Source: an uncultured Spartobacteria bacterium (GTDB lineage Bacteria > Verrucomicrobiota > Verrucomicrobiia > Chthoniobacterales > Chthoniobacteraceae). From it: 46,358 bases of DNA. The notes beneath the pieces were generated by a model. That model had not been told where the DNA came from. It did not search any database and was given only the letters and a program-made list of their open reading frames with translations. The stretch lies in the NCBI GenBank assembly GCA_903933715.1, contig CAIZLD010000051.1, forward strand, positions 1-46,358. Direction: 5' to 3'. Both the position numbers and the translations under genes were made by a program. This document shows, in pieces, positions 1-46,358 of this stretch (positions within the stretch are counted from its first letter, which is position 1; the number at the start of each line of letters is the position of its first letter).

Positions 1-29
1 CCAGAAGGCTTGATCTGTAAACTCGCGGT

Positions 30-87
30 TTTTGAATCGGAGATTCACAGACAGGGGCGTTCCCAATCAGGAGATTGGGAACGAGAG
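30..87. repeat. partial CTCGTTCCCA-type inverted repeat
   Basis: The end of a dispersed palindromic element lies before the first gene. It shows an inverted pair around positions 58-83 (TTCCCAAT and ATTGGGAA) and ends in GGGAACGAG. Longer copies occur near 15030-15163 and 22381-22552, and another fragment is near 36625-36678. The rest of positions 1-140 holds no recognisable gene. Confidence 0.7.
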
Positions 88-140
88 CAAGAGAGCAAAT
101 CTTCGCTCTGCCATCTATTTCCCGCATGACAGCCCACTAG

Positions 141-1049
141 CTAATGCCGCCGCAGTTTTTGCGGATAAGCTCCGGCCAAAATAAGGCTGCGGATGGCCTC
201 GATTGCGAGTTCGCGATCTTCCTTGTAGGTCATCCCAAACCACTGCTCCGGGGTTTTAAGCACTTTACACCGCCCGGCGCCGCTTCGAATGAGCCTATTG
301 ACAGCGCTCGTAATGAAAAATTCGCTTTTCATCGCCCCTCCCTCACTGGCGAGGAATTCCCGAAACCCGGTTTCCAAATGGTCGAGGATCGACGGATCAA
401 ATCCCCAGAGATTCATGGAAGTGATGGAATCGGGCGCAATCGGATTCCAGTTCCCAACGGCGTCGAGGGTGCGCGCCCCATGCGCGGCATCCGGCTCGAT
501 TTTGGTGTGCTCGGTCACGTCGCTCAGGAAACCATCGGCATCGGCGCGGCAGATCCCGCGGGAAACGGTGCCGTGGAGTGACAAAGTCTTGGCCAGCTCA
601 AAACCGACCATGCAGCAGTCGCCGGGCTGACGGCTGGCCCTCAACGCCTCGTGAAGAATCTGAAAAGATTGCGGGCCATAAAAATCGTCGGCGTTAATGA
701 CTCCAAACGGGGTGTCGAGTTGTTGGCGGGCGGCCCAGATCGCATGGGCCGTCCCCCACGGCTTCTCGCGCCCGGCGGGGAGCGCGAAGCCGTCCGGGAG
801 ATCGTCGAGCTTCTGGTAGGCGTAGGCTAGCGGGGCGTCGCCCACGGTGTTTGCGAAATGTTCCCGCAGCGGGGCTTCGATTTCAGGCCGCGTCAGAATG
901 ACGATTTTGCCAAACCCGGCGCGCAAGGCGTCGTAAATGGAGTAGTCGATGATGATTTCCCCATCGGGCCCAATCGGATCGATCTGTTTAAAGCCGCCAT
1001 AACGGCTGCCCATACCTGCGGCCAGGATGAGAAGAGTGGGTTGGGTCAT
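141..1049 (-). CDS. sugar-phosphate nucleotidyltransferase family protein
   Basis: This is a 302-residue Rossmann-like nucleotidyltransferase that probably joins a nucleoside triphosphate to a sugar 1-phosphate in the cytoplasm. The N-terminal loop LAAGMGSRYGG (residues 9-19) is the family's nucleotide-binding signature. KPWGTAHAIW (96-105) and NADDFYG (119-125) fit the base-binding and metal-binding segments. It lies 36 bp downstream of galE on the same strand, which suggests a shared transcript and a role in UDP-sugar or envelope polysaccharide supply. The start is the ATG at 1049, without an evident ribosome binding site. The exact sugar and nucleotide cannot be read from the sequence. The protein is clearly in the NTP_transferase family but need not be GalU. 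Confidence 0.85.
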   Translation of the reverse strand: MTQPTLLILAAGMGSRYGGFKQIDPIGPDGEIIIDYSIYDALRAGFGKIVILTRPEIEAPLREHFANTVGDAPLAYAYQKLDDLPDGFALPAGREKPWGTAHAIWAARQQLDTPFGVINADDFYGPQSFQILHEALRASRQPGDCCMVGFELAKTLSLHGTVSRGICRADADGFLSDVTEHTKIEPDAAHGARTLDAVGNWNPIAPDSITSMNLWGFDPSILDHLETGFREFLASEGGAMKSEFFITSAVNRLIRSGAGRCKVLKTPEQWFGMTYKEDRELAIEAIRSLILAGAYPQKLRRH

Positions 1050-1085
1050 GATATTGGACAGTTTTTTTGGTAACGCCGGGTTGGT

Positions 1086-2093
1086 TTAAAAGCCGTTTGG
1101 ATTCTGCGATTGCCAGCGCCAGGTATCGGCGCACATTTCGTCAATTCCGCGGGTGGCGGTCCAGCCGAGTTCGGTGCGCGCCTTGGCCGGGTTGGCATAG
1201 CAGGCGGCAATGTCGCCCGGCCGCCGTCCGGCCATCCGGGTGGCGATCTTTTTGCCGCTGGCTTTTTCAAACGCCGCGATCATTTCCAGAACACTATATC
1301 CCCGGCCGGTGCCGAGGTTGTAGGTGACAACGCCCGGATTGGAGGCGAGCTTTTCCAGCGCCCGCAGATGCCCCACGGCCAGATCGGTCACATGGATGTA
1401 GTCGCGCACGCCGCTGCCATCGGGCGTCGGGTAGTCGTTGCCGTAGACCGAAAGGGTTTCGAGTTTCCCGGTGGCGACCTGGGCGATGTAAGGAAAAAGG
1501 TTATTGGGAATGCCGTTGGGGTCTTCGCCGATCCGCCCGCTCTCGTGTGCGCCGACCGGGTTGAAATAACGCAATAATGCAATGTTGAAGGCGGGATCAG
1601 CCACGTTCAGATCGCGCAAAACTTGCTCTAAAAAGAGCTTGGTGCGGCCATAAGGATTAGTCGCCGAGAGCGGGAAATCTTCGTTGATCGGGAGGGTCGC
1701 CGGGTCGCCATAGACCGTGGCGGAGGAGCTGAAGACGAGATTGCGGCAGTCGGCCCCGGCCATCACTTCACACAGATTGAATGTCCCGGTCAGGTTATTG
1801 TGATAGTAATGGAGGGGGATTTTGACCGATTCGCCAACGGCTTTGAGCCCGGCAAAATGAATCACGGCGTCAATGCGCGTCCCGGCAAAAAGAGCGGCAA
1901 GAGCCGGTTTATCGAGCAGGTCGATCCGGTGAAATTCAACCGGGCGGCCGGTGATTTCCTGGACCCGGCGCAACGACTCCTTCTTGCTGTTGCAGAGATT
2001 GTCGATCACGACGACTTTATGGCCGACTTGGAGCAATTCGAGGACGGTATGGCTGCCAATATAACCCGCGCCGCCGGTCACTAAGATTTTCAT
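1086..2093 (-). CDS. galE: UDP-glucose 4-epimerase
   Basis: This 335-residue short-chain dehydrogenase/reductase interconverts UDP-glucose and UDP-galactose using bound NAD, in the cytoplasm. The NAD loop GGAGYIG is at residues 7-13. Ser/Thr catalytic residues are in FSSSATVYG (121-129), and the YxxxK pair is Tyr148/Lys152. The length and the C-terminal RRPGD block match typical GalE. It is the first gene of a probable two-gene minus-strand operon with the nucleotidyltransferase. A divergent AI-2E family gene starts 170 bp away, so promoters for both should lie in 2094-2263. Confidence 0.95.
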
Positions 2094-2263
2094 TGCGATA
2101 AATGGGTCACGTTTGAGGGTGGAAGATCAAGGAGTTTACAAACAAAATCGAAATGATCCACATCATCGTTATGAGACAGAATGGTTTTTTGACGCTCCAA
2201 AGGGGGGAGCCTTTGCCCTTCGGCCTTGAACCGGGAGGGGCAACCCCCTAGAACTAGGCTCCC

Positions 2264-3226
2264 ATGAACTCCGCCCTTCCTCAATCTGTGGTCCGTTCTT
2301 ATGCTGTTGTAGCCGGGGCGCTCGTTTTGGCAGCCTGGCTGCATCTCGGGACGCTGCTTCTTACGGTGCTCTTCTCTTTTTTTACGCTGCGCAAGCTTTG
2401 CTTCCGGGATCGCAGATGGCTCTCGGTGGGAGCTTTCGTCATCTTTCTCTTCGGGGCGTTCTTTGGATTTGGACTTTTCACCCATCAGGCGGTGGTCGAG
2501 CTGCCCCGGATCGTCGCCAAGGCGGTCCCGACGGTCGTTCAGTATGCCGGGAACAATGGGATCAATCTGCCGATCACCGATCTCGACGATCTCAAGGAAG
2601 CCGCTCCCGCCATGGTGCGCCAGAGCCTCGGCACGCTGGGCAATTTCGCGAAAATCGCCACCAAGGAGTTTGTGATGCTCGTGGCCGGGGTGGTGATTGC
2701 GATCGGCATTTTCGTCAACCGCTTCCCGCAAGTCCCTTCGCAGGCCAATTTGTATGCCCATTACGAATCGATGATCTTCAGCCGTTTTTCCGCCTTTTAT
2801 GAGAGCTTTGAGAGGGTAATGGGGGCGCAGTTGATTATTTCGCTGGTCAACACGGTGGCGACCTCCATTTACCTTCTTTCAAGCTCGATGCGGGTGTATG
2901 CAGGGTTGTTGATCCCGCTGACGTTCATCTGCGGGATGCTCCCCATTGTCGGCAATCTGATCAGCAATACGTTGATTATCGGGATCGCTTTTGGGCTCGT
3001 CTCGCCGTCAGCGGCACTGGGGGCGCTGATCTTCCTGGTCGTCATTCACAAAATGGAATATTTCCTCAACAGCAAAGTGATTGGCTCCCGAATTCGCCAT
3101 CCGATGTGGCTCACATTGATCGGGCTGATCCTGGGGGAATATTTGATGGGGATCCCCGGCGTCATCCTCGCGCCGGTCATTTTGAGCTTCCTGAAGCTGG
3201 AAGGATCGCGCTATCCCGCTTGTTAG
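2264..3226 (+). CDS. AI-2E family transporter (PF01594-type permease)
   Basis: This 320-residue integral membrane protein resembles the AI-2E/PerM family. It has two N-terminal hydrophobic segments at about residues 12-50, one near 58-75, a soluble amphipathic stretch (about 75-125), and hydrophobic helices through the C-terminal half. The closing segment MGIPGVILAPVILSF and the upstream HKMEYFLNSKVIGSRI are typical of the family. Some members export autoinducer-2 or act as Na+/H+ antiporters, so the family name does not fix a substrate here. It stands alone on the plus strand, divergent from galE and followed by a 500-bp repeat region. Confidence 0.85.
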   Translation: MNSALPQSVVRSYAVVAGALVLAAWLHLGTLLLTVLFSFFTLRKLCFRDRRWLSVGAFVIFLFGAFFGFGLFTHQAVVELPRIVAKAVPTVVQYAGNNGINLPITDLDDLKEAAPAMVRQSLGTLGNFAKIATKEFVMLVAGVVIAIGIFVNRFPQVPSQANLYAHYESMIFSRFSAFYESFERVMGAQLIISLVNTVATSIYLLSSSMRVYAGLLIPLTFICGMLPIVGNLISNTLIIGIAFGLVSPSAALGALIFLVVIHKMEYFLNSKVIGSRIRHPMWLTLIGLILGEYLMGIPGVILAPVILSFLKLEGSRYPAC

Positions 3227-3392
3227 GCAGAGCGGTTTAAATTTTATTGTTTACACGCTGCTCGGCGGCGCGGGCCGCTGCGCGGTCTTTCAAGCTCGGG
3301 CGGTATTGGAAATACAGCCACTTCGCTTGAAGAGCCCGTGCATCAACCCGTGGCGCTCTCGAATCATTGTAAACACTTCAATTTAAAACTAA

Positions 3393-3649
3393 GCTGAATC
3401 GACATTCAAAAGCCTCCGCAACCCGGAGGGTTGCCAGCGAATAGCCGGTGGTTGAGCGTTAGCGACACCACCGGATGAGGTGTTGGAAAGAATCACCCCA
3501 AAGGGGTGGCAGAGCCATCGCCTCGTTTTCTGCCACCCCTTTAGGGGTGAGGCGCGGTTTTGCCTTGACCGGTGGTGTCGCTAACGCTCAACCACCGGCT
3601 ATGGGCTTCAAACCCTTTGGGTTTGGCTCGATTTGAATGCCGATTCAGC
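3393..3649. repeat. nested inverted-repeat (MITE-like) element
   Basis: This is the main content of the 507-bp gene-free gap 3227-3733. The outer ends are near-perfect inverted repeats: 18 bp at 3393-3410 and its complement at 3632-3649, with one mismatch. Inside, the roughly 31-bp segment at 3444-3474 (GCCGGTGGTTGAGC and onward) recurs inverted at 3569-3600. A third nested pair of CCACCCC/GGGGTGG type lies at about 3495-3550. The whole can fold into one long hairpin. It has no coding potential. A related element is at 40588-40806, and a lone copy of the outer end lies at 46187-46204. Confidence 0.8.
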
Positions 3650-3668
3650 CTCGTGTTCACGGATTCTG

Positions 3669-3705
3669 AAAAAAATCTGCGTTCATCTGCGCAATCTGCG
3701 GATAA
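3669..3705. repeat. GCAGATT-family dispersed repeat, downstream of fur
   Basis: Read on the minus strand this is TTATCCGCAGATTGCGCAGA followed by TGAACGCAGATTTTTTT. It is one of six copies in the window. It begins about 29 bp beyond the stop codon of the minus-strand fur gene, so it lies on the 3' side of that gene like the other copies. Confidence 0.8.
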
Positions 3706-3733
3706 AACCTGTTCCTTCGTGAACCGGCCTGCT

Positions 3734-4198
3734 TCACCCGGTCCCTTTGCGCTCGCATTTGCCAAACCGCTGGAACTGGTTACAGCTCGCTTCGATGCGG
3801 ACCATCTTTGCCTTGGGAGAAAACCCGAGCCGCTTGGTGATGCAATCTTCAAGCGTCTCGATATGCGCGTCTTCAAACTCGATCACCCGGTGGCAATCGG
3901 TGCAGATGAGGTGGTTATGATGCGGCTGATTGGCGAAATTCGGGTCGTAGGTCTTGTGTTCCTTGCCGAGATCGATCTCCTTCAAAAAACCACTCTCCAC
4001 CAGCAGCGGGAGCGTCCGGTAGACCGTCGCGCGCGAGACGGTGGAATCAATGGCGCGGGCCTTCAAAATCAACTCTTCGGCAGTGTAATGGTCGTTGGTG
4101 CAGAAGGCCGCCTGGATGATCGCTTCCCGCTGAACGGTTTTGCGAAGCCCTTTTTTTTCGATAAAGGCGTAGATTTTCTGGCGTAGCTCGTCGTCCAT
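3734..4198 (-). CDS. Fur family metal-responsive transcriptional regulator
   Basis: This 154-residue ferric-uptake-regulator family repressor has an N-terminal winged helix (about residues 1-85, with SRATVYRTLPLL as recognition helix) and a C-terminal metal-binding dimer domain. The sensing segment HHNHLICTDC carries the His cluster and one CxxC. The usual second Cys pair is replaced by two cysteines separated by eight residues (SCNQFQRFGKC), so the structural zinc site is atypical or reduced. Whether it senses iron, zinc, manganese or peroxide cannot be read from the sequence. The response-regulator gene ends 48 bp upstream on the same strand, so the two may be co-transcribed. Confidence 0.9.
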   Translation of the reverse strand: MDDELRQKIYAFIEKKGLRKTVQREAIIQAAFCTNDHYTAEELILKARAIDSTVSRATVYRTLPLLVESGFLKEIDLGKEHKTYDPNFANQPHHNHLICTDCHRVIEFEDAHIETLEDCITKRLGFSPKAKMVRIEASCNQFQRFGKCERKGTG

Positions 4199-4246
4199 TA
4201 CTTTGATTGATAAAAGGGAAATAGCAGGTTCGGGACCGCTGATCAG

Positions 4247-4870
4247 TCAATTTTTTTCCTGGATCTCCTGCTGCACCTTGGCCAGGCATTTCGGGCAAAT
4301 CCCGTGGGTGAAAGCGGTGCCGGTCTCGGACTGGATATACTCCTCGATCTGATGCCAGTAATCTTTGTCATCGCGGACGCTTTTGCAGTAGGAACAGATC
4401 GGAATCAACTCCTTTAATTTACGAACGTCGGCGAGCGCTTTTTCCAGATCGGACACTTTTTTGGCCAGGATGCGCTCCAGTTGCACCACCCGCTGGCCCA
4501 CTTTAAGCCGGGCCCGGAGTTCGTCGGGATCAAACGGTTTGATCACGTAATCGTCCGCCCCGGCTTCCAGACCGGCGGCGACCTCCTCCTTCTGGCTCTT
4601 GGCCGTGAGCAGCAGCAGATAGAGGTAGGGGCGATCCTTGCGGGCGCGCACGCGGCGGCAGACTTCCAGCCCGTCGAGCTTGGGCATCATCCAATCGATA
4701 ATGGCGATGGAAGGCGGCTCCGGTTCGTCCAGGATTTGCATCGCCGCTTCGCCGTCCTCGGCGCTGGCGACGCTGAATCCCCAATTGGCGAGGTTGCGCT
4801 CCAGCAAATGCCGTGAAACATAATGATCCTCAGCAACTAAGATACGATTGGATTCAGCGCTCATCACCAT
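4247..4870 (-). CDS. response regulator with C-terminal Cys-rich module
   Basis: This 207-residue protein has a CheY-like receiver (about residues 8-125). The phosphoacceptor Asp is in the IIDWMMPKLDG segment, and TAKS and KPFD supply the conserved Thr/Ser and Lys. A short coiled coil (about 125-150) leads to a C-terminal block containing CSYCKSVRDDKDYW and GICPKC. This block is a four-Cys module often seen after receiver, PAS or GAF domains; it may bind a metal, but its function is not established. There is no DNA-binding output domain, so the output is probably protein-protein. The start may be ATG 4870 or ATG 4864. No partner kinase is in the window. Confidence 0.88.
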   Translation of the reverse strand: MVMSAESNRILVAEDHYVSRHLLERNLANWGFSVASAEDGEAAMQILDEPEPPSIAIIDWMMPKLDGLEVCRRVRARKDRPYLYLLLLTAKSQKEEVAAGLEAGADDYVIKPFDPDELRARLKVGQRVVQLERILAKKVSDLEKALADVRKLKELIPICSYCKSVRDDKDYWHQIEEYIQSETGTAFTHGICPKCLAKVQQEIQEKN

Positions 4871-4999
4871 GGTTACATTGCATTAACTGGACCGATTCCG
4901 CAAGCCCGCAAAACAGCCGCATTGATTCTCTGGATCCGAATCGTTTTGAGCTTTGCCTTTCGCCCCAAATGTTTTACGTGAAGGGGGTAAATCTCTCGC

Positions 5000-6307
5000 A
5001 TGAAAGTCTCTGATCTTCGCGGCATCCTCCAATACGTTCCCCGGTTCCGGGAAAAAATCTTCGTGGTGGAGATCGACGGCGATGTCGTGGCCTCCAAAAA
5101 CTTCGGCAACATTTTGATGGACCTTGCGGTGCTCCGCTCGCTCAACATCAAGGTGGTGCTGGTCCACGGGGCGGCGTGCCAGGTCAAGAAACTGGCCGCG
5201 CAGCGGGGGATTGAGATCAGCAACTCCGACGGGACCGGCGTCACCGACGAGGCGACGCTGCAACTCGGCATTGAGGCGGCCATCGCGATCACGAATGACA
5301 TCATGCAGGGGCTCACCTCGGTGGATTTGCGGGCCGCCTACGCCAATGCGATCATAGCCCACCCGTTCGGCATCCGGGGCGGGGTCGATTACCTGCACAC
5401 CGGCAAGGTGGAGCGGGTCGATACTCATTCGCTCCTCCTTTTCCTTAATGAAGGGATCATCCCGATCATCCCGCCCATCGGCTTCGACGGGGAAGGCAAA
5501 ACGTTCCGGGTCAACTCGGACTCAATCGCCTTTGAAGTGGCCGAGGCGTTGCGGGCCACCAAGATCATCTATCTCATGTCCAAAGACGGCCTGTGCGTGG
5601 GCGGGGAGATCGTCCGGCAGCTTTCCATCGCCGAAGCGGAGGAGACCCTCAAACGGCGCAAGCTCAACCCGAATCTCGCCTCCAAGCTCGATTACGGGGC
5701 TCGGGCCTGCCGCAACAATATCCCGAGGGTTCACCTCCTCAACGGGCTCGTCAACGAGGCGCTCTTAAGTGAAGTTTTCAGTCACGAGGGGATCGGGACG
5801 ATGATCTACTCCAATGAGTATCAGCAAATCCGGCGCGTTTTCAAAAAAGATGTCCGGGGCGTGATGGGGTTGATCCGGCAGAGCGTCAATAACGAGGAAC
5901 TGATCCGGCGGACCCGCAGTGATATTCTCGCCCGGATCGACGACTACTGGGTGCTGGAAATCGACCGGGCCTTGATTGGCTGTGTGGCATTGCATTGTTT
6001 CCCGGAGGAAAAAATGGCGGAACTGGCGTGCCTGTACGTCAACAAAAGCTCCGGCGACCAGGGATATGGCCAAAAGCTCATGAATTTCGTGGAACGGCTG
6101 GCCGCCGAGAAAGGGATGGAGCAAATTTTCGCGCTTTCCACCCAGGCGTTCTCGTTTTTCCAGCAAAAAGGGGGTTACCATGAAGTGCCTCCGGCGCAGT
6201 TGCCCAAGCAGCGGCTCGAAAAATACGAGGCGAGCGCCCGGAATTCCAAGGTGCTCCTCAAGAGCGTCAAGCCGATCGATAAACGGGAGCTTCAGCGGCA
6301 CGTTTAG
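5000..6307 (+). CDS. argA: amino-acid N-acetyltransferase (N-acetylglutamate synthase)
   Basis: This 435-residue two-domain protein makes N-acetylglutamate from glutamate and acetyl-CoA, the first step of arginine biosynthesis. An amino-acid-kinase-like domain fills about residues 15-275 (VVEIDGDVV and VLVHGAACQ at the start, then YLMSKDG and VHLLNG). A GNAT acetyltransferase domain fills about 285-425, with the acetyl-CoA loop around GDQGYGQKL. This layout and length match ArgA. The start ATG 5000 has a purine-rich AAGGGGG at 4981-4987, about 12 nt upstream. It is divergent from the response regulator and converges with the phosphate transporter, with only 12 bp between the stops. Confidence 0.92.
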   Translation: MKVSDLRGILQYVPRFREKIFVVEIDGDVVASKNFGNILMDLAVLRSLNIKVVLVHGAACQVKKLAAQRGIEISNSDGTGVTDEATLQLGIEAAIAITNDIMQGLTSVDLRAAYANAIIAHPFGIRGGVDYLHTGKVERVDTHSLLLFLNEGIIPIIPPIGFDGEGKTFRVNSDSIAFEVAEALRATKIIYLMSKDGLCVGGEIVRQLSIAEAEETLKRRKLNPNLASKLDYGARACRNNIPRVHLLNGLVNEALLSEVFSHEGIGTMIYSNEYQQIRRVFKKDVRGVMGLIRQSVNNEELIRRTRSDILARIDDYWVLEIDRALIGCVALHCFPEEKMAELACLYVNKSSGDQGYGQKLMNFVERLAAEKGMEQIFALSTQAFSFFQQKGGYHEVPPAQLPKQRLEKYEASARNSKVLLKSVKPIDKRELQRHV

Positions 6308-6319
6308 AGCCGGGGTGGA

Positions 6320-7396
6320 TTAACCCAAGCAAAACCGAAGCAGCCGGAGCGTGCTCCAACCCAGCAGCGCCGTGGCCGGGAGGGTGAAAACCCAGGCCCA
6401 GACAATCCGATGCACCACGCCCCATTTTACCGCGCTCAACCGTTTGGTCGCCCCCACGCCCATGATGGAGGTGGAGATAACGTGGGTGGTGGAGACGGGA
6501 ATGCCGAGCCCGGTGGCGATGTGAATGACTATCCCTGCCGAGGTTTCCGCCGCGAAACCATGCACCGGCTGGAGCCGCACCATCTTGTGCCCCATGGTGC
6601 GGATAATGCGCCAGCCGCCCGCCGCGGTGCCGGCCGCCATTGTCAGCGCGCATGCGACAATGACCCATTTATCAATGGCGAACGCCGGGGTCCGAAGGAA
6701 ATGGAGATAGGGCGGCAGGTGATCAAAGACACCGGCCTTGGTTCCGGTAAAGAGCGCCAGGGCGATGATCCCCATCGTTTTTTGAGCATCATTGCCACCG
6801 TGGCTAAAACCCATGAAGGCGGCGCTGAGCAACTGGCCTTTGCCGAAGATTTTCTGGATCAAATAGGGCCGGAACGCTTTGAGCAGCGCCATGAGCAGAA
6901 GCATGATGGCGGTTCCGATCATAAACCCTGCCAAAGGCGAGGTGATCATCGGGACAACCACCTTGGGCCAGAGCCCCTCGTGGGAAATGGCGCCATTGGC
7001 TTTGATGCTGGTGAGGGACCATTTGAGGACCGACCAGTCGCCGTGCGTGGAGGCCAGCGCCGCGCCACACAACCCGCCGATGAGGGCATGGCTGGAACTG
7101 GACGGCAATCCCAGCCACCAGGTGACCAGGTTCCAGATGATCGCCCCGATCAAGGCGGCAAAAACCGTATACATCGTGATGGCGTCGATTTTCACGATGT
7201 CCGCGCCGATCGTCTTGGCCACAGCGGTTCCAAAGAACGCGCCCACCAGGTTGCACATCGCCGCCATAAAGATGGCCTGCCGGGGTGTCAGCACCTTGGT
7301 GGAGACGACCGTGGCGATGGCGTTGGCCGCGTCATGGAAGCCGTTGATGTATTCAAAGACGAGCGCCGCAATAAGGACGAGCAGGAAAAGGGTCAT
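6320..7396 (-). CDS. pit: PiT family inorganic phosphate transporter
   Basis: This 358-residue inner-membrane permease of the PiT family brings in phosphate, usually as a metal-phosphate complex, driven by cation symport. The duplicated signatures are clear: GFHDAANAIATVVS at residues 19-32 and GFSHGGNDAQKTMG at 196-209, with GLPSSSSHALIGG at about 96-108. About ten hydrophobic segments are visible. The start ATG 7396 follows a pyrimidine-rich leader without a Shine-Dalgarno site. It lies 21 bp downstream of the DUF47 gene, the usual partner. No Pho box is visible, which fits constitutive low-affinity uptake beside the Pst system at 21-26 kb. Confidence 0.93.
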   Translation of the reverse strand: MTLFLLVLIAALVFEYINGFHDAANAIATVVSTKVLTPRQAIFMAAMCNLVGAFFGTAVAKTIGADIVKIDAITMYTVFAALIGAIIWNLVTWWLGLPSSSSHALIGGLCGAALASTHGDWSVLKWSLTSIKANGAISHEGLWPKVVVPMITSPLAGFMIGTAIMLLLMALLKAFRPYLIQKIFGKGQLLSAAFMGFSHGGNDAQKTMGIIALALFTGTKAGVFDHLPPYLHFLRTPAFAIDKWVIVACALTMAAGTAAGGWRIIRTMGHKMVRLQPVHGFAAETSAGIVIHIATGLGIPVSTTHVISTSIMGVGATKRLSAVKWGVVHRIVWAWVFTLPATALLGWSTLRLLRFCLG

Positions 7397-7417
7397 GGAA
7401 GGACGGGCCGCAGGGGG

Positions 7418-8059
7418 CTAGGAGTATTTGAGCACAACCTGAAACACGACGTTGCCGGCGTCGCGGCAGCGATCAATCGCCTTTTCCAGGAGTTCATACA
7501 TGTCCTTTAGGAACAGGGCGTCTTTGGCATCGGCTTGCCCGTTGAAAAGTTCGCCCAGCAAGCTGATCATGAACCGGTCGGCATCCCCTTCGAGGGTTTG
7601 GAGCTGCCCGTATTCGTCCTCGATCTCCTCAACGTGCGGGTTGGTCCGCAGGGAATGGACCATGACGGAGACGATGGTGGCCGCCTGTTCGAGCATCGTG
7701 ACCTGTTTGATCATGCTCTCGGCATGGTTGTTCAAGGGGCAGATCAGCAGCCGTTCGACGATTTTTTCCATCGTCTTGGGAACGCGCGAAAGGCCGCTGG
7801 AAAGCGCTTCGATATCTTCGCGCTCCAGCGGAGTCACGAACGTGCGGCAAAGCTGGGTTGTGATCTCCTGGCTGATCCGTTTGTGTTTGCGCCGGCTTTG
7901 GCTTAACGCTTCGAGCGAGGCCTGGATGGCCACCTTGTCGTCGAGGAAGGGCATCAATCCGGCAAGAATGCAGGCGCTGTTTTTTGCTTCATCCGCGCTG
8001 GCTTCAAGCAAGTCGTAAAATTTGTCGTCCCGGCCAAAGAGTCGCTTTAGGAAGTTCAT
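7418..8059 (-). CDS. DUF47 family PhoU-like Pit accessory protein
   Basis: This 213-residue all-helical cytoplasmic protein is of the DUF47/PhoU-like family and typically encoded beside Pit transporters, whose activity it is thought to control. Visible features are acidic helices with the spaced motif EIEDEYGQLQTLEGDADR and a closing segment KDMYELLEKAIDRCRDAGNVV that matches the family's C-terminus. It directly precedes pit on the same strand, and the 21-bp spacing supports co-transcription. It is not the PhoU of the Pst system, which is encoded separately at 26155-26811. Confidence 0.9.
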   Translation of the reverse strand: MNFLKRLFGRDDKFYDLLEASADEAKNSACILAGLMPFLDDKVAIQASLEALSQSRRKHKRISQEITTQLCRTFVTPLEREDIEALSSGLSRVPKTMEKIVERLLICPLNNHAESMIKQVTMLEQAATIVSVMVHSLRTNPHVEEIEDEYGQLQTLEGDADRFMISLLGELFNGQADAKDALFLKDMYELLEKAIDRCRDAGNVVFQVVLKYS

Positions 8060-8163
8060 GGATTCCCAAAGTATTAGGCTATGACGCGGAAGCTGTAAAG
8101 AACCTCGTTGGAAACCCGGAGCCTAAGTTAAGGATTTCCTTCAGCGGCCAACGCAAGCCGGGT

Positions 8164-8808
8164 TTACTGCTCGATCAGGAGCGGCCCGGCTGGAGCTTCA
8201 AAGGCCCGGCTGGAGGTCATAATGGCCGGGTCCGGGTCCGGATCGTTGAAATCGTGGGGGCGCGGGACGTTGCGGCCGATGGTCCAGTCTTCGGGCTGGC
8301 AGCGGGCAATATTGATCGGGGTTCCCTCCCGCACGAGCGCAAAGAACTTGGCCGCAACATTCTTGTGCAGCCGCAGACAGCCGTGCGTGCGCGGCACCGG
8401 CCAGACGTAACCTTGGTGAAAGCCGTAGCTGGGGGCGAATTCCACCCAGTACGGCATCGGGTAGCCGACGTAGGTTCCCGAGCAGCGCCCGGCTTCCACC
8501 GCAACGATCCGGTTGCCCTGGACGGAGAACCCATACGACCCGGAACGTTTGTGGGCGATTTTGTTAAAGGCGGTGAAATTGCCGCAAGGGGTCGGTTTGC
8601 CGGGCAAACCGACGCAGGTAGCCGCGACGAGCAGGGGACGGTTCCCTTCCATCACATAGACTTGCTGTTTGGAGAGGGAAACTTTGACGCGCACGTTGGC
8701 CGGGTTGCGCGGTTTATAGGCCACCGGATTCGGATCGACCACGGGGGAAACGCATCCCCCAAGGAGTGTTAAGAGCAAAGCGGCGGAAAGAAAATGGGAG
8801 ATTTTCAT
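8164..8808 (-). CDS. L,D-transpeptidase (YkuD) lipoprotein
   Basis: This 214-residue envelope protein begins with a lipoprotein signal: hydrophobic residues 6-18 and lipobox LLGGC with the modified Cys at 19. The YkuD catalytic domain follows, ending in RTHGCLRL with His142, Gly143 and nucleophile Cys144. Such enzymes form 3-3 peptidoglycan cross-links or attach proteins to the wall. The reading frame stays open upstream to 9183, but that part is antisense-frame extension inside the acyltransferase gene. The ATG at 8808 gives a proper signal peptide and leaves 31 bp after the upstream stop. A second ATG at 8826 would add six residues and spoil the signal. Confidence 0.88.
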   Translation of the reverse strand: MKISHFLSAALLLTLLGGCVSPVVDPNPVAYKPRNPANVRVKVSLSKQQVYVMEGNRPLLVAATCVGLPGKPTPCGNFTAFNKIAHKRSGSYGFSVQGNRIVAVEAGRCSGTYVGYPMPYWVEFAPSYGFHQGYVWPVPRTHGCLRLHKNVAAKFFALVREGTPINIARCQPEDWTIGRNVPRPHDFNDPDPDPAIMTSSRAFEAPAGPLLIEQ

Positions 8809-8839
8809 GGGTAGATTCCAGATCATAACGAATCGTTTG

Positions 8840-9826
8840 TCAAACACCCGGAGCGGGGTTTTTGGAAAAAAGAGCATCAAACTTGGAGGAAACGTTGGAG
8901 TAGAACGGGTAATCCCCCGGCGCGGCATTTTTGGGCCGGTAGCGCCAATGTTTGTAGGCCCAAAGGTAAAGGTCGGGCCGCTCCCGGATGCGCGGTTCAT
9001 AAAAATCCCAGCAGGCCTGGGCGATCTCCTGAACGGTAGCTTCGGGGGGAATGGAAAGGGGCGGGTTGATGACGACCCGGTAGCGTCCGTCCTCCAGCGG
9101 GATGCCGTCCACCGGAAACATGAGCGCCCCGCCACGCTGGGCCAGGACGGCATGCAGGAAGGTGACGCACATTTTACGCCCAAAAGTATCGATCGGGACG
9201 GCGGCTTGAGACGGGGACAGGGTCAAATCGACAAGCATTCCGGCGGCTCCCTTGCGCTTGACGACTTTCAGGAGCCGGATCATCGAGTTTTCCTGCGGAA
9301 TGATGGTGTGCCCGGAGATTTCGCGCGCGCCGTTGAAGATGGCGCTCAAGCGTGGATTTTTAAACGTCTCAGCGACAATCAGGGTCGGCACCCCAAGGAA
9401 CCCGACGGCGTGGCTGGACCATTCGAAGTTGCCCCAATGGATGCACATCGAGACGGCTCCCTGGCTGGCGCATTGGCGCTGGAACTGTTCAATATCGCCA
9501 TCCAGTTCGATATATTGCCGCCAGTTTTCCGGGGTAAGCCGCTGGCCCCAGAAGAGGTCCAGCATCGTGCGGGCGAAGTTTTGGTAGGAGAGCCGGGCGA
9601 TCGTTTCCCGCTCCGACGGGGAACGCTCCGGGAAAACACATTCCAGGTTGGCCAGCGCCACGCGCCGCCCGCGTCCATCCAGGCGATAGGCCAGCGCGCC
9701 CAACCCCCGGGCGAGGGCGAGACAAACGCTGCGCGGAAGTTTCGGGATCGCTCCCGCAAGCCCCGCGCAAAGAAGCCACTCGATGCGGTAGCGGAGGCTT
9801 TTCCAAAAAGAAACGGTCGGATTCAT
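8840..9826 (-). CDS. lipid A biosynthesis lauroyl/myristoyl acyltransferase (LpxL/LpxM family)
   Basis: This 328-residue inner-membrane acyltransferase probably adds a secondary fatty acid to lipid A or a related lipid, which implies a lipopolysaccharide-type outer membrane. The catalytic HX4E motif is HWGNFE (residues 130-135). An N-terminal hydrophobic segment lies at about 15-45, and RYRVVINPPL marks the later conserved block. The open frame extends to 9928 but would overlap the upstream gene. ATG 9826 leaves a 40-bp gap and gives the family's usual length. The next gene downstream is an L,D-transpeptidase, so envelope genes are grouped here. Confidence 0.88.
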   Translation of the reverse strand: MNPTVSFWKSLRYRIEWLLCAGLAGAIPKLPRSVCLALARGLGALAYRLDGRGRRVALANLECVFPERSPSERETIARLSYQNFARTMLDLFWGQRLTPENWRQYIELDGDIEQFQRQCASQGAVSMCIHWGNFEWSSHAVGFLGVPTLIVAETFKNPRLSAIFNGAREISGHTIIPQENSMIRLLKVVKRKGAAGMLVDLTLSPSQAAVPIDTFGRKMCVTFLHAVLAQRGGALMFPVDGIPLEDGRYRVVINPPLSIPPEATVQEIAQACWDFYEPRIRERPDLYLWAYKHWRYRPKNAAPGDYPFYSNVSSKFDALFSKNPAPGV

Positions 9827-9866
9827 GAGTTCTCGGGCATCACAATAGCGCAAAACCGGGAGGCCG

Positions 9867-10841
9867 CTACTCGGGCTTGGGCGGCTCAATGGAGGTCGGC
9901 GGATTGAAAATCTCTTCGTACAGGGCAAGCATCACCAGGTAATTGAGCGGCAGGGTGAAGATGATCCCGATAAAAAAACCCAAAATTCCCAATGTCCCAA
10001 GGACTCCGGCACAGACCGCAAGTACGCCGATCCGCCACGGATGCTGGAGCACTTTGGCGCGGCTCAGCTTCATGGCGGGCCAGAACGCCAGATCTTTGTC
10101 CACGATCAGCGGAATCGAGAACATCCAGCAAAAGCCAAAGTATACCGCCGGGATGGAGCAGGCCAGCAGGACCAACAACAAGACCAGCGCGGTTTGCGGA
10201 TCGTCGCTAAAGACAGCCCCGAAGTTCTGTAGTGTGATCCCCTTGATTTTAAAGGCGATCAAGGCCGGCACAAAACAGATCTGGGTGACGAGGTAGACCA
10301 CGGCCGTTTGCAACGCCAGCGGTTGGAATAATTTGGAGCTAAAACCGGCAAACAGATCGGAAATCCGGGCCGGTTCGCTCCGCATCAGGCGCAGGAGTAA
10401 AAAATAAAGCCCGCCGGTGAACACTCCCTGGAGCGCCATCGGGATCACCAGATCCAGGACCGGCAGGGTTGAACCGGCCCCGATCAACGCCAGCGTGAGC
10501 AGGGTCGCCCCGACCACCAGCCAGAAATAGCGTTTGTACACCCCCCACGCCCGGGAGATGCAGGCGCTGATATTCACCGGAAAATCGAGATCGGTGATCC
10601 GCGCGGCATACGCTTGCGGCTCTTCGGAAACGACCTCGGCCTCCAATACCTCGGGGTCTTCTTCGTGAAGCTCCGGGGGGGTCGCAACGGGAACAACCTG
10701 GCTGTAGGGGGTCCATTTCGACATTCCCTCGTGCCAGACGAGCGTCTCCGGCCCGACCTTGCCGGTGCGCAGCAGTTCCGCCCATTCGGTTTCGTTGAGC
10801 GGGCCGACCCGGGAGGGGCCGTCGATGTAATACCAATTCAT
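9867..10841 (-). CDS. GYF_2-domain polytopic membrane protein
   Basis: This 324-residue protein has an N-terminal GYF_2 (DUF4339) module at residues 1-50 (WYYIDGPSRVGP then LVWHEGMSKWTPYSQV). GYF_2 modules are small, usually protein-binding and common in Verrucomicrobiota and Planctomycetota membrane proteins. An acidic linker (about 58-80) and a hydrophobic region with about six membrane helices (about 105-310) follow. The membrane part has no recognisable catalytic motif. It is the first gene of a minus-strand series (acyltransferase, L,D-transpeptidase, DUF47, Pit), but the gaps of 30-100 bp do not prove a single operon. Function unknown. Confidence 0.8.
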   Translation of the reverse strand: MNWYYIDGPSRVGPLNETEWAELLRTGKVGPETLVWHEGMSKWTPYSQVVPVATPPELHEEDPEVLEAEVVSEEPQAYAARITDLDFPVNISACISRAWGVYKRYFWLVVGATLLTLALIGAGSTLPVLDLVIPMALQGVFTGGLYFLLLRLMRSEPARISDLFAGFSSKLFQPLALQTAVVYLVTQICFVPALIAFKIKGITLQNFGAVFSDDPQTALVLLLVLLACSIPAVYFGFCWMFSIPLIVDKDLAFWPAMKLSRAKVLQHPWRIGVLAVCAGVLGTLGILGFFIGIIFTLPLNYLVMLALYEEIFNPPTSIEPPKPE

Positions 10842-10910
10842 AGGGCTATGCTTCTCAGGCGTTCCAAAAAGCGCAAGCTCGAACGATGGCTTTTAAAAAA
10901 GGGGGGTAAA

Positions 10911-10989
10911 TCGCGAACTTCCGGGCGCGATGGAGAGTGCGCCCCCGGCATTTTGCCCATCAATGCGCCATCCCGAATCGCCCCGATCA
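10911..10989 (+). repeat. GGGCGCGATGG dispersed element, copy A
   Basis: An approximately 79-bp copy of a dispersed element between the GYF_2 gene and hisF. It shares CCGGGCGCGATGG, the following TGCGCC block and CATCCCGAATCGCCC with copy C (37934-38032), and with reversed copies at 16.9-17.2 kb. The 3' end stops at the hisF stop codon region. Its translation in one frame resembles the other copies only because the DNA is repeated; no gene is inferred. Confidence 0.7.
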
Positions 10990-11763
10990 TACCAACCGGA
11001 CCGGCACCCCGCAACCGGCGAGATATTCTTTGACCTGAGCCACCGTGTACTGCCCAAAATGGAAAACGCTGGCGGCCAGAACCGCATCGGCTTTTCCCTC
11101 GGCGAGCACTTCGCTCATGTGTTCCAGTTTGCCCGCGCCGCCGCTGGCCACCACGGGAACTTCCACGCTTTCGCTGATCGCACGCGTTATTTCCAAATCA
11201 TACCCCGCCTTCGTGCCGTCGGCGTCGATCGAATTGAGCACAATCTCCCCGGCTCCCAGCGCCACCGCTTTTTTTGCCCACTCAATCGCATTAAGCCCCG
11301 TGGCTTTGCGGCCCCCATGTGCGAACACCTCCCACAGTCCGGGGCCGACCCGTTTTGCGTCGATTGAAACCACGATGCATTGGCTGCCAAAACGTTCCGC
11401 GCCCGCGCCGATCAGCTCCGGCGTGGCGATTGCCGATGAGTTGATGCTGATTTTGTCTGCCCCTGCCTTGAGCATGAGGCTCATATCGTCCACCGTGCGA
11501 ATCCCGCCCCCGACCGTCAGCGGCATGAAACATTGATCCGCGGCGCGCTCGATCACGTCGATCATCGACGCCCGCCCGTAGGCGCTCGCGGTGATATCGA
11601 AGAATACCATTTCATCCGCGCCTTGCTCGTTGTAGCGGAGCGCCAATTCGACCGGATCGCCGACATTGCGCAGCTCACCGGCCTCCGCTTTGCCGAATTG
11701 AATGCCGCGGGTAACCTTTCCGTCGTGGACGTCCAGGCAAGGAATGATGCGTTTGGTCAACAT
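10987..11763 (-). CDS. hisF: imidazole glycerol phosphate synthase cyclase subunit
   Basis: This 258-residue TIM-barrel enzyme of histidine biosynthesis closes the imidazole ring, using ammonia from HisH. It releases imidazole glycerol phosphate and AICAR. Catalytic Asp11 is in CLDVHDGKV and the second catalytic Asp is in SIDAKR (Asp135). GGGIRT (85-90) and [11 protein letters not shown] supply the phosphate-binding loops. No hisH or other his gene is in the window, so the pathway is scattered. The start ATG 11763 is preceded on its strand by TTTTTTTCCTCCTC, a pyrimidine tract rather than a Shine-Dalgarno site. It is divergent from the DUF4912 gene. Confidence 0.95.
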
Positions 11764-11936
11764 GAGGAGGAAAAAAATTTACGCAATTACGAGACCAAGG
11801 GCAAGGATTGCCCGGCTTTTTTAGGGCGAACCCTGATTGTATGATTTTTGATTGCGTTGTCGTCGCTTGACTTTAGCATCGCTCCCGGGTCACAGGTCAG
11901 TCACGTTTTAACGACCATAAATTACGATTACGGGCT

Positions 11937-13655
11937 ATGGGAAACACTGAATTAGGGAAAAAGGCGGGCGCAGAAAATACAGGCAAAAAACCAGCTTTTC
12001 AAATCACCAAGGAACCGGTGGTTTACGGCAGGACCGGGGAGGATGTGCATAAATACGAAGCCACCTTGGGAGAACCGTCCGAAGCTCAGCCCGAAGCCCC
12101 CGCTTTTGAAGACCTTGGCTCGCTTCCTTCTTCTTACGGAACCAAATCGTTGTTCCTGGTCGCCCGCGATCCGCAATGGCTTTTCTGCTACTGGGATATC
12201 GACTGGAACGATTACCCCCCCTCCCGGATGCGGGATGGGAAAGTGCTCCTCAAACTCCACGACGCCACGACCGGCGCGGAACTCTATTCCAACCCGATCA
12301 GCCCCGATGCCCGGAACTGGTACATTTCGGCAGGCCGCGGCAACGCCACTTTTTATTGCGAACTGGGCTTCATTAATCAAGCCGGAGAATGGGAACAAAT
12401 CGTCCGCTCCAACGATGCCGCCACCCCTTCGGATGCGATTTCCGATCACGTCGCCGACACCTTCGCCACGGTTCCCTATCACCTGGCATTCCAGAAGATG
12501 CTCGATACGGTCGGCTCGGTGCGCGGGGCAGGCGAATCGCTCCTGAGCGTTTTGGCGCGGATCCAGGGGGAAGGCCGCAAACTGGCGTTCGTGCTGGAGC
12601 AGGCTCCCGAGTGGACCGACGAACAACGCCGCCTATTGGCCACCCTCCTCGGCAACAATTTCGACGAAATGATCAGCCTCGGCTCGGCCGAAATCGACCG
12701 TTTGCTGCGCAAACAATTGAAGCATCAACTCTTCAGCGAAGCGGGCAGCGGATTGCTGCCGTCCGGGGCGCCGGGGGGCATGACCAGTCTTTTCAGCGGG
12801 ATGGGGTTTGGCTTAAGCTCCTGGCTCGCCTCTTGGCAGGCGGCGGCTGAAAAAGGGGAAACCAGTTCCTGGCTCAGCTCCTGGCTGGGCGGCGCGGAAG
12901 TCGGCGCGTTCGCTTCCTGGCTGGCCTCGTGGCCCGGTGCGGCTGAAAGCCGCGAACTCAGCTCCTGGCTCGCTTCCTGGCCCGGCGCATCGGCACCCAG
13001 CAGTGCCTTAAGCTCCTGGCTCGCCTCCTGGCCCGGCGGCCAAAGCGCCGCCATCAGCTCCTGGCTGGCCTCGTGGCCCGGAGCCGCTCAAAGCAGCTTT
13101 TGGAGTTCCTGGCTCTCGTCCTGGTCGGTGGCGGCAGGCGCTTCCGAAACGCTCCAAAGCTCCTGGATGAGCTCCTGGCAAAACGCGGCCAAAGGCGAAA
13201 ACTTCTGGAGTTCCTGGCTGAGTTCCTGGTCTGGAGGAGCCGGAGGCCAATCGAGCTTCTGGAGTTCCTGGCTGAGTTCCTGGTCCGGCGGCATGGGTGG
13301 AGCTTCCGGCGGGATGAGCTCCAACCTCGGTGCAAGCTGGAGCGCGCAACCGTTCAGCAAACCGCGCGATTTCTTCATGCACGTCAACGCCGAAGTGATC
13401 TTCTACGGCGGCACGCATCCCGAAGCCAAAGTCTGGATCGACGACAAGCCGATCCAACTCAATCCCGACGGCAGCTTCCGGCATCATTTCATTTTCCCGG
13501 ACGGCGCCTACGAGATCCCGATTGTCGCCCAATCTCCCGACGGCCTCGAAAAACGATCGGCCACCCTCCGTTTTGAGCGCGGGACCGCCAGAAGCGGCCA
13601 GGTGGGAGCCACCGCGCAGCCCGCCTTTCTTGCCGAGCCGATGGGGCGGAAGTAA
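11937..13655 (+). CDS. DUF4912 protein with Trp-rich SSWLxSW tandem repeats
   Basis: This 572-residue protein of unknown function has four parts. Residues 1-60 are charged and probably disordered. A DUF4912 domain fills about 60-180 (SLPSSYGTKSLFLVARDP, then QWLFCYWDIDW). A helical linker fills about 180-290. At about 294-468 there are ten clear units and one decayed unit of 15-18 residues, each with the core S-S-W-L-[AS]-S-W and a Gly/Ala/Ser/Pro-rich spacer. A C-terminal beta-sandwich-like segment (about 475-550, FYGGTHPEAKVWIDDKPIQL and a FPDG turn) closes it. There is no signal peptide or membrane helix. DUF4912 proteins are known in several bacterial phyla, but their role is unclear. The fixed Trp-x3-Trp spacing suggests one aromatic face, possibly a sticky or structural surface. 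It stands alone and meets the ffs gene tail to tail. Confidence 0.9.
   Translation: MGNTELGKKAGAENTGKKPAFQITKEPVVYGRTGEDVHKYEATLGEPSEAQPEAPAFEDLGSLPSSYGTKSLFLVARDPQWLFCYWDIDWNDYPPSRMRDGKVLLKLHDATTGAELYSNPISPDARNWYISAGRGNATFYCELGFINQAGEWEQIVRSNDAATPSDAISDHVADTFATVPYHLAFQKMLDTVGSVRGAGESLLSVLARIQGEGRKLAFVLEQAPEWTDEQRRLLATLLGNNFDEMISLGSAEIDRLLRKQLKHQLFSEAGSGLLPSGAPGGMTSLFSGMGFGLSSWLASWQAAAEKGETSSWLSSWLGGAEVGAFASWLASWPGAAESRELSSWLASWPGASAPSSALSSWLASWPGGQSAAISSWLASWPGAAQSSFWSSWLSSWSVAAGASETLQSSWMSSWQNAAKGENFWSSWLSSWSGGAGGQSSFWSSWLSSWSGGMGGASGGMSSNLGASWSAQPFSKPRDFFMHVNAEVIFYGGTHPEAKVWIDDKPIQLNPDGSFRHHFIFPDGAYEIPIVAQSPDGLEKRSATLRFERGTARSGQVGATAQPAFLAEPMGRK
12816..13345 (+). repeat. in-frame tandem repeat coding SSWLxSW units
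   Basis: This degenerate tandem repeat inside the DUF4912 gene has units of 45-54 bp, most starting AGCTCCTGGCT or AGTTCCTGGCT. Unit lengths are multiples of three, so the frame is kept. Units 3-6 favour SSWLASWPG, whereas units 7-10 favour SSWLSSWSG with FW before the unit. This indicates two rounds of local duplication. The antisense frames are also open because of the repeat, but they are shadows. Confidence 0.9.
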
Positions 13656-13759
13656 AATGCCGCCAGAGAGCTGCGACAAGGAGAGTCAAGCGACCGTTGC
13701 TGCATTCCTGCCCTGGCGGGGTTGACCTGCTCTCAATCCGCAGTCCCTGGCGACGCATT
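13656..13759 (-). ncRNA. ffs: bacterial small signal recognition particle RNA
   Basis: Read on the minus strand, the segment folds into one long hairpin. The outer strands AATGC-GT-CGCCAG and CTGGCG-GCATT pair, then GACTGCG with CGCAG, GAGAG with CTCTC, and GTCAA with TTGAC. The apex carries the SRP core CCAGGGCAGGAATGCAGCA: a GGAA tetraloop on a GCA/TGC stem with the conserved asymmetric loop that binds Ffh. This is the short bacterial type without an Alu domain, about 100 nt. A T-run follows the 3' arm. The 3' end abuts the stop codon of the convergent DUF4912 gene. The exact ends are inferred from pairing. Confidence 0.88.
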
Positions 13760-13902
13760 GAATATCGGCGGAAAATTCGCGGATGACAATTTTTTTGTTT
13801 CAAACGGCTTGCATTAGTGCCCTTTGAAGGCTTAAAAGTATCCCGCTTATCGCGGCGCATTCTCCAAGGGTTGTGCCCCCCCCAATCAACTATCCATCCC
13901 AT

Positions 13903-14694
13903 ATGCCCAGTATCCCCCAGTTACCCAGAATTTTGCTCGGATTGGCCATTCTTCTCACGGCAGTTTCCGGTTTCAAAAATCTCGCGAACAGCAGCAAATT
14001 AAAGGGAGTCAACGAAGAGGTCGCCGCCGCGAATGACACTGCGGCCACCTTGAAGGCGGATAACAAAAAGATTCTCGACGAGGCCAAGGCCGCCAAGGAA
14101 GAAGCCAAGGCCGTTGCCGAAGCCAAAGCCGCCGCGGAAGCCAAAGCCAGCGCCGCCGCCGCGGAAGCCGATCGCGTCAAAAAGGATTTGGAAGAGGCAA
14201 CCGCCAAAGCCCAGGAGCAAGATACCAAAATCAAAGATCTCGAAGCCAAAGCAAACGCACCGGCGGCACCGGTCGTAGCGGCCACGCCCGATCCCGAACT
14301 GGTCAAAAAAGTGGCGGATGCGGAAGCGAAAGTCGCCGAAAGCGAGCAGCTTCTCAAAACCCTTCAAACCAAGAGCGAAGACGCCGAGAAAAAGGCAGCC
14401 GCACTGGAAGCCGAAAACGCCCGTCGCGCCGCAGGGCTGGCCAAACCGGGCCTCGAAGGCCGGATTCTGGCCGTCAACCCCAACTGGAACTTTGTCGTGC
14501 TGAACATCGGCGATCGCCAGGGGGTTGCCGCCAACTCCTCCCTCATCGTTCAACGCGGCGGTAACCTGGTCGCTCGTCTGCGCGTCACCTCCGTTGAGCC
14601 GTCCACCTCGATTGCCGACATCCAGGCCGGAAGCGTGCCCAAAGGCTCATTCGTTCAGCCCGGCGATCTGGTGATCTTCCCCTCCGGGTCTTAA
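13903..14694 (+). CDS. coiled-coil envelope protein with C-terminal beta domain
   Basis: This protein of about 263 residues has unknown function. A hydrophobic N-terminal segment (about residues 6-24, LPRILLGLAILLTAVSGF) acts as a membrane anchor or uncleaved signal. An Ala/Lys/Glu-rich heptad region (about 30-185) predicts a long coiled coil. A compact C-terminal domain (about 190-262) includes WNFVVLNIGDRQGV and a FVQPGDLVIFP ending. It resembles MreC-like or other small beta domains seen in verrucomicrobial envelope proteins, but the assignment is only by feel. A GTG at 13873 would add ten residues; the ATG is preferred because the hydrophobic segment then lies near the terminus. A 58-residue lipoprotein follows 105 bp downstream. 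Confidence 0.75.
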   Translation: MPSIPQLPRILLGLAILLTAVSGFKNLANSSKLKGVNEEVAAANDTAATLKADNKKILDEAKAAKEEAKAVAEAKAAAEAKASAAAAEADRVKKDLEEATAKAQEQDTKIKDLEAKANAPAAPVVAATPDPELVKKVADAEAKVAESEQLLKTLQTKSEDAEKKAAALEAENARRAAGLAKPGLEGRILAVNPNWNFVVLNIGDRQGVAANSSLIVQRGGNLVARLRVTSVEPSTSIADIQAGSVPKGSFVQPGDLVIFPSGS

Positions 14695-14698
14695 AGAG

Positions 14699-14760
14699 GT
14701 TATCCGCAGATTTTCGCAGATTATTTAAGAGAATCTGCGTTCATCGGCGAAATCTGGGGA
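14699..14760. repeat. GCAGATT-family dispersed repeat
   Basis: This inverted pair starts 4 bp after the preceding stop codon: TATCCGCAGATTTTCGCAGA, then GAATCTGCGTTCATCGGCGA and AATCTGGGGA. The two arms can pair into a hairpin, so it could act as a 3'-UTR structure of the coiled-coil gene. Confidence 0.75.
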
Positions 14761-14799
14761 CGATTATTCCGAAAAAAATCGAAATACTTAATAACCGCC

Positions 14800-14976
14800 A
14801 TGCTCCGCTCTTGCCTTCTGTTTCTGATCGTTGCCGCAGCATCACTCCTTGCCAGTGGCTGCGCTTCAGATACCCCGAGTGCCCCCGCGACTCCCCACGT
14901 AAGCACGATTCCCTGGAACCGTCCCGAACGCTGGGAAGGCCAGGGAGCGCTGGGCGGAATGCTCAATTCCAGATAA
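14800..14976 (+). CDS. small lipoprotein, 58 residues
   Basis: This short gene encodes a 58-residue precursor. It has a signal of MLRS followed by a hydrophobic run (residues 5-18) and lipobox LASGC with the lipid-modified Cys at 21, so the mature protein has only 38 residues. The mature part is Pro/Ala-rich and then reads IPWNRPERWEGQGALGG. Similar short lipoproteins with a WNRPE-W-EG block occur, to my recollection, in other Verrucomicrobiota, but I cannot confirm this here. It is likely anchored in the outer or inner membrane leaflet and its function is unknown. Context: 105 bp after the coiled-coil envelope protein on the same strand. Confidence 0.75.
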   Translation: MLRSCLLFLIVAAASLLASGCASDTPSAPATPHVSTIPWNRPERWEGQGALGGMLNSR

Positions 14977-15029
14977 GCGCGAGCCAAGCGGCTGGATTGC
15001 CCAATCCGGCTCAAAATAGACTTTTCCCC

Positions 15030-15163
15030 CTCGTTCCCAGTCTCCCGACTGGGAACGCAATTTTCTTGGAAACTCTGTTTCCCAATCGCCCGCAATGGCA
15101 TCCGCGCTTTGCGAAACGGAGTTTCGCAGACAAGGGCGTTCCCAAACAGAGTTTGGGAACGAG
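15030..15163. repeat. CTCGTTCCCA palindromic element, full copy
   Basis: This is the main content of the 301-bp gap 14977-15277. The outer ends CTCGTTCCCA and TGGGAACGAG are inverted. The inside holds three smaller palindromes: CCCAGTCTCCCGACTGGG, GGAAACTCTGTTTCC, and GCGAAACGGAGTTTCGC. It matches the copy at 22381-22552 block by block with a shorter middle. It contains no gene. The rest of the gap holds two small hairpins at about 15236-15275 and the ilvC terminator. Confidence 0.8.
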
Positions 15164-15168
15164 ATAAA

Positions 15169-15202
15169 AAAAGCGCGACAGCCGTGAAGCCGTCGCGCTT
15201 TT
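15169..15202 (-). terminator. rho-independent terminator after ilvC (bidirectional)
   Basis: The stem AAAAGCGCGAC / GTCGCGCTTTT (11 bp) has a 12-nt loop, an A-run on one side and T residues on the other. It lies 76 bp after the ilvC stop on the minus strand and could also stop plus-strand transcription from the small lipoprotein gene. Confidence 0.8.
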
Positions 15203-15277
15203 GAATTGAATCAGCTTGAATCAGCCGCACCAGCATTCTCGCGCGGAAGCGCGAACCGGGTGCAGCGTCACGCTGCC

Positions 15278-16303
15278 CTAGTAGGCGGCTTGTGCGCCTT
15301 TCAGGTTCTTTTTGGCCACCCAGGGCATCAGGCCGCGGAGCTTGGCGCCGACTTTCTCGATCGGGTGTTTTTCCCCGGCTTTGAGAAGGGCGTTGTATTT
15401 CTTGTAACCGCCTTCGACTTCCGCGATCCAGGTCTTGGCGAACTTGCCGTTCTGGATCTCCTTGAGCGCGGCTTTCATCCGCTTTTTAACGCTGGCGTCG
15501 ATGATCTTCGGCCCCACGCTCACGTCGCCCCACTTGGCGGTTTCGGAGATGGAGAAGCGCATTCCGGCGATGCCGCTTTCGTTCATCAGGTCGGCGATCA
15601 ATTTCAGCTCGTGCAAGCACTCGAAGTAGGCCATTTCGGGCGAATACCCGGCTTCGACAAGGGTCTCAAACCCGGCGGTCACGAGCGCGCTGGCGCCGCC
15701 GCAAAGAACCACTTGTTCGCCGAAGAGATCGGTTTCGGTCTCTTCCTTAAAGCTGGTTTCGAGGACGCCGGCGCGAGTGCCGCCGATGCCTTTGGCCCAG
15801 GCGAGCGCCACTTTCTTGGCCTGCTTGCTGGGGTTCTGGTAAATGCCGATCAGGGCCGGGACGCCTTTGCCTTCGGTGAACTGGCGGCGAACAATGTGGC
15901 CCGGGCCTTTGGGGGCGACGAGGATCACGTCAACGTCTTTCGGCGGAACGACCGTCTTGTAATGGATTGCGAAGCCGTGGCTGAAGAGGAGGGTCTTGCC
16001 CTTGGAGAGGTTCGGGGCGATGTCTTTCTTATAGAGCGCGCCGATCTTGGTGTCGGGTGCGGCGACGAAGATCACGTCGGCCTTTTTGACCGCCTCGGCG
16101 GTGTCGAACACTTCAAAGCCTTTTTCTTTGGCCACCGCGCGCGATTTGCTGCCGGGGTAGAGGCCGATGATGACTTTGACGCCGGACTCCTTGAGGTTCA
16201 GGGCGTGGGCGTGTCCCTGGGAACCAAAGCCGATGACGGCGCAGGTTTTGCCTTTGAGGGTGTCGAGGTTGGCGTCTTTGTCGGTGTAGATTTTAGCGGG
16301 CAT
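15278..16303 (-). CDS. ilvC: ketol-acid reductoisomerase (NADP+)
   Basis: This 341-residue class I enzyme of valine, leucine and isoleucine synthesis carries out the Mg2+-dependent alkyl shift and NADPH reduction of acetolactate or acetohydroxybutyrate. The nucleotide loop [13 protein letters not shown] begins at Gly25. The cofactor-specificity loop reads YPGSKSRA, whose serines fit [16 protein letters not shown] and the acidic metal-binding segment with [11 protein letters not shown] follow. The short C-terminal knotted domain matches class I. It is 24 bp downstream of ilvN on the same strand, and a strong terminator follows. The start ATG 16303 has no clear ribosome binding site. Confidence 0.96.
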
Positions 16304-16327
16304 ATCAGGTTTGGGTTGGAAAAGAAT

Positions 16328-16804
16328 TTATTGACGGCGAGAAACGGCGACTTTGCCGGTGCGGGTGAGATCGCGGATTCCGAACGGTTCCATCAGGAAA
16401 AGGAATTTCTCGATTTTGCTTTCGTTGCCGGTCAGTTCGATGGCGACATTCTTGGGCTGCACATCGATGATCTTGGCGCGGAAAATATCGCAAATCTGCA
16501 TCACTTCGGAGCGGGTCTGGGCATCGACGTTGACGCGCAGGAGCACCAGTTCCCGGTCCACATACTCGTTATCGCGGAAATCTTCGATCTCGATGACGTC
16601 GATGAGCTTGTTGAGCTGCTTGGTGACTTGTTCGAGCACGGCATCATCCCCCATGACGACGATCGTCATGCGGGAACGGCTGGGATCAAGGGTCGGGCCG
16701 ACATTGAGGGTATCAATGTTGAACCCACGACCGCTGAACATTCCGGCGATGCGGGTAAGCACGCCGAACTTATTTTCGACCAAAACCGAAAGAGTGTGAC
16801 GCAT
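16328..16804 (-). CDS. ilvN: acetolactate synthase small (regulatory) subunit
   Basis: This 158-residue regulatory subunit binds valine through an N-terminal ACT domain (about residues 2-75, HTLSVLVENKFGVLTRIAGM then FSGRGFNIDTL) and carries the C-terminal ALS small-subunit domain (about 80-155). It activates the catalytic subunit IlvB and makes it feedback-sensitive. The frame stays open far upstream through repeats, but the ATG at 16804 gives the exact family length. The gene forms an operon with ilvC. The catalytic ilvB gene, usually just upstream, is absent; a repeat island sits there instead. Confidence 0.94.
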   Translation of the reverse strand: MRHTLSVLVENKFGVLTRIAGMFSGRGFNIDTLNVGPTLDPSRSRMTIVVMGDDAVLEQVTKQLNKLIDVIEIEDFRDNEYVDRELVLLRVNVDAQTRSEVMQICDIFRAKIIDVQPKNVAIELTGNESKIEKFLFLMEPFGIRDLTRTGKVAVSRRQ

Positions 16805-16868
16805 GGAAGGCCAAGTAGTGTGTTGAGTAACGCCCTTTGCGTCAAACTTAAAAAGCGCGAAACCCGCT

Positions 16869-16953
16869 GGATCGACCGCTCCGCGGGCGATCTGGGACGC
16901 TCCTAGGAATACAAAAGGCCTCGCGCACTCCCCATCGCGCTCGGAGATCGCGT
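16869..16953 (-). repeat. GGGCGCGATGG dispersed element, copy B
   Basis: This reversed copy lies just upstream of ilvN. On the minus strand it runs from GCGATCTCCGAGCGCGATGG, through a diverged middle, to AGATCGCCCGCGGAGCGGTC and GATCC. It aligns at both ends with copy C (37934-38032). Its 5' end runs directly into the 13-bp tandem array. It is part of the 431-bp gene-free gap 16805-17235. Confidence 0.75.
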
Positions 16954-17079
16954 CCACCTGCGCGATCCACCTGCGCGATCCACCTGCGCGATCCACCTGC
17001 GCGATCCACCTGCGCGATCCACCTGCGCGATCCACCTGCGCGATCCACCTGCGCGATCCACCTGCGCCGTCAACTTGCG
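16951..17079. repeat. 13-bp minisatellite (CGATCCACCTGCG)n
   Basis: Eight perfect head-to-tail copies of CGATCCACCTGCG occupy 16963-17066. A 12-bp variant lies on one side (16951-16962) and a 13-bp variant on the other (17067-17079). The unit is the same sequence as the outer end of the adjacent dispersed element (GCAGGTGGATCGC on the minus strand), so the array probably grew from that end. Because 13 is not a multiple of three, it yields a 13-residue periodic translation that is an artefact. Confidence 0.95.
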
Positions 17080-17082
17080 GGT

Positions 17083-17225
17083 GGATCGGCCACTCCGTGG
17101 ACGATTTCCAAAACCGATTGAGCGAAGCGAACTCTATTTGTATCTCCAAGACCATTCCTCGGGAACTGCGCAGTAGCTTGATGGCGAGCGCCGTCCCCAT
17201 CGCGCCCGGAGCAAGGTCGCGATCC
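17083..17225 (-). repeat. GGGCGCGATGG dispersed element, copy D
   Basis: On the minus strand it starts GGATCGCGACCTTGCTCCGG, continues GCGCGATGGGGA, and ends CCACGGAGTGGCCGATCC plus ACCC. Both ends align with copies B and C, while the middle is diverged. It is head-to-tail with copy B, with the minisatellite at the junction. Confidence 0.65.
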
Positions 17226-17235
17226 TCCAAAGCAC

Positions 17236-17475
17236 CTAAAGCATCCGAAAACGGTCGCGCTCGTTGAGGCTGCCGCACCGGGGGCAGCGCGGGAGCTCGT
17301 CGGCGGTTGCATCTTCAAATTCGAACGCACACAGGGCGCACCGGAGCCGGTTGCGGACGGCCAGCCGTTCGCGGCGCTGGCGTTGCCATTCAAACCAGGC
17401 CCAATGCCCCAGCACAAGGGTCAGAAAGAGCCCCAGATAAATAAAAACGAGGAGCGTGAGGCTGACGCGGATCAT
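17236..17475 (-). CDS. membrane-anchored zinc-ribbon protein, 79 residues
   Basis: This small protein has one N-terminal membrane helix (about residues 5-27), a basic segment (30-45) and a cytoplasmic zinc ribbon: Cys46-x2-Cys49 and Cys64-x2-Cys67. Its ATG overlaps the stop of the TonB-like gene (ATGA at 17472-17475), which implies translational coupling and a role linked to the ExbB/ExbD/TonB-like complex. The basic region next to the helix predicts an N-out, C-in topology. I do not recognise a named family; the ribbon resembles those of many small regulators. A larger frame through the same region up to 18210 is a shadow of the TonB-like gene. Confidence 0.8.
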   Translation of the reverse strand: MIRVSLTLLVFIYLGLFLTLVLGHWAWFEWQRQRRERLAVRNRLRCALCAFEFEDATADELPRCPRCGSLNERDRFRML

Positions 17476-18269
17476 CGGGCGGCCTCCGGTCGCGGTGCGG
17501 CGCTTTCCTGCGCTTGCGCCCCCCAGGTGAAGGTGGCAAACCCCCATTGGAGCGGGGTCGAGGAAGGGGAAAACGGGTGCGCCCGCAGGAGCAGCTCGGC
17601 TTGCTCGTCGATCTTCGGGTCGCTGCTCGATCCCGCTTCGCTGCCGGATTGCGGGAAACAGTAGCGGACCTCCCCCTTCCCCCCGATCCCGACGAGAAAC
17701 ACCGTGGGGCGCAGATGGGCGCGGCTGGGGGTGGCCAGTTGGATCGGGGCATTCGGGGCGGCATCCCGGGCGGCCAAACCTTCGGAAAACGCGAGCGAGT
17801 TGGGGACGGAGCGGCGGACCGGGGCGGGAGCCGGGGCCGGGGAATCGTCGCGCGAATCCAAAAGGGTGCGGGCCGCCGGGAACGCGGGCTGTGTTTGCGC
17901 CGGTTCCACCTCCATCCGGAACGGGCGGGCGGTGGCGTAGGAGGGACGGTAAAGAAGTTGGCCCAAGTCGGGCGGCGGGGCGACTTCCTGGACACTTCCG
18001 ACCACGGCCGGGTCTTGCGCCTGCACCCAACGCAGGAACGCGGCGCTTTCGGGCTGGTCGGCGGTGATTAACGTGATCTGCGCCGGGGGAGGGGTCACGC
18101 CGACAGCGGGCGGATAAGCCACCTGGAACAGAAAAAAGGCGATCGCGTGTCCGGCGAGCGAGAGGAGCAGAAAGGCGGGAAGCAGCAGCGAAGCATTCCG
18201 TTCCGGCCACCGAAAGACCAGCAAGTGCTCCACTTGCGCCGCGAGCGCTGCGAGACCACGGGAGTTCAT
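17472..18269 (-). CDS. TonB-like energy transducer protein
   Basis: This 265-residue protein has one N-terminal membrane helix (about residues 27-50), a Pro/Ala-rich periplasmic spacer (about 50-165) and a C-terminal domain (about 168-250). The C-terminal pattern is PTVFLVGIGGKGEVRYCFPQ, an acidic segment with DPKIDEQAELLLRAHPF, and a WGFATFTWG end. This resembles a diverged TonB C-terminal domain. The protein would link the ExbB/ExbD-like motor to an outer-membrane partner. It overlaps the ExbD-like gene upstream and the zinc-ribbon gene downstream by 4 bp each. The TonB assignment rests on architecture and neighbours; sequence similarity to classical TonB is low. Confidence 0.75.
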   Translation of the reverse strand: MNSRGLAALAAQVEHLLVFRWPERNASLLLPAFLLLSLAGHAIAFFLFQVAYPPAVGVTPPPAQITLITADQPESAAFLRWVQAQDPAVVGSVQEVAPPPDLGQLLYRPSYATARPFRMEVEPAQTQPAFPAARTLLDSRDDSPAPAPAPVRRSVPNSLAFSEGLAARDAAPNAPIQLATPSRAHLRPTVFLVGIGGKGEVRYCFPQSGSEAGSSSDPKIDEQAELLLRAHPFSPSSTPLQWGFATFTWGAQAQESAAPRPEAAR

Positions 18270-18670
18270 TGTGGCGGGTTGGCGGCGGCCACGGCTACCG
18301 AGTAGCCCCGGCGAAGGCCCAGATTCATGACGTTGGAGACGAGTTCGTAGGGAGTCTGGCGGTCGGCCCGGATGACCAGCGCCCGATCTTTGACTCCCGG
18401 CTCGGCCAGCATCCGGTCAAGCTGCTCCAACTCGACTTTTTGATCGCGGAAATAAAGCGTCGGTTGCGCCCCGGCGATGATGCTCACGATCTGCGGATGG
18501 CGCTGGGGGCTCAGGTTAAACGAGGAGACCGGCAGGGTGATTGCCAATCCCGGTTGCAGGATGAAACTGTTGCTTAAAACAAAAAACGCCAGCGTCAGGA
18601 AAAGGACGTTGATCAACGGGATAAGGTTGAACAACTCCGGGTTGTATTGGACGGTGCGGTGCAGTTTCAC
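18266..18670 (-). CDS. ExbD/TolR-like protein lacking the conserved membrane Asp
   Basis: This 134-residue protein has the ExbD architecture: short basic N-terminus, one membrane helix (about residues 16-38) and a periplasmic domain (about 45-130) with a DRALVIRADRQTPYELVSNV stretch typical of the family. In ExbD and TolR the helix starts L-x-P-L-I-D, and that Asp carries protons. Here it reads LIPLINVLF, with Asn21 (codon AAC at 18608-18610). GTG 18670 is chosen as start because it gives the usual N-terminus and leaves 7 bp after the ExbB stop. TTG 18718 would add 16 residues and overlap the ExbB-like gene by 41 bp. It overlaps the TonB-like gene by 4 bp. Confidence 0.82.
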   Translation of the reverse strand: MKLHRTVQYNPELFNLIPLINVLFLTLAFFVLSNSFILQPGLAITLPVSSFNLSPQRHPQIVSIIAGAQPTLYFRDQKVELEQLDRMLAEPGVKDRALVIRADRQTPYELVSNVMNLGLRRGYSVAVAAANPPQ

Positions 18671-18677
18671 GTCGGTT

Positions 18678-19346
18678 TTATTCGGTCCGGGCGGCCCGTC
18701 GACGGTCGCCAAATTCAATCAACGCTTCCCGGCCCAGCGGCGTTTCGGTGATCAGGTTGACGATCTCGATCCCGGCCCGCTCCATGTCGTGCATGAGGGT
18801 GTTGACCCGGGAGGAAAGAAGGCTGAACGCGAGCGAGGTGGGGATGGCGACCACCAACCCGGCGGCCGTGGTGAGAAGGCTCTTGTAGATGCCCACCGAG
18901 ATATCGGCCGAGGTGGCGATCCCGCCCGAGTTGCTCGAAAGCGTGATGAAGGCGTCGATCAAGCCGGTGACCGTCCCGAGCAACCCGACCATCGGGGCGA
19001 CGTAGGCAATGACAGCGAGCATCGGCAGGCGGCGTTCGAGTTTGGGGACTTCAAGCTGCCCGGCTTCCTGGACAATCTCTTTGAGTTCCGAGCGGGGGGC
19101 GTCGTGCCGGACAATCGCGGCATGAATGACACGGGCGACCGGACCGGCGGTCCCGGCGCATTCGTGGAGCGCCTCGGCGAAATTGCCGCGCGCGATCAGG
19201 TTGGAGAGGCCGCGCAGGAACTCGCCGACTCGCAGGGTCACGCGGTGATAATAGACGAGCCGTTCGAAAAAGACCGCAGTGGCCACGATGCTCAAGAGCA
19301 AGAGCAGCCACATCAAGGGGCCGCCTTTTTGCATGTAGTCGATCAT
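18678..19346 (-). CDS. ExbB/TolQ/MotA family proton-channel protein
   Basis: This 222-residue inner-membrane protein has three helices: about residues 11-28, 108-130 and 155-178. A cytoplasmic domain sits between the first two. The conserved pore segments PMVGLLGTVTGLIDAF and YKSLLTTAAGLVVAIPTSL carry the family's Thr residues. It is the first gene of a four-gene operon (ExbB-, ExbD-, TonB-like, zinc ribbon). ATG 19346 places the first helix at the N-terminus; a TTG at 19382 is less likely. It is divergent from the porin gene, with the Pho-box-like array in between. Confidence 0.9.
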   Translation of the reverse strand: MIDYMQKGGPLMWLLLLLSIVATAVFFERLVYYHRVTLRVGEFLRGLSNLIARGNFAEALHECAGTAGPVARVIHAAIVRHDAPRSELKEIVQEAGQLEVPKLERRLPMLAVIAYVAPMVGLLGTVTGLIDAFITLSSNSGGIATSADISVGIYKSLLTTAAGLVVAIPTSLAFSLLSSRVNTLMHDMERAGIEIVNLITETPLGREALIEFGDRRRAARTE

Positions 19347-19440
19347 GGGAAATCTTATAGGTGGGAACGGGCTCCGCTGCAACCGTCAATCCGGGGGGGG
19401 TGGAAGGGGGGTGTCAAAAAAGGGGGGCAATCGCCGCCAA

Positions 19441-19480
19441 TTGTCACGCAATTGTCACAATAGCGTCATGAAGCTGTCAC
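19441..19480 (+). promoter_or_regulatory. Pho-box-like array: four 7-mers at 11-bp period
   Basis: Four heptamers lie at exact 11-bp spacing: TTGTCAC (19441), TTGTCAC (19452), GCGTCAT (19463) and CTGTCAC (19474), with 4-bp spacers. The PhoB box of proteobacteria is CTGTCAT repeats with 4-bp spacers in this same orientation. It lies 100 bp upstream of the porin start and points towards it. TTTAGT at 19486-19491 is a possible -10 element, but its spacing is not ideal. The array lies in the divergent region and could also affect the exbB-like operon. Confidence 0.85.
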
Positions 19481-19579
19481 AACGCTTTAGTCAGCTTTGG
19501 CCCGTCGTTCCAATCGTGGGTTCCCGGAGTTCCGGGGTTGCCCTCGAATCGGGACTTCCAAAAAACAAACAACCTATTC

Positions 19580-21406
19580 ATGAAAAAATCGACCCTTACG
19601 ACGTTGGCTTTGGCGGGAGCGCTTGTCTTTGGCGGCGCGGCCTCTTCCCAGGCTCAAGACAGCGGCGCGCTCCTCGACGCGCTGGTTCGCAAAAAAGTCC
19701 TCACCTCCCAGGAAGCTGAGGACGTGCGGGCTGACCTGATCAAAGAAAGCGCGGCGACCAACGCCGGGAAATTGCAGCTTTCCAACTCGATCACCAGCTT
19801 GAAGCTCTACGGCGATGTGCGCCTGCGCTACCAATACGACAATAAAGACCCGCAGATCGAAACGCCGCTGGCGGGCAGCAACTATCTTTTCAGCACCAAC
19901 GATAACAGCACCTTAAGCGCCCTTACCACGGCCAATAGCAACAAATCGCCCTGGGCCACCGACGCCAAGGGATTCGTGATCGCCACCGGGGACGTCAAAA
20001 ACGCCGCCGGGAAAGTCGTTTACCATAAAGGGGATCGCCTGCTCGCCAGCAACGGCGACCCGATCAAGGGACAAATCAACCCGGCCACGACCGGCGTGGG
20101 CGCTCCCGCCAACGGGGCTCAGCGCAACCGGGAACGGATCCGCCTGCGGCTTGCCGCCGACTTCCAGTTGGCCGGAGGGTTCTTTGGCGGGGTGCAACTC
20201 CAGACCACGCAGGCTGCCGACAGCGGCAACCAGAGCTTTGGCGATTCCTCGACCGGAGCGGCCGGGTTTGGCAACTACAATATCTATATCAGCCGCGCCT
20301 ATGTCGGCTGGAATGCCAACGACTGGCTCACGCTGGTGGGCGGCAAGCAGCCCAACCCGTTCTACACGACCGACCTGGTCTGGGATGCCGACATCAACCC
20401 GGACGGCTTTGTGGAAAAAGTCGACCTGATCAAACTTTTTGGCGGCAACGGCTCGGAAGTCGTGAGCTACAGCCAGGACGGCAAGCAACTCTCCAGCGTT
20501 TCGACGATCCGCTCGGAGAGCGCGTATGAGTTGAGTCTCGTGGCCGGTCAGTTCGTTTTCAACGACAACGCCGAAGACAGCTTCGGGTCCGGCTTCAAAA
20601 CCGACGCCTGGCTTTTTAACACGCAGTTGGTGGGCAGCGTCAAGGTGACGCCTGGCGTGAAAGTCACGCTCGCCCCCGGCTACATGACTTACACCTCCGG
20701 CAACACGACCGATCTCAACAACGAGACCGCCTTCATGACCACCAAGTCCGGGGCTACGGTTCTCACGAACTATCAGTACTCCGCGGTTTCCAAGAACGGC
20801 GTGCTCGTGCCGGTGGCGGCGACTCGTGATCTCTCGATCATTACCGCTCCCGGCGATGTCTCGTTCAAGCTCTGCGGTCTTAAAGCCAAGGTGCTGTGGG
20901 ACTTTGCCTACAACACCCAGGGAGCCCAGCGCGTGGAAGAGGTCTATGGCCTCCAGAACATTCAAGTGCCTGTCAAAAACGCCAGCGGCGTCGTGACCGG
21001 GTATCAAAGCGCCAAAGGAACCGTCAAGCCGACCACGCGGATCAGCACGACCCGGGTTTCCGGCCACGAAAGCCAGGACGACATCGCCTGGTTGGCCGGT
21101 ATCCAGTTGGGTGAAAACAAAAAGGCTGGCGACTGGTCGGTTATGGCGAACTTCCGCCAGACCGGACTCGGCTCGGTCGATCCGAATCTCAATGATTCGG
21201 ACTTCGCCCTCGGGCAGCTCAATATGCAAGGGGTCAAGACCGGCCTCGCCTACAACTTCACCGACTTCTGTGTCGGTGCGGTCACGTATTATAGCGCCTG
21301 GAACCTCCGCGATGATCTCATTGGCGGACAGGCAACCGGCGGCCAGAAGATCGCCAGCATGAACGGGGTGCAAATCCTGCAGCTCGATCTCAACGTGAAA
21401 TTCTAG
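19580..21406 (+). CDS. putative outer-membrane porin (Porin_5-like)
   Basis: This 608-residue precursor has a cleavable signal peptide (about residues 1-25, ending ASSQA). A short helical segment (about 30-55, LLDALVRKKVLTSQEAEDV) like those before porin barrels follows, then a long region rich in alternating hydrophobic/polar strands, Tyr, Asn and Gly, such as SLKLYGDVRLRYQY. It ends in the aromatic-terminal strand LQLDLNVKF, where the final Phe is the outer-membrane assembly signal. This fits a beta-barrel porin. With a Pho-box-like array upstream and pstS downstream, phosphate-starvation expression and phosphate or organophosphate passage are likely, by analogy with PhoE/OprP. ATG 19580 is chosen because it starts the signal peptide; an upstream start at 19538 would not. 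Confidence 0.87.
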   Translation: MKKSTLTTLALAGALVFGGAASSQAQDSGALLDALVRKKVLTSQEAEDVRADLIKESAATNAGKLQLSNSITSLKLYGDVRLRYQYDNKDPQIETPLAGSNYLFSTNDNSTLSALTTANSNKSPWATDAKGFVIATGDVKNAAGKVVYHKGDRLLASNGDPIKGQINPATTGVGAPANGAQRNRERIRLRLAADFQLAGGFFGGVQLQTTQAADSGNQSFGDSSTGAAGFGNYNIYISRAYVGWNANDWLTLVGGKQPNPFYTTDLVWDADINPDGFVEKVDLIKLFGGNGSEVVSYSQDGKQLSSVSTIRSESAYELSLVAGQFVFNDNAEDSFGSGFKTDAWLFNTQLVGSVKVTPGVKVTLAPGYMTYTSGNTTDLNNETAFMTTKSGATVLTNYQYSAVSKNGVLVPVAATRDLSIITAPGDVSFKLCGLKAKVLWDFAYNTQGAQRVEEVYGLQNIQVPVKNASGVVTGYQSAKGTVKPTTRISTTRVSGHESQDDIAWLAGIQLGENKKAGDWSVMANFRQTGLGSVDPNLNDSDFALGQLNMQGVKTGLAYNFTDFCVGAVTYYSAWNLRDDLIGGQATGGQKIASMNGVQILQLDLNVKF

Positions 21407-21420
21407 GGTCAAAAAAATGT

Positions 21421-21458
21421 GCGGGTCCGGCGTTGAAGCCGATGCCGGACCCGCTTTA
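21421..21458 (+). terminator. terminator hairpin after porin gene
   Basis: The stem GCGGGTCCGGC / GCCGGACCCGC (11 bp) has a 12-nt loop and is followed by TTTAAT. It lies 14 bp after the porin stop and separates the porin from pstS, so pstS probably has its own promoter. Confidence 0.8.
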
Positions 21459-21484
21459 ATCCAATTCAACCCGATTCCATTCAA

Positions 21485-21495
21485 CTGTCACAACG
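21485..21495 (+). promoter_or_regulatory. CTGTCACAACG motif just before pstS (possible half Pho box)
   Basis: The 11-mer CTGTCACAACG is identical to the last unit of the porin's Pho-box-like array (19474-19484). It ends one base before the pstS ATG. The segment 11 bp upstream (ATTCCAT at 21474) matches the heptamer at only four of seven positions. Its place so close to the start codon would suit a repressor or a leftover copy better than an activator site. Confidence 0.35.
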
Positions 21496-21496
21496 T

Positions 21497-22306
21497 ATGA
21501 AAAAAACACTCGCTCTCGCCGTTACCGTGGCTCTTTCCACCACATTTGCCGGTGCCGATCAGCTCGTCATCAAAGGTTCCGACACCCTCGGCGCCAAACT
21601 CGTCCCGCAATTGGCCGAAGCCTACAAAGCGGAAAACCCGAACACCCAGTTTAACATCGCCGCCGAAGGCTCCTCCACCGGCTTTGCCGCGCTGATCGAC
21701 CAGACCGCCAACATCGGCATGGCCAGCCGCCGCGCCAAACCGACGGAAATCTCCGCCGCGCTCGCCAAGGGGCTCGACCTTCGCCCGACGATCGTGGCCT
21801 GGGACGGCATTGCCGTCATCGTCAACGGTTCCAATCCGATTCCCGCGCTCACCAAAAAACAGGTGGAGCAAATCTTCACCGGCGACATCAAAGACTGGTC
21901 CGCCGTCGGCGGCGCGCCCGGCAAGATCTCCATCTATACCCGCAACACGGCCTCGGGCACCTATGCCGATTTCAAGGAGCTGGCGATGAGCAAGCGGGAC
22001 TACGCCGGTTCTTCGCAAAAGATGGCGGGCAACGAGCAGATCGTCTCGGAAGTGGCCAAAAACCCGGCCGGGATCGGCTATGTCGGCCTTGCCTATCTCA
22101 AGGCCTCCGGGATCAAAGTCCTGGCAGTGGACGGCAAAAAGCCGGACCAGGCCGATGTCCGCAACAAGAGTTATCCCTACTCGCGTCCCACCTTTTACTA
22201 CACCAACGGCTCGCCTGCCGGTGAGACCAAGGCTTTTGTCGATTTCACGCTAAGCCCCAGGGGTCAGAAGATCGTGGAGCAAGTCGGGTTCGTGCCTGTT
22301 CAGTAA
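21497..22306 (+). CDS. pstS: phosphate ABC transporter substrate-binding protein
   Basis: This 269-residue periplasmic phosphate-binding protein has a signal peptide (about residues 1-20, MKKTLALAVTVALSTTFAGA). The binding domain begins VIKGSDTLG, and GSSTGFAALI, GMASRR and NTASGTY supply phosphate-contact loops. The GSDT and SSTG pattern is that of the PstS/SBP_bac family. It delivers phosphate to PstCAB, which is encoded downstream after a terminator and a 172-bp repeat element. There is no Shine-Dalgarno site before ATG 21497. Confidence 0.94.
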   Translation: MKKTLALAVTVALSTTFAGADQLVIKGSDTLGAKLVPQLAEAYKAENPNTQFNIAAEGSSTGFAALIDQTANIGMASRRAKPTEISAALAKGLDLRPTIVAWDGIAVIVNGSNPIPALTKKQVEQIFTGDIKDWSAVGGAPGKISIYTRNTASGTYADFKELAMSKRDYAGSSQKMAGNEQIVSEVAKNPAGIGYVGLAYLKASGIKVLAVDGKKPDQADVRNKSYPYSRPTFYYTNGSPAGETKAFVDFTLSPRGQKIVEQVGFVPVQ

Positions 22307-22321
22307 CCTATTCATCGATCG

Positions 22322-22355
22322 AACAGCCTGCTGGTTGACTCTGGCAGGCTGTTTT
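22322..22355 (+). terminator. rho-independent terminator after pstS
   Basis: The stem AACAGCCTGC / GCAGGCTGTT (10 bp) has a 12-nt loop and is followed by TT. It lies 16 bp after the pstS stop. It would let the binding protein be made in excess over the PstCAB permease, as in many Pst loci. Confidence 0.85.
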
Positions 22356-22380
22356 GATCTGCTAGGCTCCGCGAACCAGC

Positions 22381-22552
22381 CTCGTTCCCAATCTCCCGAT
22401 TGGGAATGCACTTGCTCTTGGAAACTCTGTTTCCCTGCGCGAGCCATGACTGTGAAGTTTTTTTTATGATGCCAGGTCCAAACTCTCTCCAACGCTTTCC
22501 GAAACGGAGTTTCGCGGAACAACTGCGTTCCCAAACAGAGTTTGGGAACGAG
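22381..22552. repeat. CTCGTTCCCA palindromic element, full copy
   Basis: This 172-bp element fills most of the 278-bp pstS-pstC gap. The outer ends are CTCGTTCCCA and TGGGAACGAG. Internal palindromes include CCCAATCTCCCGATTGGG, GGAAACTCTGTTTCC and CGAAACGGAGTTTCG. It aligns with the copy at 15030-15163 but has a longer middle. It lies inside what is usually a continuous pst operon. Confidence 0.8.
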
Positions 22553-22584
22553 GGAGCCGTGAACGCGTCTCCGGCTCCTACGAC

Positions 22585-24147
22585 ATGAAAAATCCCAACC
22601 GCTTCGACCGCACCCGGCTTCGCCTGGATCATTTGATTGCCCGGTTCTTTGGCGCAAACGCGTTGGTGGCTATTGTCGTGCTCGCGCTTATCACGCTGTT
22701 CCTGTTTCGCGAAGGGGCGGCGTTCTTCCCGATGAATCTGGAAAACCTCCGCAATTACCGGCTGGCGGGCCTGGAATATGTCGGCATGATGCGGGACGAA
22801 ATCGAGGGGCATACCGCCCTTAACCGCAGTTTGCAGGATTTGCGGCTGCGCCAGATGAACGCCCTGCTTGCGGAAAAGAAATCGCCCGAGGCGATCCAGG
22901 CCGAGCTTGCGAAATTCGATGCCTTTACCGCGGAATTTGACTCCGCCGTGGATGAATTGCGCGGAGTGGTTTCCGACCTGACCGATGCTGTCACTGCGAT
23001 CAAAGATAAAGCCAAGCTGCGCGAGGACGCCCTCCAGCAGCGTCAATTTTTGCTCAACGAAGGCAAGCGCGCCGAAGCCGATGCGGTGCCCGTCACCGAG
23101 ATCGACTTTGTAAAAGAGCTGGAACCGGTCAAAGCCGCGTTTCCGCTCTTCGAATCGGCTTCGCTCCAGTTCCGGGGCAAGATCGAGACCCTTCTTTTGC
23201 GTCCGCCCACGCTGCCGGTCAAAGCGTTGCAGCCCCGGTTTGAGCAGTTCCAAAAAGCGGCTCGCGCCTACATCGCCGCATTCCCGGAGACCAATCGCAG
23301 GCTCAAGGAATGGAACCAATTTGCGCCAGTCCCGTGGATTCGCAGCGTCACCTCGTTCCTCTTCGGGACGGAATGGATCACCAACAGTTTCTGGCAGGAT
23401 TGGTATGGGGTGCTTCCGCTGTTGACCGGCTCGCTGCTGGTCAGTTTCATCGCGTTGCTCATTGCGGTCCCGCTGGGAGTTTGCACGGCGGTCTACACGA
23501 GCGAGCTGGCTCACCCGGCCGAACAGCGGCTCATCAAGCCGTACATCGAATTCATCTCGGCGATCCCGTCAGTCGTGCTCGGTTTTTTTGGCATCGCCGT
23601 GCTGGGGGAGACGCTGCGCGCCCTCACCCAATGGAAGGCGCTGAGCTGGATCAGTTTTTTCCCGATCGCCGAGCGGCTCAACGCGTTCACCGCCGGGGTG
23701 TTGCTGGCTTTGATGGCGCTGCCGACCATCTTCACCCTTTCCGAGGACGCCATCAACAGCGTCCCCCGAGCTTTTAAGGAAGCGAGCTACGCGCTTGGAG
23801 CCACGCGGCTCCAGACGGTGTTCCGCATCCTGATCCCGGCGTCGCTTTCCGGCATCATCTCCGCGGTTCTGCTCGGGTTTGGGCGCGTCATCGGGGAGAC
23901 GATGGTGGTGCTGCTCTGTGCCGGGAACCGGATTGCGATCCCGGATTTCACTCAAGGGCTGGGGGTCTTTTTCCAACCGGTCCACACGATGACCGGCATC
24001 GTCGCGCAGGAATTGGGGGAGGTCGCCAACGGCACCATTCATTACCGGGCGCTTTTCATGGTCGGCTTGCTGCTCTTCGTGCTTGCGCTCGGGATCAACT
24101 GGCTGGCCCAACTCATGGTGCGGCGGTTCAAAATTTCGATCGGGTAA
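22585..24147 (+). CDS. pstC: phosphate ABC transporter permease PstC, long form
   Basis: This 520-residue inner-membrane permease is about 200 residues longer than typical PstC. The first membrane helix is at about residues 24-43. A charged, heptad-rich insert (about 50-262) then lies where ordinary PstC has a short periplasmic loop. The core (about 270-520) has the five remaining helices and the EAA-type coupling loop with [21 protein letters not shown]. The topology predicts that the insert is periplasmic, where it could contact PstS. The frame is intact, with no sign of fusion to a foreign gene. It is followed 8 bp later by pstA. Confidence 0.93.
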
Positions 24148-24155
24148 TTTTTTTC

Positions 24156-25187
24156 ATGCAAACCCTTTCCATTCACCACCGGGCCTCGGCCCACCGGACT
24201 TTCGAGCGGCTCCTGTTCTGGGTCGCCCGCGCCGCGACCTACCTTGTCCTGATCGCCGCCGCCTGCATTTTCCTAAAGATCGGGATCAAGGGATCGCAGA
24301 CGGTTTTCACCTCGCATTGGCCGTTTGTGAACGTCGAGTTTTTCACCGAAAAACCGTCCACCCTCTACGTCTTTGATTGGCACGGGCAGAAGATGGAGTT
24401 AAGCGACGCCTCGTTCCGCGCGTTTAAAGCGGCTCATCCGCAGGAGGAGATCGCAGCCGAAACGTATGCCCATTCCGCCGGGGGAATCCTGCCGTGCATC
24501 GTCGGGACGGTGCTGCTGGTGAGCGGTTCCATGACGATTGCGCTGATCCTGGGAATTTGCAGCGCCATTTACTTAAGCGAATACAGCACCGAGGGGCGGA
24601 CGATCCGCTTGATCCGGCTCGCCATCATGAATCTGGCGGGAGTTCCCTCGATCGTGTTCGGGCTCTTTGGCGCGGCGCTTTTTGTCTATTATTTCAAGTG
24701 GAACATCTCGCTTTTAGCTGGTTGGTTCACGCTGGCGTTCATGGTGCTGCCGGTCATCATCACCTCCGCCGAGGAAGCGCTCAAGGCGGTGCCGCAAGGG
24801 TTCCGCGAGGGGTCGCTGGCGCTTGGAGCCACCAAATGGCAGACCATCCGCACCAACGTGCTACCCTACGCGATCCCCGGCATCTTGACCTCGTCCATTC
24901 TCGGCGTGGCGCGCGTGGCGGGGGAGACCGCGCCGATCATGTTCACCGCCGCCTATGTGGTGCGCGACAACTACCCGTGGGAGGTCTCCAAATGGACCGA
25001 CTTTTTCTTTCAACCGGTCCAGGCGCTCCCGTACCATATTTATGTGGTAAGTTCCAAGATCCCGCAAAACGAATACACAGAGCGGGTCCAATATGGCACC
25101 GCGTTTGTCTTTCTCTTTGTCGTGTTGATGATTACCCTTGGCTCGGTGCTGCTGCGCATCCGGCTGCGCAGCAAGCTAAAATGGTGA
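24156..25187 (+). CDS. pstA: phosphate ABC transporter permease PstA
   Basis: This 343-residue inner-membrane permease pairs with PstC. The first helix is at about residues 26-47. An extended periplasmic loop (about 50-105, roughly 40 residues longer than usual) precedes [14 protein letters not shown] and the five-helix core. The coupling loop is [20 protein letters not shown]. It starts 8 bp after pstC and ends 9 bp before pstB. Its leader is GGGTAATTTTTTTC, pyrimidine-rich without a Shine-Dalgarno site. Confidence 0.94.
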
Positions 25188-25196
25188 CTTTTTAAT

Positions 25197-26009
25197 ATGC
25201 CCACTCTTGTTATGGACAAACCCCGGCTCGTAACGCCTCCGAAGGTCGATCCCAATATCGCCATCGAAGTCGATGAGCTCGATTTTTTCTACGGCGATTT
25301 CCACGCGCTCCACGCGGTCGATCTGCGCATCCCGGCGCACAAGGTGACCGCGTTCATCGGGCCATCAGGCTGCGGGAAAAGCACGCTCCTGCGTTGCTTT
25401 AACCGGATGAACGACCTCGTCCCCGTCGCCCGGATCGGCCATGGCAGCATCCGCGTCCACGGCACCGACATTCACGGACCCAATGTTGACCCGATCGAAC
25501 TGCGCAAGCGCGTCGGCATGGTGTTTCAAAAATCCAACCCGTTTCCGAAATCGATTTACGAAAACGTCGTTTACGGCCTGCGCATCCAGGGCCGGGCCAA
25601 GCGGGACGAACTCGACGAGGTGGTCGAGCGCGCCCTGCGGCAGGCGGCGCTGTGGGACGAGGTGAAGGACCGCCTGCACGAGAGCGGGCTGGGGCTTTCC
25701 GGCGGCCAGCAGCAGCGGCTTTGCATTGCGCGGACCATCGCGGTGGAGCCGGAGATCATCCTCATGGACGAACCGTGCAGCGCGCTCGACCCGATCGCCA
25801 CCTCCAAAGTCGAGGAATTGATTTTCGAGCTTAAAAAACAGTACACGATCGTCATCGTCACCCACAACATGCAGCAGGCGGGCCGCTGCTCCGACCTGAC
25901 CGCGTTCTTCTACCTCGGGAAACTGATCGAGATCGGCGCGACTGAAAAAATCTTTACCAATCCGCGCGAAAAACAAACCGAAGATTACATCACCGGACGT
26001 TTTGGATAG
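25197..26009 (+). CDS. pstB: phosphate ABC transporter ATP-binding protein
   Basis: This 270-residue ATPase of the Pst importer has Walker [10 protein letters not shown] (residues 55-63), Q-loop [16 protein letters not shown], signature LSGGQQQR (167-174), Walker B ILMDEP (188-193) and switch His in [15 protein letters not shown] after Walker B and the C-terminal [10 protein letters not shown] are hallmarks of PstB. ATG 25197 and ATG 25212 are both possible starts. A GCAGATT-family repeat follows before phoU. Confidence 0.96.
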
Positions 26010-26050
26010 CATCCATCTTCCTATTACGCCCCTATCATCAACCCGGAGAG

Positions 26051-26127
26051 TTAACCGCAGATTATCGCAGATTTCCGCCGATTATTTTTAGTTTAAAATC
26101 TGCGTTCATCTGCGCAATCTGCGGATT
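26051..26127. repeat. GCAGATT-family dispersed repeat between pstB and phoU
   Basis: An inverted pair starts 41 bp after the pstB stop: TTAACCGCAGATTATCGCAG and, after an AT-rich centre, AAAATCTGCGTTCATCTGCG plus CAATCTGCGGA. The arms can pair across the centre. It separates phoU from the pst genes without an obvious terminator. Confidence 0.8.
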
Positions 26128-26154
26128 CTCTTCCTCCGAAAACCCATTTCAACC

Positions 26155-26811
26155 ATGAGCCATCCTTTTGAAGCCCAGCTTGCCCATATCCGCGAGACGT
26201 TGTTGCTGATGTCCACCTTGACTGATCGCAACTTGAGCCTCGCAGTCCGTGCCGTGACGGAACGGGACGATCAGCTCGCCGACCAGGTCGAGGAGACCGA
26301 TTCCGAGATCGACCGGCTCGAAGTGATGGTCGATGATCTCGTCGTCACCTACATGTCCACGCATGGCCCGATGGCGCGCGATTCGCGGCTGATGCTGATC
26401 GCCTCGAAAATTTCAGGCAACCTGGAGCGGATCGCCGATCAGGCCACCACCATCGCCCGCCGCGCCCGCAAGCTCAACCAGGAGCCCCGGCTCGTGGAAG
26501 TCACCGAGATTCCAGTCATGGCGGAAATGGCCCAGCGGCTTCTGCATGAAGCGATCACGTCATTTGTGGAAGCCCGCTACGAGCTGGCGCAGAACATCAT
26601 TCCGCAAGACAAGGAAATCGACGAGCTCAACCGGCGCATCGCGGCAAAGCTCATCGCGTTAATGATCGAGAACCCGGAGAACGTCACCCGCTCGGTGCAT
26701 TTGATGATCATCGCCAAGGCCATCGAGCGGGCGGCCGATCACGTCCAGAACATCGCCGAGGAAGTTTTCTATCTTTATAAAGGCGAGGACATTCGCCACG
26801 AAGGAGCGTAG
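26155..26811 (+). CDS. phoU: phosphate signalling protein PhoU
   Basis: This 218-residue all-helical protein has two PhoU repeats (about residues 8-95 and 115-205). Conserved metal-binding ExxxD-type helices are seen as ETDSEIDRLEVMVDD and QDKEIDELNRRIAAKL, and the ending KAIERAADHVQNIAEEVFYL is typical. It represses the Pho response by linking PstCAB to a PhoR-type kinase. No phoR or phoB gene is in the window. It is the last gene of the Pst block. Confidence 0.95.
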   Translation: MSHPFEAQLAHIRETLLLMSTLTDRNLSLAVRAVTERDDQLADQVEETDSEIDRLEVMVDDLVVTYMSTHGPMARDSRLMLIASKISGNLERIADQATTIARRARKLNQEPRLVEVTEIPVMAEMAQRLLHEAITSFVEARYELAQNIIPQDKEIDELNRRIAAKLIALMIENPENVTRSVHLMIIAKAIERAADHVQNIAEEVFYLYKGEDIRHEGA

Positions 26812-26816
26812 GCGGA

Positions 26817-26856
26817 TCGAGGGCGGACCCGCTCCGCGGGGAAATGCCAGGGCAGG
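26817..26856 (-). repeat. GGGCGCGATGG dispersed element, internally deleted copy E
   Basis: Reads GGATCGAGGGCGGACCCGCT then CCGCGGGGAAATGCCAGGGC AGG on the plus strand. It joins the 3' end and an inner block of copy C (in reverse) with the intervening part missing. It overlaps the earliest possible start of the next gene (ATG 26844), which argues against that start. Confidence 0.5.
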
Positions 26857-26906
26857 CTTTCCCGAAAGAACTGGTAGTTGCTTTAAGCGTGAAACCGAAG
26901 CCGCGC

Positions 26907-28091
26907 ATGAAATCCAAATCCTGGCTTAATCGGACCACTCTCGGGATCGGTCTGGCGTCTCTCTTTAGCGATTGGTCTCACGAAATTGCGACCACCGTGC
27001 TGCCCGCGTTTCTGGCGACGCTCGGGGCGGCTGCCGTCTGGCTGGGGGCGATCGAGGGGCTTGCGGACGGACTCTCCAGTTTCGTCAAGATGGGGAGCGG
27101 CTATTACACCGACCGGCTCCGCCGCCGCAAACCGATTGCCGTGGCCGGGTATCTCCTCACGGCCCTCGCCACGGCCAGTTTCGGGCTGGCGACCTCTGCC
27201 TGGCATGTGATGGCGGCCCGCTCGGCGGCATGGCTCGGACGCGGGGTGCGCACCCCCGTTCGCAAGGCGCTGCTGGCCGCTTCCGTGGACCGTGCCGCGT
27301 ATGGCCGCGCGTTCGGGTTCGAGCGGATGATGGATACGCTCGGCGCGATTGTCGGCCCGGCAACCGCCGTGGCGCTCCTCCCGGTTTTTCATCATCACTA
27401 CCCCGCGCTCTTTGCGGCGACGCTCATCCCCGGCTTGATCGCGGCGGGCCTGATCGCGTTTGCGGTGAAGGAAAAAGAGAGGCTTCCGGTGGCCCACATT
27501 TCGTTTGGCGAAAAGCTCCGCGCCCTGCCGCAAACCTTCCGGCGATTTTTGGTCGCCGTGGGGCTGTTTGGAATCGGCGATTTTGCGCACACGATGTTAA
27601 TTTTGCTCGCGGCGCAAAGGCTTGCCCCGGCCTACGGCACAGGCCGGGCGGCGACGTTTGCGGCGGCCCTGTATATGTTTCACAACGTCTGTTATGCCGC
27701 CTCGGCGTTCCTCTCCGGCGTGATGGCCGACCGTTTCGACAAACGGAAAATCCTGGCGGGCGGTTACGCGCTGGCAGCGGTCATGGGGGCAGGCGTCATC
27801 GGCCTTCCGCCCAATCTCTGGACCTTTGCGGCAATCTTCGCCGTGGGCGGCATCTATGTCGGGATTGAGGAAGCGTGCGAAGATGCGTTGTGCGCGGAAC
27901 TCGTCGGCGAAGAACACCACGGCATGGCGTTTGGCGCGCTGGCAACCGTCAACGGCATCGGCGACATGCTCTCAAGTTTCATGCTCGGCCTGCTCTGGAC
28001 TTTCGCGGGCATTCCCATCGCCTTTGGAACCAGCGCCGCCCTTGCGATTGCGGGCGCGATGCTGGTGTTGCGCAGCCGCCCTTCCTCCTAA
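26907..28091 (+). CDS. MFS transporter
   Basis: This inner-membrane carrier of about 394 residues has about twelve helices. Major-facilitator features include the loop 2-3 motif around GYYTDRLRRRKP and an RSAAWLGRGVRTPVRKALLA segment in the third to fourth helix. The substrate is unknown. It directly follows phoU (95 bp), so it might be phosphate-linked, but that is only context. The start is uncertain: ATG 26844 lies within a dispersed repeat fragment, GTG 26889 is possible, and ATG 26907 gives a short basic N-terminus before helix one and is preferred. Confidence 0.82.
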   Translation: MKSKSWLNRTTLGIGLASLFSDWSHEIATTVLPAFLATLGAAAVWLGAIEGLADGLSSFVKMGSGYYTDRLRRRKPIAVAGYLLTALATASFGLATSAWHVMAARSAAWLGRGVRTPVRKALLAASVDRAAYGRAFGFERMMDTLGAIVGPATAVALLPVFHHHYPALFAATLIPGLIAAGLIAFAVKEKERLPVAHISFGEKLRALPQTFRRFLVAVGLFGIGDFAHTMLILLAAQRLAPAYGTGRAATFAAALYMFHNVCYAASAFLSGVMADRFDKRKILAGGYALAAVMGAGVIGLPPNLWTFAAIFAVGGIYVGIEEACEDALCAELVGEEHHGMAFGALATVNGIGDMLSSFMLGLLWTFAGIPIAFGTSAALAIAGAMLVLRSRPSS

Positions 28092-28128
28092 TTCAAAATT
28101 CCCTAAAAGCACTTTGATACTTGGACGA

Positions 28129-29823
28129 TCATTCCGCTGAACGGATGCGCTGGATCTGGATTTGCACGGTCACCCGCTCGCGCCATTCGTTGCGCTCAAT
28201 GCGGAAGGCGATGTCCCACGGCGGAGGGGGAAGCGGATCGGCGGCTCCGCCAAAAAAAACGGCTTCCCGGCGCGTCCCGCCCTGCCCGAGAGTCAGCCGC
28301 AGATGCTTTTCCTTGAGCACCACCGGCGCGGCGAGCGGCTGGACCCCCCGCGCCAGCCAGAGCGGTTGCGCGTTGCCCATCCCGAACGGTTGCAGCCGTT
28401 CATGGATGGAGAGAAAATCGAGATCGATTTCGCCCAGCTCCAACTCCCCGTCGAGTTCCACGCGCGGGAGCAGGTCGGTCTCGGCGAGCCGTTCCCGGGC
28501 AAAGCGTTTGAATGCCTGTTGAAATTCACAAAACCGGTTTTCCTGCAACGCGAGTCCGGCGGCCATTTCGTGACCGCCAAATTTATCCAGCAACGGGCGG
28601 CATGCTTCGAGCGCCTCAACCAGCGAGAACCCGGCGATGCTCCGCCCGCTCCCTTTGCCGCTCCCGTTTTCGTCAAAACCGATCACCAGCGTGGGCCGGT
28701 GATGTTTCCGGCAGATCCGCGAGGCGACGATCCCGAGTACGCCCGGATGCCAGCCGGGCGCGCCCACGACGATGGCGGCATCGCGCGCCGGGTCAAAATC
28801 GATTTGCTCCTGCGCCTGGTCTGCCGTGGTTTTTTCCACCTTTTGGCGGTCCCGGTTTTGCGAATCGAGTTCCAGCGCCAGCGCCAGCGCCCGGCCCGGA
28901 TCGTCGGTGAGCAGCAGTTCCAGCGATTCCTGAGCGGTGCCCAGCCGCCCCGAGGCGTTGAGCCGGGGGCCGAGCTTGAAACCGACATCGCCGGGGGTAA
29001 GCGGCGTCTTGACCCCGGCCACCTCCATCAACGCCCGCAGCCCGGTCCAGCCGGTCTCAGCCATCGCTTCGAGCCCTTTTTGAACCAGCAACCGGTTTTC
29101 CCCAATGAGCGGCACGATGTCGGCGACGGTGCCCAACGCCACGAGGTCCAAATGAGCCTTCAGGTCAAACGTGGGGATAAAGCGTGATTTCAGCAGCGCA
29201 TGGCAAAATTTAAAGACCAGCCCCGCGCTGCACAGGTATTGGAAATCGCCCCCGGCGTCGGCCCGGAACGGGTTCACCAGCGCAACGCAGCGCGGCAGTT
29301 GCGCCGGGCATTCGTGATGATCGATCACCACCACGTCCACCCCGGCCTGGGCGAGCGTGTCGATCTCGGCAACGGAGCTCGTCCCGCAATCAACCGTGAT
29401 GAGCAGTTGCGGCTGGAACTCCGCAACACAGCGGGCAAGCCCTTCCGGGCTCAGGCCGTATCCCTCGTCCATGCGCGACGGGAGGAACGTCGCCGGTTGC
29501 GCCCCGTAGGCGCGCAGCAGACGGGTGAGCAGCGCGAGCGAAGTCACGCCGTCCACGTCGTAATCCCCATAAAGGACGATCCGCTCGCCGCCATCAATGG
29601 CCGCCAGCGTGCGCTTCACGGCTTCGCGCATTTGCGGCAAAAGAAACGGATCAGCCAAGCGTTTGAGCTTGGGGGCGAGGAAATCGGCAAGGCCGCCTTG
29701 CGCAACGCCGCGCCGGGCGAGAATCCCGGCCACCACGGGCGGGCAATCAAGTTCCCGGGCCAGCGAGGCGGCACGGCGCTGCTCGTCGGGAGATAGGGAG
29801 GGGAGAATCCAGCGGGCGTTCAT
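28129..29823 (-). CDS. recJ: single-stranded-DNA-specific exonuclease RecJ
   Basis: This 564-residue 5'-3' single-strand exonuclease works in recombination and mismatch repair. The DHH-phosphoesterase motifs are present: YGDYDVDGVTS (residues 85-95), VDCGTSS (144-150), and VVIDHHECP with DHH at 168-170. The DHHA1 block is KFGGHEMAAGLAL and an OB-like domain closes the protein. ATG 29823 gives a standard N-terminus; the frame extends 14 residues upstream. The gene is divergent from the metallopeptidase gene. Confidence 0.95.
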   Translation of the reverse strand: MNARWILPSLSPDEQRRAASLARELDCPPVVAGILARRGVAQGGLADFLAPKLKRLADPFLLPQMREAVKRTLAAIDGGERIVLYGDYDVDGVTSLALLTRLLRAYGAQPATFLPSRMDEGYGLSPEGLARCVAEFQPQLLITVDCGTSSVAEIDTLAQAGVDVVVIDHHECPAQLPRCVALVNPFRADAGGDFQYLCSAGLVFKFCHALLKSRFIPTFDLKAHLDLVALGTVADIVPLIGENRLLVQKGLEAMAETGWTGLRALMEVAGVKTPLTPGDVGFKLGPRLNASGRLGTAQESLELLLTDDPGRALALALELDSQNRDRQKVEKTTADQAQEQIDFDPARDAAIVVGAPGWHPGVLGIVASRICRKHHRPTLVIGFDENGSGKGSGRSIAGFSLVEALEACRPLLDKFGGHEMAAGLALQENRFCEFQQAFKRFARERLAETDLLPRVELDGELELGEIDLDFLSIHERLQPFGMGNAQPLWLARGVQPLAAPVVLKEKHLRLTLGQGGTRREAVFFGGAADPLPPPPWDIAFRIERNEWRERVTVQIQIQRIRSAE

Positions 29824-29973
29824 GAGCAAGGAATTCAAAAGAACAGAAACCGGGCCCGAACGCATCCGTTTTTCTTTGAAATCTTGCGGCGTGCGCGGTT
29901 CCCGGTGGAATTCGCTCGACGCTCTGGAGCGGGCGTTTCAAAATCAGATGAACGATTAACCTCCTCTTTTTTA

Positions 29974-30849
29974 ATGCGTATCCCTCTGCTCCTGTCCTTG
30001 GCGGCTGTTTTGATTGGCGGCACGGCTTTCGGCTTGGAAAACGACCTGCCGCCCCGCGATGTCCGCTTGATCGAAAAGAAATTTGAGGCGCTTGCCAACC
30101 GGGATGCCGACCCCATCGGGGCCAAAGCGCTTGCCATCGAGCCCGCCAAATGGAAACACGCCGAGACCGACCATTTCATCCTTCATTACCGGCGGGCTAC
30201 CGAAGCCCAAAAAGTGGTCCGGGAGATCGAGTTCGACCTCTGGTTTGTGGCTCGCGCCCTGGGAGCCCAGAAGGACCGGTATGCCAAAAAGTCGCACGTC
30301 TACGTCTTTGAAGACGAGCGGGAATGGCTCGGGTTTATCGGTCAAGTTGATGTTCCCAAGTGGACCGCCAGTTTTGCCCACGGCGACGAGCTGTTTTTGC
30401 ACGTCGGCGGAATGGGGGAAGGGTTCGATTCCGATATCCTGGGCCATGAGACCACGCACGCGGTCGTTTCCCGCATTTACCCCGACCGGCATTGGCCCCG
30501 GTGGTTGAACGAGGGGTTTGCCGAATACATGGGGACCGCCAGCCAGGCGGCGCGCAAGAAGATCTGGACCAAGGGAATGCAAAAAGAGATTGAGGTGATC
30601 CCGATCCCGCTGGCGGAACTGGTGAAGATGACCGAATACCCCGACAATCCGGAGCAGGTTCAGCGGTTTTATCGAACCTCCGAAAAAGTCGTCCGGTTTC
30701 TAATGAATGAATATCCCAAGGAGCGGTTCCATCTCTTTGCCGAGGCGCTCATGGCCGGGACGCCGCTCGAAACGGCTCTCCCCCAGGTTTACGCCGGGCA
30801 GGTGAAAAATTACGCCGACTTCCTCAAACAATACGCGCGGTCGAAATAA
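29974..30849 (+). CDS. exported zinc metallopeptidase (peptidase MA-like, HExxH)
   Basis: This 291-residue protein has a signal peptide (about residues 1-20, MRIPLLLSLAAVLIGGTAFG). Its gluzincin-type site is HETTH (158-162) with a downstream Glu in LNEGFAEYMG (Glu180 or Glu184) as third zinc ligand. FAHGDELFLHVG before the site and the helical C-terminal half match peptidase MA-like families such as PF13485. It is likely periplasmic. Its substrate is unknown. The leader contains CCTCCTCTTTTTTA before the ATG rather than a Shine-Dalgarno site. Confidence 0.85.
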   Translation: MRIPLLLSLAAVLIGGTAFGLENDLPPRDVRLIEKKFEALANRDADPIGAKALAIEPAKWKHAETDHFILHYRRATEAQKVVREIEFDLWFVARALGAQKDRYAKKSHVYVFEDEREWLGFIGQVDVPKWTASFAHGDELFLHVGGMGEGFDSDILGHETTHAVVSRIYPDRHWPRWLNEGFAEYMGTASQAARKKIWTKGMQKEIEVIPIPLAELVKMTEYPDNPEQVQRFYRTSEKVVRFLMNEYPKERFHLFAEALMAGTPLETALPQVYAGQVKNYADFLKQYARSK

Positions 30850-30865
30850 GGGGAGAAAAAGAGGA

Positions 30866-30961
30866 GTTATCCGCAGATTGCGCAGATGAACGCAGATTTT
30901 TTAATACGGAATCAGCGGTTTAATTTCGTCGAAACCATTTTGGAAATCTGCGTAATCTGCG
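30866..30961. repeat. GCAGATT-family dispersed repeat
   Basis: This copy starts 17 bp after the peptidase stop: GTTATCCGCAGATTGCGCAG then ATGAACGCAGATTTTTTA. Its inverted partner GGAAATCTGCGTAATCTGCG lies at 30942-30961. With the element at 31021-31272 it accounts for most of the 461-bp gap 30850-31310, which shows no gene. Confidence 0.8.
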
Positions 30962-31020
30962 ACTGCCACCTCGAGAGCGGCTACTCACGATGCGAAGCAC
31001 ATCTTGCAGAGAACCAAAGG

Positions 31021-31272
31021 TTATAGAGCATCTGCCAAAAGAAATTTCCGGATAAGGATGCGAGCGCCACGGGTTAACGCGCAAGGCGCGAGCGAAGCGG
31101 CTGTAGTTTCCTATTATCGCTTCGCAAAGCCTCAGCGATCTGCAATGAGGCTTCGCATATTAGAGGGGGAGCCGCCGATCGCGGCTGGGGGCAGTGCCCG
31201 AGCGAGCAACGCAGCGCGATGACCCGTGCCGCCGCACTCTTTTCGGAAAGAGATTTTGGCAGTTGCTCTAAA
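31021..31272. repeat. MITE-like element with ~28-bp terminal inverted repeats
   Basis: The left end TTATAGAGCATCTGCCAAAA (31021 on, continuing GAAATTTCCG) and the right end CGGAAAGAGATTTTGGCAGT (31244 on, continuing TGCTCTAAA) are imperfect inverted repeats. The 252-bp element also holds an inner inverted pair (TCGCAAAGCCTCAGCGAT and ATGAGGCTTCGCATATTA). There is no transposase, and no target duplication is obvious. Confidence 0.65.
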
Positions 31273-31310
31273 TATGCGGATTCTCGTGGGTTTCTTTTTT
31301 GGCAAACGCT

Positions 31311-31829
31311 CTACTTGCTTAACGGAAAAACCCACCGGTGGTAGACGAGGAATTTGAACCCGGCAATGAAGAACTGGGTGGCGACAATGTCGAGGTCGAT
31401 CGGGAAGCGGCGGCCAAGGGTGAACGCAAAATGGAAGTCAAAATGTTTCAGGGCCGAGAGCATCGCCGACGAGAGCAGCCAAAGGAAAACCACCGCCACC
31501 ACGTAACGGGCCAGCGCATCCCGCCGCCGCGAGTCGCTGCGGAAATTAATAAAATAGTTCCAGCCGAAAAAGAAGGTGGAACTAATCCCGACCGAGCATG
31601 CGGAAATGATGGAAAGCGACAGCCCCGTATGGGTCCTCAGGTATTTGAACGGGGTGGCGATAAAAAGGTAATTCACCGCCGCTCCGGCCAAAAACCAAAA
31701 AATCCTGGAGCGCAATGCTTGCTGCCGCACGGCTTCATCGGGCGAAGGCGCAGGTTGCTCCTCGCGGGCTTCGGAGCTCGGAGTATCGGCCCAGAGAGCG
31801 GGCGCAGGAGGCTGGATGCTGGGTTCCAT
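31311..31829 (-). CDS. GtrA family membrane protein
   Basis: This 172-residue protein has a Pro/Ala-rich N-terminal tail (about 1-40) and four membrane helices (about 43-62, 70-92, 105-125 and 145-165). The motif FGWNYFINFRSDSRRR matches the GtrA family's W-N-Y-x-x-N-F block, and FKFLVYHRWVF the closing one. GtrA proteins help move lipid-linked sugars across the membrane for glycosylation or polysaccharide synthesis. No glycosyltransferase is adjacent, so its partner must be encoded elsewhere. Confidence 0.85.
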   Translation of the reverse strand: MEPSIQPPAPALWADTPSSEAREEQPAPSPDEAVRQQALRSRIFWFLAGAAVNYLFIATPFKYLRTHTGLSLSIISACSVGISSTFFFGWNYFINFRSDSRRRDALARYVVAVVFLWLLSSAMLSALKHFDFHFAFTLGRRFPIDLDIVATQFFIAGFKFLVYHRWVFPLSK

Positions 31830-31979
31830 GGCCCATTTAAGGCTTTCCCCTGATCGGACGCAAGGGGATTGTCACCGGCGGCAAGGGCGTTTTCCCTGTG
31901 AAATCTTTCTTTTCATTCGCGGCGGTCTTGAGAAGCTAGGGCATCGTCCGCCGAAGATCCTTTTTACCAACCCAAAGCC

Positions 31980-32897
31980 ATGCAAATCCAGAACATCTCC
32001 TATGAAGGGTGGCCCCACAACGCCTGCTTGAGCAACCGACACGTCCAGCTCATCATCTCTTTGGATGTCGGCCCCCGGGTTCTTTCGTACAAGACTCCGA
32101 ATGGCCAGAACGTGTTTAAAAACTATCCCGAGCAGCTTGGCAAGAGCGGCGAGCCCGAATGGATGATCCGCGGCGGCCACCGGCTCTGGGTCGCTCCGGA
32201 AGATCCCGCGATCAGCTATGAACTCGACAACGGCCCCGTTGTCCACGAAATCCTCCCGAACGGCATCCGCCTGGAAAATCCGGCCTCCGAGCAGTTGGGC
32301 TTGCATAAAGTCCTTACGCTGACGCTGGCCGAGGATTCGTCCGAAGTCACCCTGCACCACCGTGTCATCAACGAAAGCAACCAGCCGGTGGAAATCTCCT
32401 CCTGGGGGTTAAGCGTCATGGCCCCCGGCGGCCTGGAGATCATCCCGCTGCCTCAATTGGGGGAACATCCTCGTGATTTGCTCCCCAACCGCGTCATGGT
32501 GCTGTGGCCTTACACCGATATGACCGATCCGCGCTGGCGCTTTGGCAACGAATTCATCACGCTTCGCCAGACCAAAGACGGCGGCCCGACCAAGCTCGGC
32601 CTGGCTCACAAAGAAAAATGGGTCGCCTATCTCAACGGCGAAAACCTGTTCGTCAAAACCATCGAATTCACCGAAGGGGCCGCTTATACCGATTTCGGCT
32701 GCAATTTCGAGACCTTCACCAACGCCGACATGCTGGAGATCGAGTCGCTAAGCCCGTTGCGGGTTCTCCAGCCCGGCGAATCGGTCGAGCACACCGAAAA
32801 ATGGTATCTGCAAGGCGACACGCCGCAACCGCACTCGCTTCAGGACCAGGATTTGGGCGACTGGATCTGCCCGCTGTTGGCCAAGCTCGGTGTCTAG
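31980..32897 (+). CDS. DUF4380-type galactose-mutarotase-like protein
   Basis: This 305-residue cytoplasmic protein looks like the DUF4380 family, whose fold resembles aldose 1-epimerases. Features are the opening YEGWPHNACLSNRHVQLI and DVGPRVLSYK, GGHRLWVAPEDP (about residues 65-76), LSVMAPGGLEIIPLPQLGEH (about 144-163), and FGCNFETFTNADMLEIESL near 238. The conserved His and Glu positions suggest carbohydrate binding, but catalysis has not been shown for this group. There is no signal peptide. It sits alone, followed by a GCAGATT repeat and a terminator. Confidence 0.8.
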   Translation: MQIQNISYEGWPHNACLSNRHVQLIISLDVGPRVLSYKTPNGQNVFKNYPEQLGKSGEPEWMIRGGHRLWVAPEDPAISYELDNGPVVHEILPNGIRLENPASEQLGLHKVLTLTLAEDSSEVTLHHRVINESNQPVEISSWGLSVMAPGGLEIIPLPQLGEHPRDLLPNRVMVLWPYTDMTDPRWRFGNEFITLRQTKDGGPTKLGLAHKEKWVAYLNGENLFVKTIEFTEGAAYTDFGCNFETFTNADMLEIESLSPLRVLQPGESVEHTEKWYLQGDTPQPHSLQDQDLGDWICPLLAKLGV

Positions 32898-32920
32898 GAG
32901 CTGTTAACGAATAAAGAGTT

Positions 32921-32975
32921 TTATCCGAGATTGCGCAGATGAACGCAGATTTCTTTCAATACGAATCAGCGGTGA
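32921..32975. repeat. GCAGATT-family dispersed repeat
   Basis: It starts 24 bp after the DUF4380 stop: TTTTATCCGAGATTGCGCAG then ATGAACGCAGATTTCTTT, with CGAATCAGCGG like the copy at 30866. Only the first arm is retained. Confidence 0.7.
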
Positions 32976-32996
32976 TATTCAAAGAATGATCTTCCT

Positions 32997-33033
32997 CACG
33001 GGGTCTCGCAAGTTGCGGGACTCCGTGTTTTTT
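32997..33033 (+). terminator. rho-independent terminator before lipoprotein gene
   Basis: An imperfect stem CACGGGGTCTCGC / GCGGGACTCCGTG with a small loop is followed by six T residues. It would end the DUF4380 transcript and lies 14 bp before the next gene's ATG, so that gene either starts very close to it or is controlled by read-through. Confidence 0.75.
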
Positions 33034-33046
33034 CCCCAATTTCCCC

Positions 33047-33517
33047 ATGAAAACCGTTCTTCTTCCGTTGGTCCTCCTCGTGACGGTGTTTTTCTCCGGC
33101 TGCGCCAACCTCGCCCAGCAGCGCGCCGCGCACGAAGCGATGGTCGCGCAAATCCGGGCCGAAAAGCCGGGCAACTACTTCATCGCACGGCGTTATTACA
33201 AAGTGGATTACAAATTCTGGGGGTACATCCGCAAGCCCGGCCAGCCGTGGACCGAGGCGAAGCTGGTGATGCTCAACGAGAACAAGAAACTCGCCCCCGA
33301 CCGCGAAGGCGGCACGCTCGGTTCCGACAATGGCTACGAGTATAAATTCCTCGGCTATTTTTCCGGCGACACCGTCTACGAACCGGCCAGCAACGGGTTT
33401 TACCCGGAATTCGTGCTGACCGGCTACGAGTTGCGCAGCGCCAATCCGGGTCCGATTTTTGCGCCCGGCAGCCCCGCGCTCGACCCGACCCGCCGCGTTA
33501 TCGTAACCCCTTATTGA
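33047..33517 (+). CDS. lipoprotein of unknown function, 156 residues
   Basis: The precursor has a lipoprotein signal (about residues 1-18) with lipobox FSGC (Cys19). The mature domain is rich in Tyr and Gly, with PGNYFIARRYYKVDYKFWGY and LGSDNGYEYKFLGYFSG, suggesting a small beta-rich fold. I do not recognise the family. The start codon lies just after a terminator hairpin, with a short pyrimidine leader. It is 22 bp upstream of the sugar transporter gene on the same strand, so the two could share a transcript. Confidence 0.8.
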   Translation: MKTVLLPLVLLVTVFFSGCANLAQQRAAHEAMVAQIRAEKPGNYFIARRYYKVDYKFWGYIRKPGQPWTEAKLVMLNENKKLAPDREGGTLGSDNGYEYKFLGYFSGDTVYEPASNGFYPEFVLTGYELRSANPGPIFAPGSPALDPTRRVIVTPY

Positions 33518-33539
33518 ACCCGGTTTCACCCTCCTCCAC

Positions 33540-34949
33540 ATGAACCAAAACCCCGTTTCCGCTCCCTCCACCAAGACCGTCGAAAGCCATTCCCTGTTCC
33601 GCACCCCGGACGGGAAAAATTACCTTATCCCGTTCCTCTTGATCGCATCGCTCTTTTTGCTCTGGGGCTTTTGTCACGGGCTGATGGACGTGCTCGACAA
33701 GCATTTCCAGGATTCGCTGCACATCGCCAAGGCCAAATCAGCCATGGTGCAATTCTCCGGCTATGTCGGTTACTTTTTCATGGCGATGCCCGCGGGGTGG
33801 ATCGCCCGCCGGTTTGGTTACAAAGGCGGCGTGCTGGCGGGATTGGCCATCATCTGCGTGGGGGCGTTGTGGTTTATCCCGGCCACGAAACTTGCCCCCT
33901 CGGTCAGCACCAACCTGGCTTTTGCGATGTTCCTCACGGGGCTTTTCATCATCTTTGGCGGGCTGACCTGCCTTGAAACCGTGGCCAACCCTTACACCAC
34001 CGTCCTCGGCCCCGAACCCACCAGCGCCGCCCGCATCAACTTCGCCCAATCGCTCAACAGCGTTGGGTGGATCTTCGGACCGCTCGTCGGCAGCCAGTTC
34101 CTCTTTTCCGCCAGCGCCCAAGCCGCAGGGCAGGATCAACTCTGGATTCCGTATGCCGGGGTCGCGGTGATTGTGGCGATTCTTTTTGTTGTTTTCTGGA
34201 AGGTCAAACTGCCGGAGATCAAAGCCGCCGACCATTACCATGACGAGGAACGCCACGACGCGGGCCCGGTCCGGGTTCTCTGGTCGCACAAGCATTTCCT
34301 GGGAGCCGTGAGCGCGCAGTTCTGCTACGTCGCCGCACAGACCGGCATCTTCAGCTTTTTCATCAACTACATGACGCAGGACACGCCGCCGCTTGGCCCC
34401 GGGGCGGTTGCGTTCATGGCGCACTGGTTTCCCGCCGATTGGACACACGTCGTCAATGGCGCCACCCATCTCGCCGATGCCGGTTCCGCCCACTTCCTGT
34501 CGCTGGGCGGGTTCACTCTCTTTTTCCTGGGCCGGTTTATCGGCGGCGTTCTCCTGCGCCGGGTCCATGCCCACAAACTGCTGGGCGTCTATGCGGTCGC
34601 CTGCGCGGCGCTCATGGCCGGGATCGTCATGAATCGGGGCTGGTTCTCGCCGGTTTGCCTGTTGCTGTCGTTCTTTTTCATGTCGATCATGTTCCCGACG
34701 ATCTTTGCCCTCGGGCTGCATGGATTGGGAGCTCAAACCAAGCGCGCCTCCTCGTTTATCGTCATGGCGATTGTCGGCGGCGCGGTGATGCCGATGGCGA
34801 TGGGCCGGGTCGCCGATATTTACGGCTCCATGGTTCCCGGATTTACCGTCCCGATGATCTGCTTTGCGGTGATCGCAATTTATGGTTTGCTTTGGAGCAA
34901 GCTCAGCGGCTCGGAAGGGATCACCGGAGTTTCCGCCGCCGGACATTGA
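33540..34949 (+). CDS. sugar MFS transporter, FucP family
   Basis: This 469-residue major facilitator resembles the L-fucose:H+ symporter family. FLLWGFCHGLMDVLDKHFQ at the first helix, the FSGYVGYFFMAMPAGW segment of helix two, and ETVANPYTTVLGPE with RINFAQSLNSVGW are family signatures. About twelve helices are seen. The substrate is probably fucose, glucose, galactose or a similar monosaccharide, but cannot be fixed. No fucose catabolic gene is nearby. The leader carries CACCCTCCTCCAC rather than a Shine-Dalgarno site. Confidence 0.9.
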   Translation: MNQNPVSAPSTKTVESHSLFRTPDGKNYLIPFLLIASLFLLWGFCHGLMDVLDKHFQDSLHIAKAKSAMVQFSGYVGYFFMAMPAGWIARRFGYKGGVLAGLAIICVGALWFIPATKLAPSVSTNLAFAMFLTGLFIIFGGLTCLETVANPYTTVLGPEPTSAARINFAQSLNSVGWIFGPLVGSQFLFSASAQAAGQDQLWIPYAGVAVIVAILFVVFWKVKLPEIKAADHYHDEERHDAGPVRVLWSHKHFLGAVSAQFCYVAAQTGIFSFFINYMTQDTPPLGPGAVAFMAHWFPADWTHVVNGATHLADAGSAHFLSLGGFTLFFLGRFIGGVLLRRVHAHKLLGVYAVACAALMAGIVMNRGWFSPVCLLLSFFFMSIMFPTIFALGLHGLGAQTKRASSFIVMAIVGGAVMPMAMGRVADIYGSMVPGFTVPMICFAVIAIYGLLWSKLSGSEGITGVSAAGH

Positions 34950-34958
34950 CCTTTTTAT

Positions 34959-35924
34959 ATGCCACGCATTCTTTCAGGAATCAAACCCACGGGCCGACTT
35001 CACATCGGCAACTACTTCGGCATGATGCGCCCCGCCATCGACTGGCAGGACAAAGGGGAAGCGCTCTACTTCATTGCCGATTACCACGCGCTGACGACCG
35101 TTCACAACCCCGGGCAACTCCGCGCCAACACCCGGGGCGTGGCGCTCGATTTTTTGGCATGCGGGCTCGACCCGGAAAAAGCGGTGCTCTTCAAGCAATC
35201 GGACGTGCCGCAAGTTTGTGAATTGACGTGGCTGCTCTCGGTGCTCACGCCGATGGGCCTGCTGGAGCGTTGCCATGCCTATAAGGACGCGATTGCGAAA
35301 GGGTTCTCCGCGAGCCACGGCCTCTTTGCCTACCCGGTGCTGATGGCGGCGGATATTCTCATTTACGACAGCGACATCGTCCCTGTCGGCAAAGACCAGA
35401 AACAGCATGTGGAAGTCACCCGGGATTTGGCTATCAAGATGAACGAGACATTCGGGGCCGATCTGTTGCGCCTGCCGGAACCGAGCATTCTCCCTGATCT
35501 GGCGACCATCCCCGGCCTCGACGGTCAGAAAATGAGCAAGAGCTACAACAACACCATCGAGCTGTTCCTCGAAGAAAAAGCGCTCAAGAAAAAGATCATG
35601 GGAATCGTGACCGACTCGACCCCGGTCGAATCGCCCAAAAACCCGGAAGAGTCATCCATCGTGGCGCTTTACCGGCTTTTTGCGACCCCGGCGGACGTGG
35701 CGCAAATGGAAGCCGACTTTCGCGCGGGCGGCTTTGGTTACGGCGATTTCAAGAAGCGGCTCTTCGGCGCAATCTGGGATCACTTTGCCCCGGCCCGCGC
35801 CCGCCGCGAGCAGCTTGAGCGCGACCCCGGTGCCATTGACGAGGTGTTAAAGCGCGGAGCCAAACGGGCCAACGAATTGGCGAATGTGACGCTCACTCGC
35901 GTGCGCAACGCAATGGGGTTGTAG
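34959..35924 (+). CDS. trpS: tryptophan--tRNA ligase
   Basis: This 321-residue class I aminoacyl-tRNA synthetase charges tRNA-Trp. The HIGH-type motif is HIGN (residues 15-18) and the KMSKS motif is intact (191-195). The length matches bacterial TrpRS. The start ATG 34959 lies 10 bp after the transporter stop with leader GACCTTTTTAT. The cysteine-cluster gene follows 21 bp downstream, so three to four genes here may be co-transcribed. Confidence 0.96.
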   Translation: MPRILSGIKPTGRLHIGNYFGMMRPAIDWQDKGEALYFIADYHALTTVHNPGQLRANTRGVALDFLACGLDPEKAVLFKQSDVPQVCELTWLLSVLTPMGLLERCHAYKDAIAKGFSASHGLFAYPVLMAADILIYDSDIVPVGKDQKQHVEVTRDLAIKMNETFGADLLRLPEPSILPDLATIPGLDGQKMSKSYNNTIELFLEEKALKKKIMGIVTDSTPVESPKNPEESSIVALYRLFATPADVAQMEADFRAGGFGYGDFKKRLFGAIWDHFAPARARREQLERDPGAIDEVLKRGAKRANELANVTLTRVRNAMGL

Positions 35925-35945
35925 GCGGCCCCGAAGTACATCTAA

Positions 35946-36614
35946 ATGAACAGCGCCATCACCCGATTGGCCGACGATCTTTCCGGCGCGGAATCGGTGC
36001 ACGACTTTCATGCCGCATTGCGCCGGGCGCTCGGGTGGTATGACCAGCTCAACCAAACGCGCGTGGAGCAATCGTCCATCCAGTTGGTCTGCCGGGCCGG
36101 GTGTTCGCTTTGTTGCTGGCTTCGGGTGGACGCGACGGCCCCGGAAATTTTTCTGATTGCCGATACGTTGCGCGCGGAGTTGTCGCCAGAGGCGCTGCAA
36201 CCGTTGCAGCAACGACTCGCGGCGCATGCGCAAACGGTGGGCCGGATGACGGTGCTGGAACATGCCACGCGCAACGTGGCGTGCCCGCTTTCGCGGGACG
36301 GCTGGTGCAGCGTTTACGAAGTGCGCCCGCACACCTGTCGCCGGCATCATTCGCAGGATTTGGCGGCGTGCCAGTTTACCCATGATCACCCGGAAGATTT
36401 GGAATTTCCCGGCGCGCACCACCGCGAGTTGTTCGAGGAACTGACGGAGGCCATGGGAATGCACGCCGCGGTTTACGAATATTTCGGCTACGACGCGACC
36501 GTCTACGAGCTGGGGAGCGCGCTGGAAGAGGCGCTGGCCGACCCTGCTTGCTGGCTGCGATGGCGCGGAAAAAAGAAGGCGTTCCGGCGGGCTTCAGTGA
36601 CGCCTTCAGGGTAG
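35946..36614 (+). CDS. YkgJ family cysteine-cluster protein
   Basis: This 222-residue cytoplasmic protein has the CxxxCxxCC cluster at Cys49, 53, 56 and 57 (CRAGCSLCC). It later has CPLSRDGWCSVYEVRPHTCR and a further Cys. This pattern defines the YkgJ family (PF03692), predicted to bind zinc or an iron-sulfur centre; no function has been firmly assigned. It follows trpS by 21 bp on the same strand. Confidence 0.85.
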   Translation: MNSAITRLADDLSGAESVHDFHAALRRALGWYDQLNQTRVEQSSIQLVCRAGCSLCCWLRVDATAPEIFLIADTLRAELSPEALQPLQQRLAAHAQTVGRMTVLEHATRNVACPLSRDGWCSVYEVRPHTCRRHHSQDLAACQFTHDHPEDLEFPGAHHRELFEELTEAMGMHAAVYEYFGYDATVYELGSALEEALADPACWLRWRGKKKAFRRASVTPSG

Positions 36615-36624
36615 GGGCTGTTCC

Positions 36625-36678
36625 GTGGCGAAGCCTGCTTCGCCAGAGGGACATTCCCAAGTAAAACTTGGGAACGAG
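36625..36678. repeat. CTCGTTCCCA-type fragment with hairpin
   Basis: It contains TGGCGAAGCCTGCTTCGCCA, a perfect 8-bp palindromic hairpin, followed by ATTCCCAAGTAAAACTTGGG and AACGAG. It is the right end of the same element family as the copies at 15.1 and 22.4 kb. It lies between the convergent YkgJ and methyltransferase genes. Confidence 0.7.
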
Positions 36679-36701
36679 AGGCAACGCCGTCCGGGTAGGG
36701 T

Positions 36702-37871
36702 TTACCGTCCGGGCGCGAGCTCAAACAAATAGCCGCGCAGGTATTCGGTTTCCGGCAGACTCAAAATCACCGGGTGATCTGCCGCCTGCCCAAACCGCAC
36801 CAACTGGCGCAACGTTTTTTTCGCATCCACCGCCGCCTCGGCGATTACCTCGCGGAAAATCTCGTCATTAACGTGATGCGAGCACGAGAAGGTCGCCAGC
36901 AGCCCGCCCGGAGCGAGCAATTTGAGCGCGCGCAGGTGGATCTCCTTGTAGCCGCGCAACGCGTCGTTGAGCTTTTCCTTCGACTTCGTGAACGACGGGG
37001 GGTCTAGCACAATCAAATCATATTGCGCCCCGGCCCGTTCTTCTTCCTTAAGAAAGTCGAACACATTCGCCGCGAGCGCTTCGATGGCCAGCCTGTTGCG
37101 GTCGGCGTTTTGCCGGATCAACTCAACGCAATCGGCGCTGATCTCCACGGCCCGCACGCTGCTCGCCCCGGCTTTGGCGCACGCCAGCGCAAACGCCCCC
37201 TGGTTGGAAAAGCAGTCGAGCACCCGCTTGTCTTTGGCCCACGGCGCAACGCCCGCGTAGTTATCGAGCTGGTCGAGGTAAAAGCCGGTCTTTTGGCCAT
37301 GGAGAAGATCGACTTCAAACGCAAGCCCAAGCACTTCGATGGCGACCGTCGGCGGCGCTTCGCCCCAGAGTACCCCCACCACCGGCTCCATCCCTTCGGC
37401 CCGGCGAATCGGCGCGTCGTTGCGTTCGAGGATCGCTTTCGGCGCGCACAGTTCGCGCAGAGCATCGACAATCAAATGCTTGCGCAGATCCATCGCCAGC
37501 GTGAGCGTTTGAAGCACCAGATAATCGCCGTAACGGTCCACGATCACGCCGGGAAGCCCGTCGCTTTCGCTCCAGACCAAGCGGCCGAGGTGCGGATTCA
37601 CGCCTCGGCGGGTCCGGTATTCGATCGCCTGCCCGATGCGGCGCAGGAAGAAATCGGCGTCGAGGTCTTGCCGCTGGCGGGAAAAGCGACGGGCGACGAT
37701 TTGCGATTTGGAGTTGTAAATGGCCGAGCCGAGCATCCGGTCCTTGCCGTCCTTGATGGAAACCACCGAGCCGTCCTCCGGCGCGCCAAACGCCTTGAGC
37801 ACTTCAGAGAAGTAAACCCAATCGTGGCCGTGGAAAAGACGGGAGCGGGGACGGATGATGATGCCTGCCAT
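36702..37871 (-). CDS. class I SAM-dependent rRNA methyltransferase (RlmI/RlmK-like)
   Basis: This 389-residue enzyme has an N-terminal PUA-like RNA-binding domain (about residues 1-75, IIIRPRSRLFHGHDWVYFSE), a middle EEHEE-like domain and a C-terminal Rossmann methyltransferase (about 195-385). The SAM loop is VLDCFSNQGAFAL and the catalytic motif region is IVLDPPSFTKSK. The length and order match RlmI, which makes 23S m5C1962 in E. coli. Target specificity here is inferred only. The open frame runs upstream to 39005, but that part is the complement of hom; ATG 37871 gives the family N-terminus. Confidence 0.88.
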   Translation of the reverse strand: MAGIIIRPRSRLFHGHDWVYFSEVLKAFGAPEDGSVVSIKDGKDRMLGSAIYNSKSQIVARRFSRQRQDLDADFFLRRIGQAIEYRTRRGVNPHLGRLVWSESDGLPGVIVDRYGDYLVLQTLTLAMDLRKHLIVDALRELCAPKAILERNDAPIRRAEGMEPVVGVLWGEAPPTVAIEVLGLAFEVDLLHGQKTGFYLDQLDNYAGVAPWAKDKRVLDCFSNQGAFALACAKAGASSVRAVEISADCVELIRQNADRNRLAIEALAANVFDFLKEEERAGAQYDLIVLDPPSFTKSKEKLNDALRGYKEIHLRALKLLAPGGLLATFSCSHHVNDEIFREVIAEAAVDAKKTLRQLVRFGQAADHPVILSLPETEYLRGYLFELAPGR

Positions 37872-37933
37872 AAGTTCCAGTAATCTGGGACCGGGCGCAG
37901 CCGCTGAAAAGGGAAAAATAGCCCCGCTGGCGT

Positions 37934-38032
37934 GCAGGTCGATCGCGACCTCCGGGCGCGATGGGACTGCGCCCTGCCATTTCCCTTCCGCCGCCCCATC
38001 CCGAATCGCCCGCGGAGCGGTCGATCCACCCT
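37934..38032 (+). repeat. GGGCGCGATGG dispersed element, copy C (best preserved)
   Basis: This approximately 99-bp copy in the divergent region between the methyltransferase and hom genes runs from GCAGGTCGATCGCGACCTCC through GGGCGCGATGGGACTGCGCC and CATCCCGAATCGCCCGCGGA to GCGGTCGATCCACCC. The ends GGT(C/G)GATC and GATCCACC are inverted relative to each other, as in a small mobile element. Confidence 0.75.
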
Positions 38033-38117
38033 CGCCACTTATTTCACACCGCCTGTAACCGCACCCCCCAAACCGCCCCTGTTTGCCGTCTTGCCAAGTG
38101 GCCCCGAAGCGAGCAAA

Positions 38118-39437
38118 ATGCCTCTTCTTATGCGACAAATCGGAATCGGCATCGCGGGCTTCGGCACCATCGGCGTGGGCGTTTACAAGCATCTGGTCGG
38201 CAATCGCCGCCTGCTTGAGGAACGGCTCGGGCTGGAATTGACCGTCAAAAAAATTGCGGATCTCGACATCACACGTCCCCGGACACCAATGCCGCCCGCC
38301 GAATTGTTCACGACCGACTGGCACGACTTGATCAACGACCCGGAGGTTCAAATCGTCGTGGAGTTGATGGGCGGCGTGAAGATCCCGTATCAATTCGTCA
38401 TGGCGGCTCTCGAGGCGGGGAAAATCGTCGTCACCGCCAACAAAGCGCTGCTCGCCGAGCACGGGAAAGAAATCTTCGCCGTCGCCGCCGAAAAACGGAT
38501 TCCGGTTTTCTTCGAAGCCGCCGCCGCCGGAGGGGTGCCGATCATCAAGGCGCTCAAGGAAGCGTTCGTGGCCAACCATATCCGCTCGATGCACGGGATC
38601 ATCAACGGCACGAGCAATTACATTCTCACCCGCATGACGCAGGCGGGACTCGGGTTTGAGCAGGCGCTCGCGGAAGCGCAGGCCGCCGGGTATGCCGAGG
38701 CCGACCCGACGCTCGATATCAACGGCTGGGATGCCGCCCACAAAGCGATCATCCTCGCCTCGCTCGCCTACGGCTTCTGGGTTGATGGGAAAGATATCCA
38801 CGTCGAGGGGATTCAAAACGTCACGGCGACCGACATCCAGTTTGCCCAAAAACTCGGTTACAAGATCAAGCTGCTCGCCGTTATCAAGTCGGACGAAAGC
38901 TGCACGGAAAACTGTCCCATCGAAGTCCGCGTGCATCCGACACTCGTGCCGGAAAGCCATGTGCTTGCCTCCGTCAACGGCGTCTTTAACGCGATTGCCG
39001 TTCATGGCGACGTCGTCGGTGAAACGTTATTCTACGGGCGCGGCGCCGGTCAGGATGCCACGGCCAGCGCGGTCATCAGCGATTTGGCCGAAGCCGCCGT
39101 CGCCCTCGAAACGCCAAGGCCGAATTTCGGTTTCGTCCCGCATGGCCTTTATGGGAGTTGCACGCCGATCGAGGAGGTCGTCACCCCTTACTACATGCGC
39201 CTTGCGGTCATTGACCGGCCGGGCGTGCTCGCGCTCATCACCGGCATCCTCTCTGAAGAATCGATCGGAATTTCGTCCGTCATTCAGCCCGAAGCCCACG
39301 AGGAAGAAACCGTCCCGCTGGTCCTCATGCTTCACGCCGCCCCCCAAGGGCGGATGAACCGGGCCACGGAGAAAATCGCCGCGCTTGAGTGCGTCAAGCG
39401 GCCACCGCAAGTCCTCCGAGTGGAGAGTTTCGCGTAA
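38118..39437 (+). CDS. hom: homoserine dehydrogenase
   Basis: This 439-residue monofunctional enzyme reduces aspartate semialdehyde to homoserine, in the threonine/methionine branch. The NAD(P) loop [11 protein letters not shown] is at about residues 11-21. The catalytic core includes [17 protein letters not shown] and the [14 protein letters not shown] segment with the substrate-site residues downstream ([18 protein letters not shown]). A C-terminal ACT domain (about 358-435, [19 protein letters not shown]-like) allows feedback control. ATG 38118 is preferred; the frame is open to 37932 only through a dispersed repeat. thrC starts 29 bp downstream. Confidence 0.95.
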
Positions 39438-39465
39438 CCGTGTTTTCAATTTAACCGTCCTTTCG

Positions 39466-40560
39466 ATGTCCACATTCCACTTCCTCAACGACCGGGGCCT
39501 GATCGCCCGTTACCGCCAATACCTGCCCGTCACGGACGCCACGCCGGTCATTTCGCTCAACGAAGGCCGCACGCCGTTGATCCACTCTCCCAAGCTGAGC
39601 ACGATGGTGGGGCGCGGCTGCAACGTTTACATCAAATACGAAGGGCTTAACCCGACCGGCTCGTTCAAGGACCGCGGCATGACGGTTGCGATTTCGAAAG
39701 CGGCCGAGGCCGGATCCAAAGCGGTGATTTGCGCCTCCACCGGAAACACCTCTGCCGCTGCCGCCGCCTACGCCGCCCGCGCGGATATGGATTGCATCGT
39801 CCTGCTGCCCGCCGGAAAAATCGCGCTCGGCAAGCTCGCCCAGGCGTTCATGTACGGGGCCAAGGTCGTCGCCATCGACGGGAATTTCGACAAGGCGCTG
39901 GACCTCGTCCGCGAAATCGGCGCCACCGAGCCGGTCACGATTGTCAACTCGATCAACCCTTACCGGATCGAAGGCCAAAAGACCGCCTCGTTTGAAATTA
40001 TCGAGGAACTCGGCGATGCTCCGCAGGTTCACATCCTGCCGGTCGGCAACGCGGGCAACATCAGCGCCTATTGGAAAGGGTATCAGGAGTTCGCCGCGCT
40101 GGGCAAATCGACCCGCCTGCCGATGATGGTCGGGTTCCAGGCCGCCGGGAGCGCCCCCATTTTTTACAACAAAGTGATCGAAAATCCGGAAACCATCGCC
40201 ACGGCGATCCGGATCGGCAACCCGGCGAGCTGGGAAACGGCGACTGCCGCCATCCGCGACTCGGGAGGAGCCATTGACATCGTCAAGGATGACCGGATTT
40301 TGACCGCCCAGGCGTGGCTTGCCTCCAAGGAAGGGATTTTTGTGGAGCCCGCCAGCGCCGCCTCCATCGCGGGATTGATGAAGTGTGTGCAGGGGATGGA
40401 ACCGGCATTTAATCTGGGACGCGTCCCGGACGGCTCAAACATCGTCTGTACCGTCACCGGAAACGGGCTCAAAGACCCGGATGTTGCCAAAGAGCAGTGC
40501 AAAGGGATCATCGCCGCGAAAGCCGAAAAAGCGGCGATCATGGATTTGATCGGAAGATAA
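39466..40560 (+). CDS. thrC: threonine synthase
   Basis: This 364-residue PLP enzyme converts O-phosphohomoserine to threonine. The PLP lysine is Lys68 in [29 protein letters not shown] binds the cofactor ring, and [15 protein letters not shown] forms the phosphate-binding loop. The length matches the shorter (class II-like) threonine synthases. It follows hom by 29 bp, so the two form a hom-thrC operon; thrB is not next to them. The frame is open to 39385 inside hom, but ATG 39466 starts the family N-terminus. Confidence 0.94.
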
Positions 40561-40587
40561 CCCGGGATATCTCGTGTCGACACTACC

Positions 40588-40806
40588 TAACCCGAAGGGT
40601 TTGCAGCCAATAGCCGGGGGTTGAGCGAAGCGACACCCCCGGTATGTCAAAGCAACCGCTTGACCCCGAAGGGGTCGCAGATAATCGGGATTTCACCCTG
40701 TTCCAAGAGCTTCTGCCACCCCTTCGGGGTAAACCCGCTTGACTCATGATTCCGGGGGTATCGCAAAGCTCAACCCCCGGCTATCCGCTGGCATCCCTTT
40801 GGGGAT
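40588..40806. repeat. nested inverted-repeat element related to 3393-3649
   Basis: This element lies in the 454-bp gap 40561-41014. The left arm has ACCCGAAGGGTTTGCAGCCA then ATAGCCGGGGGTTGAGC; the right arm has GCTCAACCCCCGGCTATCCG then CTGGCATCCCTTTGGGGAT. Inside are ACCCCGAAGGGGT and ACCCCTTCGGGGT. It shares the CCGG-GGTTGAGC core with the element at 3.4-3.65 kb. The remaining 200 bp before the sigma factor gene shows no supported gene; short frames there have no family features. Confidence 0.75.
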
Positions 40807-41014
40807 GCGTGTCGCAGCCGACGCGCGGAAGCCTGCGCCTCCGCGCAGAATTTCCTGAAAGACCCTGCGCAAAGCCCCAATGGGCTCCAAGTTCCCGTGA
40901 TGCTGTACGGACGCTTGTGTCCGTTTTTGAAACGCTTGCGCCGCCCCGTTCCCATACTCCCTCTCTGTAAATAACCGGTGGCATGGCCAAAGCTGATGGG
41001 CGTGGAAGAAATCC

Positions 41015-41716
41015 ATGTCTATGAACACTCAAAACGAAACTTGTGAGGAGCCCAAAGAGTTGTTCCCCGAGCCGATTGAAGAGACCGAGGCGGAGCCAGC
41101 CGCCCCCCGTTATCGCCGCCGGACTTCCGCCTCCCGCGCCAGTGGCGAAGAAAATGACGAAACGCTCATGACCCGCGTGGCGGGCGGCGACTCCAAGGCG
41201 CTCGAAACCTTATACGACCGGCACGCCGGGGTGATTAAGAGTGTTATCTTCAAAATCATCCACAACGAGGCCGAGGCGGAGGACGTTCTGATGGAAGTCT
41301 TCTTTGAGGCCTGGAACGGCGCGTCCAAATACTCGGCGGAAAAGGGTAAGGCGCTCGGCTGGCTGGTGACGATGGCGCGGCGGCGCGGGATCGACCGCCT
41401 CCGCAAACGCCAGAGTTATTCCCGGGCCACCGACCGGCTCCAGGTGGAGGTGGAACACGACCCGGAAGCCTGGATCTCCGGGCGAAACCCGGACGGCAAC
41501 ACCGAACGGGCCGATGTGCGGGCGTTCATCCGCTCCAAAATGGATGAGTTGCCTCCGTTCCAGCGGGAAGCGATCGAGTTCGCTTTTTTCAAGGGAATGA
41601 GCCAGCGGGAAATCGCCGCGCATACCGGCATCCCGTTGGGAACCATTAAAACCCGGATCGAACTGGGGCTTAAAAAATTAACCGTCTCGCTCGAGGCCCT
41701 GGCAGACGAAATTTAG
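41015..41716 (+). CDS. ECF-type RNA polymerase sigma factor
   Basis: This 233-residue sigma-70 family factor has an acidic N-terminal extension (about residues 1-45), a sigma2 domain (about 48-125, with DRHAGVIKSVIFKIIHNEAE, then AEDVLMEVFFEAW) and a sigma4 helix-turn-helix (about 170-228, MSQREIAAHTGIPLGTIKTR). No sigma3 domain is present, as in ECF factors. No anti-sigma gene follows; a repeat pair and a small convergent gene come next. Target genes are unknown. Confidence 0.9.
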   Translation: MSMNTQNETCEEPKELFPEPIEETEAEPAAPRYRRRTSASRASGEENDETLMTRVAGGDSKALETLYDRHAGVIKSVIFKIIHNEAEAEDVLMEVFFEAWNGASKYSAEKGKALGWLVTMARRRGIDRLRKRQSYSRATDRLQVEVEHDPEAWISGRNPDGNTERADVRAFIRSKMDELPPFQREAIEFAFFKGMSQREIAAHTGIPLGTIKTRIELGLKKLTVSLEALADEI

Positions 41717-41746
41717 GCCATGTTCACGGATTTAAAAAAGAAGAGT

Positions 41747-41908
41747 GATCCGCAGATTGCGCAGATTACCGCAGATTTTTTTAAGAGCCGGTTCTATGAG
41801 TAAAACGATCCACAGACCACCCCAATTCAGTGAACGCCCGCTCCTTTCACGTCAAGATCAGGAGTCTTGATTATAAAATCTGCGTCCATCTGCGCAATCT
41901 GCGGACCT
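41747..41908. repeat. GCAGATT-family inverted pair
   Basis: The left arm begins 31 bp after the sigma factor stop (GATCCGCAGATTGCGCAGAT and TACCGCAGATTTTTTT). The right arm (41874-41906) is its complement, AAAATCTGCGTCCATCTGCG plus CAATCTGCGG. A loop of about 95 bp lies between. It spans most of the gap to the next, convergent gene. Confidence 0.8.
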
Positions 41909-41940
41909 CTTATCTGAGGGTTTCCCCTGCCGATCTCCCG

Positions 41941-42255
41941 TCAGCCTTTGACCATCTTGGCGCGGAACTCTTTCATCCGCGAATTGAACGCGAGCAGCGC
42001 CAGATCGACCCCTTTGTAGCTCTTGCCCGTTTTTTTGACCACCCCGGCCCCAACCAGAGCCTGCAGCTTCTCGTAAGCCCGCAGCCGGAGCATTTCCTCA
42101 CCCCCGCTCGCCGCATTGCGAGCGCGCAGATTCAGGTGGATGACATCGAAGAGAGCTTTGAATTCAAAACTATTTTTCTCCAAAAGAACCGACACCAATT
42201 CTTCCGTAATGATGTCCGGTCCGCGTCGCGAAAATCCGCTGGGATTTTGATTCAT
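41941..42255 (-). CDS. small protein of unknown function, 104 residues
   Basis: This small basic protein has helical segments and a possible winged-helix core: IITEELVSVLLEKNSFEFKA is followed by LRLRAYEKLQALVGAGVVKK and a short basic hairpin (TGKSYKGVD). That order of helices then a turn suggests a DNA- or RNA-binding fold, but this is only a shape impression. ATG 42255 follows AAGG at about 8 nt, a plausible ribosome binding site, and is preferred over TTG 42258. It converges with the sigma factor gene and lies 83 bp downstream of thiD on the same strand. Confidence 0.65.
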   Translation of the reverse strand: MNQNPSGFSRRGPDIITEELVSVLLEKNSFEFKALFDVIHLNLRARNAASGGEEMLRLRAYEKLQALVGAGVVKKTGKSYKGVDLALLAFNSRMKEFRAKMVKG

Positions 42256-42338
42256 CAATTACCTTAGCACAGGATAAGGGAAAACGCGAGCCCGGATCTC
42301 AGCTATTCCGCATGGCCCATTGCGGGCAGCATCACTCG

Positions 42339-43130
42339 TCATTTCGCGTGATTGAGCGCATCGGTTTGGCCGCCGGGCCGTTGCCAGCGGTGATGCTGGG
42401 TGATCGCGCGGGTCACGAAACGTTTGGCGGCGCCCACGGCTTGTTCCAGCGGCGCGCCGGAGGCCAGCCCCGCCGTGATGGCCGCCGAGAGGGTGCAGCC
42501 GGTACCGTGGGTGGAGACGTCGAGCACGCGCGGGGCGGTGAACTCGCTCGCCTTGCCTTCCGGGGTGCAAAGCAGGTCCAGCGCCTCCCCCCTCAGGTGC
42601 CCGCCTTTGATCAGGAAAGCGCAGCCAAATTGACGGCACAGTTTGCGCCCCGCCTCGCGCATTTGTGTAATGCTCGTGATGGGAGAGCCAACCAGCGCGG
42701 CGGCTTCGTCCAGATTGGGCGTGACGAGCCGCGCGAGCGGAAAGAGGCGGCGGCAATACGCATCGACCGCGTCCGGCTCCAAAAGCGATGCGCCGCTGGT
42801 CGCGACCATCACCGGGTCGATCACCAACACCGGCCTTATTGCTTGAAGCGCATCGGCCACGGTCTCGATCACCGCTTGTGAATGGAGCATTCCGGTTTTG
42901 ATCGCCGCGACCGGGTAGGCCAACAGGGAGAGCCGGATTTGTTCGGCAACAATCTTTGGCGGCACCGGGGCGATGGCGCTCACTTTACCCGGAACCTCGG
43001 CCACGACACAGGTGATGGCGGTGAGGCCGTAGACCCCCATGGCGGTGAACGTTTTCAAATCGGTCTGCGCCCCCGCCCCCGCACTGTTATCGGAGCCTGC
43101 AATCGTAAGCGCAACGGGGGGAGTTTTCAT
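42339..43130 (-). CDS. thiD: hydroxymethylpyrimidine/phosphomethylpyrimidine kinase
   Basis: This 263-residue ribokinase-fold enzyme phosphorylates hydroxymethylpyrimidine twice for thiamine synthesis. Motifs seen are LTIAGSDNSAGAGAQTDLKT at the N-terminus, VIDPVMVATSG, NLDEAAALVG, LIKGGHL and the anion-hole HGTGCTLSAAI near the C-terminus. ATG 43130 gives the normal N-terminus; 17 upstream in-frame residues are unlikely. The TTTTTTC leader has no Shine-Dalgarno site. No other thiamine gene is in the window, and no TPP riboswitch was seen in the 189-bp upstream gap. Confidence 0.93.
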   Translation of the reverse strand: MKTPPVALTIAGSDNSAGAGAQTDLKTFTAMGVYGLTAITCVVAEVPGKVSAIAPVPPKIVAEQIRLSLLAYPVAAIKTGMLHSQAVIETVADALQAIRPVLVIDPVMVATSGASLLEPDAVDAYCRRLFPLARLVTPNLDEAAALVGSPITSITQMREAGRKLCRQFGCAFLIKGGHLRGEALDLLCTPEGKASEFTAPRVLDVSTHGTGCTLSAAITAGLASGAPLEQAVGAAKRFVTRAITQHHRWQRPGGQTDALNHAK

Positions 43131-43319
43131 GAAAAAAGATTTTTGAGTTATAGATGGAGCTTTGACCGGTTGGCAAGGCATCCCCCGCCAAAAGCAGGGG
43201 TATTACTTTATCCTCAGCATTTTTCGCTCCATATGGCTTCTTTTCCGGGTTCTTTATTCAAAACGAGCCAAAAGGCAGATTGAAACCGGGGCCGATTGAG
43301 GCGATGATTTCCCCGCAAA

Positions 43320-44123
43320 ATGCTGCATAAATATTGGAAAGTTTTCGACATCGGGCTTCAGAACACCTTTGTGTACCGGTGGAACTTCCTGCTGCGCTCC
43401 CTCTTTGGGTTGGTGCCGCTTGCCGGGACGGTGTTCATCTGGAAAGCGATTTTTGAGGGGAGCCAATCGAAGGTGGGCGGCTACGATTTCGCTTCGATGA
43501 TCTGGTATTTCCTCATGATCATCCTGGTGGACAACCTCGTCACCCCCACCGAGGACGAATGGCAGATCGCCTCCGACATCCGGGAAGGGCAAATCAGCGC
43601 CTTTTTGATCAAGCCGCTCAATTACCTTGGCTACCGGCTCTCGCTATTTCTCTCTTACCGGCTGGTCTACACGATCATCACCGTGATCCCGGTGGGGCTG
43701 GCGTTTTACTGGTTCCGGGAGTTCGTGGTGCTTCCCAAATCGCTCCTGACGTGGCCGCTTTTTTTCCTTTCTGCCGCGATGGCGGCAGGTATCTCTTTTT
43801 TGATCGCCTACACGCTGGCGCTCATAGCGTTCTGGATTCTGGAAATCAGCACGATTGTCTTCATCCTCTATTCATTTGAATATTTCCTGAGCGGCCAGAC
43901 GTTCCCGCTGGACATCATGCCGGGGTGGTTCCAGGCGATCCTGCGGTGGCTCCCGTTCCCGTATGAACTGTTTTTCCCGGTCCAGGTTTTTCTGGAGCGG
44001 GTGCAAGGGGCCGAGCTTTGGCAGGGGTTGGGCATCCAGGCCGCGTGGGTCGGGATTCTCTTTTTGATCTCGCAAGCCATTTGGCGCCGGGGCATCCGCC
44101 ATTATCAGGCGGTGGGAGGCTAA
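43320..44123 (+). CDS. ABC-2 type transporter permease
   Basis: This 267-residue inner-membrane protein has about six helices and resembles ABC-2 exporter permeases of the COG4587/DUF990 type. NTFVYRWNFLLRSLFGL opens the first helix, GQISAFLIKPLNYLGYRLS follows helix two, and SGQTFPLDIMPGW precedes the final helices. The ATPase and second permease usual in this family are not in the window. Its stop overlaps the next ATG (TAATG at 44121-44125), which couples it to the GH8 gene. The cargo is unknown. Confidence 0.85.
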   Translation: MLHKYWKVFDIGLQNTFVYRWNFLLRSLFGLVPLAGTVFIWKAIFEGSQSKVGGYDFASMIWYFLMIILVDNLVTPTEDEWQIASDIREGQISAFLIKPLNYLGYRLSLFLSYRLVYTIITVIPVGLAFYWFREFVVLPKSLLTWPLFFLSAAMAAGISFLIAYTLALIAFWILEISTIVFILYSFEYFLSGQTFPLDIMPGWFQAILRWLPFPYELFFPVQVFLERVQGAELWQGLGIQAAWVGILFLISQAIWRRGIRHYQAVGG

Positions 44124-45355
44124 TGAAACACGGCGTTCTGCTCATCGTTTGCGGGCTTTTGGGGTTTGCTCTCTGTGCCGCCGGGGCGGAACGACGCCCT
44201 TTCCCCCAGCACACCCGTTATGCGGCTGGGACTCTCAAGCCCAACGCCGTTTCACAAGCGCAACTGGATCAATCGGTGGTTGAGTTTTACCGGCTCTGGA
44301 AAGCCAAATACCTGCGCACGGCGGGGCCGGACCAGCTCTACATCTTTTGCAATGCCGAGCAATCGTTCCCCGCGCGCACTGTTTCGGTTTCCGAAGGGCA
44401 TGGCTACGGGATGCTCGCCACGGTGCTGATGGCCGGGGCCGATCCCAAGGCGCAAGCCGATTTTGACGCCTTGTTCCGGTATTTCCGGGCGCACCCGGCG
44501 CTGCATCACCCCGGACTGATGGCTTGGCGGCAGCTTTCCAAAGGCCAAAGCGACGAAGATCACGAATCGGCCACCGATGGCGATCTCGATATCGCCCTTG
44601 CGCTCCTGATGGCTGATGCCCAATGGGGGAGCGGCGAAATCAATTACCGGGCGGCAGCTCTGAAAACGATCGCCGCGATCCGGGCGGCAGAGTGCGACCT
44701 GCAACGCCACACGCTCACCCTGGGGAGCTGGGTTGATCCAGAAAACCGTTGCTGGGGCGGGTTTCGTCCCTCCGACTTCATGCCCGCGCACCTCAAAGCG
44801 TTTGCCGCCGCCTCGGGCGATCCGGTCTGGACGCAAATCGCCGATACGACCTACCGGATTTTGGGTGAAGTGACTGCCGCTTTTAGTCCGGCGACCGGCC
44901 TTGCCCCGGATTTCGTTGCCTGCACCGCGGACGCCTACCGGCCCGCCCCGTCCGGCTACCTGGAAGGGCCGCACGACGGTGCTTTTTTTTACAACGCCTG
45001 CCGGGTGCCGTGGCGGGTGGGCACCGATGCCCTCTTGACCGGCGACCGCCGGAGCCGCTCCCTTTTGGCACCGCTCAATGCCTGGGTGGAGCACGCTACC
45101 GGAGGCGATCCCGGCAAGATCAATGCCGGATACCGGCTCAACGGCGCTCCCCTCCGGGAAGACCGAAGCGCCGCCTTCAACGGTTCGCTGACCATCGCGG
45201 CGATGATCGGCGGGCCGGATCGCCAGCCCTGGCTCAACGCCTTATGGACCGACCTGACCGCTCGCCGTCTCGCGGACGACGATTATTTCGGCAACACGAT
45301 CAAATTGCTGACGATGATTGCCGCCTCCGGGAATTGGTGGCAACCCGGTGAGTAA
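44123..45355 (+). CDS. exported glycoside hydrolase family 8 enzyme
   Basis: This 410-residue precursor has a signal peptide (about residues 1-22). The (alpha/alpha)6 barrel has catalytic acid Glu91 in VSEGHGYGMLA and Asp in ATDGDLDIALALL (Asp152 or Asp154). This pair is diagnostic of GH8, whose members cut beta-1,4-glucans, chitosan or related polymers. The ending NTIKLLTMIAASGNW matches the family. It overlaps the ABC-2 permease stop by one base. It could trim or degrade a glucan; no bcs cellulose synthesis gene is nearby. Confidence 0.9.
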   Translation: MKHGVLLIVCGLLGFALCAAGAERRPFPQHTRYAAGTLKPNAVSQAQLDQSVVEFYRLWKAKYLRTAGPDQLYIFCNAEQSFPARTVSVSEGHGYGMLATVLMAGADPKAQADFDALFRYFRAHPALHHPGLMAWRQLSKGQSDEDHESATDGDLDIALALLMADAQWGSGEINYRAAALKTIAAIRAAECDLQRHTLTLGSWVDPENRCWGGFRPSDFMPAHLKAFAAASGDPVWTQIADTTYRILGEVTAAFSPATGLAPDFVACTADAYRPAPSGYLEGPHDGAFFYNACRVPWRVGTDALLTGDRRSRSLLAPLNAWVEHATGGDPGKINAGYRLNGAPLREDRSAAFNGSLTIAAMIGGPDRQPWLNALWTDLTARRLADDDYFGNTIKLLTMIAASGNWWQPGE

Positions 45356-45402
45356 TTTGGTCTTTTACTTCTTGTGGCAAAACGGATATAAAAGGCCCGC
45401 TT

Positions 45403-46179
45403 ATGAGTAACCGAGTTCTGGAAGGAAAAACCGCAGTCGTTTTTGGGGTCGCCAACAAACGCAGTATCGCGTGGGCGATTGCCCAGGCCTGGGCTGCGGA
45501 AGGGGCGAAACTGATTTTCAATTACCAAGGCGAGCGGATCAAGGACAATGTCGAGGAGTTGGTGGCCGAGTTCGGCGCCGACACCCCGGTTTATCCATGC
45601 GATGTGACCCAGGACGCGGAGATCGCCGACTTTTTCAAAAACGTGCGCCAGCACACCGACCGGGTCGATCTGCTGCTCCACTCGGTCGCCTACGCCCCGC
45701 GCGAGGCGCTCGAAGGGGAGTTCATCGACACCAGCCGCGAGGCTTATCTGACAGCGCACAATATCTCCGCCTATTCGCTGCTGGGGCTGGCGCGGGAAGC
45801 GATGCCGCTCATGACCGAAGGCGGTTCCATCGTTGCGATGAGCTATTACGGGGCGCAAAAAGTGGTTCCCCACTACAACGTCATGGGGGTCGCCAAGGCG
45901 AGCCTCGAAGCCACCACCCGCTATCTCGCCTACGACTTGGGCAGGCAAAACATCCGGGTTAACTGCATCAGCGCCGGGCCGGTCCAGACGCTGGCCGCGC
46001 GCGGCATCGGCGGCTTCAACCAGATCAATCGGCAATACCAGAAGCGGGCTCCGCTCGGGCGCAGTTGCAGCCTGGAGGAGATCGGCGCGACCGGTGTCTT
46101 TTTGGCCAGCCCCGGGGCCGCCGCCATCACCGGACAGGTGATCTACGTGGACGGCGGCTACGAGATCATGGGGATGTAA
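45403..46179 (+). CDS. fabI: enoyl-[acyl-carrier-protein] reductase (NADH)
   Basis: This 258-residue short-chain reductase catalyses the last reduction of each fatty-acid elongation cycle. The NAD loop GVANKRSIAWAIA (residues 15-27) is the FabI-type signature. The catalytic residues fit Tyr148, Tyr158 and Lys165 (HYNVMGVAKAS), with the six-residue Tyr-Lys spacing typical of FabI. IYVDGGYEIMG closes the protein. ATG 45403 follows a pyrimidine-rich leader. Repeats follow downstream. Confidence 0.96.
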   Translation: MSNRVLEGKTAVVFGVANKRSIAWAIAQAWAAEGAKLIFNYQGERIKDNVEELVAEFGADTPVYPCDVTQDAEIADFFKNVRQHTDRVDLLLHSVAYAPREALEGEFIDTSREAYLTAHNISAYSLLGLAREAMPLMTEGGSIVAMSYYGAQKVVPHYNVMGVAKASLEATTRYLAYDLGRQNIRVNCISAGPVQTLAARGIGGFNQINRQYQKRAPLGRSCSLEEIGATGVFLASPGAAAITGQVIYVDGGYEIMGM

Positions 46180-46186
46180 GCTCAAG

Positions 46187-46272
46187 GCTGAATCGACATT
46201 CAAAAGCCGCCGCAACCCTCGTTCCTGTTTAGCCCGCAGGGCTGAGGGTAAGGAACGGAGCGAGGAATGCGG
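46187..46272. repeat. lone repeat end and hairpins after fabI
   Basis: GCTGAATCGACATTCAAA at 46187-46204 is identical to the outer end of the nested element at 3393. It is followed by CTCGTTCC and GGAACGGAGCGAGG around a GCCCGCAGGGC hairpin. The remaining bases to the window end show no recognisable gene. Confidence 0.65.
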
Positions 46273-46358
46273 TTAAATCGGAGGATCGTTGATTACAGGT
46301 TGCGGCAAAAGAGGCGAGGGCTTGCCATGCGGCAGAACCGCGCGCCGTTTTGTTACCG

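Follow-up and report, generated by a model that had tools for sequence, protein, structure and literature searches.

The DUF4912 domain (PF16258) defines a family for which Pfam gives no function, and our literature search found it mentioned in a single paper only, on an unrelated subject. The GH57 glycogen branching enzymes, whose gene is the neighbor of DUF4912 in most of the more distant relatives studied here, are no homologues of the DUF4912 protein; examples are AmyC (2b5d), TK1436 (3n8t) and TT1467 (1ufa). AmyC of T. maritima has been shown to be a glycogen branching enzyme (PMC6616209). A further comparison, made by description and as an analogy only, is with ESV1 and LESV, Trp-rich plant starch proteins that have many regularly spaced Trp, are tied to alpha-glucan storage and act on amylopectin, their surface Trp making CH-pi stacking contacts with glucans (PMC10219597). 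In ESV1 and LESV the Trp form strips, separated by acidic residues, along an extended beta sheet (PMC10219597), whereas the array described here consists of SSWLxSW units, is almost uncharged and is weakly modeled as short helices, unlike the known flat Trp platforms.

The gene encoding this protein lies on the forward strand at 11937..13655 of the window, the whole stretch of 46 358 nucleotides that was analyzed. Its complete reading frame, including the stop codon, encodes 572 amino acids and was delimited from the open reading frame, Pfam and homologues. The gene hisF lies upstream in divergent orientation and a gene for a coiled-coil protein lies downstream. The gene is single copy in the source genome, where a search for a second copy or a similar array elsewhere found none. 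Residues 67–172 (12135..12452, forward strand like all features below) match positions 1–116 of the 118 in the PF16258 profile (E 2.9e-21, 76.4 bits against a cut-off of 29.4), so that the N-terminal domain is a clear family member, scoring above the gathering threshold; the Pfam domain spans about 106 of the 572 residues and leaves out both the array and the C-terminal domain. An AlphaFold2 model built on 48 sequences predicts this domain confidently as an FN3/Ig-like beta sandwich (pLDDT mostly 94–98), and its best structural matches are FN3 domains (Z up to 9.9, rmsd 2.7, 90 residues). Because the fold is common, such matches to a predicted model are uninformative about the ligand. A helical segment follows at residues 185–268 (12489..12740), with predicted helices at 185–195, 202–216, 228–238 and 250–268 of moderate confidence. 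The C-terminal beta-sandwich domain with its tail occupies residues 479–572 (13371..13652), its strands being predicted at 485–548 with pLDDT 82–98.

The layout given in the earlier note, with a repeat array between the DUF4912 domain and a C-terminal beta sandwich, agrees with both Pfam and the model. A weak likeness of the C-terminal domain to glucodextranase domain B (PF09136) is found in the relatives and not in the window's own copy: the domains of 11 out of 15 relatives weakly match Glucodextran_B/TcaA (E up to 1; best 3.3e-5), while the window's domain has no match to PF09136 at E up to 1 and matches only TcaA_3rd_4th, at an E of 0.033 that is below the cut-off. A sequence-profile search for a solved homologue of the array or the C-terminal domain returned nothing convincing. 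A secreted or membrane protein was rejected on hydropathy, which shows no hydrophobic N-terminus and no helix of membrane strength (best 19-residue Kyte-Doolittle mean 0.88), in line with the earlier description of a protein lacking both signal peptide and membrane helix, and we infer that the protein is intracellular.

Ten units matching [SA]SW[LM][AS]SW make up the array at residues 294–449 (12816..13283), which is supported by its sequence, by purifying selection and, at low confidence, by AlphaFold2 models. The units start at residues 294, 310, 326, 342, 359, 374, 390, 408, 425 and 443, and are thus 15–18 residues apart. With 23 Trp in the 158 residues from 293 to 450 (15%), the array far exceeds the roughly two expected from the mean of 1.4% Trp in the window's other genes (binomial P 1.7e-16), and residues 294–470 hold 24. 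Ten Trp-Trp pairs at i, i+4 were counted in the array along with a spacing peak at 16 residues, so both the ten units and the more than 20 regularly spaced Trp previously reported are real. The proposed division into two A/S unit subfamilies is loose only, as units 3, 4 and 6 in the related genome G004 read [SA]SWLSSWPG. No paper turned up in the literature for the motif SSWLSSW.

Of the same 158 residues, 30% are Ser and just 10 carry a charge. This composition is one ground for a reading in which the Trp pairs are stickers in a low-charge Ser/Gly/Ala background, through which the protein would self-associate into oligomers, filaments or a condensed phase around glycogen. The models, which show one short helix per unit, would be compatible with it at low confidence. 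In the full-length model, the pLDDT of these helices is 53–69 in the first half of the array and below 45 in the second. Modeled alone, the array gave ten short helices in the best of five models (mean pLDDT 54, pTM 0.51), the other four reaching 36–42. The structure prediction proposed in the earlier note has therefore yielded a short helix for each unit, with low confidence, to be taken as a hint and not as a structure. In several families this linker holds SSW-type arrays of other kinds, as would suit stickers, yet the position-specific spacers and the invariant unit order described below exceed what a generic sticker array needs. We regard self-association as an improbable account of the array.

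All five genomes of the window's genus carry the array, with 10 units in the window copy and 11, 11, 12 and 12 in the other four. The check proposed earlier, to count units in close relatives, thus finds the repeat in five out of five at 10–12 units. In the five-genome alignment, none of the window copy's array Trp varies, the spacers are position-specific and the order of the units does not change. Orthology across the genus holds for units 1–9 and for the last one, and the number of units varies at one site only, between unit 9 and the last, with gains of 0, 1, 1, 2 and 2. Across the genus comparison, dN/dS in the array is 0.07–0.18, as in the two end domains, and synonymous differences amount to 0.53–0.72 per site, near saturation. 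The invariant Trp, the low dN/dS and the near-saturated synonymous sites together indicate that the array predates the divergence of the genus and has been kept by selection at the protein level, which upholds the suggestion of a selected repeat domain. Recent duplication of the array as a whole, as read earlier from the similarity of the units, is rejected by this near-saturation between orthologous units. It can apply at most to units 9 and 10 of the window copy, the only ones with identical core DNA.

Relatives were compared as genome sequences only, mostly metagenome-assembled genomes (MAGs) where named; among the relatives of the genus, those with names are Spartobacteria and other Verrucomicrobia MAGs. 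Homologues of the DUF4912 protein are found in 55 of 57 related genomes and mostly share both end domains. In other genera of the family, the linkers are mostly 35–60 residues long with 1–3 Trp, and the motif GASWSAQPF directly before the C-terminal domain is kept in nearly all of them. The window copy has this anchor at residues 465–473 (13329..13355, from the homologue alignment), of which S467 and W468 are kept by at least 90% of 48 homologues, including those without the array. The sequence GASWSAQ at residues 465–471 had been described as a decayed unit; it is not decayed, and judged by its conservation it is an ancestral motif.

A search of 213 genomes of the order found the exact SSWLxSW array in the window's genus alone. 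The expectation that close relatives share the repeat holds in all five genomes of the genus, but the form is absent from the other genera of the family, and other families have long linkers at the same place with differing SSW-type repeats (spaced by about 8 residues in f9 and about 9 in f2). A member of f5 (L038:4602-6563, minus strand) has a long linker with the regular 12-residue repeat SSAEVTSFGAQT, which is Trp-poor, and L123:8549-9814 (minus strand, genome G316) has the unrelated Trp-rich linker repeat WPGSFAWPGS in a DUF4912 gene directly upstream of GH57. On a tree built from the end domains alone, Trp-rich linkers require four label changes, at least three of them forced by well-supported branches. 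Short linkers in most genera of the same family, and long-linker sequences that differ between families, would be expected if the array were an expanded spacer, neutral or in slow decay, that has no function of its own. Against this stand the Trp invariance over five species whose synonymous sites are near saturation and a dN/dS like that of the folded domains, which largely refute this account and leave it highly improbable.

Among 289 genomes of the phylum, DUF4912 is present in 21 and the C-terminal domain of the GH57 branching enzyme (BE_C) in 25. All 21 genomes with DUF4912 also have GH57 BE_C (hypergeometric P 2.9e-28; since the genomes share ancestry, the value should not be read as one from independent events). 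Control genomes from Cyanobacteria and Thermotogota match both families as well. Of the 14 distant DUF4912 loci (eight genera), 13 have GH57 as the next gene 3' on the same strand, in most cases no more than about 110 nt away, and at the fourteenth it is on a different contig. GH57 also directly follows DUF4912 at L055 and L057, and is 2.4 kb away in six genomes of genus g4. The product of the neighboring gene in these relatives has GH57 and BE_C domains, with AmyC (2b5d) as its nearest solved structure. This adjacency is not found in the window's genus, where the two genes are unlinked on different contigs; the source genome G000 has both, DUF4912 on contig C51 and GH57/BE_C on C3. The genus also has CBM48-bearing enzymes besides these two.

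Gene adjacency and constant co-occurrence suggest that the DUF4912 protein is probably a helper that grips either glycogen or the GH57 enzyme. An accessory role in GH57-dependent glycogen branching is well supported by this context, though by guilt by association. If the enzyme is what is gripped, the Trp motifs would be docking sites, with GASWSAQPF binding one enzyme molecule and the array recruiting several to one scaffold. The tight gene pairing and co-occurrence fit such docking, as do the near-invariance of the S467/W468 motif even in short linkers and the conserved, position-specific spacers of the array copies. However, the genus's GH57 is ordinary in length and Trp content, a search of it for a Trp add-on found no extra domain, and the arrays of different families differ in spacing and context. 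We consider enzyme docking doubtful, though somewhat less so than self-association.

Our preferred reading, to which we give a probability of roughly 40%, is that the DUF4912 protein is an intracellular accessory of GH57 glycogen branching whose Trp array serves as a multivalent glucan-stacking surface and tether. The protein would consist of two small beta sandwiches, with DUF4912 at one end, the C-terminal domain at the other and a charge-poor Ser/Ala/Gly/Trp linker between them that in the window's genus may have grown from one conserved SW motif to ten to twelve Trp pairs. These pairs could form a multivalent aromatic surface stacking on glucan chains, and the protein might in this way hold a glycogen particle near the branching enzyme as the particle grows. 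Trp is a usual glucan-contact residue, and ESV1 and LESV act on amylopectin; by this analogy, glucan stacking is the most likely role of the array. The idea of a carbohydrate-facing structure raised in the earlier note thus receives indirect support from the DUF4912–GH57 pair and its perfect co-occurrence, with the glucan contact itself remaining putative. Since most relatives with the same GH57 link have no array, the basic function does not require it.

For DUF4912, co-occurrence and operon pairing with GH57 provide a concrete, testable function. Studies of GH57 branching enzymes use the isolated enzymes, and their hydrolytic side activity in vitro could have to do with a partner that is missing there. 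Should the Trp arrays bind glucan, bacteria would repeatedly have evolved this way of organizing glycogen. A more speculative extension, which we think unlikely, is that in bacteria Trp-pair arrays evolved several times in one protein family to organize glycogen particles or the branching enzyme; on an unrelated and possibly helical scaffold, they would be a prokaryotic functional counterpart of the plant Trp-rich starch-organizing proteins.

Several minor observations concern the surroundings of these genes. At 18 of 40 loci, a gene of about 330 amino acids, by eye a tyrosine recombinase (XerC/D-like), follows DUF4912 on the same strand, at about +1.3 kb in L054, L056, L060, L062, L063 and others. 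Directly downstream of unlinked GH57 genes in several genera (L129, L132, L134 and L136), there is a conserved and apparently secreted protein of about 390–490 amino acids with the motif PPPxEGxISLGVYDxxGKLVRxL. In the window, the coiled-coil gene at 13873-14694 (forward strand), which has no Pfam match, adjoins the DUF4912 gene only within the same genus, and further along, at 16949-17067, the 13-base unit CGCGATCCACCTG is repeated in near-perfect tandem (9.2 copies, 99% match).
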